DNA of 64,000 nt from Chloranthus sessilifolius (taxonomy: Eukaryota; Streptophyta; Magnoliopsida; Chloranthales; Chloranthaceae), in contig CM037595.1 of assembly GCA_021018995.1 (NCBI GenBank), forward strand, positions 93,880,491-93,944,490. Direction: 5' to 3'. Each line of letters begins with the position of its first letter. Positions within the stretch are counted from its first letter, which is position 1. The translations under genes were made by a program, and so were the position numbers. The notes under the pieces are model-generated. The model did no database searches. It was not told the DNA's origin and saw only the letters and a list, made by a program, of their open reading frames with translations. Positions 1-64,000 of this stretch are shown here, in pieces.

Positions 1-108
1 CTCTTATTAACCAACGTAATCTGCCCCTATATGCTCTTAAGCCGTAGGCCCCATACATTGCCTTTATTATTTCTCTGTGGCTATATTTTAACAATAAAAT
101 TAAATTGA

Positions 109-699
109 GTACCATTATTTACCATCCATAAAACTGTGACCTCATTTCATCTCCTTTAGTTGGAATGTATTGATTGCTTTGAATCATACGATGCAGATTA
201 TATTTCGTTCAAATCGTCTATATGATTGATCTTGACATCACTACAAAAAAATAAATTATTAGCGGCAGTTTTTTGGAGTAAAAAATTGTCGCTATTAACA
301 AAAAACTATTAAAGACTATTAGCGACAAGGGTAGTAGCGGCATTTTTTTGTTAATAGCGGCAGTTTTTGGTTGCCGCTAATAGTCTTATTTTTTGTAGTG
401 CATCCTGGTCGTATCATCGGATGGTAAAAATTCCATTTCACTTGGCACAATACCCAAAAAGAGACTCTAAAATCACATGGCCTACATCACTCTTAAACGT
501 TATTTTTGTATCATTTTTTAGGCGTGCGCCATGTAAAATTAAAAATCGACAGTTTAATGATACTCTCATGATCTCAAGATCATTTGTGTAAAAGATGGGG
601 ATAAACAATGATCGTCATCTTCTTATTCAAAGTGGTCATTTTATACCTACTAGAGGATATAGATGAGGTCACTATTTTAAGGGGTGTAAATAATGATAC
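109..699. repeat. Family A palindromic miniature element, split by a CACTA element
   Basis: The two ends are inverted copies of each other: the left end reads GTACCATTATTTAC and continues into a 'gtgacctcat..' stretch, and the right end carries its reverse complement (TGTAAATAATGATAC at about 685-699). The inverted match runs for roughly 75 bp on each side, up to a shared 'tttgaat' motif. The centre is interrupted by the CACTA miniature element at 239-400. No coding potential. The same family occurs at about 836-1166, 2300-3370, 25811-26228, 48894-49330, 50635-50964, 52265-52560 and 58375-58784. No clean target duplication was found, so the superfamily is left open. Confidence 0.7.
239..400. 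mobile_element. Non-autonomous CACTA miniature element (162 bp)
   Basis: It starts CACTACAAAAAAATAA and ends with the reverse complement TTATTTTTTGTAGTG, the terminal signature of plant CACTA transposons. It is flanked on both sides by the 3 bp direct repeat CAT (236-238 and 401-403), the size CACTA transposases make. The interior is largely palindromic, with several copies of 'tagcggcagtttttt' in both orientations. It carries no gene and would need a transposase supplied elsewhere. It sits inside the family A palindrome at 109-699, so it is the younger of the two. Confidence 0.9.
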
Positions 700-835
700 C
701 CAAATAGAAACCTTTTTCCAATGGAAATACATAAATAATGGTAGAACCCAAATAAGTTATCTTTCCTTCCTTATTTTTAGCATCTTCAAAGAAACTCACA
801 AAGTTAAGAGAATTAAGAACTTTGCCATAAAAATT

Positions 836-1166
836 TTGACTACTTTGAATTAGAAGGAGATTTTTTTCACCCAATGAATCTTGAGACAATGAGCTTACAT
901 TAGACATTTAGGTTTTATTCCATGTGGGATAGATCCCATAAGAATAATCTCAAAATTAAATTTGAGTAGGACGTATGTCATGTAATTTTAGTGCCATAAT
1001 TTGGGATATGTGCCATATGAAATAAAAAATTGGTCATCTAATGGTAAGCCCCTAATATCAAGATCTCTTATGTGGAACTTTGTGCTGAAAAGCGATCTCC
1101 ATCAACTAATACAAAGAAGTCGATGGTTTTTGGCATAGGTGCCCTCCAAGATTCCGCGGGTGTTAA
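836..1166. repeat. Family A palindromic element, degraded copy
   Basis: The left side (gaattagaaggagatt, 'cttgagacaatgagc', 'ttattccatgtggga') recurs inverted on the right side ('gatatgtgccatatgaaat', 'aatatcaagatct', 'gatctccatcaacta'). The centre has the family hallmark of a long imperfect palindrome around 'tttgagtaggacgtatgtcatg'. No gene content. Confidence 0.55.
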
Positions 1167-1199
1167 TAAAGCTACCGAAATAATAATTTACTGGAAATT

Positions 1200-1900
1200 T
1201 GAAACCCTTTGAACCACGATTAATGGACCCCTGATCAAATTTTCTCATCCTACCTAATCGGTTTTTGCCCACCTAAAATTGAAATCAAACCAAACTAGAA
1301 TTGGTCCGGTTTGAATTGATTTTCAGGTCGATTGGGGCTGGTTCAATTCGTTAGGTTTTCGGGTCGGGTTCAGATTTCGGTTCAAAACTTGCACCCATAC
1401 GTATGGATGGTCATAGGACTTAGGCGAGCACTTAACTTTATTTGATTTAGACAAGCATATGATACTTCTACATAGGGCTCTCAACAGATCGAGTAGACTT
1501 GATACTTGACCTGCTCGGGACGGCTTTTTAGTTGGGCTAGGCACTAAACTTGACCTGCTGGGCTAAGTTAGGCATGGAGTGTCAAACACAATCTTTAGGT
1601 ATGGTTGGGTCAGGTTAGGGAACAATTTGGTCGACTAAGCTCGAGCTACATGATATTATATAATAGTAATAATAATAAATAGAGTGTTTTAAGCCAGGTC
1701 AGGTCGGGTTGGGCATATACCCTTGACCCTTCAGGTTAAGGTCGGGATATGTGTTAGGTCAGGTTGGGCATATACCCTTGACCCTTTGGGTATTAGGACG
1801 GGTCAGGGTGCACCATCAGGCCAAGTCAGGTCAACATATGTCATTTACCAATCGGGCAGTCAAACCTTGAACATGACCTATTGGCAACCCTACTTTTAGA
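1200..1900. repeat. Degenerate GGTC/GGGTTGGGC-rich dispersed repeat
   Basis: The stretch is built of loosely repeated 'ggtcaggtcgggttgggca' phrases; 'gttgggcatatacccttgac' appears twice, at about 1708 and 1762. Plant non-autonomous hAT elements often have this kind of degenerate terminal region, but no terminal pair or target duplication could be fixed here. Reading frames in it are chance. Confidence 0.35.
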
Positions 1901-2300
1901 TTCTAAATTATATGTTCATTTTGATTTTTTAATGTTATTTTAACATAAATATTATTTATATGATGATTATGTGAATCATGTGGCTTTAAAATGATTGCAT
2001 GTATATAAAATTAAGGTTGGAGATCTTGTATATGGGGCACCATTTTGACACTATGTACTGTTACATGGTGCAAGTGATTATTGTACATCTTCTGTCACAT
2101 TTTTCAGTTGAAATTTTTATTTTGACAACATGTGCAATGCACATGTATTTTTATGAGATTTATAGTTAATGATTCGAAGTTTTTAATCATCTAATCAATA
2201 AATAGATTAAATGTCAAATGGCATAAGGTGGTTTGTCAATTGCATGAACCAAATTCTAGTACCTATACCAAAATGTAGTAAGCTACATGGCTCTTTGCCC
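1901..2300. other. AT-rich spacer with one Helitron-like hairpin
   Basis: No gene seen. At 2128-2146 a hairpin (CATGTGC / GCACATG around AAT) matches the one at the Helitron-type end at 3693, but it is not followed by CTAG here, so it is either a decayed end or a shared internal piece. Confidence 0.3.
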
Positions 2301-3370
2301 TTTTGATGGTATGCCCATGATCATATTTAAGCATGTCATGTGCCACATGGTTTTCAGTTATTTTTTTGGATGAAAGATTGAAATGAAAATCGAATCGCTC
2401 TACTTACAGTGACTGAATTTTTAACGGCACCATAGACGAAAGCCATTAATTGCTTTGAATCATCTAATAGAGACCATTTTTCATCGCAATCTTTTACATA
2501 ATCGATATTGAGTTCATGAGAGTACTGACAATCAATTATATGGTCTACATTGTAAAAAGTGATTGAAAAACACGATTGAATATGATGTGTGCCACATGAC
2601 TTTCAGTTACTTTTGTAAAATGAGAGTCAGGTGGGATAAAAAAAATTGAGCCTCTGATGGTACACCATTGACGTAAGGATCCATTATGTAAAAGCTTAAA
2701 ACGATAATCGAAATGGTTTATTTGCACCCATCGAATTTTGATCGAAAATCATTAACCGTTGTGAATTAGACGATGGAGAGTGTTTGTCACCCAGTCTTCC
2801 CCACAACGTATGAGATCATGGGTGTACCGACAATCAACTTTTTATTTCAGGTGTTGCACATTACGAAACATGATCAAAAATCATGTTTGAGTGTGATGTC
2901 TATCATATGATTTTCAGTTACTTTTTTGAGATATGTGTCACCCAGATTAAAAATTGACCGTCTAATAGTACACTATTTACCTCAAGATCATAGTGTGAAA
3001 GATTGAATTGGAAATCAATTTTGAAGGACACCATAGCCGAATACCATTGATTTTTTTTAAATCAAACAATAACGATCGTTTTCATCTCAATCGTACCTAT
3101 AATGGATCTTGAGATCATGGGTGAACTGACAGTCAATTTTTTTATTGCACATGGTACAAATAACACATCCCAAAAAGTGATCAAAAATCATGTTTGAGTA
3201 TGATGTGTGCCACATGATTTTTTATCACATTTTTGGGATGTATGCCGCATGGAACTATAAATTGACCGTCTGATGGTACATCGTTGATCTCAAGCTCCAT
3301 TATGTGAAAGATTGAAAAGAAAATCAATCTCCATCATTTGTCAGTAATGATTTTTCGGGTGTAGTGCACT
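2300..3370. repeat. Array of three to four family A palindromes
   Basis: The palindrome core, 'atcatgtttgagtatgatg' followed by 'tgtgccacatgattttcag', recurs at roughly 2320, 2570, 2880 and 3190. Each is flanked by inverted arms containing 'atcttgagatcatgggtg' and 'gaccgtctgatggtaca'. Copies lie head to tail with about 300 bp spacing. No coding sequence. Confidence 0.65.
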
Positions 3371-3429
3371 TAGAGATCTGGTTGGTATAATTACAGCTAT
3401 CCTTTAAAGGAAAGACTCAATATTTGGAG

Positions 3430-3660
3430 GACTTAGGCCAAGTGGAAACTTCATCTTAGCCATCAGATTTGATGGTCATGATCGAAAGATGTATAATGCA
3501 AAAAATTAGCACAAAATAAAATCTCTATTATATGATTCAAAGCAGTCAAATATGAATGAGATGATGCTCATTTATTGTGTTGAGTCATATGATAGAGATC
3601 GAAGATCTTCACATTGTGACATTTAAATCAAACGAATTCGATGGTGTCTCCACATTTATA
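3430..3660. repeat. Family B palindromic element, partial
   Basis: An inverted-repeat core of the type 'atctctattatatgattc' is followed by its inverse 'gagtcatatgatagagatc', with 'gatggtcatgatc' and 'aaatcaaacgaattcgatgg' as outer arms. Fuller family members lie at 43108-43533, 55388-55788 and 56913-57322. Confidence 0.5.
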
Positions 3661-3663
3661 TTA

Positions 3664-3693
3664 ACATGTGCAATGCACATGCACTTTTACTAG
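3664..3693 (+). mobile_element. Helitron-type 3' terminus
   Basis: A 7 bp stem (CATGTGC at 3665-3671, GCACATG at 3675-3681) with a 3-base loop is followed 8 bases later by CTAG (3690-3693) and then T. A short GC-containing hairpin before CTRR, with a T after it, is the standard 3' end of plant Helitrons. The matching 5' TC end was not located. The tail 'gcacttttactagt' is identical to that of the end at 8614. Confidence 0.55.
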
Positions 3694-3869
3694 TACAACT
3701 ATTAAAGTACGAAAGCCTCTTTGTTTTCACACTTTTTTCATACGGCAAATACCCCTTTTTAATACTTTTTTTTATGCCTAATAATAACGAGACTTCATCG
3801 ATTGAGTTGTAGCTGGTATCCTCCCTCCTTTGTGAGGGTTGAGGTAGTGGGCTCTACACTTCATGTTTG

Positions 3870-5130
3870 CTTACAATTAGATTAGAAAGAGGTAAATTAA
3901 ACAGCACACATCAGCCAGTAGGATAAATCCCTGTATTTCCTTAAAAGATCAATTTGAGAAGAAACATCAAAATATATAGACACAAACTGATAACAAAATA
4001 GATGATGAAGCATCCGATGACCAAATAATAAAATCTCTTTTAGATCCACTCCAATGTGCAAAGCTTCACCGGTAGAGACTATTTCATCAGACCATCAAAC
4101 AATTTTTAATACCCTTATCAAACCCTGATGTAAAGATCTGTGGTACCAAAGATTAGCATAGAACAAACAAGATCTCTATCACTTGATTCAACACAATTAA
4201 AGCCCATTATCTGATTTAATGGTTGATCGTCTTTAATCAAATTATAAAAATTGTATTTTGTGCAAGTTTTTGGCACCAAAGATCTGTACATCATGGCCTT
4301 CAAATCAGATGGCTTAGATGGTGTTTCACCTGGAAAATGACCCAAAAAGTATCATGTTTTCCTTTGAACAATGTGCAACGGTACAAATCTCATGTACAAG
4401 TTGTTGTTCCTTTTCTTACATATTTTACTTGGTGTCTAATAATAACTAGACTTCTAATAACTTCTAATTAGATTACAAAGAGATAAATTAAACGACCTCA
4501 CTTCAGGTTGATTGACAATCACCATAGCTACTAATATACCTAAAATTAAATAACTTCATATCAGGCTGAGTGATGATCACCATAGCTACTTATATATCCA
4601 AAATTAACCAACTTCACGTCAAGTTGAGTGACGATTACCATATTTTTTTCATTATTTGAATATGAGCAACCTCGCATATCGGATGCACCAGTCAGTAGAG
4701 ATAAATATCCTGCGAGTGGCTAATAAGACGCTATGACAAGTAACAACAGCCATAGCTACTTATACCCCTTAACTAAATTAAATAACTTCACACATAGTTG
4801 AACAACAACATAACCCTTGAAACCGTGGGCTTCCACCACATAAACAATTTGTCTAGATATTTGGACTGCGTATTAAAATAAATTAATTAGATATGATACT
4901 AATAATAATAAATAATAATAATAATAATAAACATAAACCATTACTAAATTATTTAATTTTTTTTCAAAAGATCAACTTGAAAGAAAAAATCAAAATATAT
5001 ACACAATTTGATAACAAAATAGATGACAAACCATCCGAAGACTAGATAATAAAATCTCCTTTAGATCCACCCCAAGTAGAGATTATTTCATCAGACAATC
5101 GAATAAATTTTAAAACTCTTATCAAACCTT
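3870..5130. repeat. Diverged direct duplication with inserted sequence between copies
   Basis: The segment 3870-4126 ('attagattagaaagaggtaa', 'atcaaaatatatagacac', 'ctcttttagatccactcc', 'gagactatttcatcagac') recurs in the same order and orientation at about 4457-5128. The second copy is spread out by extra AT-rich sequence. A family B element (4120-4345) lies between the copies. No gene is recognised in either. Confidence 0.5.
4120..4345. repeat. Family B palindromic element
   Basis: Inverted arms 'aaagatctgtggtaccaaag' and 'ttggcaccaaagatctgtac' flank a core with 'gatctctatcacttgattc' and 'aatcaaattataaaaattg'. It is the same arrangement as the copies at 49335-49790. No coding sequence. Confidence 0.5.
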
Positions 5131-5149
5131 AATAAATATGATAGTTATA

Positions 5150-5560
5150 GGTTTCAGATAACATGATGCCTATCTTTTTAGGAAGAATGGGGTGCGTATG
5201 ATGATCTTATACCATTAAAGTTCAATTGCTATCGTACACTATTATTGTACATTGTATCTTCATATGTGATCAATCTAATAGTCAAATCAATCAATGAATT
5301 ATGCCTATAAGCATATGTGAATCATCCTATTAATGAATTTTAATATCAGCCATTAAAAAAAAAAATCGATTCATATTAGAGTGCACATATCAAGGAATTC
5401 AAACCATTAGATTTGAGTACTTAAACACACGTCATTGTTTGTATTAAATGCAAGGTTGATAATAATTTGCTTTAATTGGATAGTATATTAGTCATGTATT
5501 TAGAGTGATTTTAGTGTGAATGATACGTGACCATTTAGGTGATGTGAGTTTGTACAAGTA
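5150..5560. repeat. Family C repeat, degraded
   Basis: It shares 'gatcttataccattaaa', 'tgtgaatcatcctattaatga' type phrases and 'tttaatatcagccattaaa' with the better copy at 57521-57950. No gene seen in it or in 5561-5834. Confidence 0.35.
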
Positions 5561-5834
5561 GCACAATGTAGCCAAATTAAGAGTTTATAATTTTATTTAT
5601 GTTCTATCATTTACAACACTATATTATTTTATTTAGACATCTTTAACAAATTTTATTAAATTTTAATTTTCTTTGGATGAGCGTAAATAGATAAGACTTC
5701 AGACCAAAATTTTTGCTGCCATTAGGCTGGTCAATTATGGAATCAAACGACCCATTGACTGCACTACATAAATATTTGATTGATTATACCATGAGTTTTA
5801 ATATCAATCATATCTGATACATATTAGCTTATAA

Positions 5835-8220
5835 TGTGACAACTCGGATTTCCCAATCACGAAACTCGGACCGTCGGATTGACACTAAAGTCGATCCCCG
5901 AACGGAACACTTGGCACATCTATACGCAAAGCGGAAACAAAACAGAAATCATAGCTAAACAGACATAGTCATCATAGACAAAAATATTTCTCCAATTCTA
6001 TATTCTCAAAAGCTCAAAATAACGGTCATAGTCTCATGTAAAAACTCATGGGAAGAAGAATCGAGAAGAACCACCGGTGATAGCCGACCATTACCGAAAT
6101 ATGGTTCACAAAAGAAAAAGACACCCAACCCAATGTATATCCATACTCCTTACATCACCAAAATATATATCCAAAACCTATACTTTAATCATCCAACAAA
6201 GCCAGACCTACCCGTGCTTTGCATGAAGAAAATAATCCTCAGGATGAGGCTTAGAGTCCTCCTCTAGAGGCACGTACTCGGAGTCCTCCCTATCCTGGTC
6301 CTCAGCATATGTATCTTTGCCTGTACCTATGACGTATAGTCAAGGAATGAGGTACATCTAAGCTCAGTAGGGAAAAACCAATAGCATGCGTATCTCAACA
6401 AAAGCATATATCTCATGACATGATCGAAAGTACAATTTTCTCATAACGATATATGATTTCAAATGTAACTGCATGTAAAAAACATTTTTTCTTAATTTGA
6501 AAAGGTTGTCACATGCTCTTCTACTGATTCACATAACACAAAAAAAAAAAAAAAAAAACTTAAGGTACTTCACTTAAATAGTCCCTCGAGCGTATATAGC
6601 ATTGAACCCCCGATAGAATACCCATCATCGTCGTTCACATGAACTATTTACATATGGTGCGCAAGGTCCCAAAAATGATGGACGCTTGTGCCAAACACAA
6701 TTTACTATTGGCCAGTAGGATTCACCAATTCACAAGGGTTATACGGATATCCCGCAGCATCGGTCACGGATATACCGCCATGTCAGTCGGGTATTCACAT
6801 ATGAACCTCAAATCATCATGCATAACATATAATTTATCACCGTGTGATATGATAATTATAACTACTTAAATCACATGAACTCACGCACTTGTTTCACATT
6901 TCGAATAAATCTTGAAAGATTCCATATGCATATCACATTAACAAAATGAATCTTGAAAGACTCTCACATAGATGACACACTTTACTTATCATGATTTTTC
7001 AAAATACACACACATGCTTACACATTCTTAAACTCATTGTATTCAAAACAAGTATCTCATATCATAAAGCACATGCTAAACATATCAAATGTATATGCTA
7101 CAGAGGTTTCCCTACCTCAAACACGAAGTCACAAGCGAAGTCCTTCAAACCGAGCTAGCCTCTCCCTCACGCATGCATCAGCTCAACCTAAGCACATCAA
7201 TTCACTATTCATATGTCATAAAATGACGTGAATCGAAAAGATGTAAGATCTCTCCAAAACCCTTCAACAAAACACCACAATTCCTAAATCTGGCAAATTT
7301 GATCAATCGATTCCCCAAATTCGATCGATCGATCGAAACTATTTTGATCGGTCGATTCCCTCTGAAGCTAAACTTTTGGCACCACAACTTTGATCGATCG
7401 ATTTCTAATTCGATCGATCGGATTCCAAATTTGATCGATCGAAATATATTTCGATCGGTAGGATTTTGTCATAAATCGTTAAACATTCCCTGATTTATAC
7501 CTTTCGATCGAACGAGTATCCAGCTCGTTCGAACGAAAGACAATTCGTTCGGTCGAATTTCATCTTGATCAATCGAATTTCTCCAGAAATAGTATTTCAC
7601 CTTCTCAAGTCAAAATTGATCGATCGAATCCAATTTCGATCGATCAAATTTGGCAGATTTCTTCGATCCCCCAATTTTTATCATTCCAAACCAAATTTTC
7701 TCTCAAATCTTTATCTTACTTTCTAAATTTAGACTCAAATCTGCAAAACTAACACAATCATTGACATTTTACCTTATTGTGATCGATCGCAATGTTTGAG
7801 GAAATTTGTTGAAGAGGGTTTCAAAGGAATTCGCCAATCCTTCGGCTACCAAGACGAAACAGACTCATAGTTTTCGATCACGCTCGGTTCTTACGTACAC
7901 ACAACTTCCTCTAGATTAACTGAAATGGTTATAACCAAATTCACCTCTCCTTCCTTTCTCTCTCTATAACTCCAAGGGCATAAATGCTACAGTAAATGCA
8001 CAAGGAGTTAATACGTGGGTTTTAAACCCTTCCAAAGATTACTCCTCCTTGCTAACCACACACATTCAACACAAGTGTTAGCTAACTTGGGTTGGCTCAC
8101 TTACAACACACACACACCTAAATTGGGTGTTTATCTAATTTTCAAATGGTTGTCGGTTTCCATGTCGGGCACACCTACCGAAATTGGTCTCTTTTGGGTT
8201 CAAATTTTTGGGATATTACA
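5835..8220 (-). repeat. Solo LTR of a Gypsy element, with target duplication
   Basis: It begins TG and ends CA and is flanked by identical 5 bp repeats TATAA (5830-5834 and 8221-8225), the mark of LTR integration. No internal region follows, so it is a solo LTR left by LTR-LTR recombination. Its layout matches the LTRs at 9687-12055 and 19339-21765: the same opening with 'gaacacttggcacat', an 'accaccggt' block, a 'gacgtatagtc' block, and a cluster of GATCGATC motifs at about 7310-7660. It is clearly diverged from them, so it is a related older insertion. The orientation follows from that match. Confidence 0.9.
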
Positions 8221-8225
8221 TATAA

Positions 8226-8580
8226 TATACACCACCGATAGTATATAGGGTCAAGAGTTAAAGTGAGCAAATATCGGTCCATATCGCATCATATTAGCTC
8301 ATATTTATCCGATCTAACTCAAATATAATACCAAAATTTTCCTTTGGGCAATTTTTTTATTATTTTGAAATCATATATAAATTTTAAATATTAAAATAAA
8401 AAACAGAACTTGAATAATGGCCTTGAACCCGACCGATATGTTGATATGAATGAATTATTAAATCCTTGGATTAACAATCCCTAAGTTATATATAGGTAGT
8501 ATTCATCAAAATATACACCAATTTCGATAGGTTTAATTATTATTTAAAATATATAAATTTAATTTTTCTCAATATCTTTA
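8226..8580. other. AT-rich spacer
   Basis: No gene or clear repeat recognised. It may belong to the element whose Helitron-type end lies at 8614. Confidence 0.3.
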
Positions 8581-8584
8581 TAGA

Positions 8585-8614
8585 GCACGTGTGACGCACG
8601 TGCACTTTTACTAG
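8585..8614 (+). mobile_element. Helitron-type 3' terminus
   Basis: A perfect 7 bp stem (GCACGTG at 8585-8591, CACGTGC at 8597-8603) with a 5-base loop is followed by ACTTTTA, then CTAG (8611-8614) and T. This is the hairpin plus CTRR-T form of plant Helitron 3' ends, and the last 13 bases match the end at 3693. The 5' end was not found, so the element's length is unknown. Confidence 0.6.
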
Positions 8615-8689
8615 TATTTTTTAAATATCTTATCACTATAGTGAATTTTGGATAAAATAATTTCATTTTTCACTCCAAACATTTTAATT

Positions 8690-9540
8690 TCTAGAATCAC
8701 ATCCGCAATACCCATGTTTTCCACAAATTTTAAATGCTAAGATGATTTCTACATTGGTGCCAAAGAGCAACATGCTATCCACTTATGAACATATAAAAAT
8801 TTTCTTATTATCATAAAATTTAGTATAAACATATTTTCCACATTCATTTATACTACATTCAAATCCTATTATAAATGTATCAAATATGTCATGGTATTGT
8901 TTAAAGATTGTTTTTAGCCCATACAAAAATTTATTGAGTTCACAAACCATAGTCTCATTGCCAACAAAAACCCTTCGACTTGTTCTATGTAAACTTCTTT
9001 CTCAAAATTCCTACATAAGAAAGTCATTTTAATGTCTATTTGATAAATTATCAACTTATGAATAAAAGTGGAAGCAATTAATAATTTTGTAATAGTTAAA
9101 TGTCCAAAGAGGTCAAAAGTGTCAAAGTAATCATTCCCTTCTTTTTACCTAAAATCATTTCCAACTAGTCTAAACTTAATTTTTTTAATTGACCCATCTT
9201 ATATTAATTTTTAAGTATTTGATTATAACTTATTATTTTAGATCAGAGTAATAGATCTATCAATTTTCAAGTTTGATTATGCAATAATGAATCCATCTCA
9301 TCATTTGGGATCTCTTTTAAATATTTGCATCTTTAAAATTAATAGATTCTGGATATGTTATAGGATTATTTTCTATGTTATAACAATCTAAATTTTCTCT
9401 AATATTATTATTTATCTCCATCAACTAAGGAGAAGTAATATACTTCCTCAATTTTCTTGTTTTCTCATATTTTACTTCTTTCAATTTAGTAAAATTTTCA
9501 TCAGACTTTATTATTATTATTACAATTAGAATAAGAAGAT
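8690..9540 (-). pseudogene. Fossil Copia polymerase fragment (reverse transcriptase region)
   Basis: Read on the minus strand, short stretches follow the order of a Copia pol: a segment before the reverse transcriptase with 'ENNPITYPE', then 'WIHYCI', 'EGNDYFDTF', 'IDIKMTFL', 'EVYIEQVEGF' and a 'GLKQ'-like end. These are the usual landmarks of the Copia reverse transcriptase. It is heavily broken, with well over ten breaks, and no LTRs could be assigned, so it looks much older than the Gypsy element beside it. Confidence 0.65.
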
Positions 9541-9681
9541 TTTATCATACCCCTATTGTGGTTAAGGTCATTAGCAGTTTGGTTTTCTTTAGAAATAAAA
9601 ATATTTTCATAAAAAATTGTATTAAGAAACTCAATTATAAAATTTATCTATAGTGATGCTATCTTTAATAATCATGAACAT

Positions 9682-9686
9682 ATATT
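9682..9686. repeat. Target site duplication ATATT, left
   Basis: Five bases directly before the left LTR. The same five bases follow the right LTR at 21766-21770. Confidence 0.9.
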
Positions 9687-12055
9687 TGTGGCAACCCGGA
9701 TTTTCGACCCCGGAAACCCGCGCCGTCGGATGGTTCATAAGACCAATCCCCGCATGGAACACTTGGCACATCCACACGCAAAGCGAAAACCAAGCACACA
9801 CACACACACACACACACAAAAGAAATCTCCAGTTCTAATATCAGACTAGCGCTCAAAATAACAGTTCTAATCTTATGTGAGTGCCCATGACCAAAAGAAT
9901 CGAAAAGAACCACCGGTAAGGGTCGTTCCTTACCGAAATATGGTTCACAAAACAATAATGCAAACTAATTTCAAGTATCTGAGTTGTACAACAAAATGGT
10001 TGGACGTACCAAGCCGAAACTACACAAAATCGCAATCTAAGTCACTCCCTTTGTTGGAAAAACTCCTCACGTGGAGGCTCTGACTCCTCCCCCGGTGTGT
10101 ACTCGGAGTCCTCCAAGTCAATATCTTCGATACCAACGTCTTCACCTGAACCTGCGACGTATAGTCGAAGGGTGAGCTTCATCCAAGCTCAATAGAGAAA
10201 ATATCCATAGCATGCCTTTTTTATCTCATTGCACATATATTGCATGACAGATATGAAAGAATTTAAGAGCACATGAAGGGCATTTAAATCAAAGCAAAAT
10301 GAATCATATGCAGAATTTTAAAGTGTCACATGGTTTACAAAGCTTTTCACATCTCACACAAAGGAAACTTAAATTGATAACTTAATTCTTCCTCCGATCA
10401 TCTACAGGATCGAGCCCCCGATGAAATACCCACCATTGTCATTCATATGAAGCCTTTTACATGATGTCAAGCCCCTGAACTCACAATGACCATTCTCGGT
10501 CCACGCGTCATACAAAGTTGTATGACGCGTCAGTCACAATTATCTCGCCGAGTAGGTTGGGTATTCATGTATAAACCTTAAATCAATGTGCAAAAATAAT
10601 TTATAGTTTACCACCATGTATTGTGATAATTTAGAGCTAAGCTTAGGATTGAAAAGAAAGAATTTCACATAACCATATGTCACACACACATAATTCCGAA
10701 TTGTGCTAAGTTCAAGCCCACACACGCACAACATTTCTCACTCTTAAATGAGAGTACAAGATCCACATAACTTAATTGACAAGGTATCATGATTTTCACA
10801 CACATATACTGATCATATCACAATTCATATGCTTATCATAACAAAGGTACGTGCGATAGAATTTTCCCTACCTCACGTGCAATCCATACGAAGTCCTTCT
10901 TCACAATGGTACCTTCACAACACACGTTCACAATCTAAACCTAGAACACATCAACACATGTCTTATATGTCAAAACTGAAGGAGTAAAAGAGGTCTCAAA
11001 AGTCCCTTTTCTCAAAACTAACAAATGTCAGAATCTGACAAAATCGATCGATCGAATCCCAATCCGATCGATCGAAATGCATTTTGATCGGTCGATTTCC
11101 TTCACAATTACACAATTCTCTGTTGCCTAACTTGTTCCAAAATCGATCGATCGATTCTCAAAACCGATTGATCAGTTTCACAATTCATCCTCGCGAGCTC
11201 ACAGGCAGCCTGGCGAGCATCTTCGCGAGGTCACCAACAACCTTGCGAGATTTTTTTGCACAGCATCTGCTCAAACCACGCGAGAACCTCGCAACCTGGA
11301 CCCAAATCCTCACGAGACACAATTCGATCGATCGGATTCCCTTCAGAAATCACATTTCTCCGTTCTGTTGGTATGACTACTTCCTGACAAAATCGATCGA
11401 TCGGATCTCAATTTCGATCGATCAATTTTGTCAGATACACAACTCTTCGAGCTTTTCTTCTTACGTTTTATTTCTCTCAAAACTCAAAATCCATTTCATT
11501 TATTACAACATTTTAGGGCATTTATTTCCCCCAATCACAACACACTCATCCATTAATTTCATATCTCCTAAAGCATTAACTTCAGATCTCCAAATCTTAA
11601 ACACACATTATTCAAATCATAAATGCTTACCTTAGAACCAAAACTCTGCACAAAGAACCCCAAATCTTCATATCTCTGGTTTCCTCCTTCTACACTTCAA
11701 AGGTTTCGAAAGCTCATCTTATTGCGATCAAATCGAATTCACTCGAAATCAATGCTCACCTTAAAGTGTTGGAACTAAGCTAGGGCTTTCTTCTTCTTCA
11801 CACAACTTCTTTCTAACACAAAGCAAGGACCTAAATTTCCTATCCATGTTTTGCTTTTATACTTAAAGTCTAAGTTTGGGTGTTACACCTATACACCACA
11901 CCTTAGTGTACACCATCCCATCTAGTGGTTATTTCATCATAGATTCTCATTCTTATTTCATTTATCAGACCAATGTCATCATCTTGAAATATGTGTCCGA
12001 TTGGGCACGCATCACGAGTCATATGGTTCGAAAGTCAAATTTTTGGGTCTTTACA
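9687..12055 (-). repeat. 3' LTR of the Gypsy element
   Basis: 2,369 bp. It is the left copy on the plus strand and the downstream LTR for the minus-strand element. It contains a (CA)n run near 9797-9820 and a cluster of GATCGATC palindromes at 11040-11430. The 183-codon open frame at 11084-11635 is simply LTR sequence without a recognisable protein. Confidence 0.92.
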
Positions 12056-12069
12056 TCCTCTCGTCCTTG
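12056..12069 (-). other. Polypurine tract of the Gypsy element
   Basis: On the minus strand the bases next to the 3' LTR read CCAAGGACGAGAGGA, a purine-rich plus-strand primer site in the expected position. Confidence 0.7.
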
Positions 12070-12832
12070 GGAATTTTCGTTCGCGAAAATTGGTTAAGGT
12101 CGCATTTTGGTAGCACGTTGTCGCACACAGACAAAACAGCTAATGAGCAAAATTGTTCTTCCTTTTAGAGAATCCAATCCGTTAACGAAGACTTAGTAAG
12201 TCATAACTCTAATAAAAATTCCTAGTCAATCAAATTCATGCCATGTCTCCCGTCACATCTAACCACTAACATTGACCATTCAATCACACATGTAGCTTAC
12301 AAGAGTCAATTTAACTCGGCTATTGTACCTACACGAAATTCATCATTTTACCCACAATGTCCACACATTCGTCCCATTCACAACCACAAGAACATAAGGC
12401 ATGAATATCTAACAAGGTGTTGAAATCAAGTATCTATTCACAGGCCAAAATTAAACAATACGTCCACAAACCAAAAAGGAATTAAACTACATATCTGCGA
12501 AGCCAAAAAGAAATTTAAAGGTCTACCAAGACCCAATAATTCTTACAAACCATTTTACTTTCAAATTAAACTCCCAAAAACTTAAAAATCCCCTAGCCTC
12601 AAGGATCCTACAGTGCCTCCGAAGGTCTTGCCTGCTCCTCGTCAGCTGCTCCAGGTCCCCTCATACCAAAACTGGACGCATCAGGAAGAAAGGCACGCAC
12701 TAGCCATGCGCTACAAATAGTCGACGGATACATGAATCGCATGGTTTCACCCAACACCGCGTCATGGTAGTCCAATCATCAGCTGAGCTAACGGTGGTTT
12801 TCATTCATTTGTTGTGCGCACTCATCTATTCT

Positions 12833-13857
12833 TCAGACGTTTTCAGTCATGAGGGTAATAACATCATCCCTCGCAGCATCCCGACTTGCTGGCACACGTG
12901 GTGTTGTTGGCTGCTGAGGCGGCTGCTGTGTTGGTGATACTTGTTGCCCCGGTCCTTGTGCTACCACAGGTGATGGTTCCAATCCTCTTACTTGCACACT
13001 TTTTTCCAACTGATTGAAGGCTTTCTTCCAATCTTTAAATGAATAAATTTTCTCATTATCCGCCAATCGTGGCTCTATTTTAGAAATTTGATAATCATCC
13101 CCTTCTCCCACATAGTCCTCAATCATTGCCGAAATCAGGCGAGCATAGGGTATCTCATCCTTCGGGTTTGATGCTTCCTCTAACATTTTCTTTCTCACGT
13201 ACACAATACCGTCATGAACTAACTCAGACGCATCAAACCATCAGCCCGTAAATGCCGAATACAGTGCCTACAACAAAAGCTCTACTCTCTCCGTTTTATG
13301 CCTCATAGGGTATAGATTCGCCTTGATAATAGTGTCTAACATCCACATTTCACAAGGCAAATCAGCCCGCTTTACTGCTTGGCCTAACCCATGCCTGCCT
13401 TGGGTCATCTCTGCGCACACAACGTGAAATTCTACATCTTCCTGGTAGGGCTCTTCTAACTCTATATTATTGCCATAGTTAGGGTAACACTCCAATGCAT
13501 CGCTAATAGTGTCAAAATCGAATTTATACTCCCTGTTACCAATTTTCATATAAATCACCTTATCATCTTCCCCTTTGTACATATTCTGGAAAAATAATTT
13601 CACTAGTCTAGGGTAATAGTAATCTCCTAAAGGTTTGAGTACGTTTTCGAGTCATGCTTTCTTAATGTAGTCTAAGGCCCATCGAGTTAAAGGGATCTCC
13701 TCGAAAAGTGCAGGGTCAAAGGTTTGTTAGACCATAAATTCCTTGGCTGCCCACCAAGCATTAGGTCTCTCTAATGTCGATCGACGCGAAGAACCCGAAT
13801 GTGTCGTGGGCTGCTTCGAAGTCGAAGGCTTAGCAGGTTGCTTCCCTTTTGGTGCCA
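12833..13857 (-). pseudogene. Extra coding region between pol and 3' LTR of the Gypsy element
   Basis: On the minus strand it starts at about 13857 with a basic, Ser/Thr-rich leader (MAPKGKQPAKPSTSKQ). It continues with a globular part containing 'RHGLGQAVKRADLPCEMW' and 'LYPMRHKTERVELLL', then 'EIPYARLISAMIEDY', and ends in a Gln/Pro-rich tail. It resembles the 'putative plant transposon protein' domain found as an accessory frame in plant retroelements; its function is unknown. It lies in sense orientation downstream of pol. Like the rest of the element it is broken. Confidence 0.6.
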
Positions 13858-14420
13858 TTCAGTCTTAAGAAAAACCTAAAAACTAGGGTTTTAATGGAAG
13901 AGAACTCAAAGAAATTTCCAAGAAAATGTAGGATCTTACCTCTAAGAGTGATTTGGAGTTATACTCATGAAGATTTGCACTCCAATGTTGAAGATTAATG
14001 CTTAATATTGATGGCTAGAATAAACCCCAACTGCACAGTAATGAAGCCCTAAAAGAACCCTCTAAAAAATTTTAACCAAATGAAGAAGTTACAACCCGAT
14101 TTCTTTATATATCCCCGAAATCGATCGATCAGTTTTCGTAATAACCCTACCTACTTAAAACTGGCTATTTACTGAACATGTCGAGTTTCAATTTGAACTT
14201 CACGAGGCATTTTCGATCGATCAGTTTTGTAAAAAATACTCAATTTATTCTGCAATCCTTCTCCTACTTGTTTTAGTGCATTTATGTTCAAATTTCTGAA
14301 TAAGCCTTATCATTTGACTCATAGTGGTGCCCTTGTATAGACAGAATGAGCCAGATATTTTAAAACATTAAATGAACAACTTTTGCATTAATAATTACTT
14401 GCTATTACAATTCTCTCGAG

Positions 14421-15737
14421 TCACTCATAGAACAATTGGGGGTATTGCTTGAGAATCTCTGCTTCACGCTCCCACGTAGCTTCCTCTCGGGAATGATTCT
14501 TCCATTTTACTAATACTAAAGGAATGCGCTTATTACGCAGTACTTGCTCCTTTCTGTCGAGTATCTGAGCAGGCTCCTCTCTAACGATTAAATCCTTATC
14601 AATCGTAATCGGCTGATAATCAAATATGTGAGTAGGGTCTTTTACGTACTTTTTTAACATCGATACATGAAATACATTGTGTACTCCATCAAGTAGCGGG
14701 GGTAACGCAACTCTATATGTTACTTCTCCCACTCTTCCCAAAATTTCAAAAGGTTCGATATAGCGCGGACTTAGCTTCCCACGCTTCCCAAATCGCATAA
14801 CTCCCTTCACTTGAGAGATCTTGACATACACATGATCGCCAATCTAGAAATCGACACTCGTTCTCTTGATGTCGGCATAGCTCTTTTGTCTGCTCTGAGC
14901 TGTCTTGATCCTTTCACGAATTAGACGAACGACATCGGCATTGATCTTAATAATCTCTGGACCAAGTATAAACTTTTCACCGGTCTCTTTCTTATTTATC
15001 GGTGATCTACACAGCCATCCATATAACGCTTCATAAGGTGTCATACCGATACTTGTCTGAAAACTGTTATTATATATAAATTCGATCAATGGTAAGTGTT
15101 GATCCCACTATCCTCTGAAATCAAGCATATGCGCTCTGAGCATGTCTTCGGTTATCTGATTCACCCTTTCGATTTGTCCATCTGTCTAAGGGTGGAACGC
15201 TGAGCTAAAATCCAACCTTGTACCCATCCCTTCTTAGAATTTTCACCAAAACTGTGAGGTATATAATGGGTCACGATCATAAACAATGCTCATCAGAATA
15301 CCATGAAGTCGGACAATCTTTCTCATGTACAAACTCGCTAATTTACTTGTTGTGTATGTAGTGTTATAGGGAAAAAAGTGTGCTGATTTGGTTAGTCTAT
15401 CCACTACTACCCAAATAGGATTATGGCGTCTTGCTGTCCGTGGTAATCCCAAAATGAAGTTCATTGAGATTGACTCTCATTTCCATTTTGGTATCGGCAG
15501 AGGTTTCAATAGGCATGCTAGATGCCTATGATCCACTTTCACTTGCTGACATACTTGACACTTTAAAACATATTCAGCCACATCTTTCTTCAAACCTCTC
15601 CACCAGAAATTCTTCTTCAAGTCTTGATACATTTTCGTACTGTCAGGATGAATAGTATAGCGTGATTTGTGTGCTTCATCTAGAATAGTTTGTCGAAGAT
15701 CGGCATCTGTTGGAATACATAAACGTCCTCTAAACAT
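14421..15737 (-). pseudogene. Integrase and chromodomain remains of the Gypsy element
   Basis: In minus-strand order: a zinc-binding part ('CQVCQQVK'), catalytic core pieces ('MNFILGLPRTARRHNPIWVV', 'RLTKSAHFFP', 'YNNSFQTSIGMTPYEALYG'), then the GPF-like 'IEPFEILGRVGEVTYRVALP' and a chromodomain-like end ('LVLVKWKNHSREEATWE'). The integrase of Gypsy elements inserts the cDNA into the genome; the chromodomain steers chromoviruses to chromatin. It is a fossil with several breaks. Confidence 0.85.
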
Positions 15738-15856
15738 CAGCGATTCATCCTCTTATTGAAAAATTTGTATTGGTGTCATCTATCACTGCATGTTTGATCT
15801 TCAATAATTTTGTATCTTGCATCTGAAATTCATGCACTTGATCAAAGGTCGTTAGT

Positions 15857-16541
15857 CTAATCGAGATATTTGGCAACAAAAAAACCTGAATCTTGTACTT
15901 CAATCCTTGCATCGTATTGCGAAAGATCCTCAAGTAATTTCCATCTATGAATCCTCGAAATTATACTAGATAATTGAGCTGAACTCTTTCGACTCAAGGC
16001 GTCTGCCACTACATTAGCCTTGCCCGAATGATATTGAATTGCAGAATCATAATCTTTCAAAAACTCAATCAATCTTTGTTGTTTCATATTCAACTCTTTC
16101 TGTGTAAATAGATATTTGAGACCCTTATGATTTGTGAAGATTTCAAATGCTTCTCCATATCTTGAAGGCAAAAATTACTGCAGCTAACTCCAAATCGTGC
16201 ATTGGGTAATTTTTTTCATGGTCTTTCAGTTATCAAGATCCATACACAATGACCTTATTATGTTGATTCAGCACACATCCCAGCCCACTATAAGAAGCGT
16301 CATTGTACACGACAAACCCTCCACTGCCTAATGGAATAGCTAAAACTAGTGTGGAGGTAAGTCTCTTCTTCAACTCCTGAAAACTCTTCTCACACTCTTC
16401 ATTCCACTCAAACTTGGTGTCTTTCCTTGTGAGTTTGGTGAGTGGCTTTGAGATCTTAGAGAATCCTTCTACAAATCTCCTGTAATAACCTGCTAGACTG
16501 AGGAAACTTCGAACTTCGTTTCCGTAGTTGGTTGCTTCCAA
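15857..16541 (-). pseudogene. RNase H remains of the Gypsy element
   Basis: The segment contains '[19 protein letters not shown]' and 'FEWNEECEKSFQELKKRLT' leading into an RNase H part ('VVYNDASYSGLGCVL', '[13 protein letters not shown]', '[16 protein letters not shown]'), the conserved order after the Gypsy reverse transcriptase. It is a fossil. Confidence 0.85.
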
Positions 16542-16723
16542 TCTACCACTGCCTCAATCTTCGATGGGTCAACTGTAACACCTTCCTTAGACACAACATG
16601 TCCCAGAAAACTCACTTGCTCTAATCAAAATTCACACTTGTTGAGCTTTGCATAGAGTTGGTGTTCATGTAGCGTTTGTAAGGCCATTCTCAAGTGCTTC
16701 TTATGATCTTCCTTGGACTTAGA

Positions 16724-17623
16724 TTAAACTAAGATGTTGTCCACAAATACCACTACACGCATGTCTAGATGTGGTTTAAACACTCTATTCATAAGGTTCA
16801 TAAATGAAGCTGGTGCATTGGTCAATCCAAAAGGTATTATCAAAAATTCGTAGTGCCCATATCTAGTCCTAAATGTCGTCTTCTGAATATTTTCAGCCTT
16901 GACCTTCAATTGATGATACTCGGATCTCAAATCAATCTTCAAGAAGAATCGGGCTCCTTGTAATTGGTCAAACAAGTCATCGATCATTGGATGCGGATAT
17001 CGATTCTTAATTGTCAACTTGTTTAATTGACGATAGGCGATGCATAACCTTATTGACCCGTCCTTCTTCACAAATAGGACCCGTGCTCCCCACGGAGACA
17101 CACTAGGTCTTATGAATCCCTTATCCAATAGTTCTGGCAGTTGATCCTTCAACTCTTTCAATTCAGCTGGGGCCATTCTATATGGCGCTTTAGACATTGG
17201 TTCCGTACCTGGCACTAAATCTTTGGCGAACTCAACTTCCCTATCAGGCAATTCCAGCAACTCTTAAGGAAAAACATTCTCAAAGTCACATGCTACCAGA
17301 ATGTCCGCTATCACATTCTTTCCTCCCTTATCTTCTTGCAAGAATGCCAGATATCCGTTACACCCTTTCCTCATCATCTTCTGTGCACGGACAGCAGAAA
17401 TGAGTCGTACAAATGTCGATCGCATGCCGAGGAAATTATATGATTTACCCTTGTTTGGGTGGAATGTAACGATCTTCCTCCGGCAATCCACGCTTGCACC
17501 ATGGAAGGATAACCAATCCATGCCAAGGATTACATCGAATCCTTGCATATCTAACAGTATTAAATTTGCCTGCAACTCGTAGTCTATATATCCTTTGACG
17601 ATTACCATCATAGATCGACACAC
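16724..17623 (-). pseudogene. Protease and reverse transcriptase remains of the Gypsy element
   Basis: The upstream part holds the end of the aspartic protease region with the conserved 'FDVILGMDWLSFHGASVDC'. The downstream part has the reverse transcriptase landmarks '[19 protein letters not shown]', '[15 protein letters not shown]', '[10 protein letters not shown]' and '[15 protein letters not shown]'. It is a fossil. The plus-strand frames over the same bases are shadows. Confidence 0.87.
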
Positions 17624-18031
17624 TGTATAGATTGTAACCGCACTCCCCGTTGGGACTGACAGACCCTGGGTCTATCAGAACTCATGCTTCATAGCAAAGA
17701 AAATTATCCTTTTTACCCATTTGTAACGTACCTACATTATGTATATACACACTAAATTTAAGCGCAGAATCAATTTAGCAAGTATGGTAGTATATTAACG
17801 TAATAAAAGAATTTCTATTTTTCTACACATGCACCTTCTCTATCTAAACTAAATTAAAGAATTCACTGACTTCAATAAAATTATCATACCCTGTATGATG
17901 TTATTGCTCGTGTTGGCATCCTTGGCGGTGACCGCATACGCCCGACCTTGCACTGTGGGTCGTGGTTGTCGTGTAGGTCGTTGTGGTCCGATAGAATTTA
18001 CCCTTCCTTCACCTTTCAATAGCGGGCAATC

Positions 18032-18880
18032 TCAGATTAGATGTCTCACTTTCCCGCATTTGAAACAACCGCCCGTACCATGTCTGCACTCGGACGTCAT
18101 GTGAGACTTACCACACTTGGCACAAGTCTCGGTGGGACTAGACGATGCGACCTTCGAGAATCTCTGGGTGACTGACACCCCTGTGGTAGAAGTAGGACTC
18201 TCTTGACGAACAAATCTCCCTTGAGTAAGCATAGGTGGTCTCGTATAATTGGCTTGAGTAGGCAGTCTTGGGAGTGGCGCTGTAAATTTTGGCTTTTTAT
18301 TCACCGATTAAAAATTTCCCGGTCTCGCCTAACTCATTATGTTCTTGTTTTGTTGGTCTCGCCTCTTGTACATATTTTCTACATTTTTTTCGGCGACCAA
18401 CGCCTTTCCCATTACTGCCCCATAGGTTTCCAATTCAAATACTGAAACCCTTTCCCGAATGATCGGTCTTAAACCTTCCTCAAATTTGTTGGCCTTCATC
18501 AATTCCGTGGCCACGTACTCTGGAGCGAATCTTGATAACCTCGTAAACTCTGTCCCGTACTCCCGCATGGTCATTCCTCCTTGCTCCAATCTCATAAACT
18601 TGGTTGCCATATGGTTTCTCAAATGTTTCAGAAAATATTCCTTGTTGATGACCTCTATGAACTCTTCCTAGGTCCATAGACGACCTGAGTGTTCTTGCTC
18701 TCTTTGCATCAATACCAACTTCCACAACGGGTCGACATCTCCCTCCAACTGAAATGAAGCCCAACTGACCTTCTCATCATCGGTATATGGCAATCTATGT
18801 AGGAGCTTCTCTATCTGATTCAACCACTTTTCCGCCTCTAGTGGATCCATCTGACCATAAAAGCTAGGAGGTTTCAATCT
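18032..18880 (-). pseudogene. Gag remains of the Gypsy element
   Basis: The N-terminal part carries 'MKPPSFYGQMDPLEAEKWL' and the middle 'RLEQGGMTMREYGTEFTRL' with 'EEGLRPIIRERV', typical of the retrotransposon gag domain. The end carries zinc knuckle motifs 'CAKCGKSHMTSECRHG' and 'CFKCG', which bind RNA in the particle. It is a fossil with several breaks. The stretch 18881-19320 between gag and the primer site has no further domain. Confidence 0.85.
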
Positions 18881-19324
18881 CCTAAACTCAACAAATCTGG
18901 ATGGCTAAGGTGGCACAGGAGGTGGTGTCGGAGGTTGGTGTTGGTGGTTATTGGCATTATTCGTTGCCATCAATGCGGTTTGTTGAGCCACAACGGTTGC
19001 CATGGCTTCCATGGCTTGGGCTAGCCTTTGCCTCTCTTCTCGGTCTTCTTCTCTCTCTTATCTTCTTTCTTGATTCTCTCTTTTCGGCACACTCATTTCC
19101 AAAATCCCTCTATCACGCATTGGTACTCTATTTGAACTTGTGGAGATCTCATCTCCACTTCTCAAATTTCATCTACGACCGCCTCTCGGCCGTCCTCTAC
19201 CTCTACTAGACATAAGTTCTGCAAACATGAAACCAAAGTTTTATTAGCAAATGGTCTCTATATTCTGACACAATATCTCAAACGTGCATTACGTGTTAAG
19301 AAAAATCAAAATTTCTAATGCTAT

Positions 19325-19338
19325 GCTCTGATACCAAC
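19325..19338 (-). other. Primer binding site of the Gypsy element
   Basis: On the minus strand this reads GTTGGTATCAGAGC, complementary to the 3' end of plant initiator Met-tRNA, directly next to the 5' LTR. It fixes the element's orientation. Confidence 0.9.
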
Positions 19339-21765
19339 TGTGACAGCCAGAATTTTACACCCCGAAAACTCGCACCATCAAATGGTCCATAAGACCAATC
19401 CCCGCATGGAACACTTGACACATCCACACGCAAAGTGAAAATCAAGCACACACACGAATAAGAGAAATCTCCAATTCTAATATCAAAGTAGCGCTCAAAA
19501 TAACGGCTCTAATCTCATGCGAGTGCCCATGGGCAAAAGAACTGAAAAGAATCACCGGTAAGGGTCGTTCCTTATCGAAACATGGTTTACAAAACAATAA
19601 TACAAACTAATTTTAAGTATATGAGTTTGTACAATAAAATTGTTGGACGTACCAAGCCGAAACTACACAAAATCGCAATCTAAGTCACTCCCTCTATCAG
19701 AAAAACTCCTCAGGCGGAGGCTCTAACTCCTCCCCCGATGTGTACTCAAAGTCCTCCAAGTCAATATCTTCAGTACCAGCGTCTTCACCTGAACCTGTGA
19801 CATATAGTCGAATGGTGAGCTTCATCCAAGCTCAATAGAGAAAATATCCATAGCATGCCTTTTGTATCTCATTGCACATATATCTCATGACAGATATCAA
19901 AGAATTTAATAGCACATGAAGGGCATTTAAATCAAAGTGAAATGAATCATATGTAGAATTTTAAAGTGTCACATGGTTTACAAAGCTTTTCACATTTCAC
20001 ACAAAGGAAACTTAAATTGATAACTTAATTCTTCTCCTGATCATCTATAGGATCGAGCCTCCGATGGAATACCCACCATCGTCGTTCATATGAACCCTTT
20101 TACATGATGTCAAGCCTCTGTACTTTATTACCAGGGTCACTTGACTAACAATATCCATTCTCGGTCCACACATCACGCAAAGTAGTACGGATATCCCGCC
20201 GTACCGGTCACGGATATCCCGCTGCGTCAGTCACGGTTATCCCGCCGAGTCAGTTGGGTATTCACGTATAAACCTTAAATCAATATGCGAAAATAACTTA
20301 TAGTTTACCACTGTATATTGTGATAATTTATAGCTAGGCGTAGGATTGAAAAGAAATAATTTCACACAACCATATGTCACACACACATAATTCCGAATCG
20401 TGCTAAGTTCAAGCCCACACACGTACACACATTTCTCACTCTGAAATGAGAGTACAAGAATCACATAACTGAATTGACAAGGTATCATGATTTCGCACAC
20501 ATATAGTGATCATATCACAATTCATATGCTTATCGTAACAAAGGTACATACTATAAAATTTTCTCTACCTCACACGCAATCCACATGGAGTCCTTCTTCA
20601 CAATGGTACCTTCACAACACACGTTCATAGTCTATATCTAGAACACATCAACACATGTCTTATACATCAAAACTGAAAGAGTAAAAGAGGTCTCGAAAGT
20701 CTTTTTTCTCAAAACTGACAGATGCCAAAATCTGACAAAATCGATCGATCGAATCCCAATCTAATCGATCGGTTCCAAAATTCGATCAATTGAAATGCAT
20801 TACGATCGGTTGGTTTCCTTCACAATTACACAATTCTCTATTGCCTAACTTATTTCAAAATCGATCAATTGGTTCTCAAAATTGATCGATCGGTTTCAAA
20901 ATTCATCCTCGTGAGCTCACAGGCAACCTGGCAAACATCTTCGCGAGGTCACCAACAACCTAGCGAGATTTTTTTGCACAACATCTACTCAAACCATGAG
21001 AGATCCTCGTGAGACACAATTCGATCAAATTCTCATTCGATCGATCGGATTCCCTTCATAAATCACATTTCTCTGTTCTGTTGGTATGACTACTTCCTAA
21101 CAAAAACTATCGATCGGATCTCAATTTCGATCGATCGATTTTCTCAAATACACAGCTCTTCAAGTTTTTCTTCGTATTATTTATTTATCTCAAAACTCCA
21201 AACCCATTTCATTTATTGCAACATTTTAGGGCATTTATTTCCCCCAATCACAATACACTCATCTATTAATTTCAGATCTCCTAGAGCATTAAATTCAGAT
21301 CTCCAAATCTTAAACACACGTTATTCAAATCATAAATGCTTACCTTAGAACCAAAACTCTGCACAAAGAACCCCAAATCTTCATATCTCTGCTTTCCTCC
21401 TTCTACACTTCAAAGGTTTTGAAAGCTCATCTTCTTACGATCAAATCGGATTCACTCGAAATCAATGCTCACCTTAAAGTGCAGGAACTAAGCTAGGGCT
21501 TTCTTCTTCACACAACTTCTTTCTAACACAAAGCAAGGAACTAGATTTCCTATTCATGTTTTACTTTTATACTTAAAGTCTAAGTTTGGGTGTTACACCT
21601 ATACACCACACCTTAGTGTACACCATCCCATCTAGTGATTATTTTGTCATAGATTCTCATTCTTATTTCACTTATCAAACCAATGCCATAGTCTTGAAAT
21701 ACGTGTCCGATCGAGCATACATCTCGAGTCGTATGATTTGAAAGTCAAATTTTTTGGTCTTTACA
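19339..21765 (-). repeat. 5' LTR of the Gypsy element
   Basis: 2,427 bp, TG..CA, colinear with 9687-12055 at roughly 90% identity by eye; many differences are C/T or G/A changes at CpG. GATCGATC palindromes cluster at 20740-21140. It is followed by the target duplication ATATT at 21766-21770. Confidence 0.92.
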
Positions 21766-22007
21766 ATATTAGTTAATGATTTATGTGTAATTAATATTCA
21801 ATGGCTTTTAAGACTCTTTAAATTGAGCAATCTTATTGGTACCTTATACCTAAAGCTTGACAATAGTGAAGACAAGGCATTTTCCCATTTCACATATATA
21901 TGACTTGTTTGGCAAACCTTCTCTGGAAAGTACTTTTCAAGTGTTTTAAAGAAGTGGTTTACATGCTACTTCTCCATAAAGTATTTTTCACAAAAGCTTA
22001 TCACGTG

Positions 22008-22312
22008 CATAGTCACAAAATCGAGATTCGACAATAGTTCGGCGAGGTTTAAATTCGGAAAATTTCGGCAAAATTGGGAAGCTCGGGGAAATATTCGGAG
22101 GAAAAATTGGTGAGAAATTTAAAAAAAAAAAAAAAATCATATATATATTGAAATTTTTATTTTCTTTTGAAAAATTCGGAAATTATCCGGGAATAATTCG
22201 CGAAGTTTGGAGATTTGGCAAAATTTCGAAAAATTCGTGAATAATTCAGGGGACCTTAAATTCGCAAATTATTCGTGAATTTTTCAAATATTCGGCGATT
22301 TTTGTGACTATG
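22008..22312. mobile_element. hAT-type miniature element (305 bp)
   Basis: Terminal inverted repeats are CATAGTCACAAAATCG at the left and CGATTTTTGTGACTATG at the right, flanked by a perfect 8 bp duplication ATCACGTG (22000-22007 and 22313-22320), the size made by hAT transposases. The interior is low-complexity with repeated 'aattcggaaa' and 'attcgtgaa'. No gene. Related elements lie at 24631-24945 and 33718-34970. Confidence 0.9.
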
Positions 22313-22485
22313 ATCACGTGTTGAAAATGGAGTTGTGTGAAAAGCAGTATTGGGCGGCTTCTCAACACAACACAATTTTCAACTAGAGGTAATCATGTCT
22401 CCAGGTGAAAGGTGCTTCTCACCCAACATTTTCTCTCTTAGAAGGTGTTTTTTGGAAGAGGAATACCGATCCGATCAGGGCAATA

Positions 22486-22832
22486 GCATTGTCAACAGCT
22501 CGTGGTTCAGCTCGGGCCCAGGATCAGATTTGGGCTCCATTAAAAAGCCCAAGCTCAAATGAACTCGGGCCAAGTCCAAGTAGATTGGGTTCGAGCCTAA
22601 TTTTAATATAAAAAATAATCAGGTTGACCAAAACTTGACCCAATTGGGACAAGCGTAAATATATTAACGAACACATTGGGTTGCTCGAATCCGGTTCGGC
22701 CCAAACCTGATTTGGATCGAGTTTGGGTTAAACAAAAAACCCGAGCCTGACCTGATTTTGTATCTGAGGTAAAAAATAATTGGGCCTATCGAAAGTCCCG
22801 CCCGAACCCGGCCCGGCCCTCGGACAGCCATA
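22486..22832. repeat. GGCCCGG-rich hAT-like degenerate element
   Basis: The left end, 'gttcagctcgggcccagg', and the inverted right end, 'cccgaacccggcccggccc', flank degenerate 'gggttcgggc' phrases. This is the style of a common plant non-autonomous hAT family. No target duplication was resolved. It ends about 140 bp before the TIM13 start codon, so it borders that gene's promoter. Confidence 0.45.
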
Positions 22833-22879
22833 ACACATATAGTAGTAATAGTGCCTGAATCCCTAAGGATTCTACAGAA

Positions 22880-22889
22880 TTAGGGTTTA
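22880..22889 (-). promoter_or_regulatory. Telo-box in the TIM13 leader or promoter
   Basis: TTAGGGTTTA here is the reverse complement of the AAACCCTAA telo-box, a motif common near the transcription start of plant housekeeping genes for ribosomes and mitochondria. It lies about 85 bp before the start codon. The functional role is inferred. Confidence 0.45.
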
Positions 22890-22970
22890 GTGGGGTTTTG
22901 CAGTGAAGCAAATTTTCTGATAACAAAAAGAAGAAGAAAGTGAAACCAGGCTAAATCCCTGGTTTATGTG

Positions 22971-23084
22971 ATGGATCCCTTTTCATCTCCATCGATTGGC
23001 TCTTCCTCTCCTCCATCAACGGAGGCTTTGATTGAACAGGTCAAGACTCAGCTGGCTCAGGCTTATGCTGAGGAGTTTTTAGAG
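22971..23084 (+). CDS. TIM13: TIM13 small Tim chaperone, exon 1
   Basis: This exon encodes residues 1-38 of a small Tim protein, starting MDPFSSPSIGSSSPPS and ending in the helix 'IEQVKTQLAQAYAEEFLE', very close to plant Tim13. The ATG at 22971 is chosen because an upstream ATG at 22965 meets a stop at once and the N-terminus matches known plant Tim13 (MD.FSSP). The exon ends GAG|GTAATA, a good donor in phase 0; reading on past it gives no homologous residues, while exon 2 at 41273 continues the protein exactly. Tim13 pairs with Tim8 in the mitochondrial intermembrane space and escorts hydrophobic precursors towards the inner membrane. The family match is clear; expression cannot be seen here. 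Confidence 0.93.
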
Positions 23085-23201
23085 GTAATAAATCCATTTA
23101 TTTCATCTTTTTTTTTTTTTAATTATATATATATATATTTCATGAACTCGTGCTCTTTAGCCACCACTACTCATAATATAAATTTAACCTTTAAAAAAAA
23201 A

Positions 23202-23232
<31 letters not shown>

Positions 23233-23286
<54 letters not shown>
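23233..23286. repeat. (TA)n microsatellite
   Basis: Uninterrupted TA dinucleotides follow an (AAATA)n stretch, about 150 bp into the TIM13 intron. Confidence 0.95.
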
Positions 23287-23293
<7 letters not shown>

Positions 23294-23468
23294 GTTAAAA
23301 TGAACTTTGTGTAGTTTCTTGTTTGATAACACCATGCAATTGCCTTCCTTTATTTAAGTACTTAACAACAAAGATTCAAAATGAGATAAGAAATATGTGT
23401 TTGCTAGGCAGATTATAGGGATGATTTCTAATCATGCGGCTTTAATTTCATAATCTACACTCAAAATC

Positions 23469-24540
23469 AGGGCCCCTCCCTGGGCTGAAATAGCATGAAT
23501 CGGCTCGAGCTTAATGTAAAACGCTAAATCATTTAGGCTCAGGCTGAATGGCAGCTCATCAAGCTAGCTATCATAGGTGACTCTTTGAGTCCCTAACTCC
23601 GTGCGGCATTTTGATAGAGCCTAGCTCACGCCGCTCGAAGCCAACCTGCCTGTCGGTTACTTGCTGTACACCAATTGATGGTAGTGCATCTTGATAAATT
23701 TGGGTATCCATCTCAAAACTAATTGGCTGAGTGGAAGGGCCCAGGATCTTATAAGAGGAGAGAAAAGGTTGTGAATACCCGATGTGGGACTAACCTTGAA
23801 CACACCCTCATACGTGTTGGCTTCAACACATCTTGCATCCCACTAGCTTAGCTAAGTCACGGGGTTGAGTTAGTCAGTTAATCCATCCCTCGGGCTGACA
23901 ACCAATCGGCGTAATGTTTCTCACTTGTGTCATATTGTAGGGGCAAGACCCTCGCGGGCCCACTGCTTAGGCCACGTGACTTTCATCCATGTTTACCGTT
24001 GATTTCCCGTTACACACTTATGTTCCCAACATTGATTCCCTATGATGCACCCTCATACTCACTATGATGAAGTCAGCTTCTCTCTCTCTCTTAGACATCT
24101 CATCCACATTGGACGCTGATCAACCACCACCACTACCCCATAAACCCTACATTCTCAAGTTCTCACCTAAGTGAACTAACCATTCATCACCACTCCTACT
24201 GCATAAATCCTGCTCCATAAACTCTACAACAACTTTTCAATCTCGACAACTCTCCACCACCATCACTTCAATCTGAACTAATCCCCATCCATCCATCACC
24301 ATCTCGTCTGCAATCACTCAAGACTTTAAACACCATCACTCAAAGCTTCAGACTACTCAAGGCTTCATTGCACTTGGCTCGATCTTGGCAAAGCTTAGCT
24401 AGAGCCCAGAACTCTGGAAGTTCCAGGCTCAAAGTGCCTAAAGCTGATCTAAAACTCAGGTTTTGAATGATAGAGCCAAGCTAGAGCTAACAGTGATGCG
24501 ACTCAAGCTCAACTCATTGACAGCCCAACTCAGGGCCTTG
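23469..24540. mobile_element. hAT-like non-autonomous element, GGGCTC-rich
   Basis: The left end, CAGGGCCCCTCCCTGGGCTG, and the inverse of the right end, CAAGGCCCTGAGTTGGGCTG, are inverted repeats, and both continue into 'gagctcaagc'-type phrases. No clean 8 bp duplication was found. The middle, 23640-24000, has a separate dispersed-repeat motif (taatacccgatgtgggac form, at about 23775), and 24060-24330 is CA/CT-rich. No transposase frame. Confidence 0.5.
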
Positions 24541-24630
24541 CGACAAATTGTTGGGGCCTTGTATCACTGTGAGGCTCACCAAACCCGCTGATGCCACTTC
24601 AACTTAACATGCATGTTGATGCCTTGCGAC

Positions 24631-24945
24631 CATAGTCATTGAAGTCTGCAATCTTTTCAAAAAATCGGGAAAAATCGGCGACTTGCGGTCCTCCCGATTA
24701 CATCTCCAATTAATCGGCGATTTTTGTGATGTTGTTCGATTTTTTTCTTCTTCTTTTTGCCTATTTTGTACTATTTGAAATCATATTTTTAACTTGAAAT
24801 ATATTATGATATGTTTTTAAGTTTTTTTATATGTTTTTATATTTTATTATTTTTCCCAAAATTTTTTACTTCGACTTTTTTTTGCCGATTTTTCCCAACT
24901 TAGACCCTCGTCGATTTATTGCTGGCTCCCGACTTTGTGACTATG
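24631..24945. mobile_element. hAT-type miniature element (315 bp)
   Basis: It starts CATAGTCATTGAAGTC and ends GACTTTGTGACTATG, with a perfect 8 bp target duplication CTTGCGAC (24623-24630 and 24946-24953). It has the same terminal family as 22008-22312 and 33718-34970, with an interior of 'aatcggcgattttt' phrases. No gene. Confidence 0.9.
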
Positions 24946-24953
24946 CTTGCGAC

Positions 24954-25810
24954 TTAGCAAAAGTCCCCACGATTTTGTTGCATGCCCACACATGCCCCAT
25001 AAATGCAGACAATGCACCAACATAATATATCACTCTGTGACATGGTGCTCTCATTGAATGCATATTTCTAGTTTGGACATTGGAGGCTCTCTAATTGAAC
25101 GGAAAATGAGGAATTAAGGAGTCCAAATCTCATTTGTTGTTGTTGGATAGGGAATTTGGTTTATGAAATGAACAGAAATGAGAAAATTAAAAGGTAAAAA
25201 ACCTTGAGGTCACAGGTTACCAATAAAAAAGGGAAATGGTATGGGTGTTGGGTTAGTGGTTATTGAGATTGGGATGATCAATTGGATGGAGAAATGTTAT
25301 AAAAAGGTAAAACATCATGTGGGTTTGGAGGTGGGAGAATTGTGATATGATAGAGCGATCCTTGTATCCCTTTCCTTAGCAAACTCATAGTAGATTTGTT
25401 TAGGTTTTCCTAATTGACATCTCTCCCCATAGAGAGAGTAGAAAACACTAATAGATTGGTGTAGACTTTGCTAATCAACATCTCTCCCCACAGAGAGAGT
25501 TGCTTTGAAAAGAAACTTAGAAACTAAATCACGTCTAGAACTTATATATGTGATGATTACACCCGATACTAATGGTCACTAAAAATGAAGTTGCTTGCTG
25601 AAAATTGGGAGTTATCTTTACTGGATTTAAGTGGCGTGATTATTTTGAACAGCCATGGTTCTTGGCTATATCTACTTTCGTATGTTTTTTGTTAAAATTA
25701 TATATGCTTCACAAGTGATCGGTTCTCATGAAGAAATGCCCAAAAGTACCCTTTACCTTTTAAAATGAGAAATACCTGTCTTGCAATTTCATAAATTCAT
25801 ATTTATCGTA
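24954..25810. other. Intronic sequence without recognised features
   Basis: Ordinary AT-rich sequence. A short direct repeat ('catctctccccatagagagagt' type) occurs at about 25418-25442 and 25480-25500. No gene or named element seen. Confidence 0.4.
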
Positions 25811-26228
25811 AGGGTACCTCTGTTTGCTTCTACCCAATTACTTAAGACGCCTACACTGTAAACACGTTGACATCGTTGAATCGGACGATGGAGACCGATT
25901 TCATCCAATCATCCACATGATTGATCTTAACACTATGGGAGTACCATTAGACTGCCATTTTTGTATTCCACTTGGCACAAATCCCAAAAAATGATCCTAA
26001 AATCATGTTTGAGTTTGATGTGTCCTACATGATTTTTAAGTCACTTTTTTGGGATTTGTGCCATGTGGAATACAAAACTGGCAGTTTGATGATACTCCCA
26101 TGGTGTCAAGATCAATCGTGTGGATGATTGGGATGAAAATCGATCTTCATCATCCCGATTCAACGCAGTTAACGAGTTTGCAGTGTAGGTGCCCTCAGTA
26201 ATTGGATAGGCACAAACATTGCTACCCT
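25811..26228. repeat. Family A palindromic element, best-preserved copy
   Basis: The 418 bp are a near-continuous inverted repeat. The left arm starts AGGGTACCTCTGTTTG and passes 'acccaattact', 'gcctacactgtaaac', 'cgttgaatcgg' and 'gaccgatttcatcc'. The right arm is the inverse, ending GCTACCCT. The centre is 'atcatgtttgagtttgatg'. Such a copy transcribed within the TIM13 primary transcript could fold into a hairpin of about 200 bp; that is inference. Confidence 0.8.
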
Positions 26229-26619
26229 ATTTTTGAATGACATAAATATCCTTTGCCTTAAGAAATAAAAAATGTCTTATTAAAACACACACAAAAAATG
26301 GCATTTCTAAATTTTTAGCATTTGTATTTTTTGACAGTAGTATCTATGTCAATGCTCGACACTCAAATTCATCTATACAAATCTCAGTGTCAAGGTGACA
26401 TGAAAACTTGAGGACTCCTACGAGGTTGAAGCTCACCCTCTCTTAGATCCTGGAGTGTCTAGGAATCTTTCATAAGTCCCTTCCGGACTTTCTTATTTGT
26501 TTAAGGCTTGCTAGAATCTTTGTTCTTCTGAAGACTCTCATTTGCTTGAAAACTTGGTCCCTTTGCTGCTGCTATTTTCAGATTGGCTATTATTTCCCAG
26601 CACCTACTTTATAGTTTTG

Positions 26620-26626
<7 letters not shown>

Positions 26627-26697
<71 letters not shown>
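26627..26697. repeat. (TA)n(GA)n compound microsatellite
   Basis: About 20 TA units run directly into about 15 GA units, abutting the left end of the Mutator-like element at 26702. TA units also flank that element's right end at about 28726-28738. Confidence 0.95.
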
Positions 26698-26700
<3 letters not shown>

Positions 26701-26941
26701 TGGGAATATGCACCCGAGCGTAGAGATATCTCTACGCCAATTGATATGGGCGCGACACGTAGAGCCCTTTTTGTGAAGTGATGGGTGGCATGGGAACCAC
26801 TTTACTAACTAGAGTTATATTTTAAAGGTTAAATACCCTTCCAGTCATCACTCTTGACTTTTCTCTTTCTTCCCTCCACTTTTTCAAGAAACTGTCAGAG
26901 TTACTTTGTCAGGTATATTTTACTCAAAAAATATGAGCGCC

Positions 26942-27395
26942 TGCTAGCGAAGTTCCGGCACCCTACTAGCGAGGCGCTGGCACCTTGACGCCGAGGTGCC
27001 GGCGCCTCTATATTGAAGTGTCAGGGCTTCGCTAAAAAAAAAAATTGGGCATCGACACCTCGTTTCAGAGGCGCCGACGCTTCTATATCGAGGTGTTGGC
27101 ACTTTGATTAAAAATTTAAAAAATTTAGTGAAGCGCCAACGCCTCTATATCGGAGTGCAGGCACCTCGGCACCCCTAAAAAAATAATAATAATTTTTTTT
27201 TTTTATCAAAGCGTCGGCACCCCTGAAAAGAGGCGCCGACGCCCTCTTTTTTTTTTTTTTTTTTTTTTAGCGAAGCATTGACACCTAGGTGTCGGGGTGC
27301 CATCGCTTCGCCACCTGGGTGCCTACACCTCGCTATTGGGGTGTCAGCGCTTCACTGCTGAGGTGCTAGCGCTTCGCTATCGGGCTGTCACGGAG
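26942..27395. repeat. Degenerate GC-rich minisatellite
   Basis: Repeated phrases of the form 'gaggcgccgacgcctctat', 'atcgaggtgtcggcacc' and 'gcgcttcgctatcg' occur about ten times in both orientations, separated by A- or T-runs. They give many short CG-rich inverted repeats. It lies wholly inside the Mutator-like element. Confidence 0.7.
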
Positions 27396-27454
27396 TCACT
27401 CTTTTCGACGTGCCCTCGCGTGCAACGCCTAACTTTTAAAGCTAGGCCAGCCAG

Positions 27455-28455
27455 TCTCTGATACCAACTGTCACGGGGGCGCGCTCCAACGCGCCATCAA
27501 CCCGCGCGTTGCTTCGCTGCAACATGCGACGAAGCCAACCAATCCCTCCATCAGACTCTAATACCACCTGCCTAGAGGACGGAAACTCCCGCTCGTGGTT
27601 ACCTTCTTTCCAAAGCCTACCATCCCGATACATCGTGCCCCTTATGACACGCTCGATTGCACTTTCATGCCATGCTTGGCCTGCTCAAGCTTCACTCTTG
27701 TGTGCCATGCACAAGTACCTCGCTTCGTAACAGTAACGGCATATCGCGCCTCATACCAATATGTCCTACCGACATACCGAACCAAACCCACCTTCGTGTG
27801 CTTTCCGAGTTACTAGCACACGTCGCATCGGACCCTTGTGCTGTCGTGCTCACAGAGTTCCACGCAGCCCTCAAGTGTCCTCGTGAAGTTGTCCAGCTGT
27901 ATGCACCGCGACACGTAGTCCGGGGCCATACTTCTACCTCACCCTGGGTGCCACACGCCATCATTGCGTCTACGTCCTAAGTCCACCATTTTAGGCCTAG
28001 GAGACTTACGCCCCCTCTGACGACGCAAGGCCCCGTGTGGGTGGAAGGCATTCATCCAACACCTCTCCTACATAGATGGTCTAAACACCATCTATGGGTA
28101 AACAACCTGAGGACCTTAAACACGTTGGTTTGACATACCCCCATGGCACACGCCCCTGCCCGTGACACACAGTGTCATGTCCTCAACCATCATGCCCCTG
28201 ACTACCCGCATCGTCTTCCTCTGCAACCATGTCGCGATTACCGCAGCACGACTACGTCGCGAGGCCCTCTTGGCCCCATGGCGCGTGCCCTCTTGGCACC
28301 ACATGTCGTGTCGCCCTAGCACCAAGATGTCGCATGCCCTCTTGGCACCACATCGCGTGCCCTAGGAACCAAGTCACCACTGCCTCTACGCGGAGTACAA
28401 GCAGCTCGAGTGGCACTGCGGATGACCCAGGTAGCCACGCTGCGTACCTCCGTCA
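27455..28455 (-). other. LTR-like segment with primer site, cargo of the Mutator-like element
   Basis: On the minus strand 27455-27468 reads GTTGGTATCAGAGA, close to an initiator Met-tRNA primer site, and directly beside it 27469 opens with TGTCACG as an LTR edge would. A CA at about 28454 could be the other edge. A second weaker primer-like stretch lies at 27556-27570. No retroelement coding region is attached. It reads as a fossil LTR piece carried by the element. Confidence 0.45.
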
Positions 28456-28739
28456 CAGGGCGCTCACATTTTTTGAGTAAAATATACTTGAAAAAGTAAG
28501 TCTGACACTTTCTTAGAAAAGAAAGAGACTTTAAAAAGGCTTCTAAAAAAGTCAAGAATGACGGCTGAAAGAGAATATAACTTTTTAAAATATTTTAAAA
28601 GTTTAACCCTTATTAGTAAAGTGGGCCCCATGCTATCCATCACTTCACAAAAAAGGCACTACGTGTTGCGCCCATATCAATTGGCGTAGAGGTATCTCTA
28701 TGCCCGGGCGCATTTTCCCCTTTACCATATATATATATC

Positions 28740-29371
28740 TTCATTTCTAAATGTGGGTATTTCTAGATTAATAGTGAAGCCAATATATAATTTATTCAAA
28801 ATATTGCATAATATGTGTTTTCCCTTTTTTCTGTAGTTTCCATTTCTCTGCTCCTACCCATGCTTATGCAACTAAGGTTGACACAAGCTTGCTTAGTGCT
28901 ATAAGATGAGTGACTTGTAGGTTTTGAGACTATATACTATGGAAAAGTATGAAAAAAAATTGGATGCTTAATTTGTCCTGCCAGATTTTTATGGAAGCAA
29001 CAACATAGCACATTCGTTGGCAATAAATGACTTTGAAGACTTCCTATCACTATTGCAAATCTATGCAAGTATTGCAATGAGTTCCTCATATATTATTTTG
29101 AATAACACTTTCAGCTGCTATATCTTTGTCAATGACAGTCATTTTTTAAACAAAACCAAAAGAAGCGAGTGGTCAAGAGCACAACCTAGATAGATTATAG
29201 TTATGAAAAGTCAATTTATATTGGTGGACTACCGATCCCACAAGATTCAAATCCATATAATTGGGGAGATTCTAGCTAGATGTGGTATAATTAGTCTCTA
29301 AAACAAGATCCATTTTGATCTTTTGGTGGGGCAAAATATCCATTTTATTTTATCCCTAGGCGCCACGATGG
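28740..29371. other. Intronic sequence without recognised features
   Basis: AT-rich, no reading frame with a known domain. The last 15 bases before the miniature LTR element (ATCCCTAGGCGCCAC at 29352-29366) recur with one change at 33451-33465. Confidence 0.35.
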
Positions 29372-32300
29372 TGCGATCTCTGCAAGATAGCCACCTAGAG
29401 AGGGTATAGTTATGAAAAGCCTTAAATTAGTCTTTCAAGGTGGTTGAATTAATGAATATTTCACCAAAATTCTTTTGCCAATGACTTCTTAAGATCACCT
29501 AATATTAACCGCAGCTAGTAGGGCTTCAATAAGCTCCAAACATAATATTTAATTCAACTCTAAATTAAATTCCAACACGACAGGTTATTAAATAGACATT
29601 TACAATGCATGAAATTGGTACTACTCTGATTCCCAATTTAAATAAAGAGATATCCAAATTTCTTAAAACAATAAAATAAATCCTAAATATTAAGAAAATT
29701 AAACTTATTTCTAATGGAAACAAATTTGGCTGGCTAAGTAAAATAATAAAGGAAATTAATCTTAATTCAAGTAGAAGTCTTGAGATTTGTCACTTTAATG
29801 TCCTTCGAAAATTGACCATAATTTCTTGAGATTCGTCACTTTATTTCGATAAGCTTTTTAATAAATCCGGTTGCACATCAATCTGACGTCGTTTGATACT
29901 TGAAAATATGTCAAACAAAAAGTGACGGGATTGAAACTTGAGAACTATGTCACCGTCTGATCAACACATTTTTGAATCAATAAAAAAAATTCCTTTTCCT
30001 TCATCTTTTTTTTCTTCTTTTCATTTTTCTAATGTTCGTTCTTAGGCTTCGCAGTAGATTAAGATTCTGGACTACATCATTCTCCTTCTTTGGAGGAAAG
30101 TTCAACTTCAGACTTTCTGGAGATTGATTGTCTTCTCAAATAAATCATAGGCTATACCTTCTCTCCAGGCGAATCGTTGTGCTCAAACCAATGAAAGGGT
30201 GATGGTGATGATTTGAACATCTTTGTCATCTTCATAAACGTTGTAGATGGATATCCATATGCCATGCTCCATTCATCACTCGCTTCTATATCATTGTGTT
30301 GATTGTCGCCGCTTCGATTTGTTGATCGAAAGTAATTGCATTGGATTAAACGCGCTCTAATACCAAATTGATGTGATCCACGCACGATAGCCACTTAGAG
30401 TGGGTATTAGTTTTGACACAAGCCTAGCAAAACCTGCAAGAAGCTTTAAATTAGTATTCCACGGTGGTTGAATTAAGGAATATCCCACCAAAATTCCTAT
30501 GTCAATCAACCCACAAGATCACCTAATAGTAGGGTTTCAGCAAGCTTCAAACAAAATAATTATTCAACTCTAAATTGAATTCCAACACTTGTGGCCTTTA
30601 AATAGGCTTTATAATAACCTAAAATTAGAAATCCTAGTCTATTTCTAATTCTTAATTTAAATAAAGAAACACCCTACTTTTTCTAGAACAATATAATAAA
30701 GTCCTAAATAATAAAAAAAATTTAACCTATTTTTAATAAAGAAAAAAATCGTATTGGCTAAAATAAAATAAGAAAAGAAACTAATCTTAATTCCTCTAGA
30801 AGGGTTGAAAATTTTCATTTTTAGTGCAACTTCCCAAAACTAACCATAACTTTTTCAGTATGGTCAAAATGGTGTTTTTTTTGGCTCGTTGGAAAGCTAC
30901 TTTGATAAATTTTCAAATAAGGCCAATTTTGCATAAATCTGACGCTGTGATGCATGAAAATATGTCAAACATGAACGTAACAAGATTAAAATTAAGCACT
31001 TTGTGACGCGGGATGAAATCACTTGCCAACCCTAAAATAGCAAAATCTTGCGCGGAAGGGGATTTAGAGTATTCAAACATTTCATTAAAATAAAAATAAA
31101 AAGAAGAATAAGGTAGAAATCTTCGGATTCGCTTCAAAGAGACTTGTCGGCTTCACGCCAACGGGTTTTCCGAAGCTTCACACCACGGTTGTATGTCGGT
31201 TTCGCACCAAGTCGCACGAGAAACGATTGCTCATTCTGCAGGGTTTGAAGGATTCACTCCCTCGATTGAAAACTTTTCACAAGCTCTCTGGGGTTTGCAC
31301 AAAAGCAACTCTCTTTCATTCAATATCTATAATCAAGTCCTTAATAAAGTGTTTACAATGCCTTTATATAGGCTAAGAAAACCTTAAAACGAATATTAAC
31401 TAAAAGACAAATATACCCTTAAAACTAAAGTTCGAATTTTGATGTTTAAAGCAACTAAAACTGCTCGGCGTGATTTCCATCGATCGAAATCGAAAATCAT
31501 TCGATTGAAATTGAATTTCGTTCGATCGCAATTTCGATCGATCGAAATTCTCATATACATAAAATATCGTTGTTGACATTCAATCGATCGAAATAGGGAT
31601 TCGATCGATTGAAAATTTCGATTGATCAAAATTTAAATTCGATTGATCGAATTCGCCAAGTTCGATCTATTCTTCAGATTTTCGTCTTATTCGCGAGCCG
31701 TTTGCAAGCCCATTTATGGGTCCATTTTTTCATTGCTGATTTCCTTCGATTGTCTCGGCCACAGTCCAAACATGCGGATCTGAATTCCCCGTCAAAACTA
31801 ACACGGGACGAAATCGCTTGCTAACCCTAAAATAGCAAAATCCCGCGCGGAAGGGGGTTCAGGGTATTCAAACCTTTCATTAAAATAAAAAAAATAAAAA
31901 AAATCTTCGGATTCGCTCCAAAGAGGATTGTCGGCTTCACGCCAAAGAGGTTTTCTGAAGCTTCACACCACGACTATACGTCGGCTTCGCACTAAGTCGC
32001 ACGAGAAACGATTGCTCACTCTTCAGGGTTTGAAGGATTCACTCCCTCGATTGAAAACTTTTCACAAGCTCTCTGGGGTTTGTACAAAAGCAACTCTCTT
32101 TCATTCAATATCTATAATCAAGTCCTTAATAAAGTGTTTACAATGCCTTTATATAGGCTAAGAAAACCCTAAAACAAATATTAACTAAAAGACAAATATA
32201 CCCTTAAAACAAAAGTTCGAATTTAGAAGTTTAAAGCAACTAAAACTGCTCGGCGCAATTTCGATCGATCGAAATAAAAAATCGTTCGATCGCAATTTCG

Positions 32301-33403
32301 ATCGATCGAAATTGAAAATCGTTCAATCGAAATTCTCATATACATAAAATATCGCCGTTGACATTCAATCGATCGAAATAGGGATTCGATCAATCGAAAT
32401 TTTCGATTGATCAAAATTTAAATTCGATCGATCGAATTCGCCAAGTTCGATCTATTCTTCAAATTTTCGTCTTATTCACGGGCAATTTGAAAGCTCATTT
32501 ATGGGTCCATTTCTTCCTTGCTGATTTCCTTCGATTGTTTCGGTCACGGTACAAACATGCAGATCTGAATTCCCCGTCAAAACTGACACGGGACAAAATC
32601 GCTTGCTAACCCTAAAATAGCAAATCCCCGCACGAAAGGGGGTGTAAGGTATTCAAACCTTTCATTAAAATAAAAATAAAAAGAAGCATAAGGTAGAAAT
32701 CTTCGGATTCGCTCCAAAGAGGCTTGTCGGCTTCATGCCAATGAGTTTTCTGAAGCTTCACACTACGGCTGTGCGTCGGCTTCGCACCAAGTCGCACGAG
32801 AAACGATTGCTCACTCCTCAGGGTTTGAAGGATTCACTCCCTCGATTAAAAACTTTTCACAAGCTCTCTGGGGTTTGCACAAAAGCAACTCTCTTTCATT
32901 CAATATCTATAATCAAGTCCTTAATAAAGTATTTACAATGCCTTTATATAGACTAAGAAAACCCTAAAACGAAGATTAACTAAAAGACAAATATACCCTT
33001 AAAACTAAAGTTCGAATTTAGAAGTTTAAAGCAACTAAAACTGTTCGGCGCGATTTCGATCGATCGAAATTCTCATATACATAAAATATCGCCGTTGACA
33101 TTCGATCGAATTCTCCAAGTTCAATCTATTCTTCAGATTTTCGTCTTATTCGCGGGCCGTTTGAAAGCCTATTTATGGGTCAATTTCTTCCTTGCTGATT
33201 TCCTTTGATTGTCTCGGCCACGGTCCAAACATGCGGATCTGAATTCCCCGTCACTTTGTGACTCTCCGATCGCGATTTTCTGTGAATAGGTTAGAGATTT
33301 TGTTTGATTTCGTCTTTTTTTCCCATTTTCTGTTCTTTTCATATTTTCTAATCTTCCTTCTTGGACTTGACTTCGCAGTAGATTAAAATTTTGGACTTCA
33401 TCA
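29372..33403 (-). mobile_element. Miniature LTR element (TRIM-like) with a nested insertion
   Basis: Two direct repeats with TG..CA edges, 29372-30079 and 30372-33403 (about 0.78 kb without its insertion), flank an interior of only about 290 bp. That interior begins and ends, in minus-strand order, with a primer site at 30353-30371 (GGTATTAGAGC core) and a purine tract beside 30080 (CAAAGAAGGAGAA). There is no gag or pol. Small LTRs, primer site and purine tract without genes fit a terminal-repeat element in miniature, dependent on proteins from elsewhere. The LTRs look only about 75% alike by eye, so it is old. The right LTR is split by 31004-33253. No target duplication is evident. Confidence 0.7.
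31004..33253 (-). repeat. Three tandem LTRs joined by AAAC, one insertion with target duplication
   Basis: Three direct copies (31004-31794, 31799-32579, 32584-33253), each with TG-like start and GTCA end, are joined by the same four bases AAAC at 31795-31798 and 32580-32583. The whole block is flanked by the 5 bp duplication CTTTG (30999-31003 and 33254-33258), so it entered as one LTR-type insertion or grew after one. The copies look about 93-95% alike by eye; the third is shorter. There is no internal region, primer site or genes between copies. A TATATAAAGG-type box on the minus strand inside each suggests the minus orientation. Each carries TCGATCGA clusters. Confidence 0.85.
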
Positions 33404-33717
33404 CATCGAGTGTTCAATTTTGTTGAGTCCCTCCTAACATTCCTTATTGCATCCCTAGGAGCCACCTGGTATAAATTTTGTCAAATTCGCTCTTTAACAT
33501 TATTTTTGTGTGTTTGGACATTTTTCACTTGTGTACCGCATCCGAGTCCGACTCTTCGTTTGTATACCTTATATACATATAAGTACATAACACTACAGTA
33601 TGAATATAAAACAAATGTATTCAAATTAATTCATATACAAAGGTTGTTATATTATGTATAATATATTCGTATTTATGAATATTATTACATGCCACTGGAA
33701 TCACATGCTATTATAAC

Positions 33718-34970
33718 CATAGTTACAAAGTCGGGAGTCGGCAATAAATCGGCAAGGGTCTAAGTCGGGAAAATCAGTAAAAATTAAAAGCTCCTAAAAC
33801 CCTAGGATTTCCATAGCTCTTAAAACCTTAAGCTCTTACAGATTTCTGATTGCCCCTGAAACCCTAGGTATCTTTTTCATTTTTTCTGTCATTGATTATT
33901 ATGATTTGATCGAAACCCATCTCTTAGCTTTGATTTTATTTTTATTTTTTGGTCTGCTCCACAAGAGAAATCGATGCAGAAATCAGAGCTTTTCTCTATT
34001 TCTCAATCAGGTTAGTCTTTTTGTAATTATTTTTTTTAATACATAGAATATATTTGTTAATAACCCAATTTTAATCTTACCCATTTTTAAAAATTATTTT
34101 TAAGTTTTTTTTTTTTTCTTTTTTGAAGATCGGTTTCAAAGATGAAAACCCATCTCTGGATTTCTGCAAAACTAATGATTCGTTTTTTTTTAGAAATAGA
34201 AAATTGTCTCAACCACTTGAGATTTTCTTGACGAACTCAATCTTATAAAGATATAACCCAGAAAGAGTGGATCTAAACGTAGATGTAACTCTGTTTTCTA
34301 CTTCTTGATGACTAATCCATTTGAAAATATAATTTTATAAATCAAGACTTGTTTTGTGGAAAGATGCAAAAATAAACATTTTGTTGCTTCTTCTCCTTCT
34401 TCTTCCCTTTCTTCTATTTCTCCCTGAAAAAGAAGCAATTCAAGCGAAAGGAAAGAAAAAAATGAAAACTCATGAATAATTCATCATAAACACTGTTCGT
34501 CTTTTTCTTTTTTCCCCTTTTTTTAACACTTTGTATTACTTTTTTGAATCCGAATTGATAATCCGGGTGATCAAATCTTGGATATCCCTTTTTTTAACAC
34601 CTACAACATATAACTTATAATTTAAGTGATACGTTACAAGCCCATATTAACAAACAATGTTTAAACGTGTTTCAGGCAAATACGCTTTTCACTGTATACG
34701 CTATCAAACAATAGGCTGATGTGCGTAGTACTATTACAGGTGAAACGTGTATTAACCTCGAAACGCACTTCGCCATTACATGCAATCAAACACGCCCTAA
34801 AGGTTTTTTCCCCATTACCTATAAGTGGAAATAAAAATAATAGGACCTCATGACAAACAACGCCAATTAATCGGCCGAGTCGCGACTTGGCTGATTAATC
34901 GGCGATAAAGTCGGGATGACTGCAAGTCGCTGACAATTTTTTGTAAAAGTCGTAGACTTTTGTGACTATG
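33718..34970. mobile_element. hAT-type non-autonomous element (1.25 kb)
   Basis: It starts CATAGTTACAAAGTCGGG and ends GACTTTTGTGACTATG, the terminal family of 22008-22312 and 24631-24945. The 8 bp flanks ATTATAAC and ATTATAGC differ by one base. Subterminal 'aatcggcgataaagtcggg' phrases recur at both ends; the middle is AT-rich with no transposase. Confidence 0.8.
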
Positions 34971-35043
34971 ATTATAGCGTCATTAAATTCATAATAACAC
35001 AAATTATATGCTACAGCTTTTAGGTTTTTTGTCTCTTTAGTTA

Positions 35044-35960
35044 ATTTTTTTTTTGTTTTGAGGAACACTTAGATCTTATTTATAAATGAATGGATAAAAG
35101 ATGTAAAGTAGGAAACAAATCCAGCCCAAAAGGAAAACACGGCAATGATAATGCTAAAGCCCAAACAGATTGCTAACCTAGAAGAAACTGAAAAAAATAA
35201 CCAATCTTACCAAGGGCTAAACTTCTTTCCTCTAGATACACCAGAAATAGCTAACTTGTCTGTGTCATAGTTACCTCCATATGGATATGAGTGATCCTCA
35301 CCTTATCCAGGTTGTTTAAGGTTCAGTTTATCTCCTAAGCTACGTAATTAATTTGTATGCATCTATTTTTCTAAGCTCGTAACTTTGGCATATACGTCGA
35401 GGATGTGAATATTCCTTTTGTAACCATCTGCTTGTGTTGAGGGAGTCCCCTCCACTCGAAGTTTAGTTATAGAAACCATTTGGAAGTGGGATAACTCCAT
35501 CCATAGAGCTTCGGCCTCGACCCTCAAAGCCCCCATGATTTTTTGTGCGTTCTGAGGACGATACTACCATATTTCTATGTGCATGACAAAATATTCCGCT
35601 AACTCAGATTCTTCTACTACTGCCATCAAAATTGGACGTAAGCCACCCAACGTCTAGGGTAATCAAAAGTTTGCTAGGTCGATTAGGTGATGGAGCTTAG
35701 GAATGTGCTTCTTTCCAGTCAGTCAACACTGTGGCCCATGACACAGCCTTGAAAACTGTGGCAGTGCTAGTGCTTTCAGCAGCTTCTACCGAGATTTTCC
35801 TTAGAATCACATACAACCCTGAAAAGTTACTTCATGTACGCATTTATTTCTTTCCAAATTATCCAAGGCCTACAAAAAACACATTAATCCATCGGCACTT
35901 TGTTTGGGCACTGTTCACCTCTTTGCCACTTATCCCAACCTCTTGCTTAAAGCTTTACTG
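35044..35960 (-). pseudogene. LINE fragment, 3' part (RNase H region and poly-A)
   Basis: Read on the minus strand, a stretch resembling the end of plant L1 ORF2 ('RPWIIWKEINAY') at about 35870-35900 is followed by an RNase H-like part ('MGALRVEAEALWMELSHF' at about 35490-35545) and then a 3' tail ending in an A-rich run (T-rich on plus, about 35044-35060). Stops are frequent. The orientation and the tail at the correct end support a 5'-truncated LINE. Confidence 0.5.
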
Positions 35961-36002
35961 AGATCAGTGTCTTATCATATGCTAAAAGGAAAGTGCCCAC
36001 CC

Positions 36003-36042
36003 CCCACCACACACACACGCACGCACACACACACACACACAC
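36003..36042. repeat. (CA)n microsatellite
   Basis: Imperfect ACAC and CGCA dinucleotide run preceded by a C-rich stretch. Confidence 0.9.
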
Positions 36043-36509
36043 CCCATGTGGCTATTGCATCAGCTTTGATTAATTGGTGAGGGGATGGTAGATTTCATGG
36101 AATCCGACCGGGAATACCCTGAAAAAATTTGTTTCTAATTCCAAATTGAAGTTGTTGAGGGCTGAATTGAAAAGTGGAAAACAAAGAAGTGTTTGGTAAA
36201 TGTTATGATACCGAAATACAAAGCATTGATCTAAAGGAAGAAGAGATTAGGATATCAAATGATGAGAGAAATAGGAGAGAGAGGTTGGTAAAGGATAAAG
36301 AGAAAATTAGTAGAGGAAACTTATGAACCATGCCTCAAGAAGCGAAAGTTCTGAATTCTAATCCCACTCCTTGTTGCCTCGCAGGGATTTATCCCTACTG
36401 ACTGGTATGTGTGATGTGCGGGTGTTGCATGTACCCGGGGATTTAGTCGGGTGCTCTAAGAGGCCAGATACCCCATTATCAAAAGAAAAAGAAGTGATGT
36501 GCGATGGGC

Positions 36510-38709
36510 CTCTTGGAGTTATTTGCAAACTAGACATGGAAAAGGCGTATGACAAAGTTGGGTGAACCTCTTGGAGTTATTTCCAAACTAGCCATGGAAA
36601 AGGCGAATGACAGAGTTGAGTGGGAATTTCTTGATTAAATGATGCAGAGGTTTAGTTTTGGTAAAAGATGGGGAAAATAGATTAGGGGATATATATCTTC
36701 AACGTGGTTCTAGTTAATGGCCAATGGGGGTCTTAATGGATGCCTTAGGTGCTCCAAAGGATTTTGCCAAAGAAATCTAATATATCCAGTTTTATATTTG
36801 ATCTAATTGGAGAGGCGTCGCGACTATTGATGTAACAGGTTTTAGCGCAGAGGGGATTAAAATATTTGAGTTTGCGCGTAATGGTCTTTCGTGAGTCGTG
36901 GCGCACCTTTAATATGTTGATGACAATGCATCGGAAGAAGAGGTAATGAGTGTAAAATCGTTAGTTAGTAACTATTAAGCAATCTTTGACCAAAGAGTGA
37001 ATTTGAGGAGGACTACAGTTTTTGCCTTTTTGGAGTCAAGTTTGAAGACAAGGTGCTGATGGGTCTGGTCGGGTTGATGAGTTGAACATTGGGGAAGGCA
37101 TTGAGAAACCGAGAGTGAATCTGTGGGACCATATAGTTGAGAGGTTTGATAAAAATAAATGGCTGGTTGGAAAGGTGCCTTTCTATCGATTGGGGTAACG
37201 GTAGCTTTGATCGAAGCGACACTGTCAAACCTCCCCATTTATTAAATGTTGACGTTTGAATGCCCAACCATGGTGGTAAAAAGATTGGGGGGGGATTTTT
37301 TACTGGAGTGGGAACTTGTCAAAATGATAAGATACATATGGTAAATTGAGATATAGCAAGATTTCCCATAGAAGATGGAGGTATGGGGATCGAATCACTT
37401 AAATGGATGAATTTGACAATTATGGGAAGGTGGGCTATGTAAGAGTGAGAGTGAGGAAATCAGAAAACAGAAGGATTGAGGAAAAATTATGGAAGGGATA
37501 GTCATGGATGGGCAATTATGGAACCTAGATGTAGAGGAGGATCAAGATGGTAGAGGGGGTTGGAGTGGGGTTGGAAGGGCTAGGAAGAAGTTCAATGAGT
37601 GCATTAGTTTTAGTGTAGACTTGGTGATAGGATTAGATTCTGGCAAGATAGGTGGTCTGGAGATGAACCATTAGGGTCGAAAAATACAAACTACAAAGTG
37701 ATCTATCGATTAGCCTCGTCTAGAAGTGTGACTATACCATAATATTAGGATAGAGCCAACAATGGTAATGAGTGGGCATACAGCTCTGAAGGAATCTGAA
37801 GTAGGAGATTGTGAAGTTTGTGTCTGGTTGGTAAGGTGAGTGAGTTGGCCACTATGGGGGAAGGCATGATAAAAAAGAAATTGGACTTAGAGAAAGGTTG
37901 TTTACCGTAGAGTCTTAATATAGGTGCTTGAGTAGAAGACCTTTTGTGGATCACCACTGATAGTGATGTGGAGATTTTCACGTGGAAATTGGTATTTACA
38001 ACCCAATTTAATTCTTCTTTTGGAATTCTTACAATAATCACAAAAGAGTTTAATTAGTGTAATTTTATATCAAATTTACTAGCAATTAAAGATAGTTTAG
38101 AAGGGGGAATATGTAGTAAAATTGGAGCCTTGTCCTTCCTAGGAACTATTCATCTAAATTGAATATTGTCTATGCGCATAGTGATGAGAAATACTTTTGG
38201 AGATTGTTTTATTGTCATTGCTTTAGTTTTCTCCATATTGCATTAGTTTTCTTTCATCGGGTTTGCGTGAGTAGATAGGATAGTGTTAGTTTAGGGGAAC
38301 ACCGAATACGGCCATCATCTGGAAGTCACTCCCAATAGCAATCTTTGGAAATCTGAAAGGAGTGCAATGGATGGGTGGGTTTTTAAATGAAATTCTAGAC
38401 TCATATTTGTCTTTGATGCTATCAAGGAGGACCTTTGTTGGTGGTGTCTGTTGTCTCCTTGTTCAGCTGGTTCAGCAACCGAGATATTGTTGGAGCGAGA
38501 GCAAATTAGACCACCTTAGTGTTTCTTGTCTGTTATCTCTTTCGATCCCTGCGGGGGCTAAGCTATACAGTTTTCTTTTTCGTTTTATTTTGTTGTTTTT
38601 ACATTTTCTCTTTTCAGCTTAGGTTCACTATACCTCTTTTGATCCTTTATTTATTGTTGGCTTTAATGGAAATATAGCTATAATTGATCAAAAGAAAAGA
38701 AAAAAAAAA
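36510..38709 (+). pseudogene. L1-type LINE, 5'-truncated, with reverse transcriptase remnants
   Basis: The reverse transcriptase landmark 'KLDMEKAYDKV' appears at about 36525-36560 and again, partly duplicated, at about 36580-36625 before 'EWEFLD' and 'MMQRF'. Further on come 'YVDD'-like sequence near 36915-36930 and 'VKSLVSNY', the usual L1 ORF2 order. The element ends with a 3' untranslated region and an A-rich tail (aaaagaaaagaaaaaaaaaa at 38689-38709). The frame has many stops and shifts, and the local 60 bp duplication near 36520-36620 is odd. It lies in the TIM13 intron in sense orientation. Confidence 0.65.
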
Positions 38710-38724
38710 TCAACATCTAGAAGA

Positions 38725-39235
38725 CGAAAAAAAACATATATTTTTATCCCAGGCACAATAAACAAAGATATAATTTGCAATTTCATTTGATCAATTACAA
38801 AAGGGACAATCGATAGATGGTGTGATGTGCCTTCCCTCTAATTAATCTTACACCTTATCATCAATGCCAACCAAACAAAAGCTTGAGACCTAGGAGGAAA
38901 GGCAGAAAACGCTTCATCCCTAACCACATTCTAGATATGGAGCTTACGGAGAAATGGCCAAAGCTTTCAATAACCCAAACCACTATTTGTGCACAGGATA
39001 GAGGAAATGAAAAACGTTCTCTAAAATAGAGTATAATGTCCACGCTTCAACAAATACTCTTTCAAATCTCCTTCCGTACAAATTAGAGTCCATACAAGAT
39101 GGCCGTCGAGAAGGACTAGTAATCACTGGATGTACCCGTAGGTTGTTCAGCCAACACACAAAATAAGTTGGGAACCTAACATCAAAAGTGACCTCCCCAC
39201 ACAAAAAATGTGCCAAATCAGGTTTACAATCCCCA
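38725..39235 (-). pseudogene. LINE ORF2 C-terminal fragment
   Basis: On the minus strand, 'HFLCGEVTFDVRF' and a Cys-rich 'DCPFCNQSNEI'-like part suggest the zinc-binding region that follows the reverse transcriptase in plant LINEs. It directly abuts the A-rich tail of the plus-strand LINE. Broken; low certainty. Confidence 0.4.
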
Positions 39236-40539
39236 TTATATAAATTTAATTGGAAAAAATTTCTAGCAGTATCAAATGTATTTTAGTTTATTTGTTTTCT
39301 AAAATATCTTGTACTTTTTTAGCTTTAAGTGATGTTTTTGTACAAACAATCCATAAATCCCTCTGTTGTCACTCACTGAGGTGGACTCTCTGCCATGCTT
39401 TGAACTCAGACTCCCTCCTTTGTGTTCTTTTAACATTGTCCTCATGGCCATCTTCATTAAATTCAAAGGAGATTGACGTCAGGATCATTGGCTACTAACA
39501 TCAATGATAAGAACTTTTTTCAGATCTCTAGTCCATCAAAGTTATTAAGGATGAGAAATTTGTATTTCTTATGATCCTGTTTATTTCCATCATCTTTTTT
39601 CTACTATTTTATATGGACTCAAGAAGCTGAACTCCCTACAGTCTGGATTGATTACTTGAGAATAAAAACTCCCTTCCCGGTCTACCTTTCTTAGTGGGGT
39701 AAGCCATGTAACTTAGAATAATAGCAATCTCCATCCAATTTGATTTTTTTCCTAACAGGCAATTTTTTGGGAAATGTTGAAAACCATAAAAAAGCAGGAC
39801 TTGTCTTTTGCAATATAACCTTTCTTAACATAAGCAAGAAGAACCTTAAAGATCATTGGTTAAGGAACCTTCCAGCTAAAGGATAGGACTAAGACCATAA
39901 TAGCTTGAAGATTAATAAGCAAAGCAAGACTCATCATGTAAGAGCAAATTTGTTACTTTGGTTGAAAAAGAATAGAATGGGTGTTTTCAACTATTGGTTC
40001 TATCTTTCATCCACATTGTCCGAGAGCAGAGTAGACTAAAGTAGAATTTCACTATTTGAAATATAGATTTCCAAAGAAGATACAATTTACTATTTTCCCG
40101 TACTGTTAGAACATACAATTTTGTGTTTGTTCATGGCTAATCTGAAATCTCCCAACTCTCCTATCACCTAATCAGGCAGTCTTTACTTGAGGAAGCGTTA
40201 TTCACAACTATGATTCCGACCCTTCAAAGTGGCCGACTTACCCATAATAACTGGATATGCGTTGGGTAATGATACTTAGTTATGCCTCTAAGACTTCTCA
40301 GTTTTACTAAGTTCTAGTTAAACTTTTCATTTCCCATTTTCCATCTGACTCGCCAAAATTTTAAAGCCATAACCAATTTTACTTAATTGAAAAGGCAAAG
40401 TAAATAAAAAAAACTTATTAATTATCACTATTATCATTGCCTTGTCCCATCTATTACCTGGATTGACAATAACATTGCCCGGATTTACATACTCCTTTAT
40501 ATATTGAATAGAGTCATAATATCTTTATTCGGTATGCAA
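39236..40539. other. Intronic sequence without recognised features
   Basis: No domain recognised on either strand. It may be further LINE debris between the fragments at 38725-39235 and 40540-40815. Confidence 0.3.
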
Positions 40540-40815
40540 CATGATCGGAATACCTAAAGGCTTTTGATGCATCAATTGGAGCTTTACACTGAAGGTGATA
40601 AGAGTTTATTGGTTTATTGCTGGTTGGATTGATGTTATGTCTCAATGTAATTTCCCCTTTTTGTGAAGGGATTGGATACCCATGTAAGCTATTTTCTCTG
40701 GAATGTAGTCTCCAACAAGGCTATCCGCTTTCAGCAATTCCCTTCATTCTTGCCAAAAATGTTCTTAGCGACCTCCTTACCAAGATGATGCAATATTTTA
40801 AAAATAGCCACTAGT
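40540..40815 (+). pseudogene. LINE reverse transcriptase fragment
   Basis: The plus-strand frame contains 'LECSLQQGYPLSAIPFILA' followed by 'NVLSDLLTKM', the conserved block (RGLRQGDPLSP..LF) of non-LTR reverse transcriptases, preceded by 'YLKAFDA'-like residues near 40550. Upstream frame is broken. It ends before a (TA)n tract. Confidence 0.6.
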
Positions 40816-40857
40816 GCAGCGCTCAAACGCTGCATTACTACTGCAGGGACCCCTTAA

Positions 40858-40859
<2 letters not shown>

Positions 40860-40928
<69 letters not shown>
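40860..40928. repeat. (TA)n microsatellite
   Basis: About 34 TA units. The phrase before it ('actagtgcagcgctcaaac') recurs in altered form near 44008, marking another small dispersed repeat. Confidence 0.95.
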
Positions 40929-40932
<4 letters not shown>

Positions 40933-41272
40933 CATATGGCACCCATCACGACGATCGTGTACCACGTCAACTTGGATAGGATTGATCAGGTGTCATTCTT
41001 AAAAATTGGGCATGATCAGATGCATATCCATCATTGAAATGTTGTCAAAGGTGCCCAAAATCAATGCACCAAGTTAGTTGGGCGTCACCGTATCTTTGAC
41101 CCATCAAATGGAGGTCAAAAAGGTAATAAAAAAAAGTGTATTTTATTTTTATCACATGCCCTATGGCTGATCAACCCAAAATGGGTGTTATTTTGGGTTG
41201 ATCGTGCGACGAGGAGGGCAGCAGCTTCATGAATGATAAGTTGCTGATCTTAATTTTATTGTATTTGTCCAG

Positions 41273-41425
41273 ACAGTGAGGGGCAAGTGTTTTGAAAAGT
41301 GCATCACAAAACCAGGGTCGAGCTTGAGCGGGAGTGAAAGTAGTTGCATTTCTAGATGCGTGGATCGCTACATTGAAGCAACAGGTATCATTAGCCGAGC
41401 TCTTTTCAATAGCTCTTCAGGTTAA
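41273..41425 (+). CDS. TIM13: TIM13 small Tim chaperone, exon 2
   Basis: This exon encodes residues 39-88: it opens TVRGKCFEKC, has CISRC 14 residues later, and ends RALFNSSSG before TAA. The two CX3C pairs (Cys44/Cys48 and Cys63/Cys67 in the spliced protein) are the twin CX3C motif of all small Tims, forming two disulphides when the protein is trapped in the intermembrane space by Mia40. The total of 88 residues equals the usual plant Tim13 length. The acceptor is TTTGTCCAG|ACA, phase 0 with the exon 1 donor. The 'KPGSSLSGSESSC' loop is characteristic of plant Tim13 rather than Tim8, Tim9 or Tim10. No defect is seen. Confidence 0.95.
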   Translation, partial: TVRGKCFEKCITKPGSSLSGSESSCISRCVDRYIEATGIISRALFNSSSG

Positions 41426-43107
41426 GTTTCAACTCTTTCTAGAGTTTGTGATCCCTAAAGATTTTGAGCACTACTGAGGTGAGAGAACATGCAGTGAATT
41501 ATGCTTTCAGCATGTTTCATTTTCGGATAATGTCGCTACTCTTTTCTGCTCTTGTTCATCGAGGGATGCCGGGTTCACATTGAAGTTCAATCGATAAATT
41601 TGATTACTTTTACCATTTGAATGTGTTCTTTTTAGCTTTTTGTTCATCCACTTTGGTTAACACATAAAGGTCTTATTTTACAAAACTCGCCAATATTTTT
41701 TTCTTTTTCCCTTCTCTTTGCAGTTGATGACTTTTTGCTCCTTTTAAAAAAAAAATCTTCGCATATCTGTTGGTTAAGCTTTCAGTTCATCTGTTGACAA
41801 ACGGAACAGGTTAGCAGATTTTATTTTTCCTCAATGATTATAAGAAAACGCATGTGTGGATCCGATTATTAGGAGCACATGTTTCTTGATACCACCGAAA
41901 ATGATTTATATATGGTGTGTTTAGTAGTGGCCTTCAAATGCGCTTTTCAAGGGGCCTTCACACAACTCAATCTGTCTATGGCAAAAAGGTTGTTTGGAAT
42001 TTAGTTTGACCTCAAGCGAATGGTTCGGATTTGTGACATGTAACTAAAATGTGATACGAGGCAAACCCGTCGTATCCAAGCTGCAGGATCCATGAAGGAC
42101 TTTCATGGATCTCAAGGTTGAAACTAACATTTTCTACCTTGAGATATGTGGAAGCCAGTGTTTTATATGTCATTTTTGTCATTTTTGTTGCATGGAAGCT
42201 CACAAATTAACCAACGACCTCACAATGAACGATTAAATAAGAATGCAAAAATCGAAAAAAATCAACCACAAACACAAGAGAATATTTACGTGATTCAGCA
42301 ATATGCTTACGTTCACGGGCAGCGATAATATACTATATTAATGATAACACAAGAATATAAGAACTTTCAAGTTCTACCAAAGCTTTCCTCAAAATCCTTG
42401 ATAGGCTTTCTCAATGCGTTACAATGATATCTCACTCTTACGAAGGCTCTCTAATTCGTTTATAGCTTTTCTTTTATATGTAAGACAAGAGTCGTACTTC
42501 CAACACAAAAGAAAATAGTAAAAAACTTGAGTTTGCACTTAAGTCGGTCGTCACAGGTCACTCGAGCGAAAACTAAAACTCGCTTCTCCAAAAAGTTTTC
42601 CTCTTGTAGAGTGTTAAAATCGCTTGAGCGAATTTCTAAGTTATAGCCATTTAACAATTTTGATATGAGCCGTGTAATCCTTTTTCAAAATAGAGTATGG
42701 TTACGGCTCCATCCTTGTGGAGAGAGAGAGAGAGAGATTTTCCCATTATTTCGTGACTCAGATGAGTTTTCTCCCAATTTTCATCCTTTAATAGAAAATT
42801 AGTGGTGAAAATTTACTTCTTTTTTTTTTGAATGGACATACATCCACAAGTTACTGTTAACTTTTATTTTTATTCTTGAAAGGAAGATATTGTTTCCTTT
42901 ATAGTCAAACGTTAGAAAATTTTCAGGAGCACAACCCCACTTCAATGAGTGAGCTAAGTCCTGGTTATTTGGACTGATCATGCATGCACATGGTCTGAAA
43001 ATGAGGCTTCACCTCTACCTATAAAGAGCCAATATGCCCCATTTATCCATTTTAATCATTCAAGTATTTTATAACCCATATGATAAAATATTATGGTATT
43101 ATAAATA
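41426..43107. other. TIM13 3' flank and unannotated spacer
   Basis: The 3' untranslated region probably runs a few hundred bases past the stop; no single clear polyadenylation signal stands out. At about 42270-42330 a stretch 'atttacgtgattcagcaata' resembles a motif common in plant LTRs, without supporting ends. A short (GA)n lies at 42720-42737. No gene seen. Confidence 0.35.
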
Positions 43108-43532
43108 GGGAGCCATTACTTGCACGCCTAACCTTGGCCTTGCATCGAGTTTAAAACAAAGACTTATAAGTTTGATAATAAGTGCAAAAGATTAGCACGA
43201 AATATAATCTTTATCATGTGATTAAATATAGTCAAAGGCTATTAATTGATTTAACGGTTGACTACAATAGATCATATGATAAATATTGTGTTTTGTTCCA
43301 ATCTTATCCACTAAGGATCTATAGTTAATTGATTTAACAGTTGACTACAATAGATCATATGATAAATATTGTGTTTTGTTCCAATCTTATCCACTAAGGA
43401 TCTATAGATCATAAACTTTAAATTAGACGACCTAGATTGCGTTTTCAAATGTCACATGTCCCTAAAATATAAAGTATTTCTTTAACACTTCGGTGCAAGG
43501 GTCAAATTTCAAAGTGTAAGTAATGGTGCTCC

Positions 43533-43533
<1 letters not shown>
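43108..43533. repeat. Family B palindromic element with internal tandem duplication
   Basis: The ends GGGAGCCATTACTTGCAC and the inverse GTGTAAGTAATGGTGCTCCC form terminal inverted repeats, with further inverted blocks inside. An 82 bp unit containing 'gttgactacaatagatc' and 'ttgtgttttgttccaatc' is present twice in tandem (about 43241-43322 and 43324-43405), nearly identical, hence recent. Flanks are AT-rich and only roughly alike. Confidence 0.7.

Positions 43534-43536
<3 letters not shown>

Positions 43537-43600
<64 letters not shown>
43537..43600. repeat. (TA)n(GA)n compound microsatellite
   Basis: TA units run straight into GA units, as at 26627-26697, again touching the edge of an inverted-repeat element. 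Confidence 0.95.
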
Positions 43601-43601
<1 letters not shown>

Positions 43602-44337
43602 TTGGGACTACTAAGGAGAGTAGTTTGATCCACTTGGGTGGCACTTGCCATCTAACACAAGAAACAGGTGCCACAGAAATTTGTCCAAGGTCAATTAGGT
43701 ATCATATAAAAAAAATGTATTTCTACTATTGAACATTGGGTCACGGCTGGAAAATGGATGGAAAAAAATTCATTGCATAAGTTTGGGCTGCAAAATTATA
43801 AAATTTGACTTATAATTTGAAAGGTAAAAAATTTAAAGATTTTTTTTTATCTAAAACCTGACACCGTTAGTCCATATGCAACTTGTGAGCACATGTCACG
43901 TGTATCGTCCATTTTTGGGATGAGGTAAAAATGAAACAAAAATGATATTAATGATAATATGGGTATGCATATTGTCCATTTTTGCGATCCACGGGATATT
44001 AAATCTCAACACTAGTGTAGCTTTCAAATGCTATACTGTAGGGATCCTTAACATAAGCACTGGGACCTATAGGATAGCACCCAACATATGGAATCTTGGG
44101 TGTGAGCTAGATGAGTGCTCATCAGATTGATTCAGTATCCTTGGAAAAAAAAAAATGAATGTCGAGACTCAATCTCCTGAAAATCTCCTCTATGTCAGTT
44201 TATTCAATAATATAAGTACATAATTCATGCACCAATATCCCTACAATGGATCGAGTTACATAGTGCATTAGTGCCACCCAGGCGCTCAACTCCAACTTTT
44301 TAGAAGTTCATGTGCATGCAGGCACATTGGCCATCCT
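43601..44337. other. Spacer with small dispersed-repeat piece
   Basis: No gene. About 44005-44050 ('actagtgtagctttcaaatg') resembles the sequence at 40810-40855. Confidence 0.3.
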
Positions 44338-44342
44338 TAAGA

Positions 44343-44922
44343 TGTTGACTAAGGTTTAATCGCAACGTACTGGTGGAAATCGATCAATCGAGCTGTGAGA
44401 AATGATCGATCGAATCTGAGCGTAATTAAATAGTTTGCTCAGTTATGTAGTTTGCTCACGGACTAAAGTCAATTAATCGAGGTGTTAAAGTCAATCGATC
44501 GATTCTGGGCGGATTCAGATCCGTGATTTTGAATACTTTGCTGAAATAGAAGATTTTATGGGCCAAAGGTTTTCTCTAGCGTTTCAGGCATTGTTTTAAG
44601 AGAGCTTTTCTAAAATATAAATAAATAAATAAACTGTAGAGAATACTTTGGGGAAAAAAAAAGTATTAAAGAATTGTTTAGTTTAATAACGGGTTAATTG
44701 TTGAAGATCGTGTTTGATCTTGATTGAGTTTGCACTAAAGAGAAGAGAGTGTGTGCGTTGTAAACGTTCATAAATAATATATATACTCCTATGGACGCAA
44801 CCCTCGATTGAGTGAATCATGTAAATCTTTATATTGTGTGTGTGATTATTCTTTTGTATCTTCTTATTTTTTCGTGTTCATTGCGATAAGGGAGTTTGAT
44901 AGGGTGGGTAGAATTCCTAACT
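44343..44922 (+). repeat. 5' LTR of the Copia element
   Basis: It starts TGTTGACTAAGG and ends before 'agTGGTATCAGAGCC'. It carries TCGATCGA-type motifs at 44380-44500 and matches 48093-48825 over its whole length, though it is shorter. Confidence 0.9.
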
Positions 44923-44924
44923 AG

Positions 44925-44937
44925 TGGTATCAGAGCC
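44925..44937 (+). other. Primer binding site of the Copia element
   Basis: TGGTATCAGAGCC, complementary to the 3' end of initiator Met-tRNA, a few bases after the 5' LTR. Confidence 0.9.
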
Positions 44938-47900
44938 AAGTTTACACTACAATGGCGATGAAAATCTCGAATACACGATTTAAGGTGGAGAAGTTTTCAG
45001 GGAAGAATAATTTTATTTTGTGGCAAGTCAAGATCACAAATCTCCTTGTCTAACAAGGCATTGATATGCTTTACTTGGGAAGGAGATGAGTAAGAAGGCA
45101 GAGACGCACGATGAAGAGTGAAACTTTATCGATAAGAGAGCCGTAAATATGATCCAATTGTACTTATCCGATAAAGTTTTGTACAATATTTTTCATGAGA
45201 AGATGACTGTAGATCTGTGAAAGAAGATGGAATCTCTCTATATGACAAAGTCGTTGTCCAACTGACTCTTCATAAAAAAACAACTCTACACCCTTCGTAT
45301 GAAGGCTGGTACGCGTATTCATAACTATTTGAATTCGTTTAATAAAATAGTTAGTAAACTATTGAGTATTGAGGTAAAATTTGAAGAAGAAGATCTTGCA
45401 CTTCTCTTGCTCATTTTCATTGTCTGCGTCTTATAAATCCCTTATTGCCACATTAATTTATGATAAAGATATTATTGTCGTCGAAGAAGCGACTGTTATA
45501 CTTCTTTCTAACGAATTAAGAAAACAGCCTAAATCTAACTTCGAAGGGATTAGTCTCTTGAGTGAAAGGAGTCGAAACCATGATCGCAAAAGAGACAAGT
45601 CTAGATGAGATAATAAATCAACGAGAGGAAACAATATGTCCAAATCTAAGGGTGATAGAAATAATATTATTTGTTACTTCTATAAGCAATCTGGACATAT
45701 TCACAAATATTACAAGCAGAGATTGAATAAAGATAAGGGTGATGAAGGGACTTCACAGCAAGTCACTGTTGCTAAGTCAGATTCTGGTGAAGACCTGTGT
45801 ATTGTTAAGGTCGAGTCAGTTTGATGATAAATGGATCCTAGATTCAGGGACATCGTATCACATGTGTCCATACAGGGATTGGTTTGACCAGTATAAGGAA
45901 GTCAATGGTGGGACGCTAATGATGGGGAATGACAGTGTATGTGAAGCAGTGAGTATCGGCTCTATCAGAATCAAGATATTTGATGGATGTGTTCGCACTC
46001 TTACTGAGGTCAGGCATTGTCTGATCTGAAGAAAAATCTGATCTTGTTGGGGGCATTAGGTGAGATAGGATGTCGAGTCATCCTAGAATCCAGGAAACTA
46101 AAGGTCATATGTGGTACTATGACCTTGATGAAATATGAAAAGATGGGAAATCTGTATACTTTAATACGCAACACAATCAGTAGCAGTGGTATTGCAGCTA
46201 CAAAAGACTTTAAGGATCTCCCATAAAGAATAATGTAATTTCTGACATTCAAACTTATAAGTTGAATTTTTGTGAAGATTGTATCTTCGAGAAGCAGAAA
46301 AAAGTTAATTTCTCCACAAGAAAGTATACTTCGAAGGGGCTAATTGATTACATGCATTCAGATGTATGGGGACCGGCTAAAGTCACTTTAGTAGGTAGAG
46401 CTAAATACTTTGTATCATTTATAGATGATTACTCAAGGAAAGTTTGGGTGTATCTGATTAAAAATAAGTCGAATGTATTTCAAAAATTCAGGCAGTGGCA
46501 GAGTATGATTGAAAAGCAGACAGACAAGAAAGTGAAGATTTTCATAGCAGACAACAGTGGGGAATACATGTCATCAGAGTTCAAGGCTCACTGTGAAAAT
46601 CAAGGGATTGTTAGGCACTTAACAGTTCCTGAAAATCCTTAATAACACAGCATAGCAGAGAGGATGAACAGAACACTACTAGAAAAAGCACGGTATATAT
46701 TGAACCTTAGGTACAAGTTGATGTTGAAAGGCATGAGAAAGATGAGAAAGAAAAAGAAGATGGCATAATTTCTCAAGACTTGCAGCCTCAAGTATCAGTT
46801 TCGATTCAAACTACCTTGAAATGGTCAGAAAGAACGAAGAAGCGTCCTGAAAAGTTTAAGGATATGGTTCCTTTAACACTTGCATTTATCACAGAGAATG
46901 GGGAACCAAGCAGGGTTTCAAAAGCTCGAATGGATACATATGCAAAAAAGTGACAGTTAGTCATGGAAGAAGAATGACGATCACTTTTACAGAATAAGAC
47001 TTGGGATTTTATGAAACTTTCTAAAGGGAAGAGAGTCATCGGTTGTAAATGGGTCTTTTAAAAGAAAGAAGGTGATAAGAGTGGAACTTCGAAGTTCAAA
47101 GTAAGGCTAGTTGCAAAGGGATTTTTTCAGAAAGAGGGTATCGATTATAATAAGATATTATCTCCGGTTGCAAAGTATACTTCGATTGGCATATTGTTGG
47201 TCGTCATTGCTCAGAAAGATCTCGAACTAGAACAGATAGATGTGAAAACAACTTTCCTCCATGAAGATCTTTAGGAAGAAATTTATATCCGACAGCTAGA
47301 AGGATTTGAAGCAAAAGGGTCAAAATCACTCATTTACATATTGAAGAAATTATTGTAGGGTCTCAAGCAGACACCCAGGCAGTGGTACAAGAAGTTTGAT
47401 TCATATATGTTAGGCATAGCGTATCACAGCGGACAATATGATTGCTGTGTCTACTGGAAAGAGTATGATAAAGGAGAAAACCTTCCTGATTCTCTATGTA
47501 GATAATATGCTGATAGCAGCAAGAAACAATGTTGAAATCAATAAGTTGAAGCAATCATTGAGTCAGAAGTTTGAGATGAAGGATCTTGGTTCTGCAAATT
47601 AGATCTTAGGTATGGAAATCACGAGAGATTGTGAGAAGAAAAGGCTTTGGCTAACTCAAAGGACCTATATCCAAAAGCTCCTTGAAAAATATAATATGGG
47701 TGATGTCAAGCCTATATCAACTCCTCTAGCAGAATATTTTTAACTCACAAAGAAGATTAGTCAATCCACACATGAAAAAAGGGAATACATGAAAAATATT
47801 CTACATGCAAATGTCATTGAGAGTTTGATGTATGTCATGGTGAGTACACGACTAGATTTAGTATAGGCCTTGAGTGTGATTTGCAAGTATATGTCTAATC

Positions 47901-48092
47901 CGAGTAGAGAGTATTGGCTTGCAGTGAAATGGATATTGAGATGTCTGAAAAGTACAATTGAACATGGTTTGATATTTAAAGGTGGAGATACATGCAAGTT
48001 GGATCTCTATGGTTATGTTGATTAATACTTGTCGAAGATGTTGATGCCCGTTGGGAATGCGATGCAGTTGTAGATGAAACCTTGGTAGAGAT

Positions 48093-48825
48093 TGTTGAAT
48101 AAGGTTTAATCCTAACGCAATGGTTAAAATCGATCGATCAAGCTCTAGGAGCCGATCGATCGAATCTGAGCGTAATTAAATAGTTTGCTTAGTTATGCAA
48201 TTTGCTTACGAACTAAACTCGATTGATCGAGGTGTCAAAGTCTATCGATCGATTCTGGGCGGATTCAGATACGTGATTTTGAATACTTTGCTGAAATAGA
48301 AGATTTTATGGGCCGAGTTTCCTAATGTGTTTTGGAGTCTATTAGCAGAAAATTTTCTCAAGGGTTCTGGACATTATTTTTTAGAGTTTCTCTATAAAAA
48401 AAATAAAATAAAAATAAATAATAAATAAATAAATAAACTATGGATAATACTTTGGGGAGAAAAAGTATTAAAGAATTGCTTGGGGATTGAAGATCTGATT
48501 GAAATCATTCTTGTATCGGGATTGTTGTTATATTTCAGCAGATCTCTTCTCTATTTATTTTTTTTGAAGGATTGCGTCATTGATTTAACAACGGGCTAGT
48601 TGTTGAAGATCGTGTTTGATCTTGATTGAGTTTGCACTAGAGAGAAGAGAGTGTGTGTGTTAGAGACGTTCATAAATAATGCATATACTCTCGTGGACAT
48701 AGCCTTCGATTTTGGTGAATCACGTAAATCTTTGTGTTGTATGTGTGATTGTTCTTTTGCATCTTCTTATTTTTTCGTGTTCATCACGATAAGAGAGTTC
48801 GGTAGAGTGGGTAGAATTCCTAACA
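48093..48825 (+). repeat. 3' LTR of the Copia element
   Basis: 733 bp from TGTTGAATAAGG to CCTAACA, followed by TAAGA. It has the same TCGATCGA motif cluster at 48125-48255. Confidence 0.9.
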
Positions 48826-48893
48826 TAAGAATGACCACCAAACACTCAATTTTCAATTTGACCTCACACCACGTGCAAAATTATGTTTCGAAA

Positions 48894-49330
48894 GGTACCA
48901 TTATTCACACCATGTGAATCTACCATATGAACCTGTAACCTCAGCCGATCTCCTCTGACCAAAATGTATTAATCGCTTTGAATTGAATCATGAAAATTGT
49001 TTTTTGTCTCAATTTTTTACAAGATGGATTTTGAAATCATGGGCATACCCTCAAATAGCTAGTTTTTTATTTCGCATGGTACACATCCTAAATATTAACT
49101 TTAAACTCGTGAGACATACATCAAGCTCAAATATAAACCATAGTTCATTTTTTGGAATGGGTACCACATGAAATAAAAAACTTGCCTGATGATACCCATG
49201 ATCTCAAGATGCATCATGTTGAATATTAGGATAATAAACAATCTCCTTTGTCAGATTCAAAGCGGACAATGCATGTTAGCTGGAGGAGATGGAACGAGGT
49301 TACGATTTTACTGTGTAAATAAATGGTATA
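48894..49330. repeat. Family A palindromic element
   Basis: Left end GGTACCATTATTCACACC and right end TGTGTAAATAAATGGTAT are inverted, as are 'gtaacctcagccgatctcct' and 'aggagatggaacgaggttac'. It is the same subfamily as 109-699. Confidence 0.7.
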
Positions 49331-49334
49331 ATTA

Positions 49335-49790
49335 TGAGGTGAGGTTACATCTAAGTCGTCTGATATAAAGGCCACGATCTACAGTTCTACAACGCAAAAG
49401 AGTGGTGCAGCTCAATCTCTACCATATGATTCCATACAATCAACTGTTGAATCGGATAATGGCTGCATTGAGTCATATGATAAAGATTATGTTTGGTGCC
49501 AAAAAATTTCGCGTATGATCTTTAGATCATGACCTTCAAATTAAGTGGCTTAGATGGTTGGATTACATTTAAGTCGCCTCATTTGAAGGTCATGATCTAA
49601 AGATCTACTACGCAAAAGAGTCACACAAAACTCAATCTCTATCATATGAGTCGACACAATCAAGTGTTGAATTAAATAATGGTTTTTGAGTGTAGTTTGA
49701 TGTCAATCTTTTTCACTTAAGATCTTTAGACCATGAGCTTCAAATCAAATAGTATAGATGGAGTCTTAGCATGGCACAAGTTTCACATGC
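49335..49790. repeat. Two family B elements head to tail
   Basis: The blocks 'aagtcgtctgatataaaggc' to 'cttagatgg' (about 49350-49558) and 'aagtcgcctcatttgaaggt' to 'atagatggag' (about 49570-49762) are successive copies of the same palindrome in the same orientation. Confidence 0.6.
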
Positions 49791-50634
49791 AAAATCTTTT
49801 TTTTAAACTATGCGCAAAGGCCAACTCCATATATACACGTAATAGTTGTCAGAACATGTTACACTATACTCACTGCCACTTTTGGAGATGTGTGCCACGT
49901 GGAATCTACATGTAACCGTCTAACAGGTGGGTCATGATCTCTATATTTATTGTAAGGAAGAAGGGACGAAAAATTATCCCCACCATCTATATCAAGACAA
50001 TCAATGCTTTTAATGATGCAAACCTTGAGCCGAAAATTTTCCCTTGAATTTTTATCCCGACTATTCTCACTTTTGTCCCAAGCACGTGGAGCCCATCGTG
50101 TTTCCCAAATAGCAAAAAATATTCAAATTCCTAAAATAAAGCTTTTTTATATTTTTTTATGAGTTTTTCACCAAAACTCATGTTGCCAAACAAGGCCTTA
50201 GTACACCTTAGGGGTACAAGTTTTGCACTAAAAATCAAACAGACCGAAAAATTGGCCCATAGGACTGGCCTGAAACCGGTTCAAAAACAAGAAAAAAAAA
50301 AATTGAACCGATTCTCAAATGGTTCAATTTCAGTTTTGGGTGGCCGAAACTCAAAACCGGTTGTGCACGTTAGAAAACTGACCCAAAATCGTGAAGAAAA
50401 AAAAACTGAATTATATATATATATATATAAAATAATAAAAGTGGTTAGGGACTATAAACCCCGGGCAGGAACTATAAAAATGTATCAAAGTAGGGTAAAG
50501 TTGGCAAAAGTGGTCAGGGACTATAAAAATGTGGTCGAAGTTGGCGAAAATAAATGTACCGAAGTTTTAGGATGTTATCCTATCTTTGACCCATCAAACA
50601 GAGGGCAAAAAAGTTAAAAAAATAATTTATCTCT
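49791..50634. other. Spacer with degenerate repeat
   Basis: 50200-50420 is rich in 'aaaccggttca' and 'tgaaccgat' phrases, probably an eroded non-autonomous hAT-like element. 50440-50560 repeats 'gtggtcagggactataaaa' two to three times. The 152-codon open frame at 50159-50617 crosses these repeats and has no family resemblance. Confidence 0.3.
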
Positions 50635-50964
50635 TTTTAAAGAGTACATTTAAATCCACCCTCCAAATCTTTGAATTCACCCATGCTCAAACATATTGAC
50701 TGTGTTGAATCGGTCAATGGAGATCTTTTATCCTCCCAATTTTTCGCACGATTGACTTTGAAATAATGAGCGTACCATCAGACGGTCATAGGTTTCTTTC
50801 ACGTGGTACACATCTCAAAAAAGTAACCTTACCATCACTTGCAAACTCAAAATTGATTTTAAGGCTACTTTCTTAAATGCATACCACATGAAATAAAAGA
50901 TCGACCCTCTGTTTCAGTGTGAGGGACGCATTTGGTGGGCAGATTTAAAGGTACTCTTTTTAAA
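50635..50964. repeat. Family A palindromic element
   Basis: Left end 'aaagagtacatttaaatc' and right end 'gatttaaaggtactcttttt' are inverted repeats around a typical family A interior ('accatcagacggtcat', 'cacgtggtacacatctc'). Confidence 0.6.
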
Positions 50965-51129
50965 TTACATTATCTCATGACTAATCATCTCAAAATTGGA
51001 TTTGTTTTGTGTTGATTATGCCACGTGACATGTGATTTAGCCACATGGGGTACGAGTCATCCTGCGTTTGCAGTTCGGGTAATTGATTCTCCAGCCCTAG
51101 ATTCATCTGTCCCTAATTGTTGTCGCATA

Positions 51130-51149
51130 ACGACGATTTAAAAACGTCC

Positions 51150-51214
<65 letters not shown>

Positions 51215-51302
51215 TTTTTCCACGCAGGTAAAGAACGACGACTTCAGTCGTCGTTGACATCTCTTCTTATAAAAGTTCTAGATAGCACTGCAAGCAAAAA
51301 AT

Positions 51303-51343
<41 letters not shown>

Positions 51344-51435
51344 TTTTTCCACGCAGGTAAAGAACGACGACTTCAGTCGTTGACATCTCTTCTTATAAAA
51401 GTTCTAGATAGCACTGCAAGCTCTCTCATTCTTAT
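51130..51435. repeat. Duplicated unit of (TA)n plus an 80 bp palindrome-bearing block
   Basis: A (TA)n tract is followed by a block of about 80 bp ('ttccacgcaggtaaagaacg' to 'gatagcactgcaag'), then the same pair again (51215-51295 and about 51345-51422). The block holds the inverted repeat AACGACGACTTC/AGTCGTCGTT. The 51304-51341 TA run separates the two blocks. Confidence 0.8.
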
Positions 51436-51829
51436 CTAAGAAAATATCTCTTATATCTATCTAACACTAGATTATGAATATGAATGAGACATATTATATG
51501 TTATTGCTGATTACCATCATTGATAACAGTACATTTATGCTAGAAAAAAGTGTCATAAGTCATCGGCAAATTGGCCAAAAGCCCAAATAGATGGGTAGGG
51601 TTCGATCGAGTTGATCGATTTCTCGGCTATGGGCTTATGGGCGACTCTAGAATTAGAGATGACCTGGACGGCTGGATCAAGTGGATCAATTTATCGGCTG
51701 GCCCAAGAGCTGCGATAATTTGAATTCTCTAATAAGTGTGTTTTTTGGGGCTAAGCCCTGTCTAGGTTGAGTCAAAGGTCAGGTCGGGTCAAAAAATTTA
51801 TATGAAAGTTCAAATAAATGAGGGGGTTA

Positions 51830-52223
51830 TGGCTGTCAATGGGTTAGGTCAGGCCAAAATTTTGTTTGCCTGGCCGTTAAAGGCATATTCTCAGCCCGAA
51901 AACTGAATTGATTTAATTAAAAATTCCCTATTTTCCTTAAATTTATATATAAAATATTAGATTGGGCTGGATACTTCATGTCCAACCAAAGCTATAGGTA
52001 AAGTTTATATGCCCGACCCAGTAACCAACTCGGGTTGTGCGGTTGACTATTGGGTCTACCCAACCAATTGACAGCACTAAAGGGGTATTTAATCTGGAAC
52101 TTTGAATTGGTTCAGATTTTCAGGTTTGGAGTCAGGTCCGAATACACCATCAGGTCAAGTTGGATGGAGGATGTACCTCTGACCATTTTGACCCAGCCTG
52201 ACCCGACCCATTGACAACGCTAG
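51830..52223. mobile_element. hAT-like miniature element of the GGGTCGGGT type
   Basis: Left end GGCTGTCAATGGGTTAGGTC and right end GACCCGACCCATTGACAACG are inverted repeats, the form of a widespread plant non-autonomous hAT family. No 8 bp duplication was resolved. No gene. Confidence 0.6.
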
Positions 52224-52264
52224 TCCCATCTACATGTTAGCCCCACACCTGACATCTCAATGAT

Positions 52265-52560
52265 TTAGGTACACGGCAGCCAAACCATTTCAGAGCAACA
52301 TAGAGATCACTTTTCATCTCAATCTTTGACATAATAAATAGTGAGATCATTGGCTACTATGATATTGTCAGATTTTGATTCTACGTGACACACATTTAAT
52401 CATGAATATACATCAAATGTGATTCTCGTCTCTCTCCGAGATGTGTATGCAGTCAAAATCAGACTGTCTAATGATAGGACCACCATCTCAACATCTATTA
52501 AACTAAAGATTGAGACAAAAAAAAGCTTTCTCTCATCTGATTTTAAAAAGTCTAATAGTT
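52265..52560. repeat. Family A palindromic element
   Basis: 'atctcaatctttgacata' and the inverse 'aactaaagattgagac' flank the core 'atacatcaaatgtgatt'. The 131-codon minus-strand open frame at 52400-52795 lies over this repeat. Confidence 0.5.
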
Positions 52561-52834
52561 TAAGGACATGAAACCCCAAAAAGAAGAATCTTGAGTTAAA
52601 AACTAAAGCTACTCGTATCCGATATTTTCCCAAGCATCTCTGACACATTATCGAAATACGTATACGGAGAATGTGAGACACGTGCACTACAACTGGTGCA
52701 CGACAATACACCTTATACACAAATTTTCCACGGAAACACGTGAAAGTAGGATCAGTGTGCCGCTCTCTTTCTACGGCATGTTTGATAGTCCTCACTCCCT
52801 CACCTTACGCATTAAATGGGGAAGGTGGGAGTGT

Positions 52835-53330
52835 TGACCATGAGCCATTATATGATGGGATAAGAGAAAATATGAGCCGTTATATGATGACATAAAGGAA
52901 AACTTGTTTACATGAGCCGTTATATGGGGGTACGTTTGAATCTGTAAAGCATACACTTTACGGTTGATAAAATTATTTGAGGGCTTTCGTGTGGATATTC
53001 AAACATGCCTATACAAAATAAAGGAAAACGTGTTTTCCTACATGGATCTCTGTCCCGTAACCTAACCTAAAAGTAAGGCTCGTCCCGTAACCTAAAAGTA
53101 AGGCATTTGAGCGGAAGAGGGAACGTAAGACATTTGAGTGACACATAGCGACGTGTTTCTGTAAACATTTAATCCACAAAGCTGACCCAACTTTAAATTG
53201 GAGCTACGGATAGCGACGTGTTTCTGTAAACATTTAATCCACAAAGCTGACCCAACTTTAAATTGGAGCTACGGATAGCGACGTGTTTCTGTAAAGATTT
53301 AATCCGCTAAGCTGACCAACTTTAATTTTT
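52835..53330. promoter_or_regulatory. F-box promoter region with three tandem repeat blocks
   Basis: Block 1: 'atgagccgttatatgatg' three times (52840-52930). Block 2: 'cccgtaacctaaaagtaagg' twice (53053-53105). Block 3: a 65 bp unit (53146-53210 and 53211-53275, identical or nearly so, plus a diverged partial third copy 53276-53329) that starts TAGCGACGTGTTTCTG. The ACGTG core resembles G-box or ABRE-type bZIP sites, so the promoter would hold three such sites at 65 bp spacing. Binding is inferred. Confidence 0.65.
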
Positions 53331-53343
53331 AAAGAAATCACTC

Positions 53344-53352
53344 TATATATAA
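53344..53352 (+). promoter_or_regulatory. TATA box of the F-box gene
   Basis: TATATATAA 54 bp before the start codon, with CT-rich sequence before it. Transcription would start around 53375, giving a very short leader. Confidence 0.65.
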
Positions 53353-53405
53353 GAAGTGGTCATAAGCAATCTTTAGATACATAACAAAGTACAGAGCAGT
53401 CCTTC

Positions 53406-54527
53406 ATGGAGACCCAACACCTGAGCCTTTTGAACCAAGACCTCCTCTTAGAGATACTTTGCAGAGTTGATGGCCCAACCCTCGCCTCTGCAGCTTCCAC
53501 ATGCACTGATCTCCGTGGTGTCGGCCAACAAGGAAGCTTATGGAAACAACTATGCCATGCCACTTGGCCTTCTACCCTTGAAAACAGAGCCCAGAATCTA
53601 ATTTCCTCCCTCGGTGGCTTCACCAAGTTCTATGCTGATTCTTTCCCTTTGGTCCTCTATAACAAAAAATCTATTCAAGAAGAAGACCCAGCTGGAAATG
53701 GTGGTTTATTACAAGAAACCCATGTGTCTCCCTCGGATTTAGTATCACTTGTTGATGTTTATTACAAAGAAAAGTGTGTTTTCTCTAGGGTTCTGTATGG
53801 AATCAATGGTGCTGATGATGTTTATTATGATGATGATGGGGAAGCCCATCAGAATGGGTGGTTCTGGGATTGCCCATTTAGGCTTCATCTCTTGAACTAC
53901 TACCATGGTGATAGTGGGACCCTTTATGATGATGATGATGTTGATGGTGATGATGAAGATGATGATGATGAGGATCTCATGGGTACACTACCGTCAGTGT
54001 CCCTGACAGCAGAGAAGGACAGAGGACCTGCTATGGTTCTCTGTAAGAAGCTAGAGAAGAATGTGAGATTGAGTTGGGTAGTGTTGAACACTGAGAGTGG
54101 CAAATCCGTAAATCTATCTAGTTGGAGACCCATATTGGTACAGAAGAACTGGCCTTCCGAGGGGGACTTCTTGATGCGTTTCGGGTGTGCCGTTCCGGCC
54201 AAGAAATCGGCGGAGTGCATTATATCGGCGGCGTGTCGGTGGTCGGAGAGTGAAGGGTGTTTGAAGTTGACGGAGATAAGCTTGGAGGTGGAGGATAAGG
54301 AAGGTGTGCATGTTAGCGGGAGGGGCAGCATGGCGGTGCTGGACAGGGCGTTGAGGTGTTGGAGGAGTAAAGAGAGGTGGGAAGTAGAGAAAGGGTACGA
54401 AGAGTACATGAGAGAAAAGAAAGAGTTGAAGAATGAGGAGATAAGGATAGGGTTAGTTAATAGGGTTTGCGTTTTAGGGGGGTTTGCTCTACTACTTGGA
54501 TTTTGCATGTGTTCTATAATTACTTAA
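53406..54527 (+). CDS. F-box protein, At2g27310/At2g36090 type
   Basis: This is an intronless 373-residue protein. The F-box (about 5-52: 'LLNQDLLLEILCRVDGPTLA' with 'LWKQLCHATWPS') would bind Skp1/ASK in an SCF ubiquitin ligase. The rest follows the Arabidopsis At2g27310 family in order: 'FYADSFPL', 'LVSLVDVYYKEKCVFSRV', 'GWFWDCPFRLHLL', 'RLSWVVLNTESGKSVNLSS', 'LEVEDKEG', 'RWEVEKGYEEYM' and a C-terminal hydrophobic segment (354-372). That tail suggests anchoring to a membrane. Residues 175-190 are almost all Asp/Glu, encoded by a GAT repeat, an insertion relative to the family. The first ATG fits the TATA box and places the F-box at the very N-terminus, as usual. Substrate unknown. The frame is intact. 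Confidence 0.93.
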   Translation: METQHLSLLNQDLLLEILCRVDGPTLASAASTCTDLRGVGQQGSLWKQLCHATWPSTLENRAQNLISSLGGFTKFYADSFPLVLYNKKSIQEEDPAGNGGLLQETHVSPSDLVSLVDVYYKEKCVFSRVLYGINGADDVYYDDDGEAHQNGWFWDCPFRLHLLNYYHGDSGTLYDDDDVDGDDEDDDDEDLMGTLPSVSLTAEKDRGPAMVLCKKLEKNVRLSWVVLNTESGKSVNLSSWRPILVQKNWPSEGDFLMRFGCAVPAKKSAECIISAACRWSESEGCLKLTEISLEVEDKEGVHVSGRGSMAVLDRALRCWRSKERWEVEKGYEEYMREKKELKNEEIRIGLVNRVCVLGGFALLLGFCMCSIIT

Positions 54528-55025
54528 GCTACGTTGTTCATTGTAATAGGTTTCCGGTAAAAATCACTTTCCCTGTAAAATATAACTCATAGGATTATAT
54601 GTAAATTTTTTTTTCTCCTGTAAAAACTATGGTCGTTTAATTGTAAAATAAGCTTATAAAATTCACTTTTTATTAAAATTAGAGCTGTTATACTTTTTGC
54701 AAGTAATATTTCAACATTATAAGTCATATTCCTCGTAAGTCAAAAAAATTATAAGTAATTTTCGTGACACAATCTACGAAAAATTATGATGAAACGAACA
54801 ACTTTTGGTGTAAAAATAGAGCCCTTGGGGTAATATTACAAGCTTTCCATATAATATCCTCCCTTTACAATGAAACGAACGTACCGTCAGAGAGAGAGAA
54901 TCATTTGTATTTAATATTTACCACTATTAATTAATAAATTTAATTATTTATTTATTTATTCTATATCAATGCATCATAAATTTTAGAGTTGGATTTTGAA
55001 TTAATGGTTTTCTGTGGAGATTGAG
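54528..55025. other. 3' flank of the F-box gene
   Basis: AT-rich sequence with the probable 3' untranslated region; AATAAG-type polyadenylation signals occur near 54648. No gene or element recognised. Confidence 0.4.
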
Positions 55026-55205
55026 GATGTGTTTGGCAACTCGACGAGTAGCTCTCTGGCCTCTGCTTGCTCCTTGCTCTCTCCAAAACGGGTCTGGCCT
55101 CTGCTTGCTCCTTGCTCTCTCCAAAACGGGTTACCAGACGAATTCTAGATACAAATCGCCCTAGAGAGCAACAGGGAGCGGGCAGGAAGCATTGCCAAAT
55201 AGACA
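55026..55205. repeat. Small inverted-repeat element with a 38 bp tandem duplication
   Basis: 'atgtgtttggcaactcg' at the left and 'gcattgccaaatagacac' at the right are inverted. Inside, a 38 bp unit 'tctggcctctgcttgctcct'... is present twice with no visible difference (55055-55092 and 55093-55130). Confidence 0.6.
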
Positions 55206-55387
55206 CTGATTCTTCATGAGGGTCAAGTTGGGTAAGTTCGGGGTCAGCTTAATCATTGAAGGGGGCTGCTACTAACCCCCTTAAATGTCGTAGGGTAGCT
55301 TTATTTATACCCACCAGAACTCTAAAATCATCTACAAGAGGGGTTAGGTGTGAGCTTTTAGAGTTAAGTGGCATGCCATTTTTTTTA

Positions 55388-55788
55388 GTGAGTCATTACT
55401 TGCACACATTTTTTAAGTGATTGCACCAAATTTAAACAAAGACTTGATATTTTAGGGACATGTGATATGTAAAAATGTAATATGGGCCGTCTGATTTGAA
55501 GTTCATGATCAAGAGATATCTGGTACATAAAATTGGAGCAAAACATGATACTTGTCATATGATCTATTGTAGTCAACTGTTGAATTATATAATAGCCTTT
55601 AACTCCATTTAATCAAATGATGAAAATTTTATTTTGTTCTAATCTTTTGCAATTGATATCTTTAAATCATGACCTTCAAGTTAAATAGCTTAGATGATGT
55701 TTTCATATAGTAGAGGTCACCAAATTTGTAAGTCTTTCTTTTAAATTCAATGCAATCACTTGAAAAGTGTGTGCAAATAATGGCTCCC
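55388..55788. repeat. Family B palindromic element
   Basis: Ends 'gtgagtcattacttgcacac' and 'gtgtgcaaataatggctccc' are inverted, flanked by similar T-runs ending in TTTTTTTA that may be a target duplication. The interior has the usual 'caaagacttgatattttag' and 'gttgaattatataatag' blocks. Confidence 0.65.
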
Positions 55789-56358
55789 TTTTTTTAATCG
55801 ACAATAAGTAATATATTTTCAAAAAAATGCAAAAAAAACATAGACATACTGCAAACTAAAATCTCAGCCAAACATGGATCTAGGTAATTATGATTTTAAC
55901 ATTAAGATTTCAAAAATATAAAAATAATTATAGGGGTTGAAGGGATGAGGGTCCTAATCAATTACCCTATTGGGCGATTAAGGTTTTAACTAAAATAAAT
56001 GAACAGAAGTAAAAAATAAGAAAATAAAATAAAAAATTGAGAAAATTAGGGTTTTAATATTAGGGTATTAGGGTTTGAAATTGATTAAAATTTTAGCATC
56101 ACCCTAATATTAAAACCTTAGTCAATTAAAAACTCTAGTAGGATAATAGCTAATATGGTATCATATTCTTAGCCACTAAGATGATAGACTAATTATATGA
56201 TTCAAAAATCTCAAAAAAGAAAAATACATGAGAGATGACTTCTTAGGCGTAGTGAGAATCGGAGGGAGTCTCTGTGGGAAGAGAGTCAATGCAAGAGGGG
56301 ACTGCGAGAGAAAAAGTAAGTGAGAGAATGAAAAAGAGAAAGCGCAATGATATTAAAT
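55789..56358. other. AT-rich spacer
   Basis: Short repeats of 'attagggttttaatatt' around 56046-56110 occur in both orientations. No gene seen. Confidence 0.3.
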
Positions 56359-56656
56359 ATGGATCAAAATATCATCCGATACCGATACCGATACATATCG
56401 GTATCGGATATGAACAATACGGTACATTAAATGTACCGTATCGTTAAAATATATGTTGTATCGAACGATACATATATCGATATCGGACGTGAACGATACG
56501 GTACATTAAATGTACCGTATCGTTAAAATATATGTATGTATCGAACAATATATTCAATATATCGTTCGATACGGACTGGTACCGATACGTATCGTCCGAT
56601 ACATACCGATTTTTTGACCAGACGATATGTACTGATTTTCCAGCATTTTGATCCAT
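56359..56656. repeat. Palindromic GTATCGGTACCGATAC-type element
   Basis: Ends ATGGATCAAAAT and ATTTTGATCCAT are inverted. The inside is a run of 'gataccgatac' and 'gtatcggtatc' phrases. A unit of about 85 bp with 'acggtacattaaatgtaccg' is repeated in tandem (about 56412-56450 and 56494-56530). A related fragment lies at 58040-58180. Confidence 0.65.
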
Positions 56657-56912
56657 AATATCAAACACCTTAATAATTCATTTAAATTTTCAAAATAAAT
56701 TTAATTGGTCAATGTAATTTTGAAGGGATGGACACTCACTTGTATAATAAGATAATCCCAAAGCGTAATAAATTGATTTTTTAAAGCATACAAATTGACC
56801 ACCCAACTCATAGCTGATTTTTTAAAGTATAAAAATTGACCACCCAACTCATAACGTAACTTTGCCAATGCAACCATTATGGAATAGTCCCCCTTTTCCA
56901 TATTTTCAAGTG

Positions 56913-57322
56913 GGGAGCCATTATTTGCACACGTTTTTCAAGTGATTGCACCGGATTGTACCAAATTAAAAAGAAAGACTTGCAAGTTTGGCGACCTCTA
57001 CTATGTGAAAACACCATCTAAGTCGTCTGATTTGAAGGCCATGATTTAAATATATCAATTGCAAAAGATTAGAACAAAATATAATTTTCATCATTTGATT
57101 AAATGGAGTCAAAGGCTATTATATAATTCAACAGTTGACTACAATAGATCATATGACAAGTATTATGTTTTGCTCTAATTTTCTTTACCAGAGATCTATT
57201 GATCATGAACTGCAAATCAGACAGCCCATATTGCATTTTTACCTATCACATGTCCCTAAAATACAAAGTCTTTATTTAAATGGTGCAATCACTTGAAAAA
57301 CATGTGCAAGTAATGTTCACCT
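56913..57322. repeat. Family B palindromic element, nearly complete
   Basis: 'gggagccattatttgcacac', 'ttcaagtgattgcacc' and 'agacttgcaagtttgg' at the left return inverted at the right as 'acatgtgcaagtaatg', 'ggtgcaatcacttgaa' and 'tacaaagtctttat'. No gene. Confidence 0.7.
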
Positions 57323-57520
57323 TCTCTTAGGACTTTAGAAAAATTAAAATTAAAATAAATAAATAAATAAAATTGCCGATCTAATGGTATTAAAATGAAG
57401 GGTGTATTGATGAAATATTTCGTCATTATTGATGATATATTTCTTCATTCTGTTTAAACCATTGACCACCGTTAGATTGACGATCAATTATTTTTAGGGG
57501 ATCATGGCTTCTTGACTGAC

Positions 57521-57950
57521 ATTTAAAGACCAAAATGGTGTTTACTGATCTTACACCATTAAAATTACACTTTTTATCTCACACCATTTAAGATCATTAT
57601 GCCATATGGCATACATTTGTGGTCAATCTAAATTGTCCAAGTGACAATTCATCATTGGAATATGCATGCAAGTGCGTGGATGTGAATCATCTTATTGATG
57701 AACTGGAATATGCCTGCAAGTGCGTGGATGTGAATCATCTTATTGATGAACTTTAATATCTGTCATTAAAACTAAATATAACAGTTGATATTACAGTAAA
57801 CATATCATAAGGTTTTTAAATCTCCCTAATATATTAATTTTGGCCTTGGTGTACTTTAATGTATGATTTATCAATTTAACAGTATGGATCAACCACATAT
57901 TAAATTATGGATGGTGTAAGATCATTTAAACACTATTTTCGTGTCTAAAT
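57521..57950. repeat. Family C inverted-repeat element with local duplication
   Basis: The left end 'atttaaagac' with 'tgatcttacaccat' and the right end 'atggtgtaagatca' with 'gtgtctaaat' are inverted. A unit of about 48 bp ('ggaatatgcatgcaagtgcg'...) is tandemly duplicated at about 57656-57703 and 57704-57752. Confidence 0.6.
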
Positions 57951-58039
57951 AACGATAAGGAGAACCGGGTCCTTTTTCATATATAGATCAGAGATGATAA
58001 CGAAACAACCTTGGGCTTGATTTTGTGCAAGCCAAACTA

Positions 58040-58180
58040 GCTGTGTCACTCAAGGTATCAAAAATCGGTCGATACCGATAGGTATCAGTTTCTCGGCAAA
58101 TCGATATGTATCGGTATCCCAACTCGGGTATCTAATACCGTATCAAGTATCGACCGATAAGTTTCAATTTTGGTCGAAAC
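58040..58180. repeat. Fragment of the GTATCGG-type palindromic repeat
   Basis: Contains 'cgataccgataggtatc' and 'atgtatcggtatccc' and inverted phrases as at 56359-56656. Confidence 0.45.
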
Positions 58181-58374
58181 ATTGACTTTTCCTTTCTTTT
58201 CTTTTTTAAAATAGGTCGTATTGGTCTTGGACAAACTAATACCCAAGACCAAGACCCATGTTGATACCTTCGTGTCACTCATCTAGCTTGGATGTAGCTT
58301 TTGATCGCTGCTTCCTTCCTCAATAATGCTACAACACGTCAACTCTTTAAATTATAGCCATATCACTCGAGTCC

Positions 58375-58784
58375 TCTTTGGCCCCATGCATTGTCCGAAA
58401 GTGCTCACATATTAGAACCCTTGAAAACTATTGAATATTACTAATGAAATGATGGAGATTGTGTTTCACCCCGATCTTCCACATAATAGATCTTGAGATT
58501 GTGGCGCCCCTATGAGACGGTTAGTTTGTGATTTCATGTGTCACGGATCCCCAAAAAATGGCCCTCGAATCATATGACACACATCACACTTTAATGTGAT
58601 TTTAGTGCCATCTTTTTGGGATTTGTGACATGTGGAATCATAAATTTGATCGTCTCATAGGTGAGCCATGATCTCAAAATCTACTGTGTGGAAGATCGGC
58701 GTGAAAAATGATCTCCGTCATCTAATTAGAAGGAATCAATGGTTTTCAAGAGGTCTAGGACGTGAGCGCAAACAAAGGTACCCT
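58375..58784. repeat. Family A palindromic element
   Basis: 'gaaaactattgaatatta', 'atggagattgtgtttcac' and 'catgtgtcacggatcccc' at the left return inverted at the right; the right end 'gcaaacaaaggtaccct' is the inverse of the 25811 copy's start. Confidence 0.65.
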
Positions 58785-58840
58785 ATCACTTATTGTGTTA
58801 CTATTGGCACACCACTTTTTTTAGGGGACTTTAAAAAATA

Positions 58841-60544
58841 TAGGTAAAAGGGGTTTCACGAAAATTAGGAATTCTAAGAAGTGTGAGATCGAAAACATGT
58901 GGCACATGTGGGTCGGTCTTGTTGTGAAAAGTCTAAATTACCCTCAAATTTAATACCCATTTTAATTGTTTTTTTTCTTTTTTCTTCCTCTCGTCTTCCT
59001 CATGCAAGAGAAAGAAAGAGAAGAGAGAGAAAGATTTGCGCCTATCGAAGAGAGAAAATGATCAAAAGAGAGAGAAAGCGCACTCAAGAGAGAGAAAGAG
59101 GAGAAGAGAGACAAATATCATAAGAGAGAAAGAGGATAAGAGAGAGAAAGGCTAGGAGAGAGAAAGAGAAGAAGAGAGAGAAAGAGTTGCACCCATCGAA
59201 AAGAGAGAAAGATCAGAAGAGGAGAGAGTACCGCAGGAGTGGGCAAAATGAAAATATGCAACACAAAAGAGAGAGAAAGAGGCACGGGGAAGATGGCTTG
59301 CAGCAACATTAAAGTCAAGACCAGAAGAGAGAAAGAGATGCGGCCATCAAAGAGAGAAATACTAGAAAAGAGAACCACAGGCGTGGGAAAAACGAAAATA
59401 TGCAATACATAAGAGAGGGAAAGAGGCGTAAGGAAGACAACTTGCAGCAGGGTTAAGTCCCCTTTAAAGGACAGGGTAGTTTAGACTTTTCATAAAAACA
59501 GGACCCGCCCAATCTCTGTGAAATCCCAAATTGGGCACTTTAGAAAAACAAACGTTTTAGCCTATTATACATGAACTAAACTTTTTAGAAAAAAAGGTTT
59601 TCAAGTTTTTTGGAAGTTCAGAGATCTGTGAGATATCAAATACTCAATTTATGACTTTACAAATTTGTCCTTGACTGTCTTCTCCACTCAAACCACTGAC
59701 GAAACCAGCTCCAGCGGCCTACAATGCGCCGCTTGCGGCCACCGCAACTTCCACTGCCGGGCCTTCATCGGCCGCAGGTTACAAATTGTCCTTGGTTGTC
59801 TTCTCCACCCAAACCACTCAAAACCACCGACGGCTGCAGCGAGTTCACCCCTGACGAAACCAGCTCCGATGGAAAAGGCATACCAATTCAAATGAATAAA
59901 TGACTCCAAAAGATATTTCTAATCTTCTAACAAAGGACTTAATCTTATTACTCCTAAATCGCAAAAAGTCCCCCTGTGGCGAGTTCACCCCCGACAAAGC
60001 TGGTTTCGTCGAAGCCGAGTTAGAAACGAGTGAAAGTGATGACCTCATATTGATCTTTATCATTTAATCCATACATGAGATTTATGTTTCGGTATTGTTT
60101 TAGAAAACTAGCTAGTTGGCGTTAGAAACCACTAGAATTTGGTTTTAAATCGAGCCAAGTTAAAAATGAGTGAAAGTGATGGCCTCATATTGATATCTAT
60201 CATCTAATCCATACATGAGATCTATGTTTCAGTATTATTTTAGATTTTAATCCTTTGAGAAGGTCTTTGTGCACCAATGCGTTGGAATGAAAGCTAAGAG
60301 GAGAAGCTGCGCAGCAAATCCCATTGAAACCTGTTTTTCTTGGTTCCAAACTACCCTTTATAGAAGGGTAGTTTAGTAAAGTAACATTACCACACGTGGG
60401 AAGGGTTTCAAATCTCACGGAAATTAGAAGTTTAAAAAAAAAAGTAAAAGGCCTTTTTGCTAAAACGTTTGGATTCTGTATAATGGGTTAAAACGTTTCG
60501 AAAATAAGGTTGTTTTTCTAATTTTCCCAAATCTCTTTTACCTA
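58841..60544. repeat. Inverted-repeat composite carrying a purine-rich array
   Basis: Outer ends TAGGTAAAAGGGGTTTCAC and the inverse of 'aaatctcttttaccta' match. A second inverted pair, 'gaaaagtctaaattaccct' (58927-58945) and 'agggtagtttagacttttc' (about 59474-59492), lies inside. Between the latter, 58999-59440 is an AGAGAGAAAG-rich array with a unit of about 135 bp repeated. 60018-60115 is duplicated at 60151-60247. No transposase; short open frames at 59665-59895 show no domain. Probably a non-autonomous DNA transposon or two nested ones. Confidence 0.45.
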
Positions 60545-60911
60545 CAACTTTTTTTCCCAACATAGTAGTCTAAAACGTTTTCAAATGGGGCATGTCCTCC
60601 TAATTTTTCCTTTTTTATCTACTAATGGAAGTATGGAGTAGAAGCATCGTCTTTAGCACTCACATCCATCACTAGGTGTTAATACCTTCGGGTGGGAGGA
60701 GAGCAAGCTAACAAGAGACCGGCGACCAATGTGCCTAAAATTGGTGCAGATGTCCACCATCTTTAGTGCTCCACCAGCATATGCCCACTCTGCTGTTAGA
60801 TGCTCATAGCGTCAAGCCAACCCCACAATCCATCTCCACCCCACGTATTCCAAAGACGCTTCAGATGGTCAAACTGTAACACGAGAAAGAAAATAAAAGT
60901 TAGTCGACAAA
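60545..60911. other. Spacer without recognised features
   Basis: Slightly higher GC than its surroundings. No open frame with a known domain and no repeat edge seen. Confidence 0.35.
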
Positions 60912-63900
60912 TGTAATGACCTTATTTTTAATGCACTTAATCTTGTGGTGTTAGATGTGTTTGTACCATGTACGATGTTAGCGCCTCACACCAGATCATA
61001 TTATTTTATTTTAAAGGTGTTAGATGGGTAGTTGCACTAAACTTGGTGGTAGCGCTCCACACTGGATCCTACCCCACTTGAGAAAACCTTATTAATATTT
61101 AAGTTTAAGGTACGCACAACTCTTCTCATTCTAATCTTCTCAAAAACCATAGTCGTCTCTTTCTTTTCTCCTTCTCAAAAACCCTAGCCGTCACAATTTC
61201 ATCTTCTCCACCCATCCTCCTCCAAAACTCCTTAATCTTCTCTCCTAAAACTATTGTGTGTCCTTCCACTACCATCGTAATTTATTTTCCATTATCAATA
61301 TCGAGGAGAAAGTAGAAGGCGAAGAAGACAGAGAAATCGTGGACAACGGAACATCGCGTGATCGTCAATCTTATTATCGTAATCGTCGTCGTTCAATCAA
61401 ATCATGTTTCAAGAGGTAGGTACCCACTAATTCATCTCGTCCTTCTCAGATCCCGTCGTATAGGATACGATTCGATCGCATATCAACGGGCTAATAAATG
61501 AATCTAGATTTATTTTCCTATAAAAACTGCTTTTAGGATTGATACCATGATTGATCCTTATTTTAATATAATTTTTATAAATTTTTCAGATATATTTTGG
61601 ATTTATTTCGGAACCCAAATCCATTCAGAATTCGCGACAGTTGATTAATTGAGTTACACTATCGATTGATTGATAAGTTTGAAATCGCGACCAGAAATAT
61701 TTTATTGTCGATCAATCGACTTATATACTCGATTAATCGATTCTAGGTTAAATTAATTAAATAATTTAAACTGCGTTACCTCTTCTGACTTCTGGCTCTA
61801 ACACCTCAATCTCGATCAATCGACCCTTGTGCTCGATTGATCGACCATTCATTGAATAGAGTGGTGGCCGAAATGGGCTGGTAAGTGTAATAATACCAAT
61901 CCTTTATACATTATTATAATATTTAAAATATCTTTCTAATGCATATTATATTATATGTATATAAGGTAATGATGCTTTTGAAATTATAATATTGTATCTA
62001 ATAAAATATTATATTATATAATTACTTTTAGCTTATGCAAACACCTAATAAAATAATATAAATTTTACCTTTTTTTATTAGTATACTTCTACATTCGTCG
62101 TCATTATCAAGTACCAACTTTTATAATATTGGAAACTATCTTATAAGGTGTATATAGGGTGTTTTTCAGTCTTATCGATCCAGCCACAGTTAATAATCGA
62201 TCAATTGACTTCGAGCTAAACTAATTACTTATACTTTAATTCGATCGGTCGATTTACACTTTTCGATCGATCGACTGTGAGCAAACTGATTTATAATTCA
62301 ACTGTGTCGCCTCATTGTGATTGTTCTGACACTTTACACTCGATCGATCGACACTAGAAGACCGATTGATCGACTCTGAACTGAAGTGAACAAATTATAT
62401 ATAACCGACCGATCGATTCAAAAATCGATCGATCAATTTACGTCCGAACAGACATCCAACAATATGCTTATTATTGTTGCCTCCTATAACTCCACTTGCA
62501 CGACCAAAACTCAATACACCCTAAAATCACTCGATGGTTTTGATCGATAGTCATGGTGCACATCACTTTAAGTTGTACTGTCATTTTATTTGAGCATTTA
62601 ATTATAGTACATTATATATGTATCATTCTATCGTTTCAACGTGACCACCTTGATAACACGAAGTATTAGGAATTTCTATATCTCATGAAAATTGAACTCT
62701 AACCTTCAAGTTATCGAAATCATACTTATAACTCTATTTTATAATTATACTAGTGTGTTATGTAGATAAATATAAGTATAAACATAATCAAAATCTAAGT
62801 GTAAATCATTCTATACATGTGATACTTTTGTGTTCGCATCCTGATTAAGTTATACGAGTTAAGGGTATGTTAGATCATAAGTACGAGAGTGTATGAGATC
62901 ATGCCTATGCTTGGGCGTGGTGATTCACTAAGATGGTATCGAAGCGTAGAATATATCGTATTCACATGCCCTACAACTCATGGTGGTATGGGACATCATG
63001 ACGAGTCGGGTGAGTATGAATTTAGTATAGCCTCGTATACGATGACATATACGGTGACCTATCACCCCGAGTTCTAATATGATAGGATAAGATAAAAGTT
63101 AAGGTACGAGGTTTGAACCTTTAGGTCATAGATGTATGATAAGGTATGAGTCAGTAAGATAAGATATGCTACGAGTATGATAATAAGACATCGCTTTGTA
63201 GGCCAGTAAAAGATTAAGAACTTAAGTCTCTGTATGTATCGTTCCTTGCGTAGCCACCATAAGGGTAACAACGTTTTTCAGTCAAGACGGGTCTTTGGGA
63301 GATAGTATGGTATGAGTTATGAGTCGTGCGCTGCCCCTGTGACTGGATGGGGTGTATGATATGGTGGTATGATACTATGGTGACCCTCATATGGTGGCTC
63401 GAGCAGTGACTCTAGCACAAGTCGTTTAAGATTTTATAAGTATGTTAGTTACGCTCATGCGATATACAGACGTATGCGCGAGAATAATAAGATATGGTAT
63501 GTTATGAGATATGATATATTATGAGATATGGTGAGGTACGTTAGGATATGAGTGTCTAAGATCATGGTCTTGTATTTATGATATGATATGAGTTCTACGA
63601 TATGTAAATGATAGTCTTTCTCTTGCTATATTTTTAAGATATTATGTTTATCACTTACTGAGTTTATGTAACTGAGTAAACTCATCCCATGATAATCTAA
63701 CAGCTGCAGGTGACTATATCGACTGTGTGGACGTTGGTTCCTCTGATCCGATTGATGCTGAGTACGTCGATCCGGTGGACGTTGATTACAAGGAGCCCTT
63801 GGAGGGCGATGTTGTCGATTATCAGGACTACAATGCTGATCTTGATCAGAGTGCCGGTTATTGATCATTGTGGACTTGGTATTGAGTTTTATTGATACTA

Positions 63901-64000
63901 GTATTGCGGATTTTATAGTTTATTTTATTATATTTGTCTCTGACTGCTACTTTAATAATCAGATATGCGCGAGAACTCTGATTAAGTATATGTACGCTTA
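60912..64000 (+). repeat. Gypsy-type long LTR, running off the window
   Basis: It opens TGTAATGACCTTATTTTTAAT, like the minus-strand openings of the other Gypsy LTRs here (TGTAAAGACC and TGTAATATCC). It has clusters of TCGATCGA motifs at 61640-61860 and 62210-62440. Near 63655-63720 it has the 'actgagtttatgtaactgag' to 'gcaggtgactatatcgac' block that in the 9687-12055 LTR lies about 0.5 kb before the LTR end. By that spacing the LTR would end some 150-200 bp beyond the window. 63480-63600 is a loose GATATGA repeat. Whether genes follow or it is solo cannot be seen. Confidence 0.6.

Follow-up and report, generated by a model that had tools for sequence, protein, structure and literature searches.

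Three head-to-tail LTRs with four-base joints that match a primer-side spacer inside one target duplication in Chloranthus sessilifolius

The stretch analysed here (the window; 64,000 nt of Chloranthus sessilifolius DNA on contig C12) contains three long terminal repeats (LTRs) lying head to tail, all inside one 5-bp CTTTG duplication and separated only by two identical four-base joints (Table 1). The TATA-like box found in all three copies, together with relatives elsewhere in the genome, marks the minus strand as the LTR sense, in which each joint reads CA-GTTT-TG. A sequence-only reading of the window had placed the three copies, the two AAAC joints and the outer CTTTG at these positions, and the feature is confirmed as read from the assembly; the TG..CA edges that it gave to the copies hold as a rule, one inner edge of copy 2 being TA (plus strand) instead of TG. 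The right flank reads CTTTG-TGAC, with TGAC also common to the LTR start, and five flank bases would match by chance about once in 1024 cases at equal base use. The copies are 89.7, 92.1 and 93.3% identical at ungapped sites (K2P distances of 0.111, 0.085 and 0.071). Repeats rich in GATCGATCGAAATT lie within the LTRs (31473-31652, 32254-32441 and 33049-33071), their number varying by copy, and comparable letters recur in the window at about 7.4-7.6 kb and 21.1 kb. That the array is known from the assembly alone leaves room for an assembler having duplicated one or two LTRs, but we regard this as barely credible, as the copies are 7-10% apart and have indels of their own, the window has no N, contig C12 spans 116.7 Mb, and five other loci show a like joint. 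Elsewhere in the window, positions 9687-21765 hold a minus-strand LTR element with LTRs about 89% alike, a primer site spaced by GT and AATAT on both flanks, and the segments 25811-26228 and 58403-58767 each resemble their reverse complement (81% and 75%), in the manner of fold-back elements.

Table 1. Features of the LTR array in the window, and further loci in the genome at which two LTRs meet at a short joint
Feature	Position	Strand	Description
LTR copy 1	31004..31794	-	791 bp
LTR copy 2	31799..32579	-	781 bp; first two + strand bases TA
LTR copy 3	32584..33253	-	670 bp; shorter mainly through loss of two stretches of the GATCGA-rich part
Joint 1, AAAC (GTTT in sense)	31795..31798		equals the parent's LTR-to-primer-site spacer
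Joint 2, AAAC (GTTT in sense)	32580..32583		equals the parent's LTR-to-primer-site spacer
Target duplication CTTTG, left copy	30999..31003
Target duplication CTTTG, right copy	33254..33258
TATA-like box, CCTTTATATAG on +	31361..31371, 32146-32156, 32941-32951	-	3/3 copies; putative function
L041			LTR-GTTTAA-LTR dimer, family B; flanks TATTG/TACTG (4/5 bases match)
L040	C13:23505200-23514200		GTTTAA joint following an element whose LTRs are of a fourth type
L039			LTR-ATTTGGTATCAT-LTR-839 bp-LTR; CTCTA/CTCTA, perfect 5-bp duplication
L054			family C element-GTTTAT-family A LTR; composite flanks CCTTT/CCGTT (4/5 bases match)
L065+L068			LTR-GTTT-LTR-~4.8 kb-LTR; ATGAT/ATGAT, perfect 5-bp duplication

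The repeat unit is an LTR, as had been proposed: besides the TATA-like box and the TG...CA ends it has a 5-bp target duplication, and its relatives flank an internal region with a primer site and a purine tract. A search of the window's own genome (2.17 Gb in 32 contigs) with copy 1 gave at least 82 matching stretches, these counts being lower bounds since 40 of 5522 candidates were scored. The full-length parent that the sequence-only reading had asked for was found in the same genome as a family, here called A, with LTRs of about 0.6-0.9 kb around an internal region of about 840 bp, far from an internal region of AAAC only; among the copy 1 matches listed, at least nine LTR pairs and at least one triple have 821-846 bp between neighbouring LTRs (by subtraction). 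The internal regions of family A relatives carry a primer site of the initiator-Met type and a purine tract. The family also includes a solo LTR (L024, GAACC on both sides) and a tandem with two internal regions (L018, CATTA/CATTA). In one copy of family A (L013) the internal region contains a 166-aa ORF that had no Pfam match at 0.01, while family C (L065), whose LTR tips are similar to those of family A, encodes Retrotrans_gag (3.3e-14) and RVT_1 (2.8e-37), domains that a Ty3/gypsy assignment of family A would call for in that family itself. Family A is thus probably non-autonomous, judging from that one copy. Searches for Rfam and viral contig matches returned none.

The borders of the parent family tell where the joint letters come from. 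In the 13 listed primer-side borders, read in sense, the letters before TGG are GTTT in seven, ATTT in two, ATT in three and GCTT in one; the border of a further locus (L010), seen separately, is also GTTT and adds one to the seven, and an LTR end followed by GGTTTGGTGTGAAGCC (L009), which was taken as flank, is left out of the 13. At L010 (C7:63476300-63479200) a purine tract precedes even the first LTR, so that the two LTRs probably belong to a longer tandem. On the purine side, GAGGAGAT directly precedes TG in all 15 starts that carry a purine tract (by eye). The array joint, set against these borders, retains the entire primer-side spacer GTTT and no purine-side base, as an end-joined cDNA junction would, although identical letters also fit a deletion between TTG repeats (see below). 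In LTR elements, the tRNA primer sets the position of the right cDNA end during reverse transcription, and GTTT is thus what an unprocessed right end is expected to carry; the left end may have been trimmed to TG or joined through microhomology.

This origin of the letters changes the idea of the sequence-only reading that each of two cDNA ends had contributed two bases. Of the bases expected beside the parent LTRs (plus strand), AC at the U5 edge fits, whereas AA at the U3 edge does not, the parent having AT there; since all four joint bases fit the parent's primer side, the two-plus-two rule is wrong. A division into GT and TT, suggested by three primer sites that belong to other elements of the window (GT before TGG at two of them, AG at one), is likewise contradicted by the parent borders. 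The proposed circle-derived or concatenated origin stands insofar as the joint looks like two reverse-transcribed ends meeting without an internal region inside one target duplication; it is not supported as to the two-plus-two rule and the later exchange added to it. The idea of joined ends is supported in a corrected form, with four bases from one end.

The array is not alone. A search for other LTR-joint-LTR loci yielded five more in the genome, making six loci with seven joints (Table 1). The joints of L041 and L040 have no microhomology, and their final AA equals the bases that precede the LTR in their families (GGAGAA before TG); in family B, GGAGAA precedes the LTR in L042 and L043, while the primer border assumed for L041 in a strict comparison is taken from other families because that of family B was not seen. 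The joint of L039 extends 8 nt into the primer site, with an overlap of 1 nt. In L054 the family A LTR taken alone has unlike flanks, TTTAT and CCGTT. The own primer borders of L065 (TTTT) and L054 (GCTT) are each one base off the GTTT of their joints.

Several neighbouring structures were met alongside these loci. At L040 (4532-7250) the third LTR stops about 542 bp after the joint and is followed by inverted primer-site and LTR copies, which might reflect self-integration. L043 (3713-5671 in C9:124279000-124287500) pairs an LTR of the family A type with one of the family B type, 169 bp apart and inside a perfect GTGAT duplication; normal reverse transcription is not expected to give two unlike LTRs in one insertion. 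L042 (3627-5639 in C1:41800500-41809400) has 147 bp between LTRs about 95% alike, within a perfect CTGGC duplication, and the primer site is absent after GTTTTGA. L083 and L087 (C3:1651900-1660150) show a family A LTR, ACTAAT, and then a family C LTR-internal-LTR-internal tandem, with CATAC as left flank; their right end lies beyond the sequence read, and they are left out of the six loci.

It should be noted that two of the searches named the spacer in their pattern and are biased to that extent; L054 came from such a search, as did L065 at first, which a spacer-free search then found again. The spacer-free searches returned seven LTR neighbours 0-30 bp apart (the array, L041, L040, L039, L065, L083 and L085), and in four of these the break falls precisely on the primer boundary (P = 3.5e-5 if breaks are spread uniformly over 31 positions). 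Two of those four, the array and L065, could also be reached by deletion through the TTG microhomology; if L041 and L040 are then the sole informative cases, P becomes 0.010 (of five) or 0.020 (of seven). Two of the seven do not fit, namely L083 (ACTAAT) and L085 (26 bp without a primer site, the second LTR belonging to family A). Reversed-pattern controls gave 0, 0 and 0 matches against 5, 5 and 6 for the spacer-free searches, and 3 and 3 against 7 and 8 for those naming the spacer. An unrelated LTR family (L088-L090) had no such joint, and neither a primer-site remnant pattern nor the pattern CCCGYGTCAN{0,12}TGACGGGGACG gave any match. Other candidate joint loci were set aside: the second LTR is absent in L044 and L045 and only putative in L046, L055 and L056 contain no LTR, L066 and L067 are ordinary elements with matching flanks, and L084 and L086 have no second LTR in 251 bp each.

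The same letters might have arisen within the chromosome, if slippage or microhomology repair, acting between the TTG of the primer site and the TTG at the border of purine tract and LTR, had removed the two internal regions of an LTR-internal-LTR-internal-LTR tandem. The 3-nt microhomology exists, its use would yield exactly CA-GTT-TTG-ACGG, and a suitable tandem is known in the family (L018). Shortened internal regions also occur, in L042 and L043 as well as in a control for gaps of 61-90 bp, whose one match has a purine-tract-like border, and the L039 joint could be obtained by deletion too. However, L041 and L040 break at the primer boundary with no microhomology, in L054 such a break joins two unlike families, the array would need two identical deletions or one followed by early expansion, and among the four matches of a control for gaps of 31-60 bp none has a primer-site remnant (by eye). 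We consider deletion an unlikely source of the array, though one to be taken seriously.

The divergence of the copies helps to order the events. In a tree built from 33 LTR rows (in which L014, L020 and L021 are each entered twice and the middle LTR of L039 is missing) the three array LTRs group together (98/94), their branches being nearly equal at 0.044, 0.042 and 0.040. Sites at which one copy differs from the other two number 30, 22 and 21 (chi-square P = 0.37) in the array, 18, 16 and 15 in L039, and 16, 17 and 14 in the tandem L018. The three LTRs within each of these composites thus began to diverge almost simultaneously, as fits a single event, and this counts against both a late unequal exchange and the entry of a circle into an older LTR. 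The 73 single-copy changes in the array include 47 G>A or C>T and 17 CpG transitions (the majority base being taken as older), a pattern such as would be expected of old methylated repeats.

The sequence-only reading had added unequal exchange as a later step, which is not supported by sister copies on near-equal branches and by the even distribution of single-copy differences. A quick expansion just after insertion is possible. In one form of it, an LTR-GTTT-LTR dimer would have inserted and gained its third copy shortly afterwards by unequal exchange; the joint would then have arisen as in our preferred account, and only the addition of the third copy would be different. Such a dimer exists (L041), unequal exchange is the usual proposal for tandem elements in the part of the literature available to us (PMC7215508), and copies 2 and 3 are grouped with a bootstrap of 97. 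That pair nevertheless has an SH-aLRT of 0 and an inner branch of 0.0009, the difference counts fit equal branches, and there are no mosaic runs (51 runs against 49 expected); we hold this route to be very improbable.

A two-LTR circle, or an LTR+GTTT mini-circle split off from one, could instead have recombined with a chromosomal LTR and added LTR+GTTT units singly. Such an exchange accounts for the repeat unit of LTR plus 4 bp, for the retained outer CTTTG and for L039 and L065 as one added unit each; the passages available of two studies report plant two-LTR circles formed by end joining (PMC9324142, PMC10959353), and those of a third propose that in yeast a circle may exchange with a solo LTR in the genome (PMC4751563). 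The resident LTR should then be older, yet the branches are nearly equal in the array and in L039, an objection that is valid unless the resident was itself new, and the unlike LTRs joined in L054 are not easily explained. Exchange with a circle therefore appears improbable to us, without being far-fetched.

Internal regions are kept in only 4 of 13 units at the six loci as against 21 of 22 ordinary family A loci (P = 9e-5, or 0.003 if three unclear loci are called solo), a comparison in which the 13 units assume that each joint once parted two full cDNAs, loci were classed by eye, units that share a locus depend on one another, several families are represented among the six loci and the ordinary set leaves out L020. 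Either the joined pieces consisted of LTRs only, or recombination removed the internal regions before or soon after insertion. Our guess is that plus-strand strong-stop DNA (LTR, spacer and a primer-site copy) provides a natural LTR-only piece, which would explain the 8 nt in L039.

The best reading of these data, to which we give a probability of roughly 0.6, is that cDNA ends were joined and the composite then inserted as one unit. The right end of a family A cDNA would have stopped at the former position of the tRNA primer, leaving GTTT after the LTR, and ends of this kind would have been joined, presumably outside the chromosome, to the TG left end of a second DNA that carried an LTR. The composite would then have entered one target site, probably by means of an integrase, with just the two outermost LTR ends processed, hence the single CTTTG duplication; internal regions would either have been missing from the joined pieces or have disappeared through LTR-LTR recombination, ahead of the insertion or shortly after it. 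Joining of ends is supported by the identity of GTTT with the family's primer-side spacer, by the microhomology-free GTTT+AA joints of L041 and L040, by the primer-boundary breaks in the spacer-free set, by L054, whose unlike LTRs homologous exchange does not easily join, and by L039 and L065+L068, which are LTR-joint-LTR-internal-LTR composites in perfect duplications. It is weakened by the two joints that TTG deletion could also make, by the misfit of L083 and L085, by the borders of L065 and L054 and the flanks of L041 and L054 that are each one base off, by the loss of internal regions, which needs explaining, and by the unrelated LTR family without a joint. We also entertain, as a speculation of low probability, that LTR-only pieces (for example plus-strand strong-stop duplexes of U3-R-U5-GTTT, which may or may not include part of the primer site) become linked to one another and to full cDNAs, even those of other families, and that an integrase inserts the composite as one unit.

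Elements with shared LTRs in tandem are common in plants, and the passages available of the papers concerned leave their origin between recombination and insertion of tandem products (PMC11899658; also PMC4717578, PMC7215508), one of them stating that rice haplotypes could not separate the two proposals (PMC11899658). As described there, these elements, including TA-TRIMs with three LTRs and two internal regions, resemble the array in having several LTRs of one family inside one 5-bp duplication (PMC11899658, PMC4717578, PMC7215508). Both kinds, of which L018 is an example, alternate LTRs with internal regions (L3I2 and the like), whereas the array has a 4-bp primer-side spacer in their place. 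A two-LTR circle junction, ascribed to end joining of linear copies in the portions seen of two studies, is also an LTR-LTR joint with few bases between (PMC9324142, PMC10959353); such circles are extrachromosomal, while the joint of the array is chromosomal and occurs twice. Solo LTRs such as L024 share with the array one target duplication and the want of an internal region, but consist of one LTR and not of three with joint bases. In the portions seen of the open-access literature we met no LTR-only array whose joints lie at the primer boundary within a single target duplication. One study, as far as its available text goes, controls for genomic reads with inserted LTR-LTR junctions, and in this way foresees genomic joints as a possibility (PMC10959353).

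Such genomic joints can mimic two-LTR circles in mobilome sequencing, and their letters provide a test of the origin of tandem elements that is applicable to any genome. If the joining of ends is true, old chromosomes preserve a readable record of retrotransposon cDNA ends before insertion, and joined cDNAs, which are often deemed dead ends, can become insertions. If the joining of LTR-only pieces is also true, the LTR-only arrays, extra-LTR elements and two-family composites found here would be fossils of one pathway.
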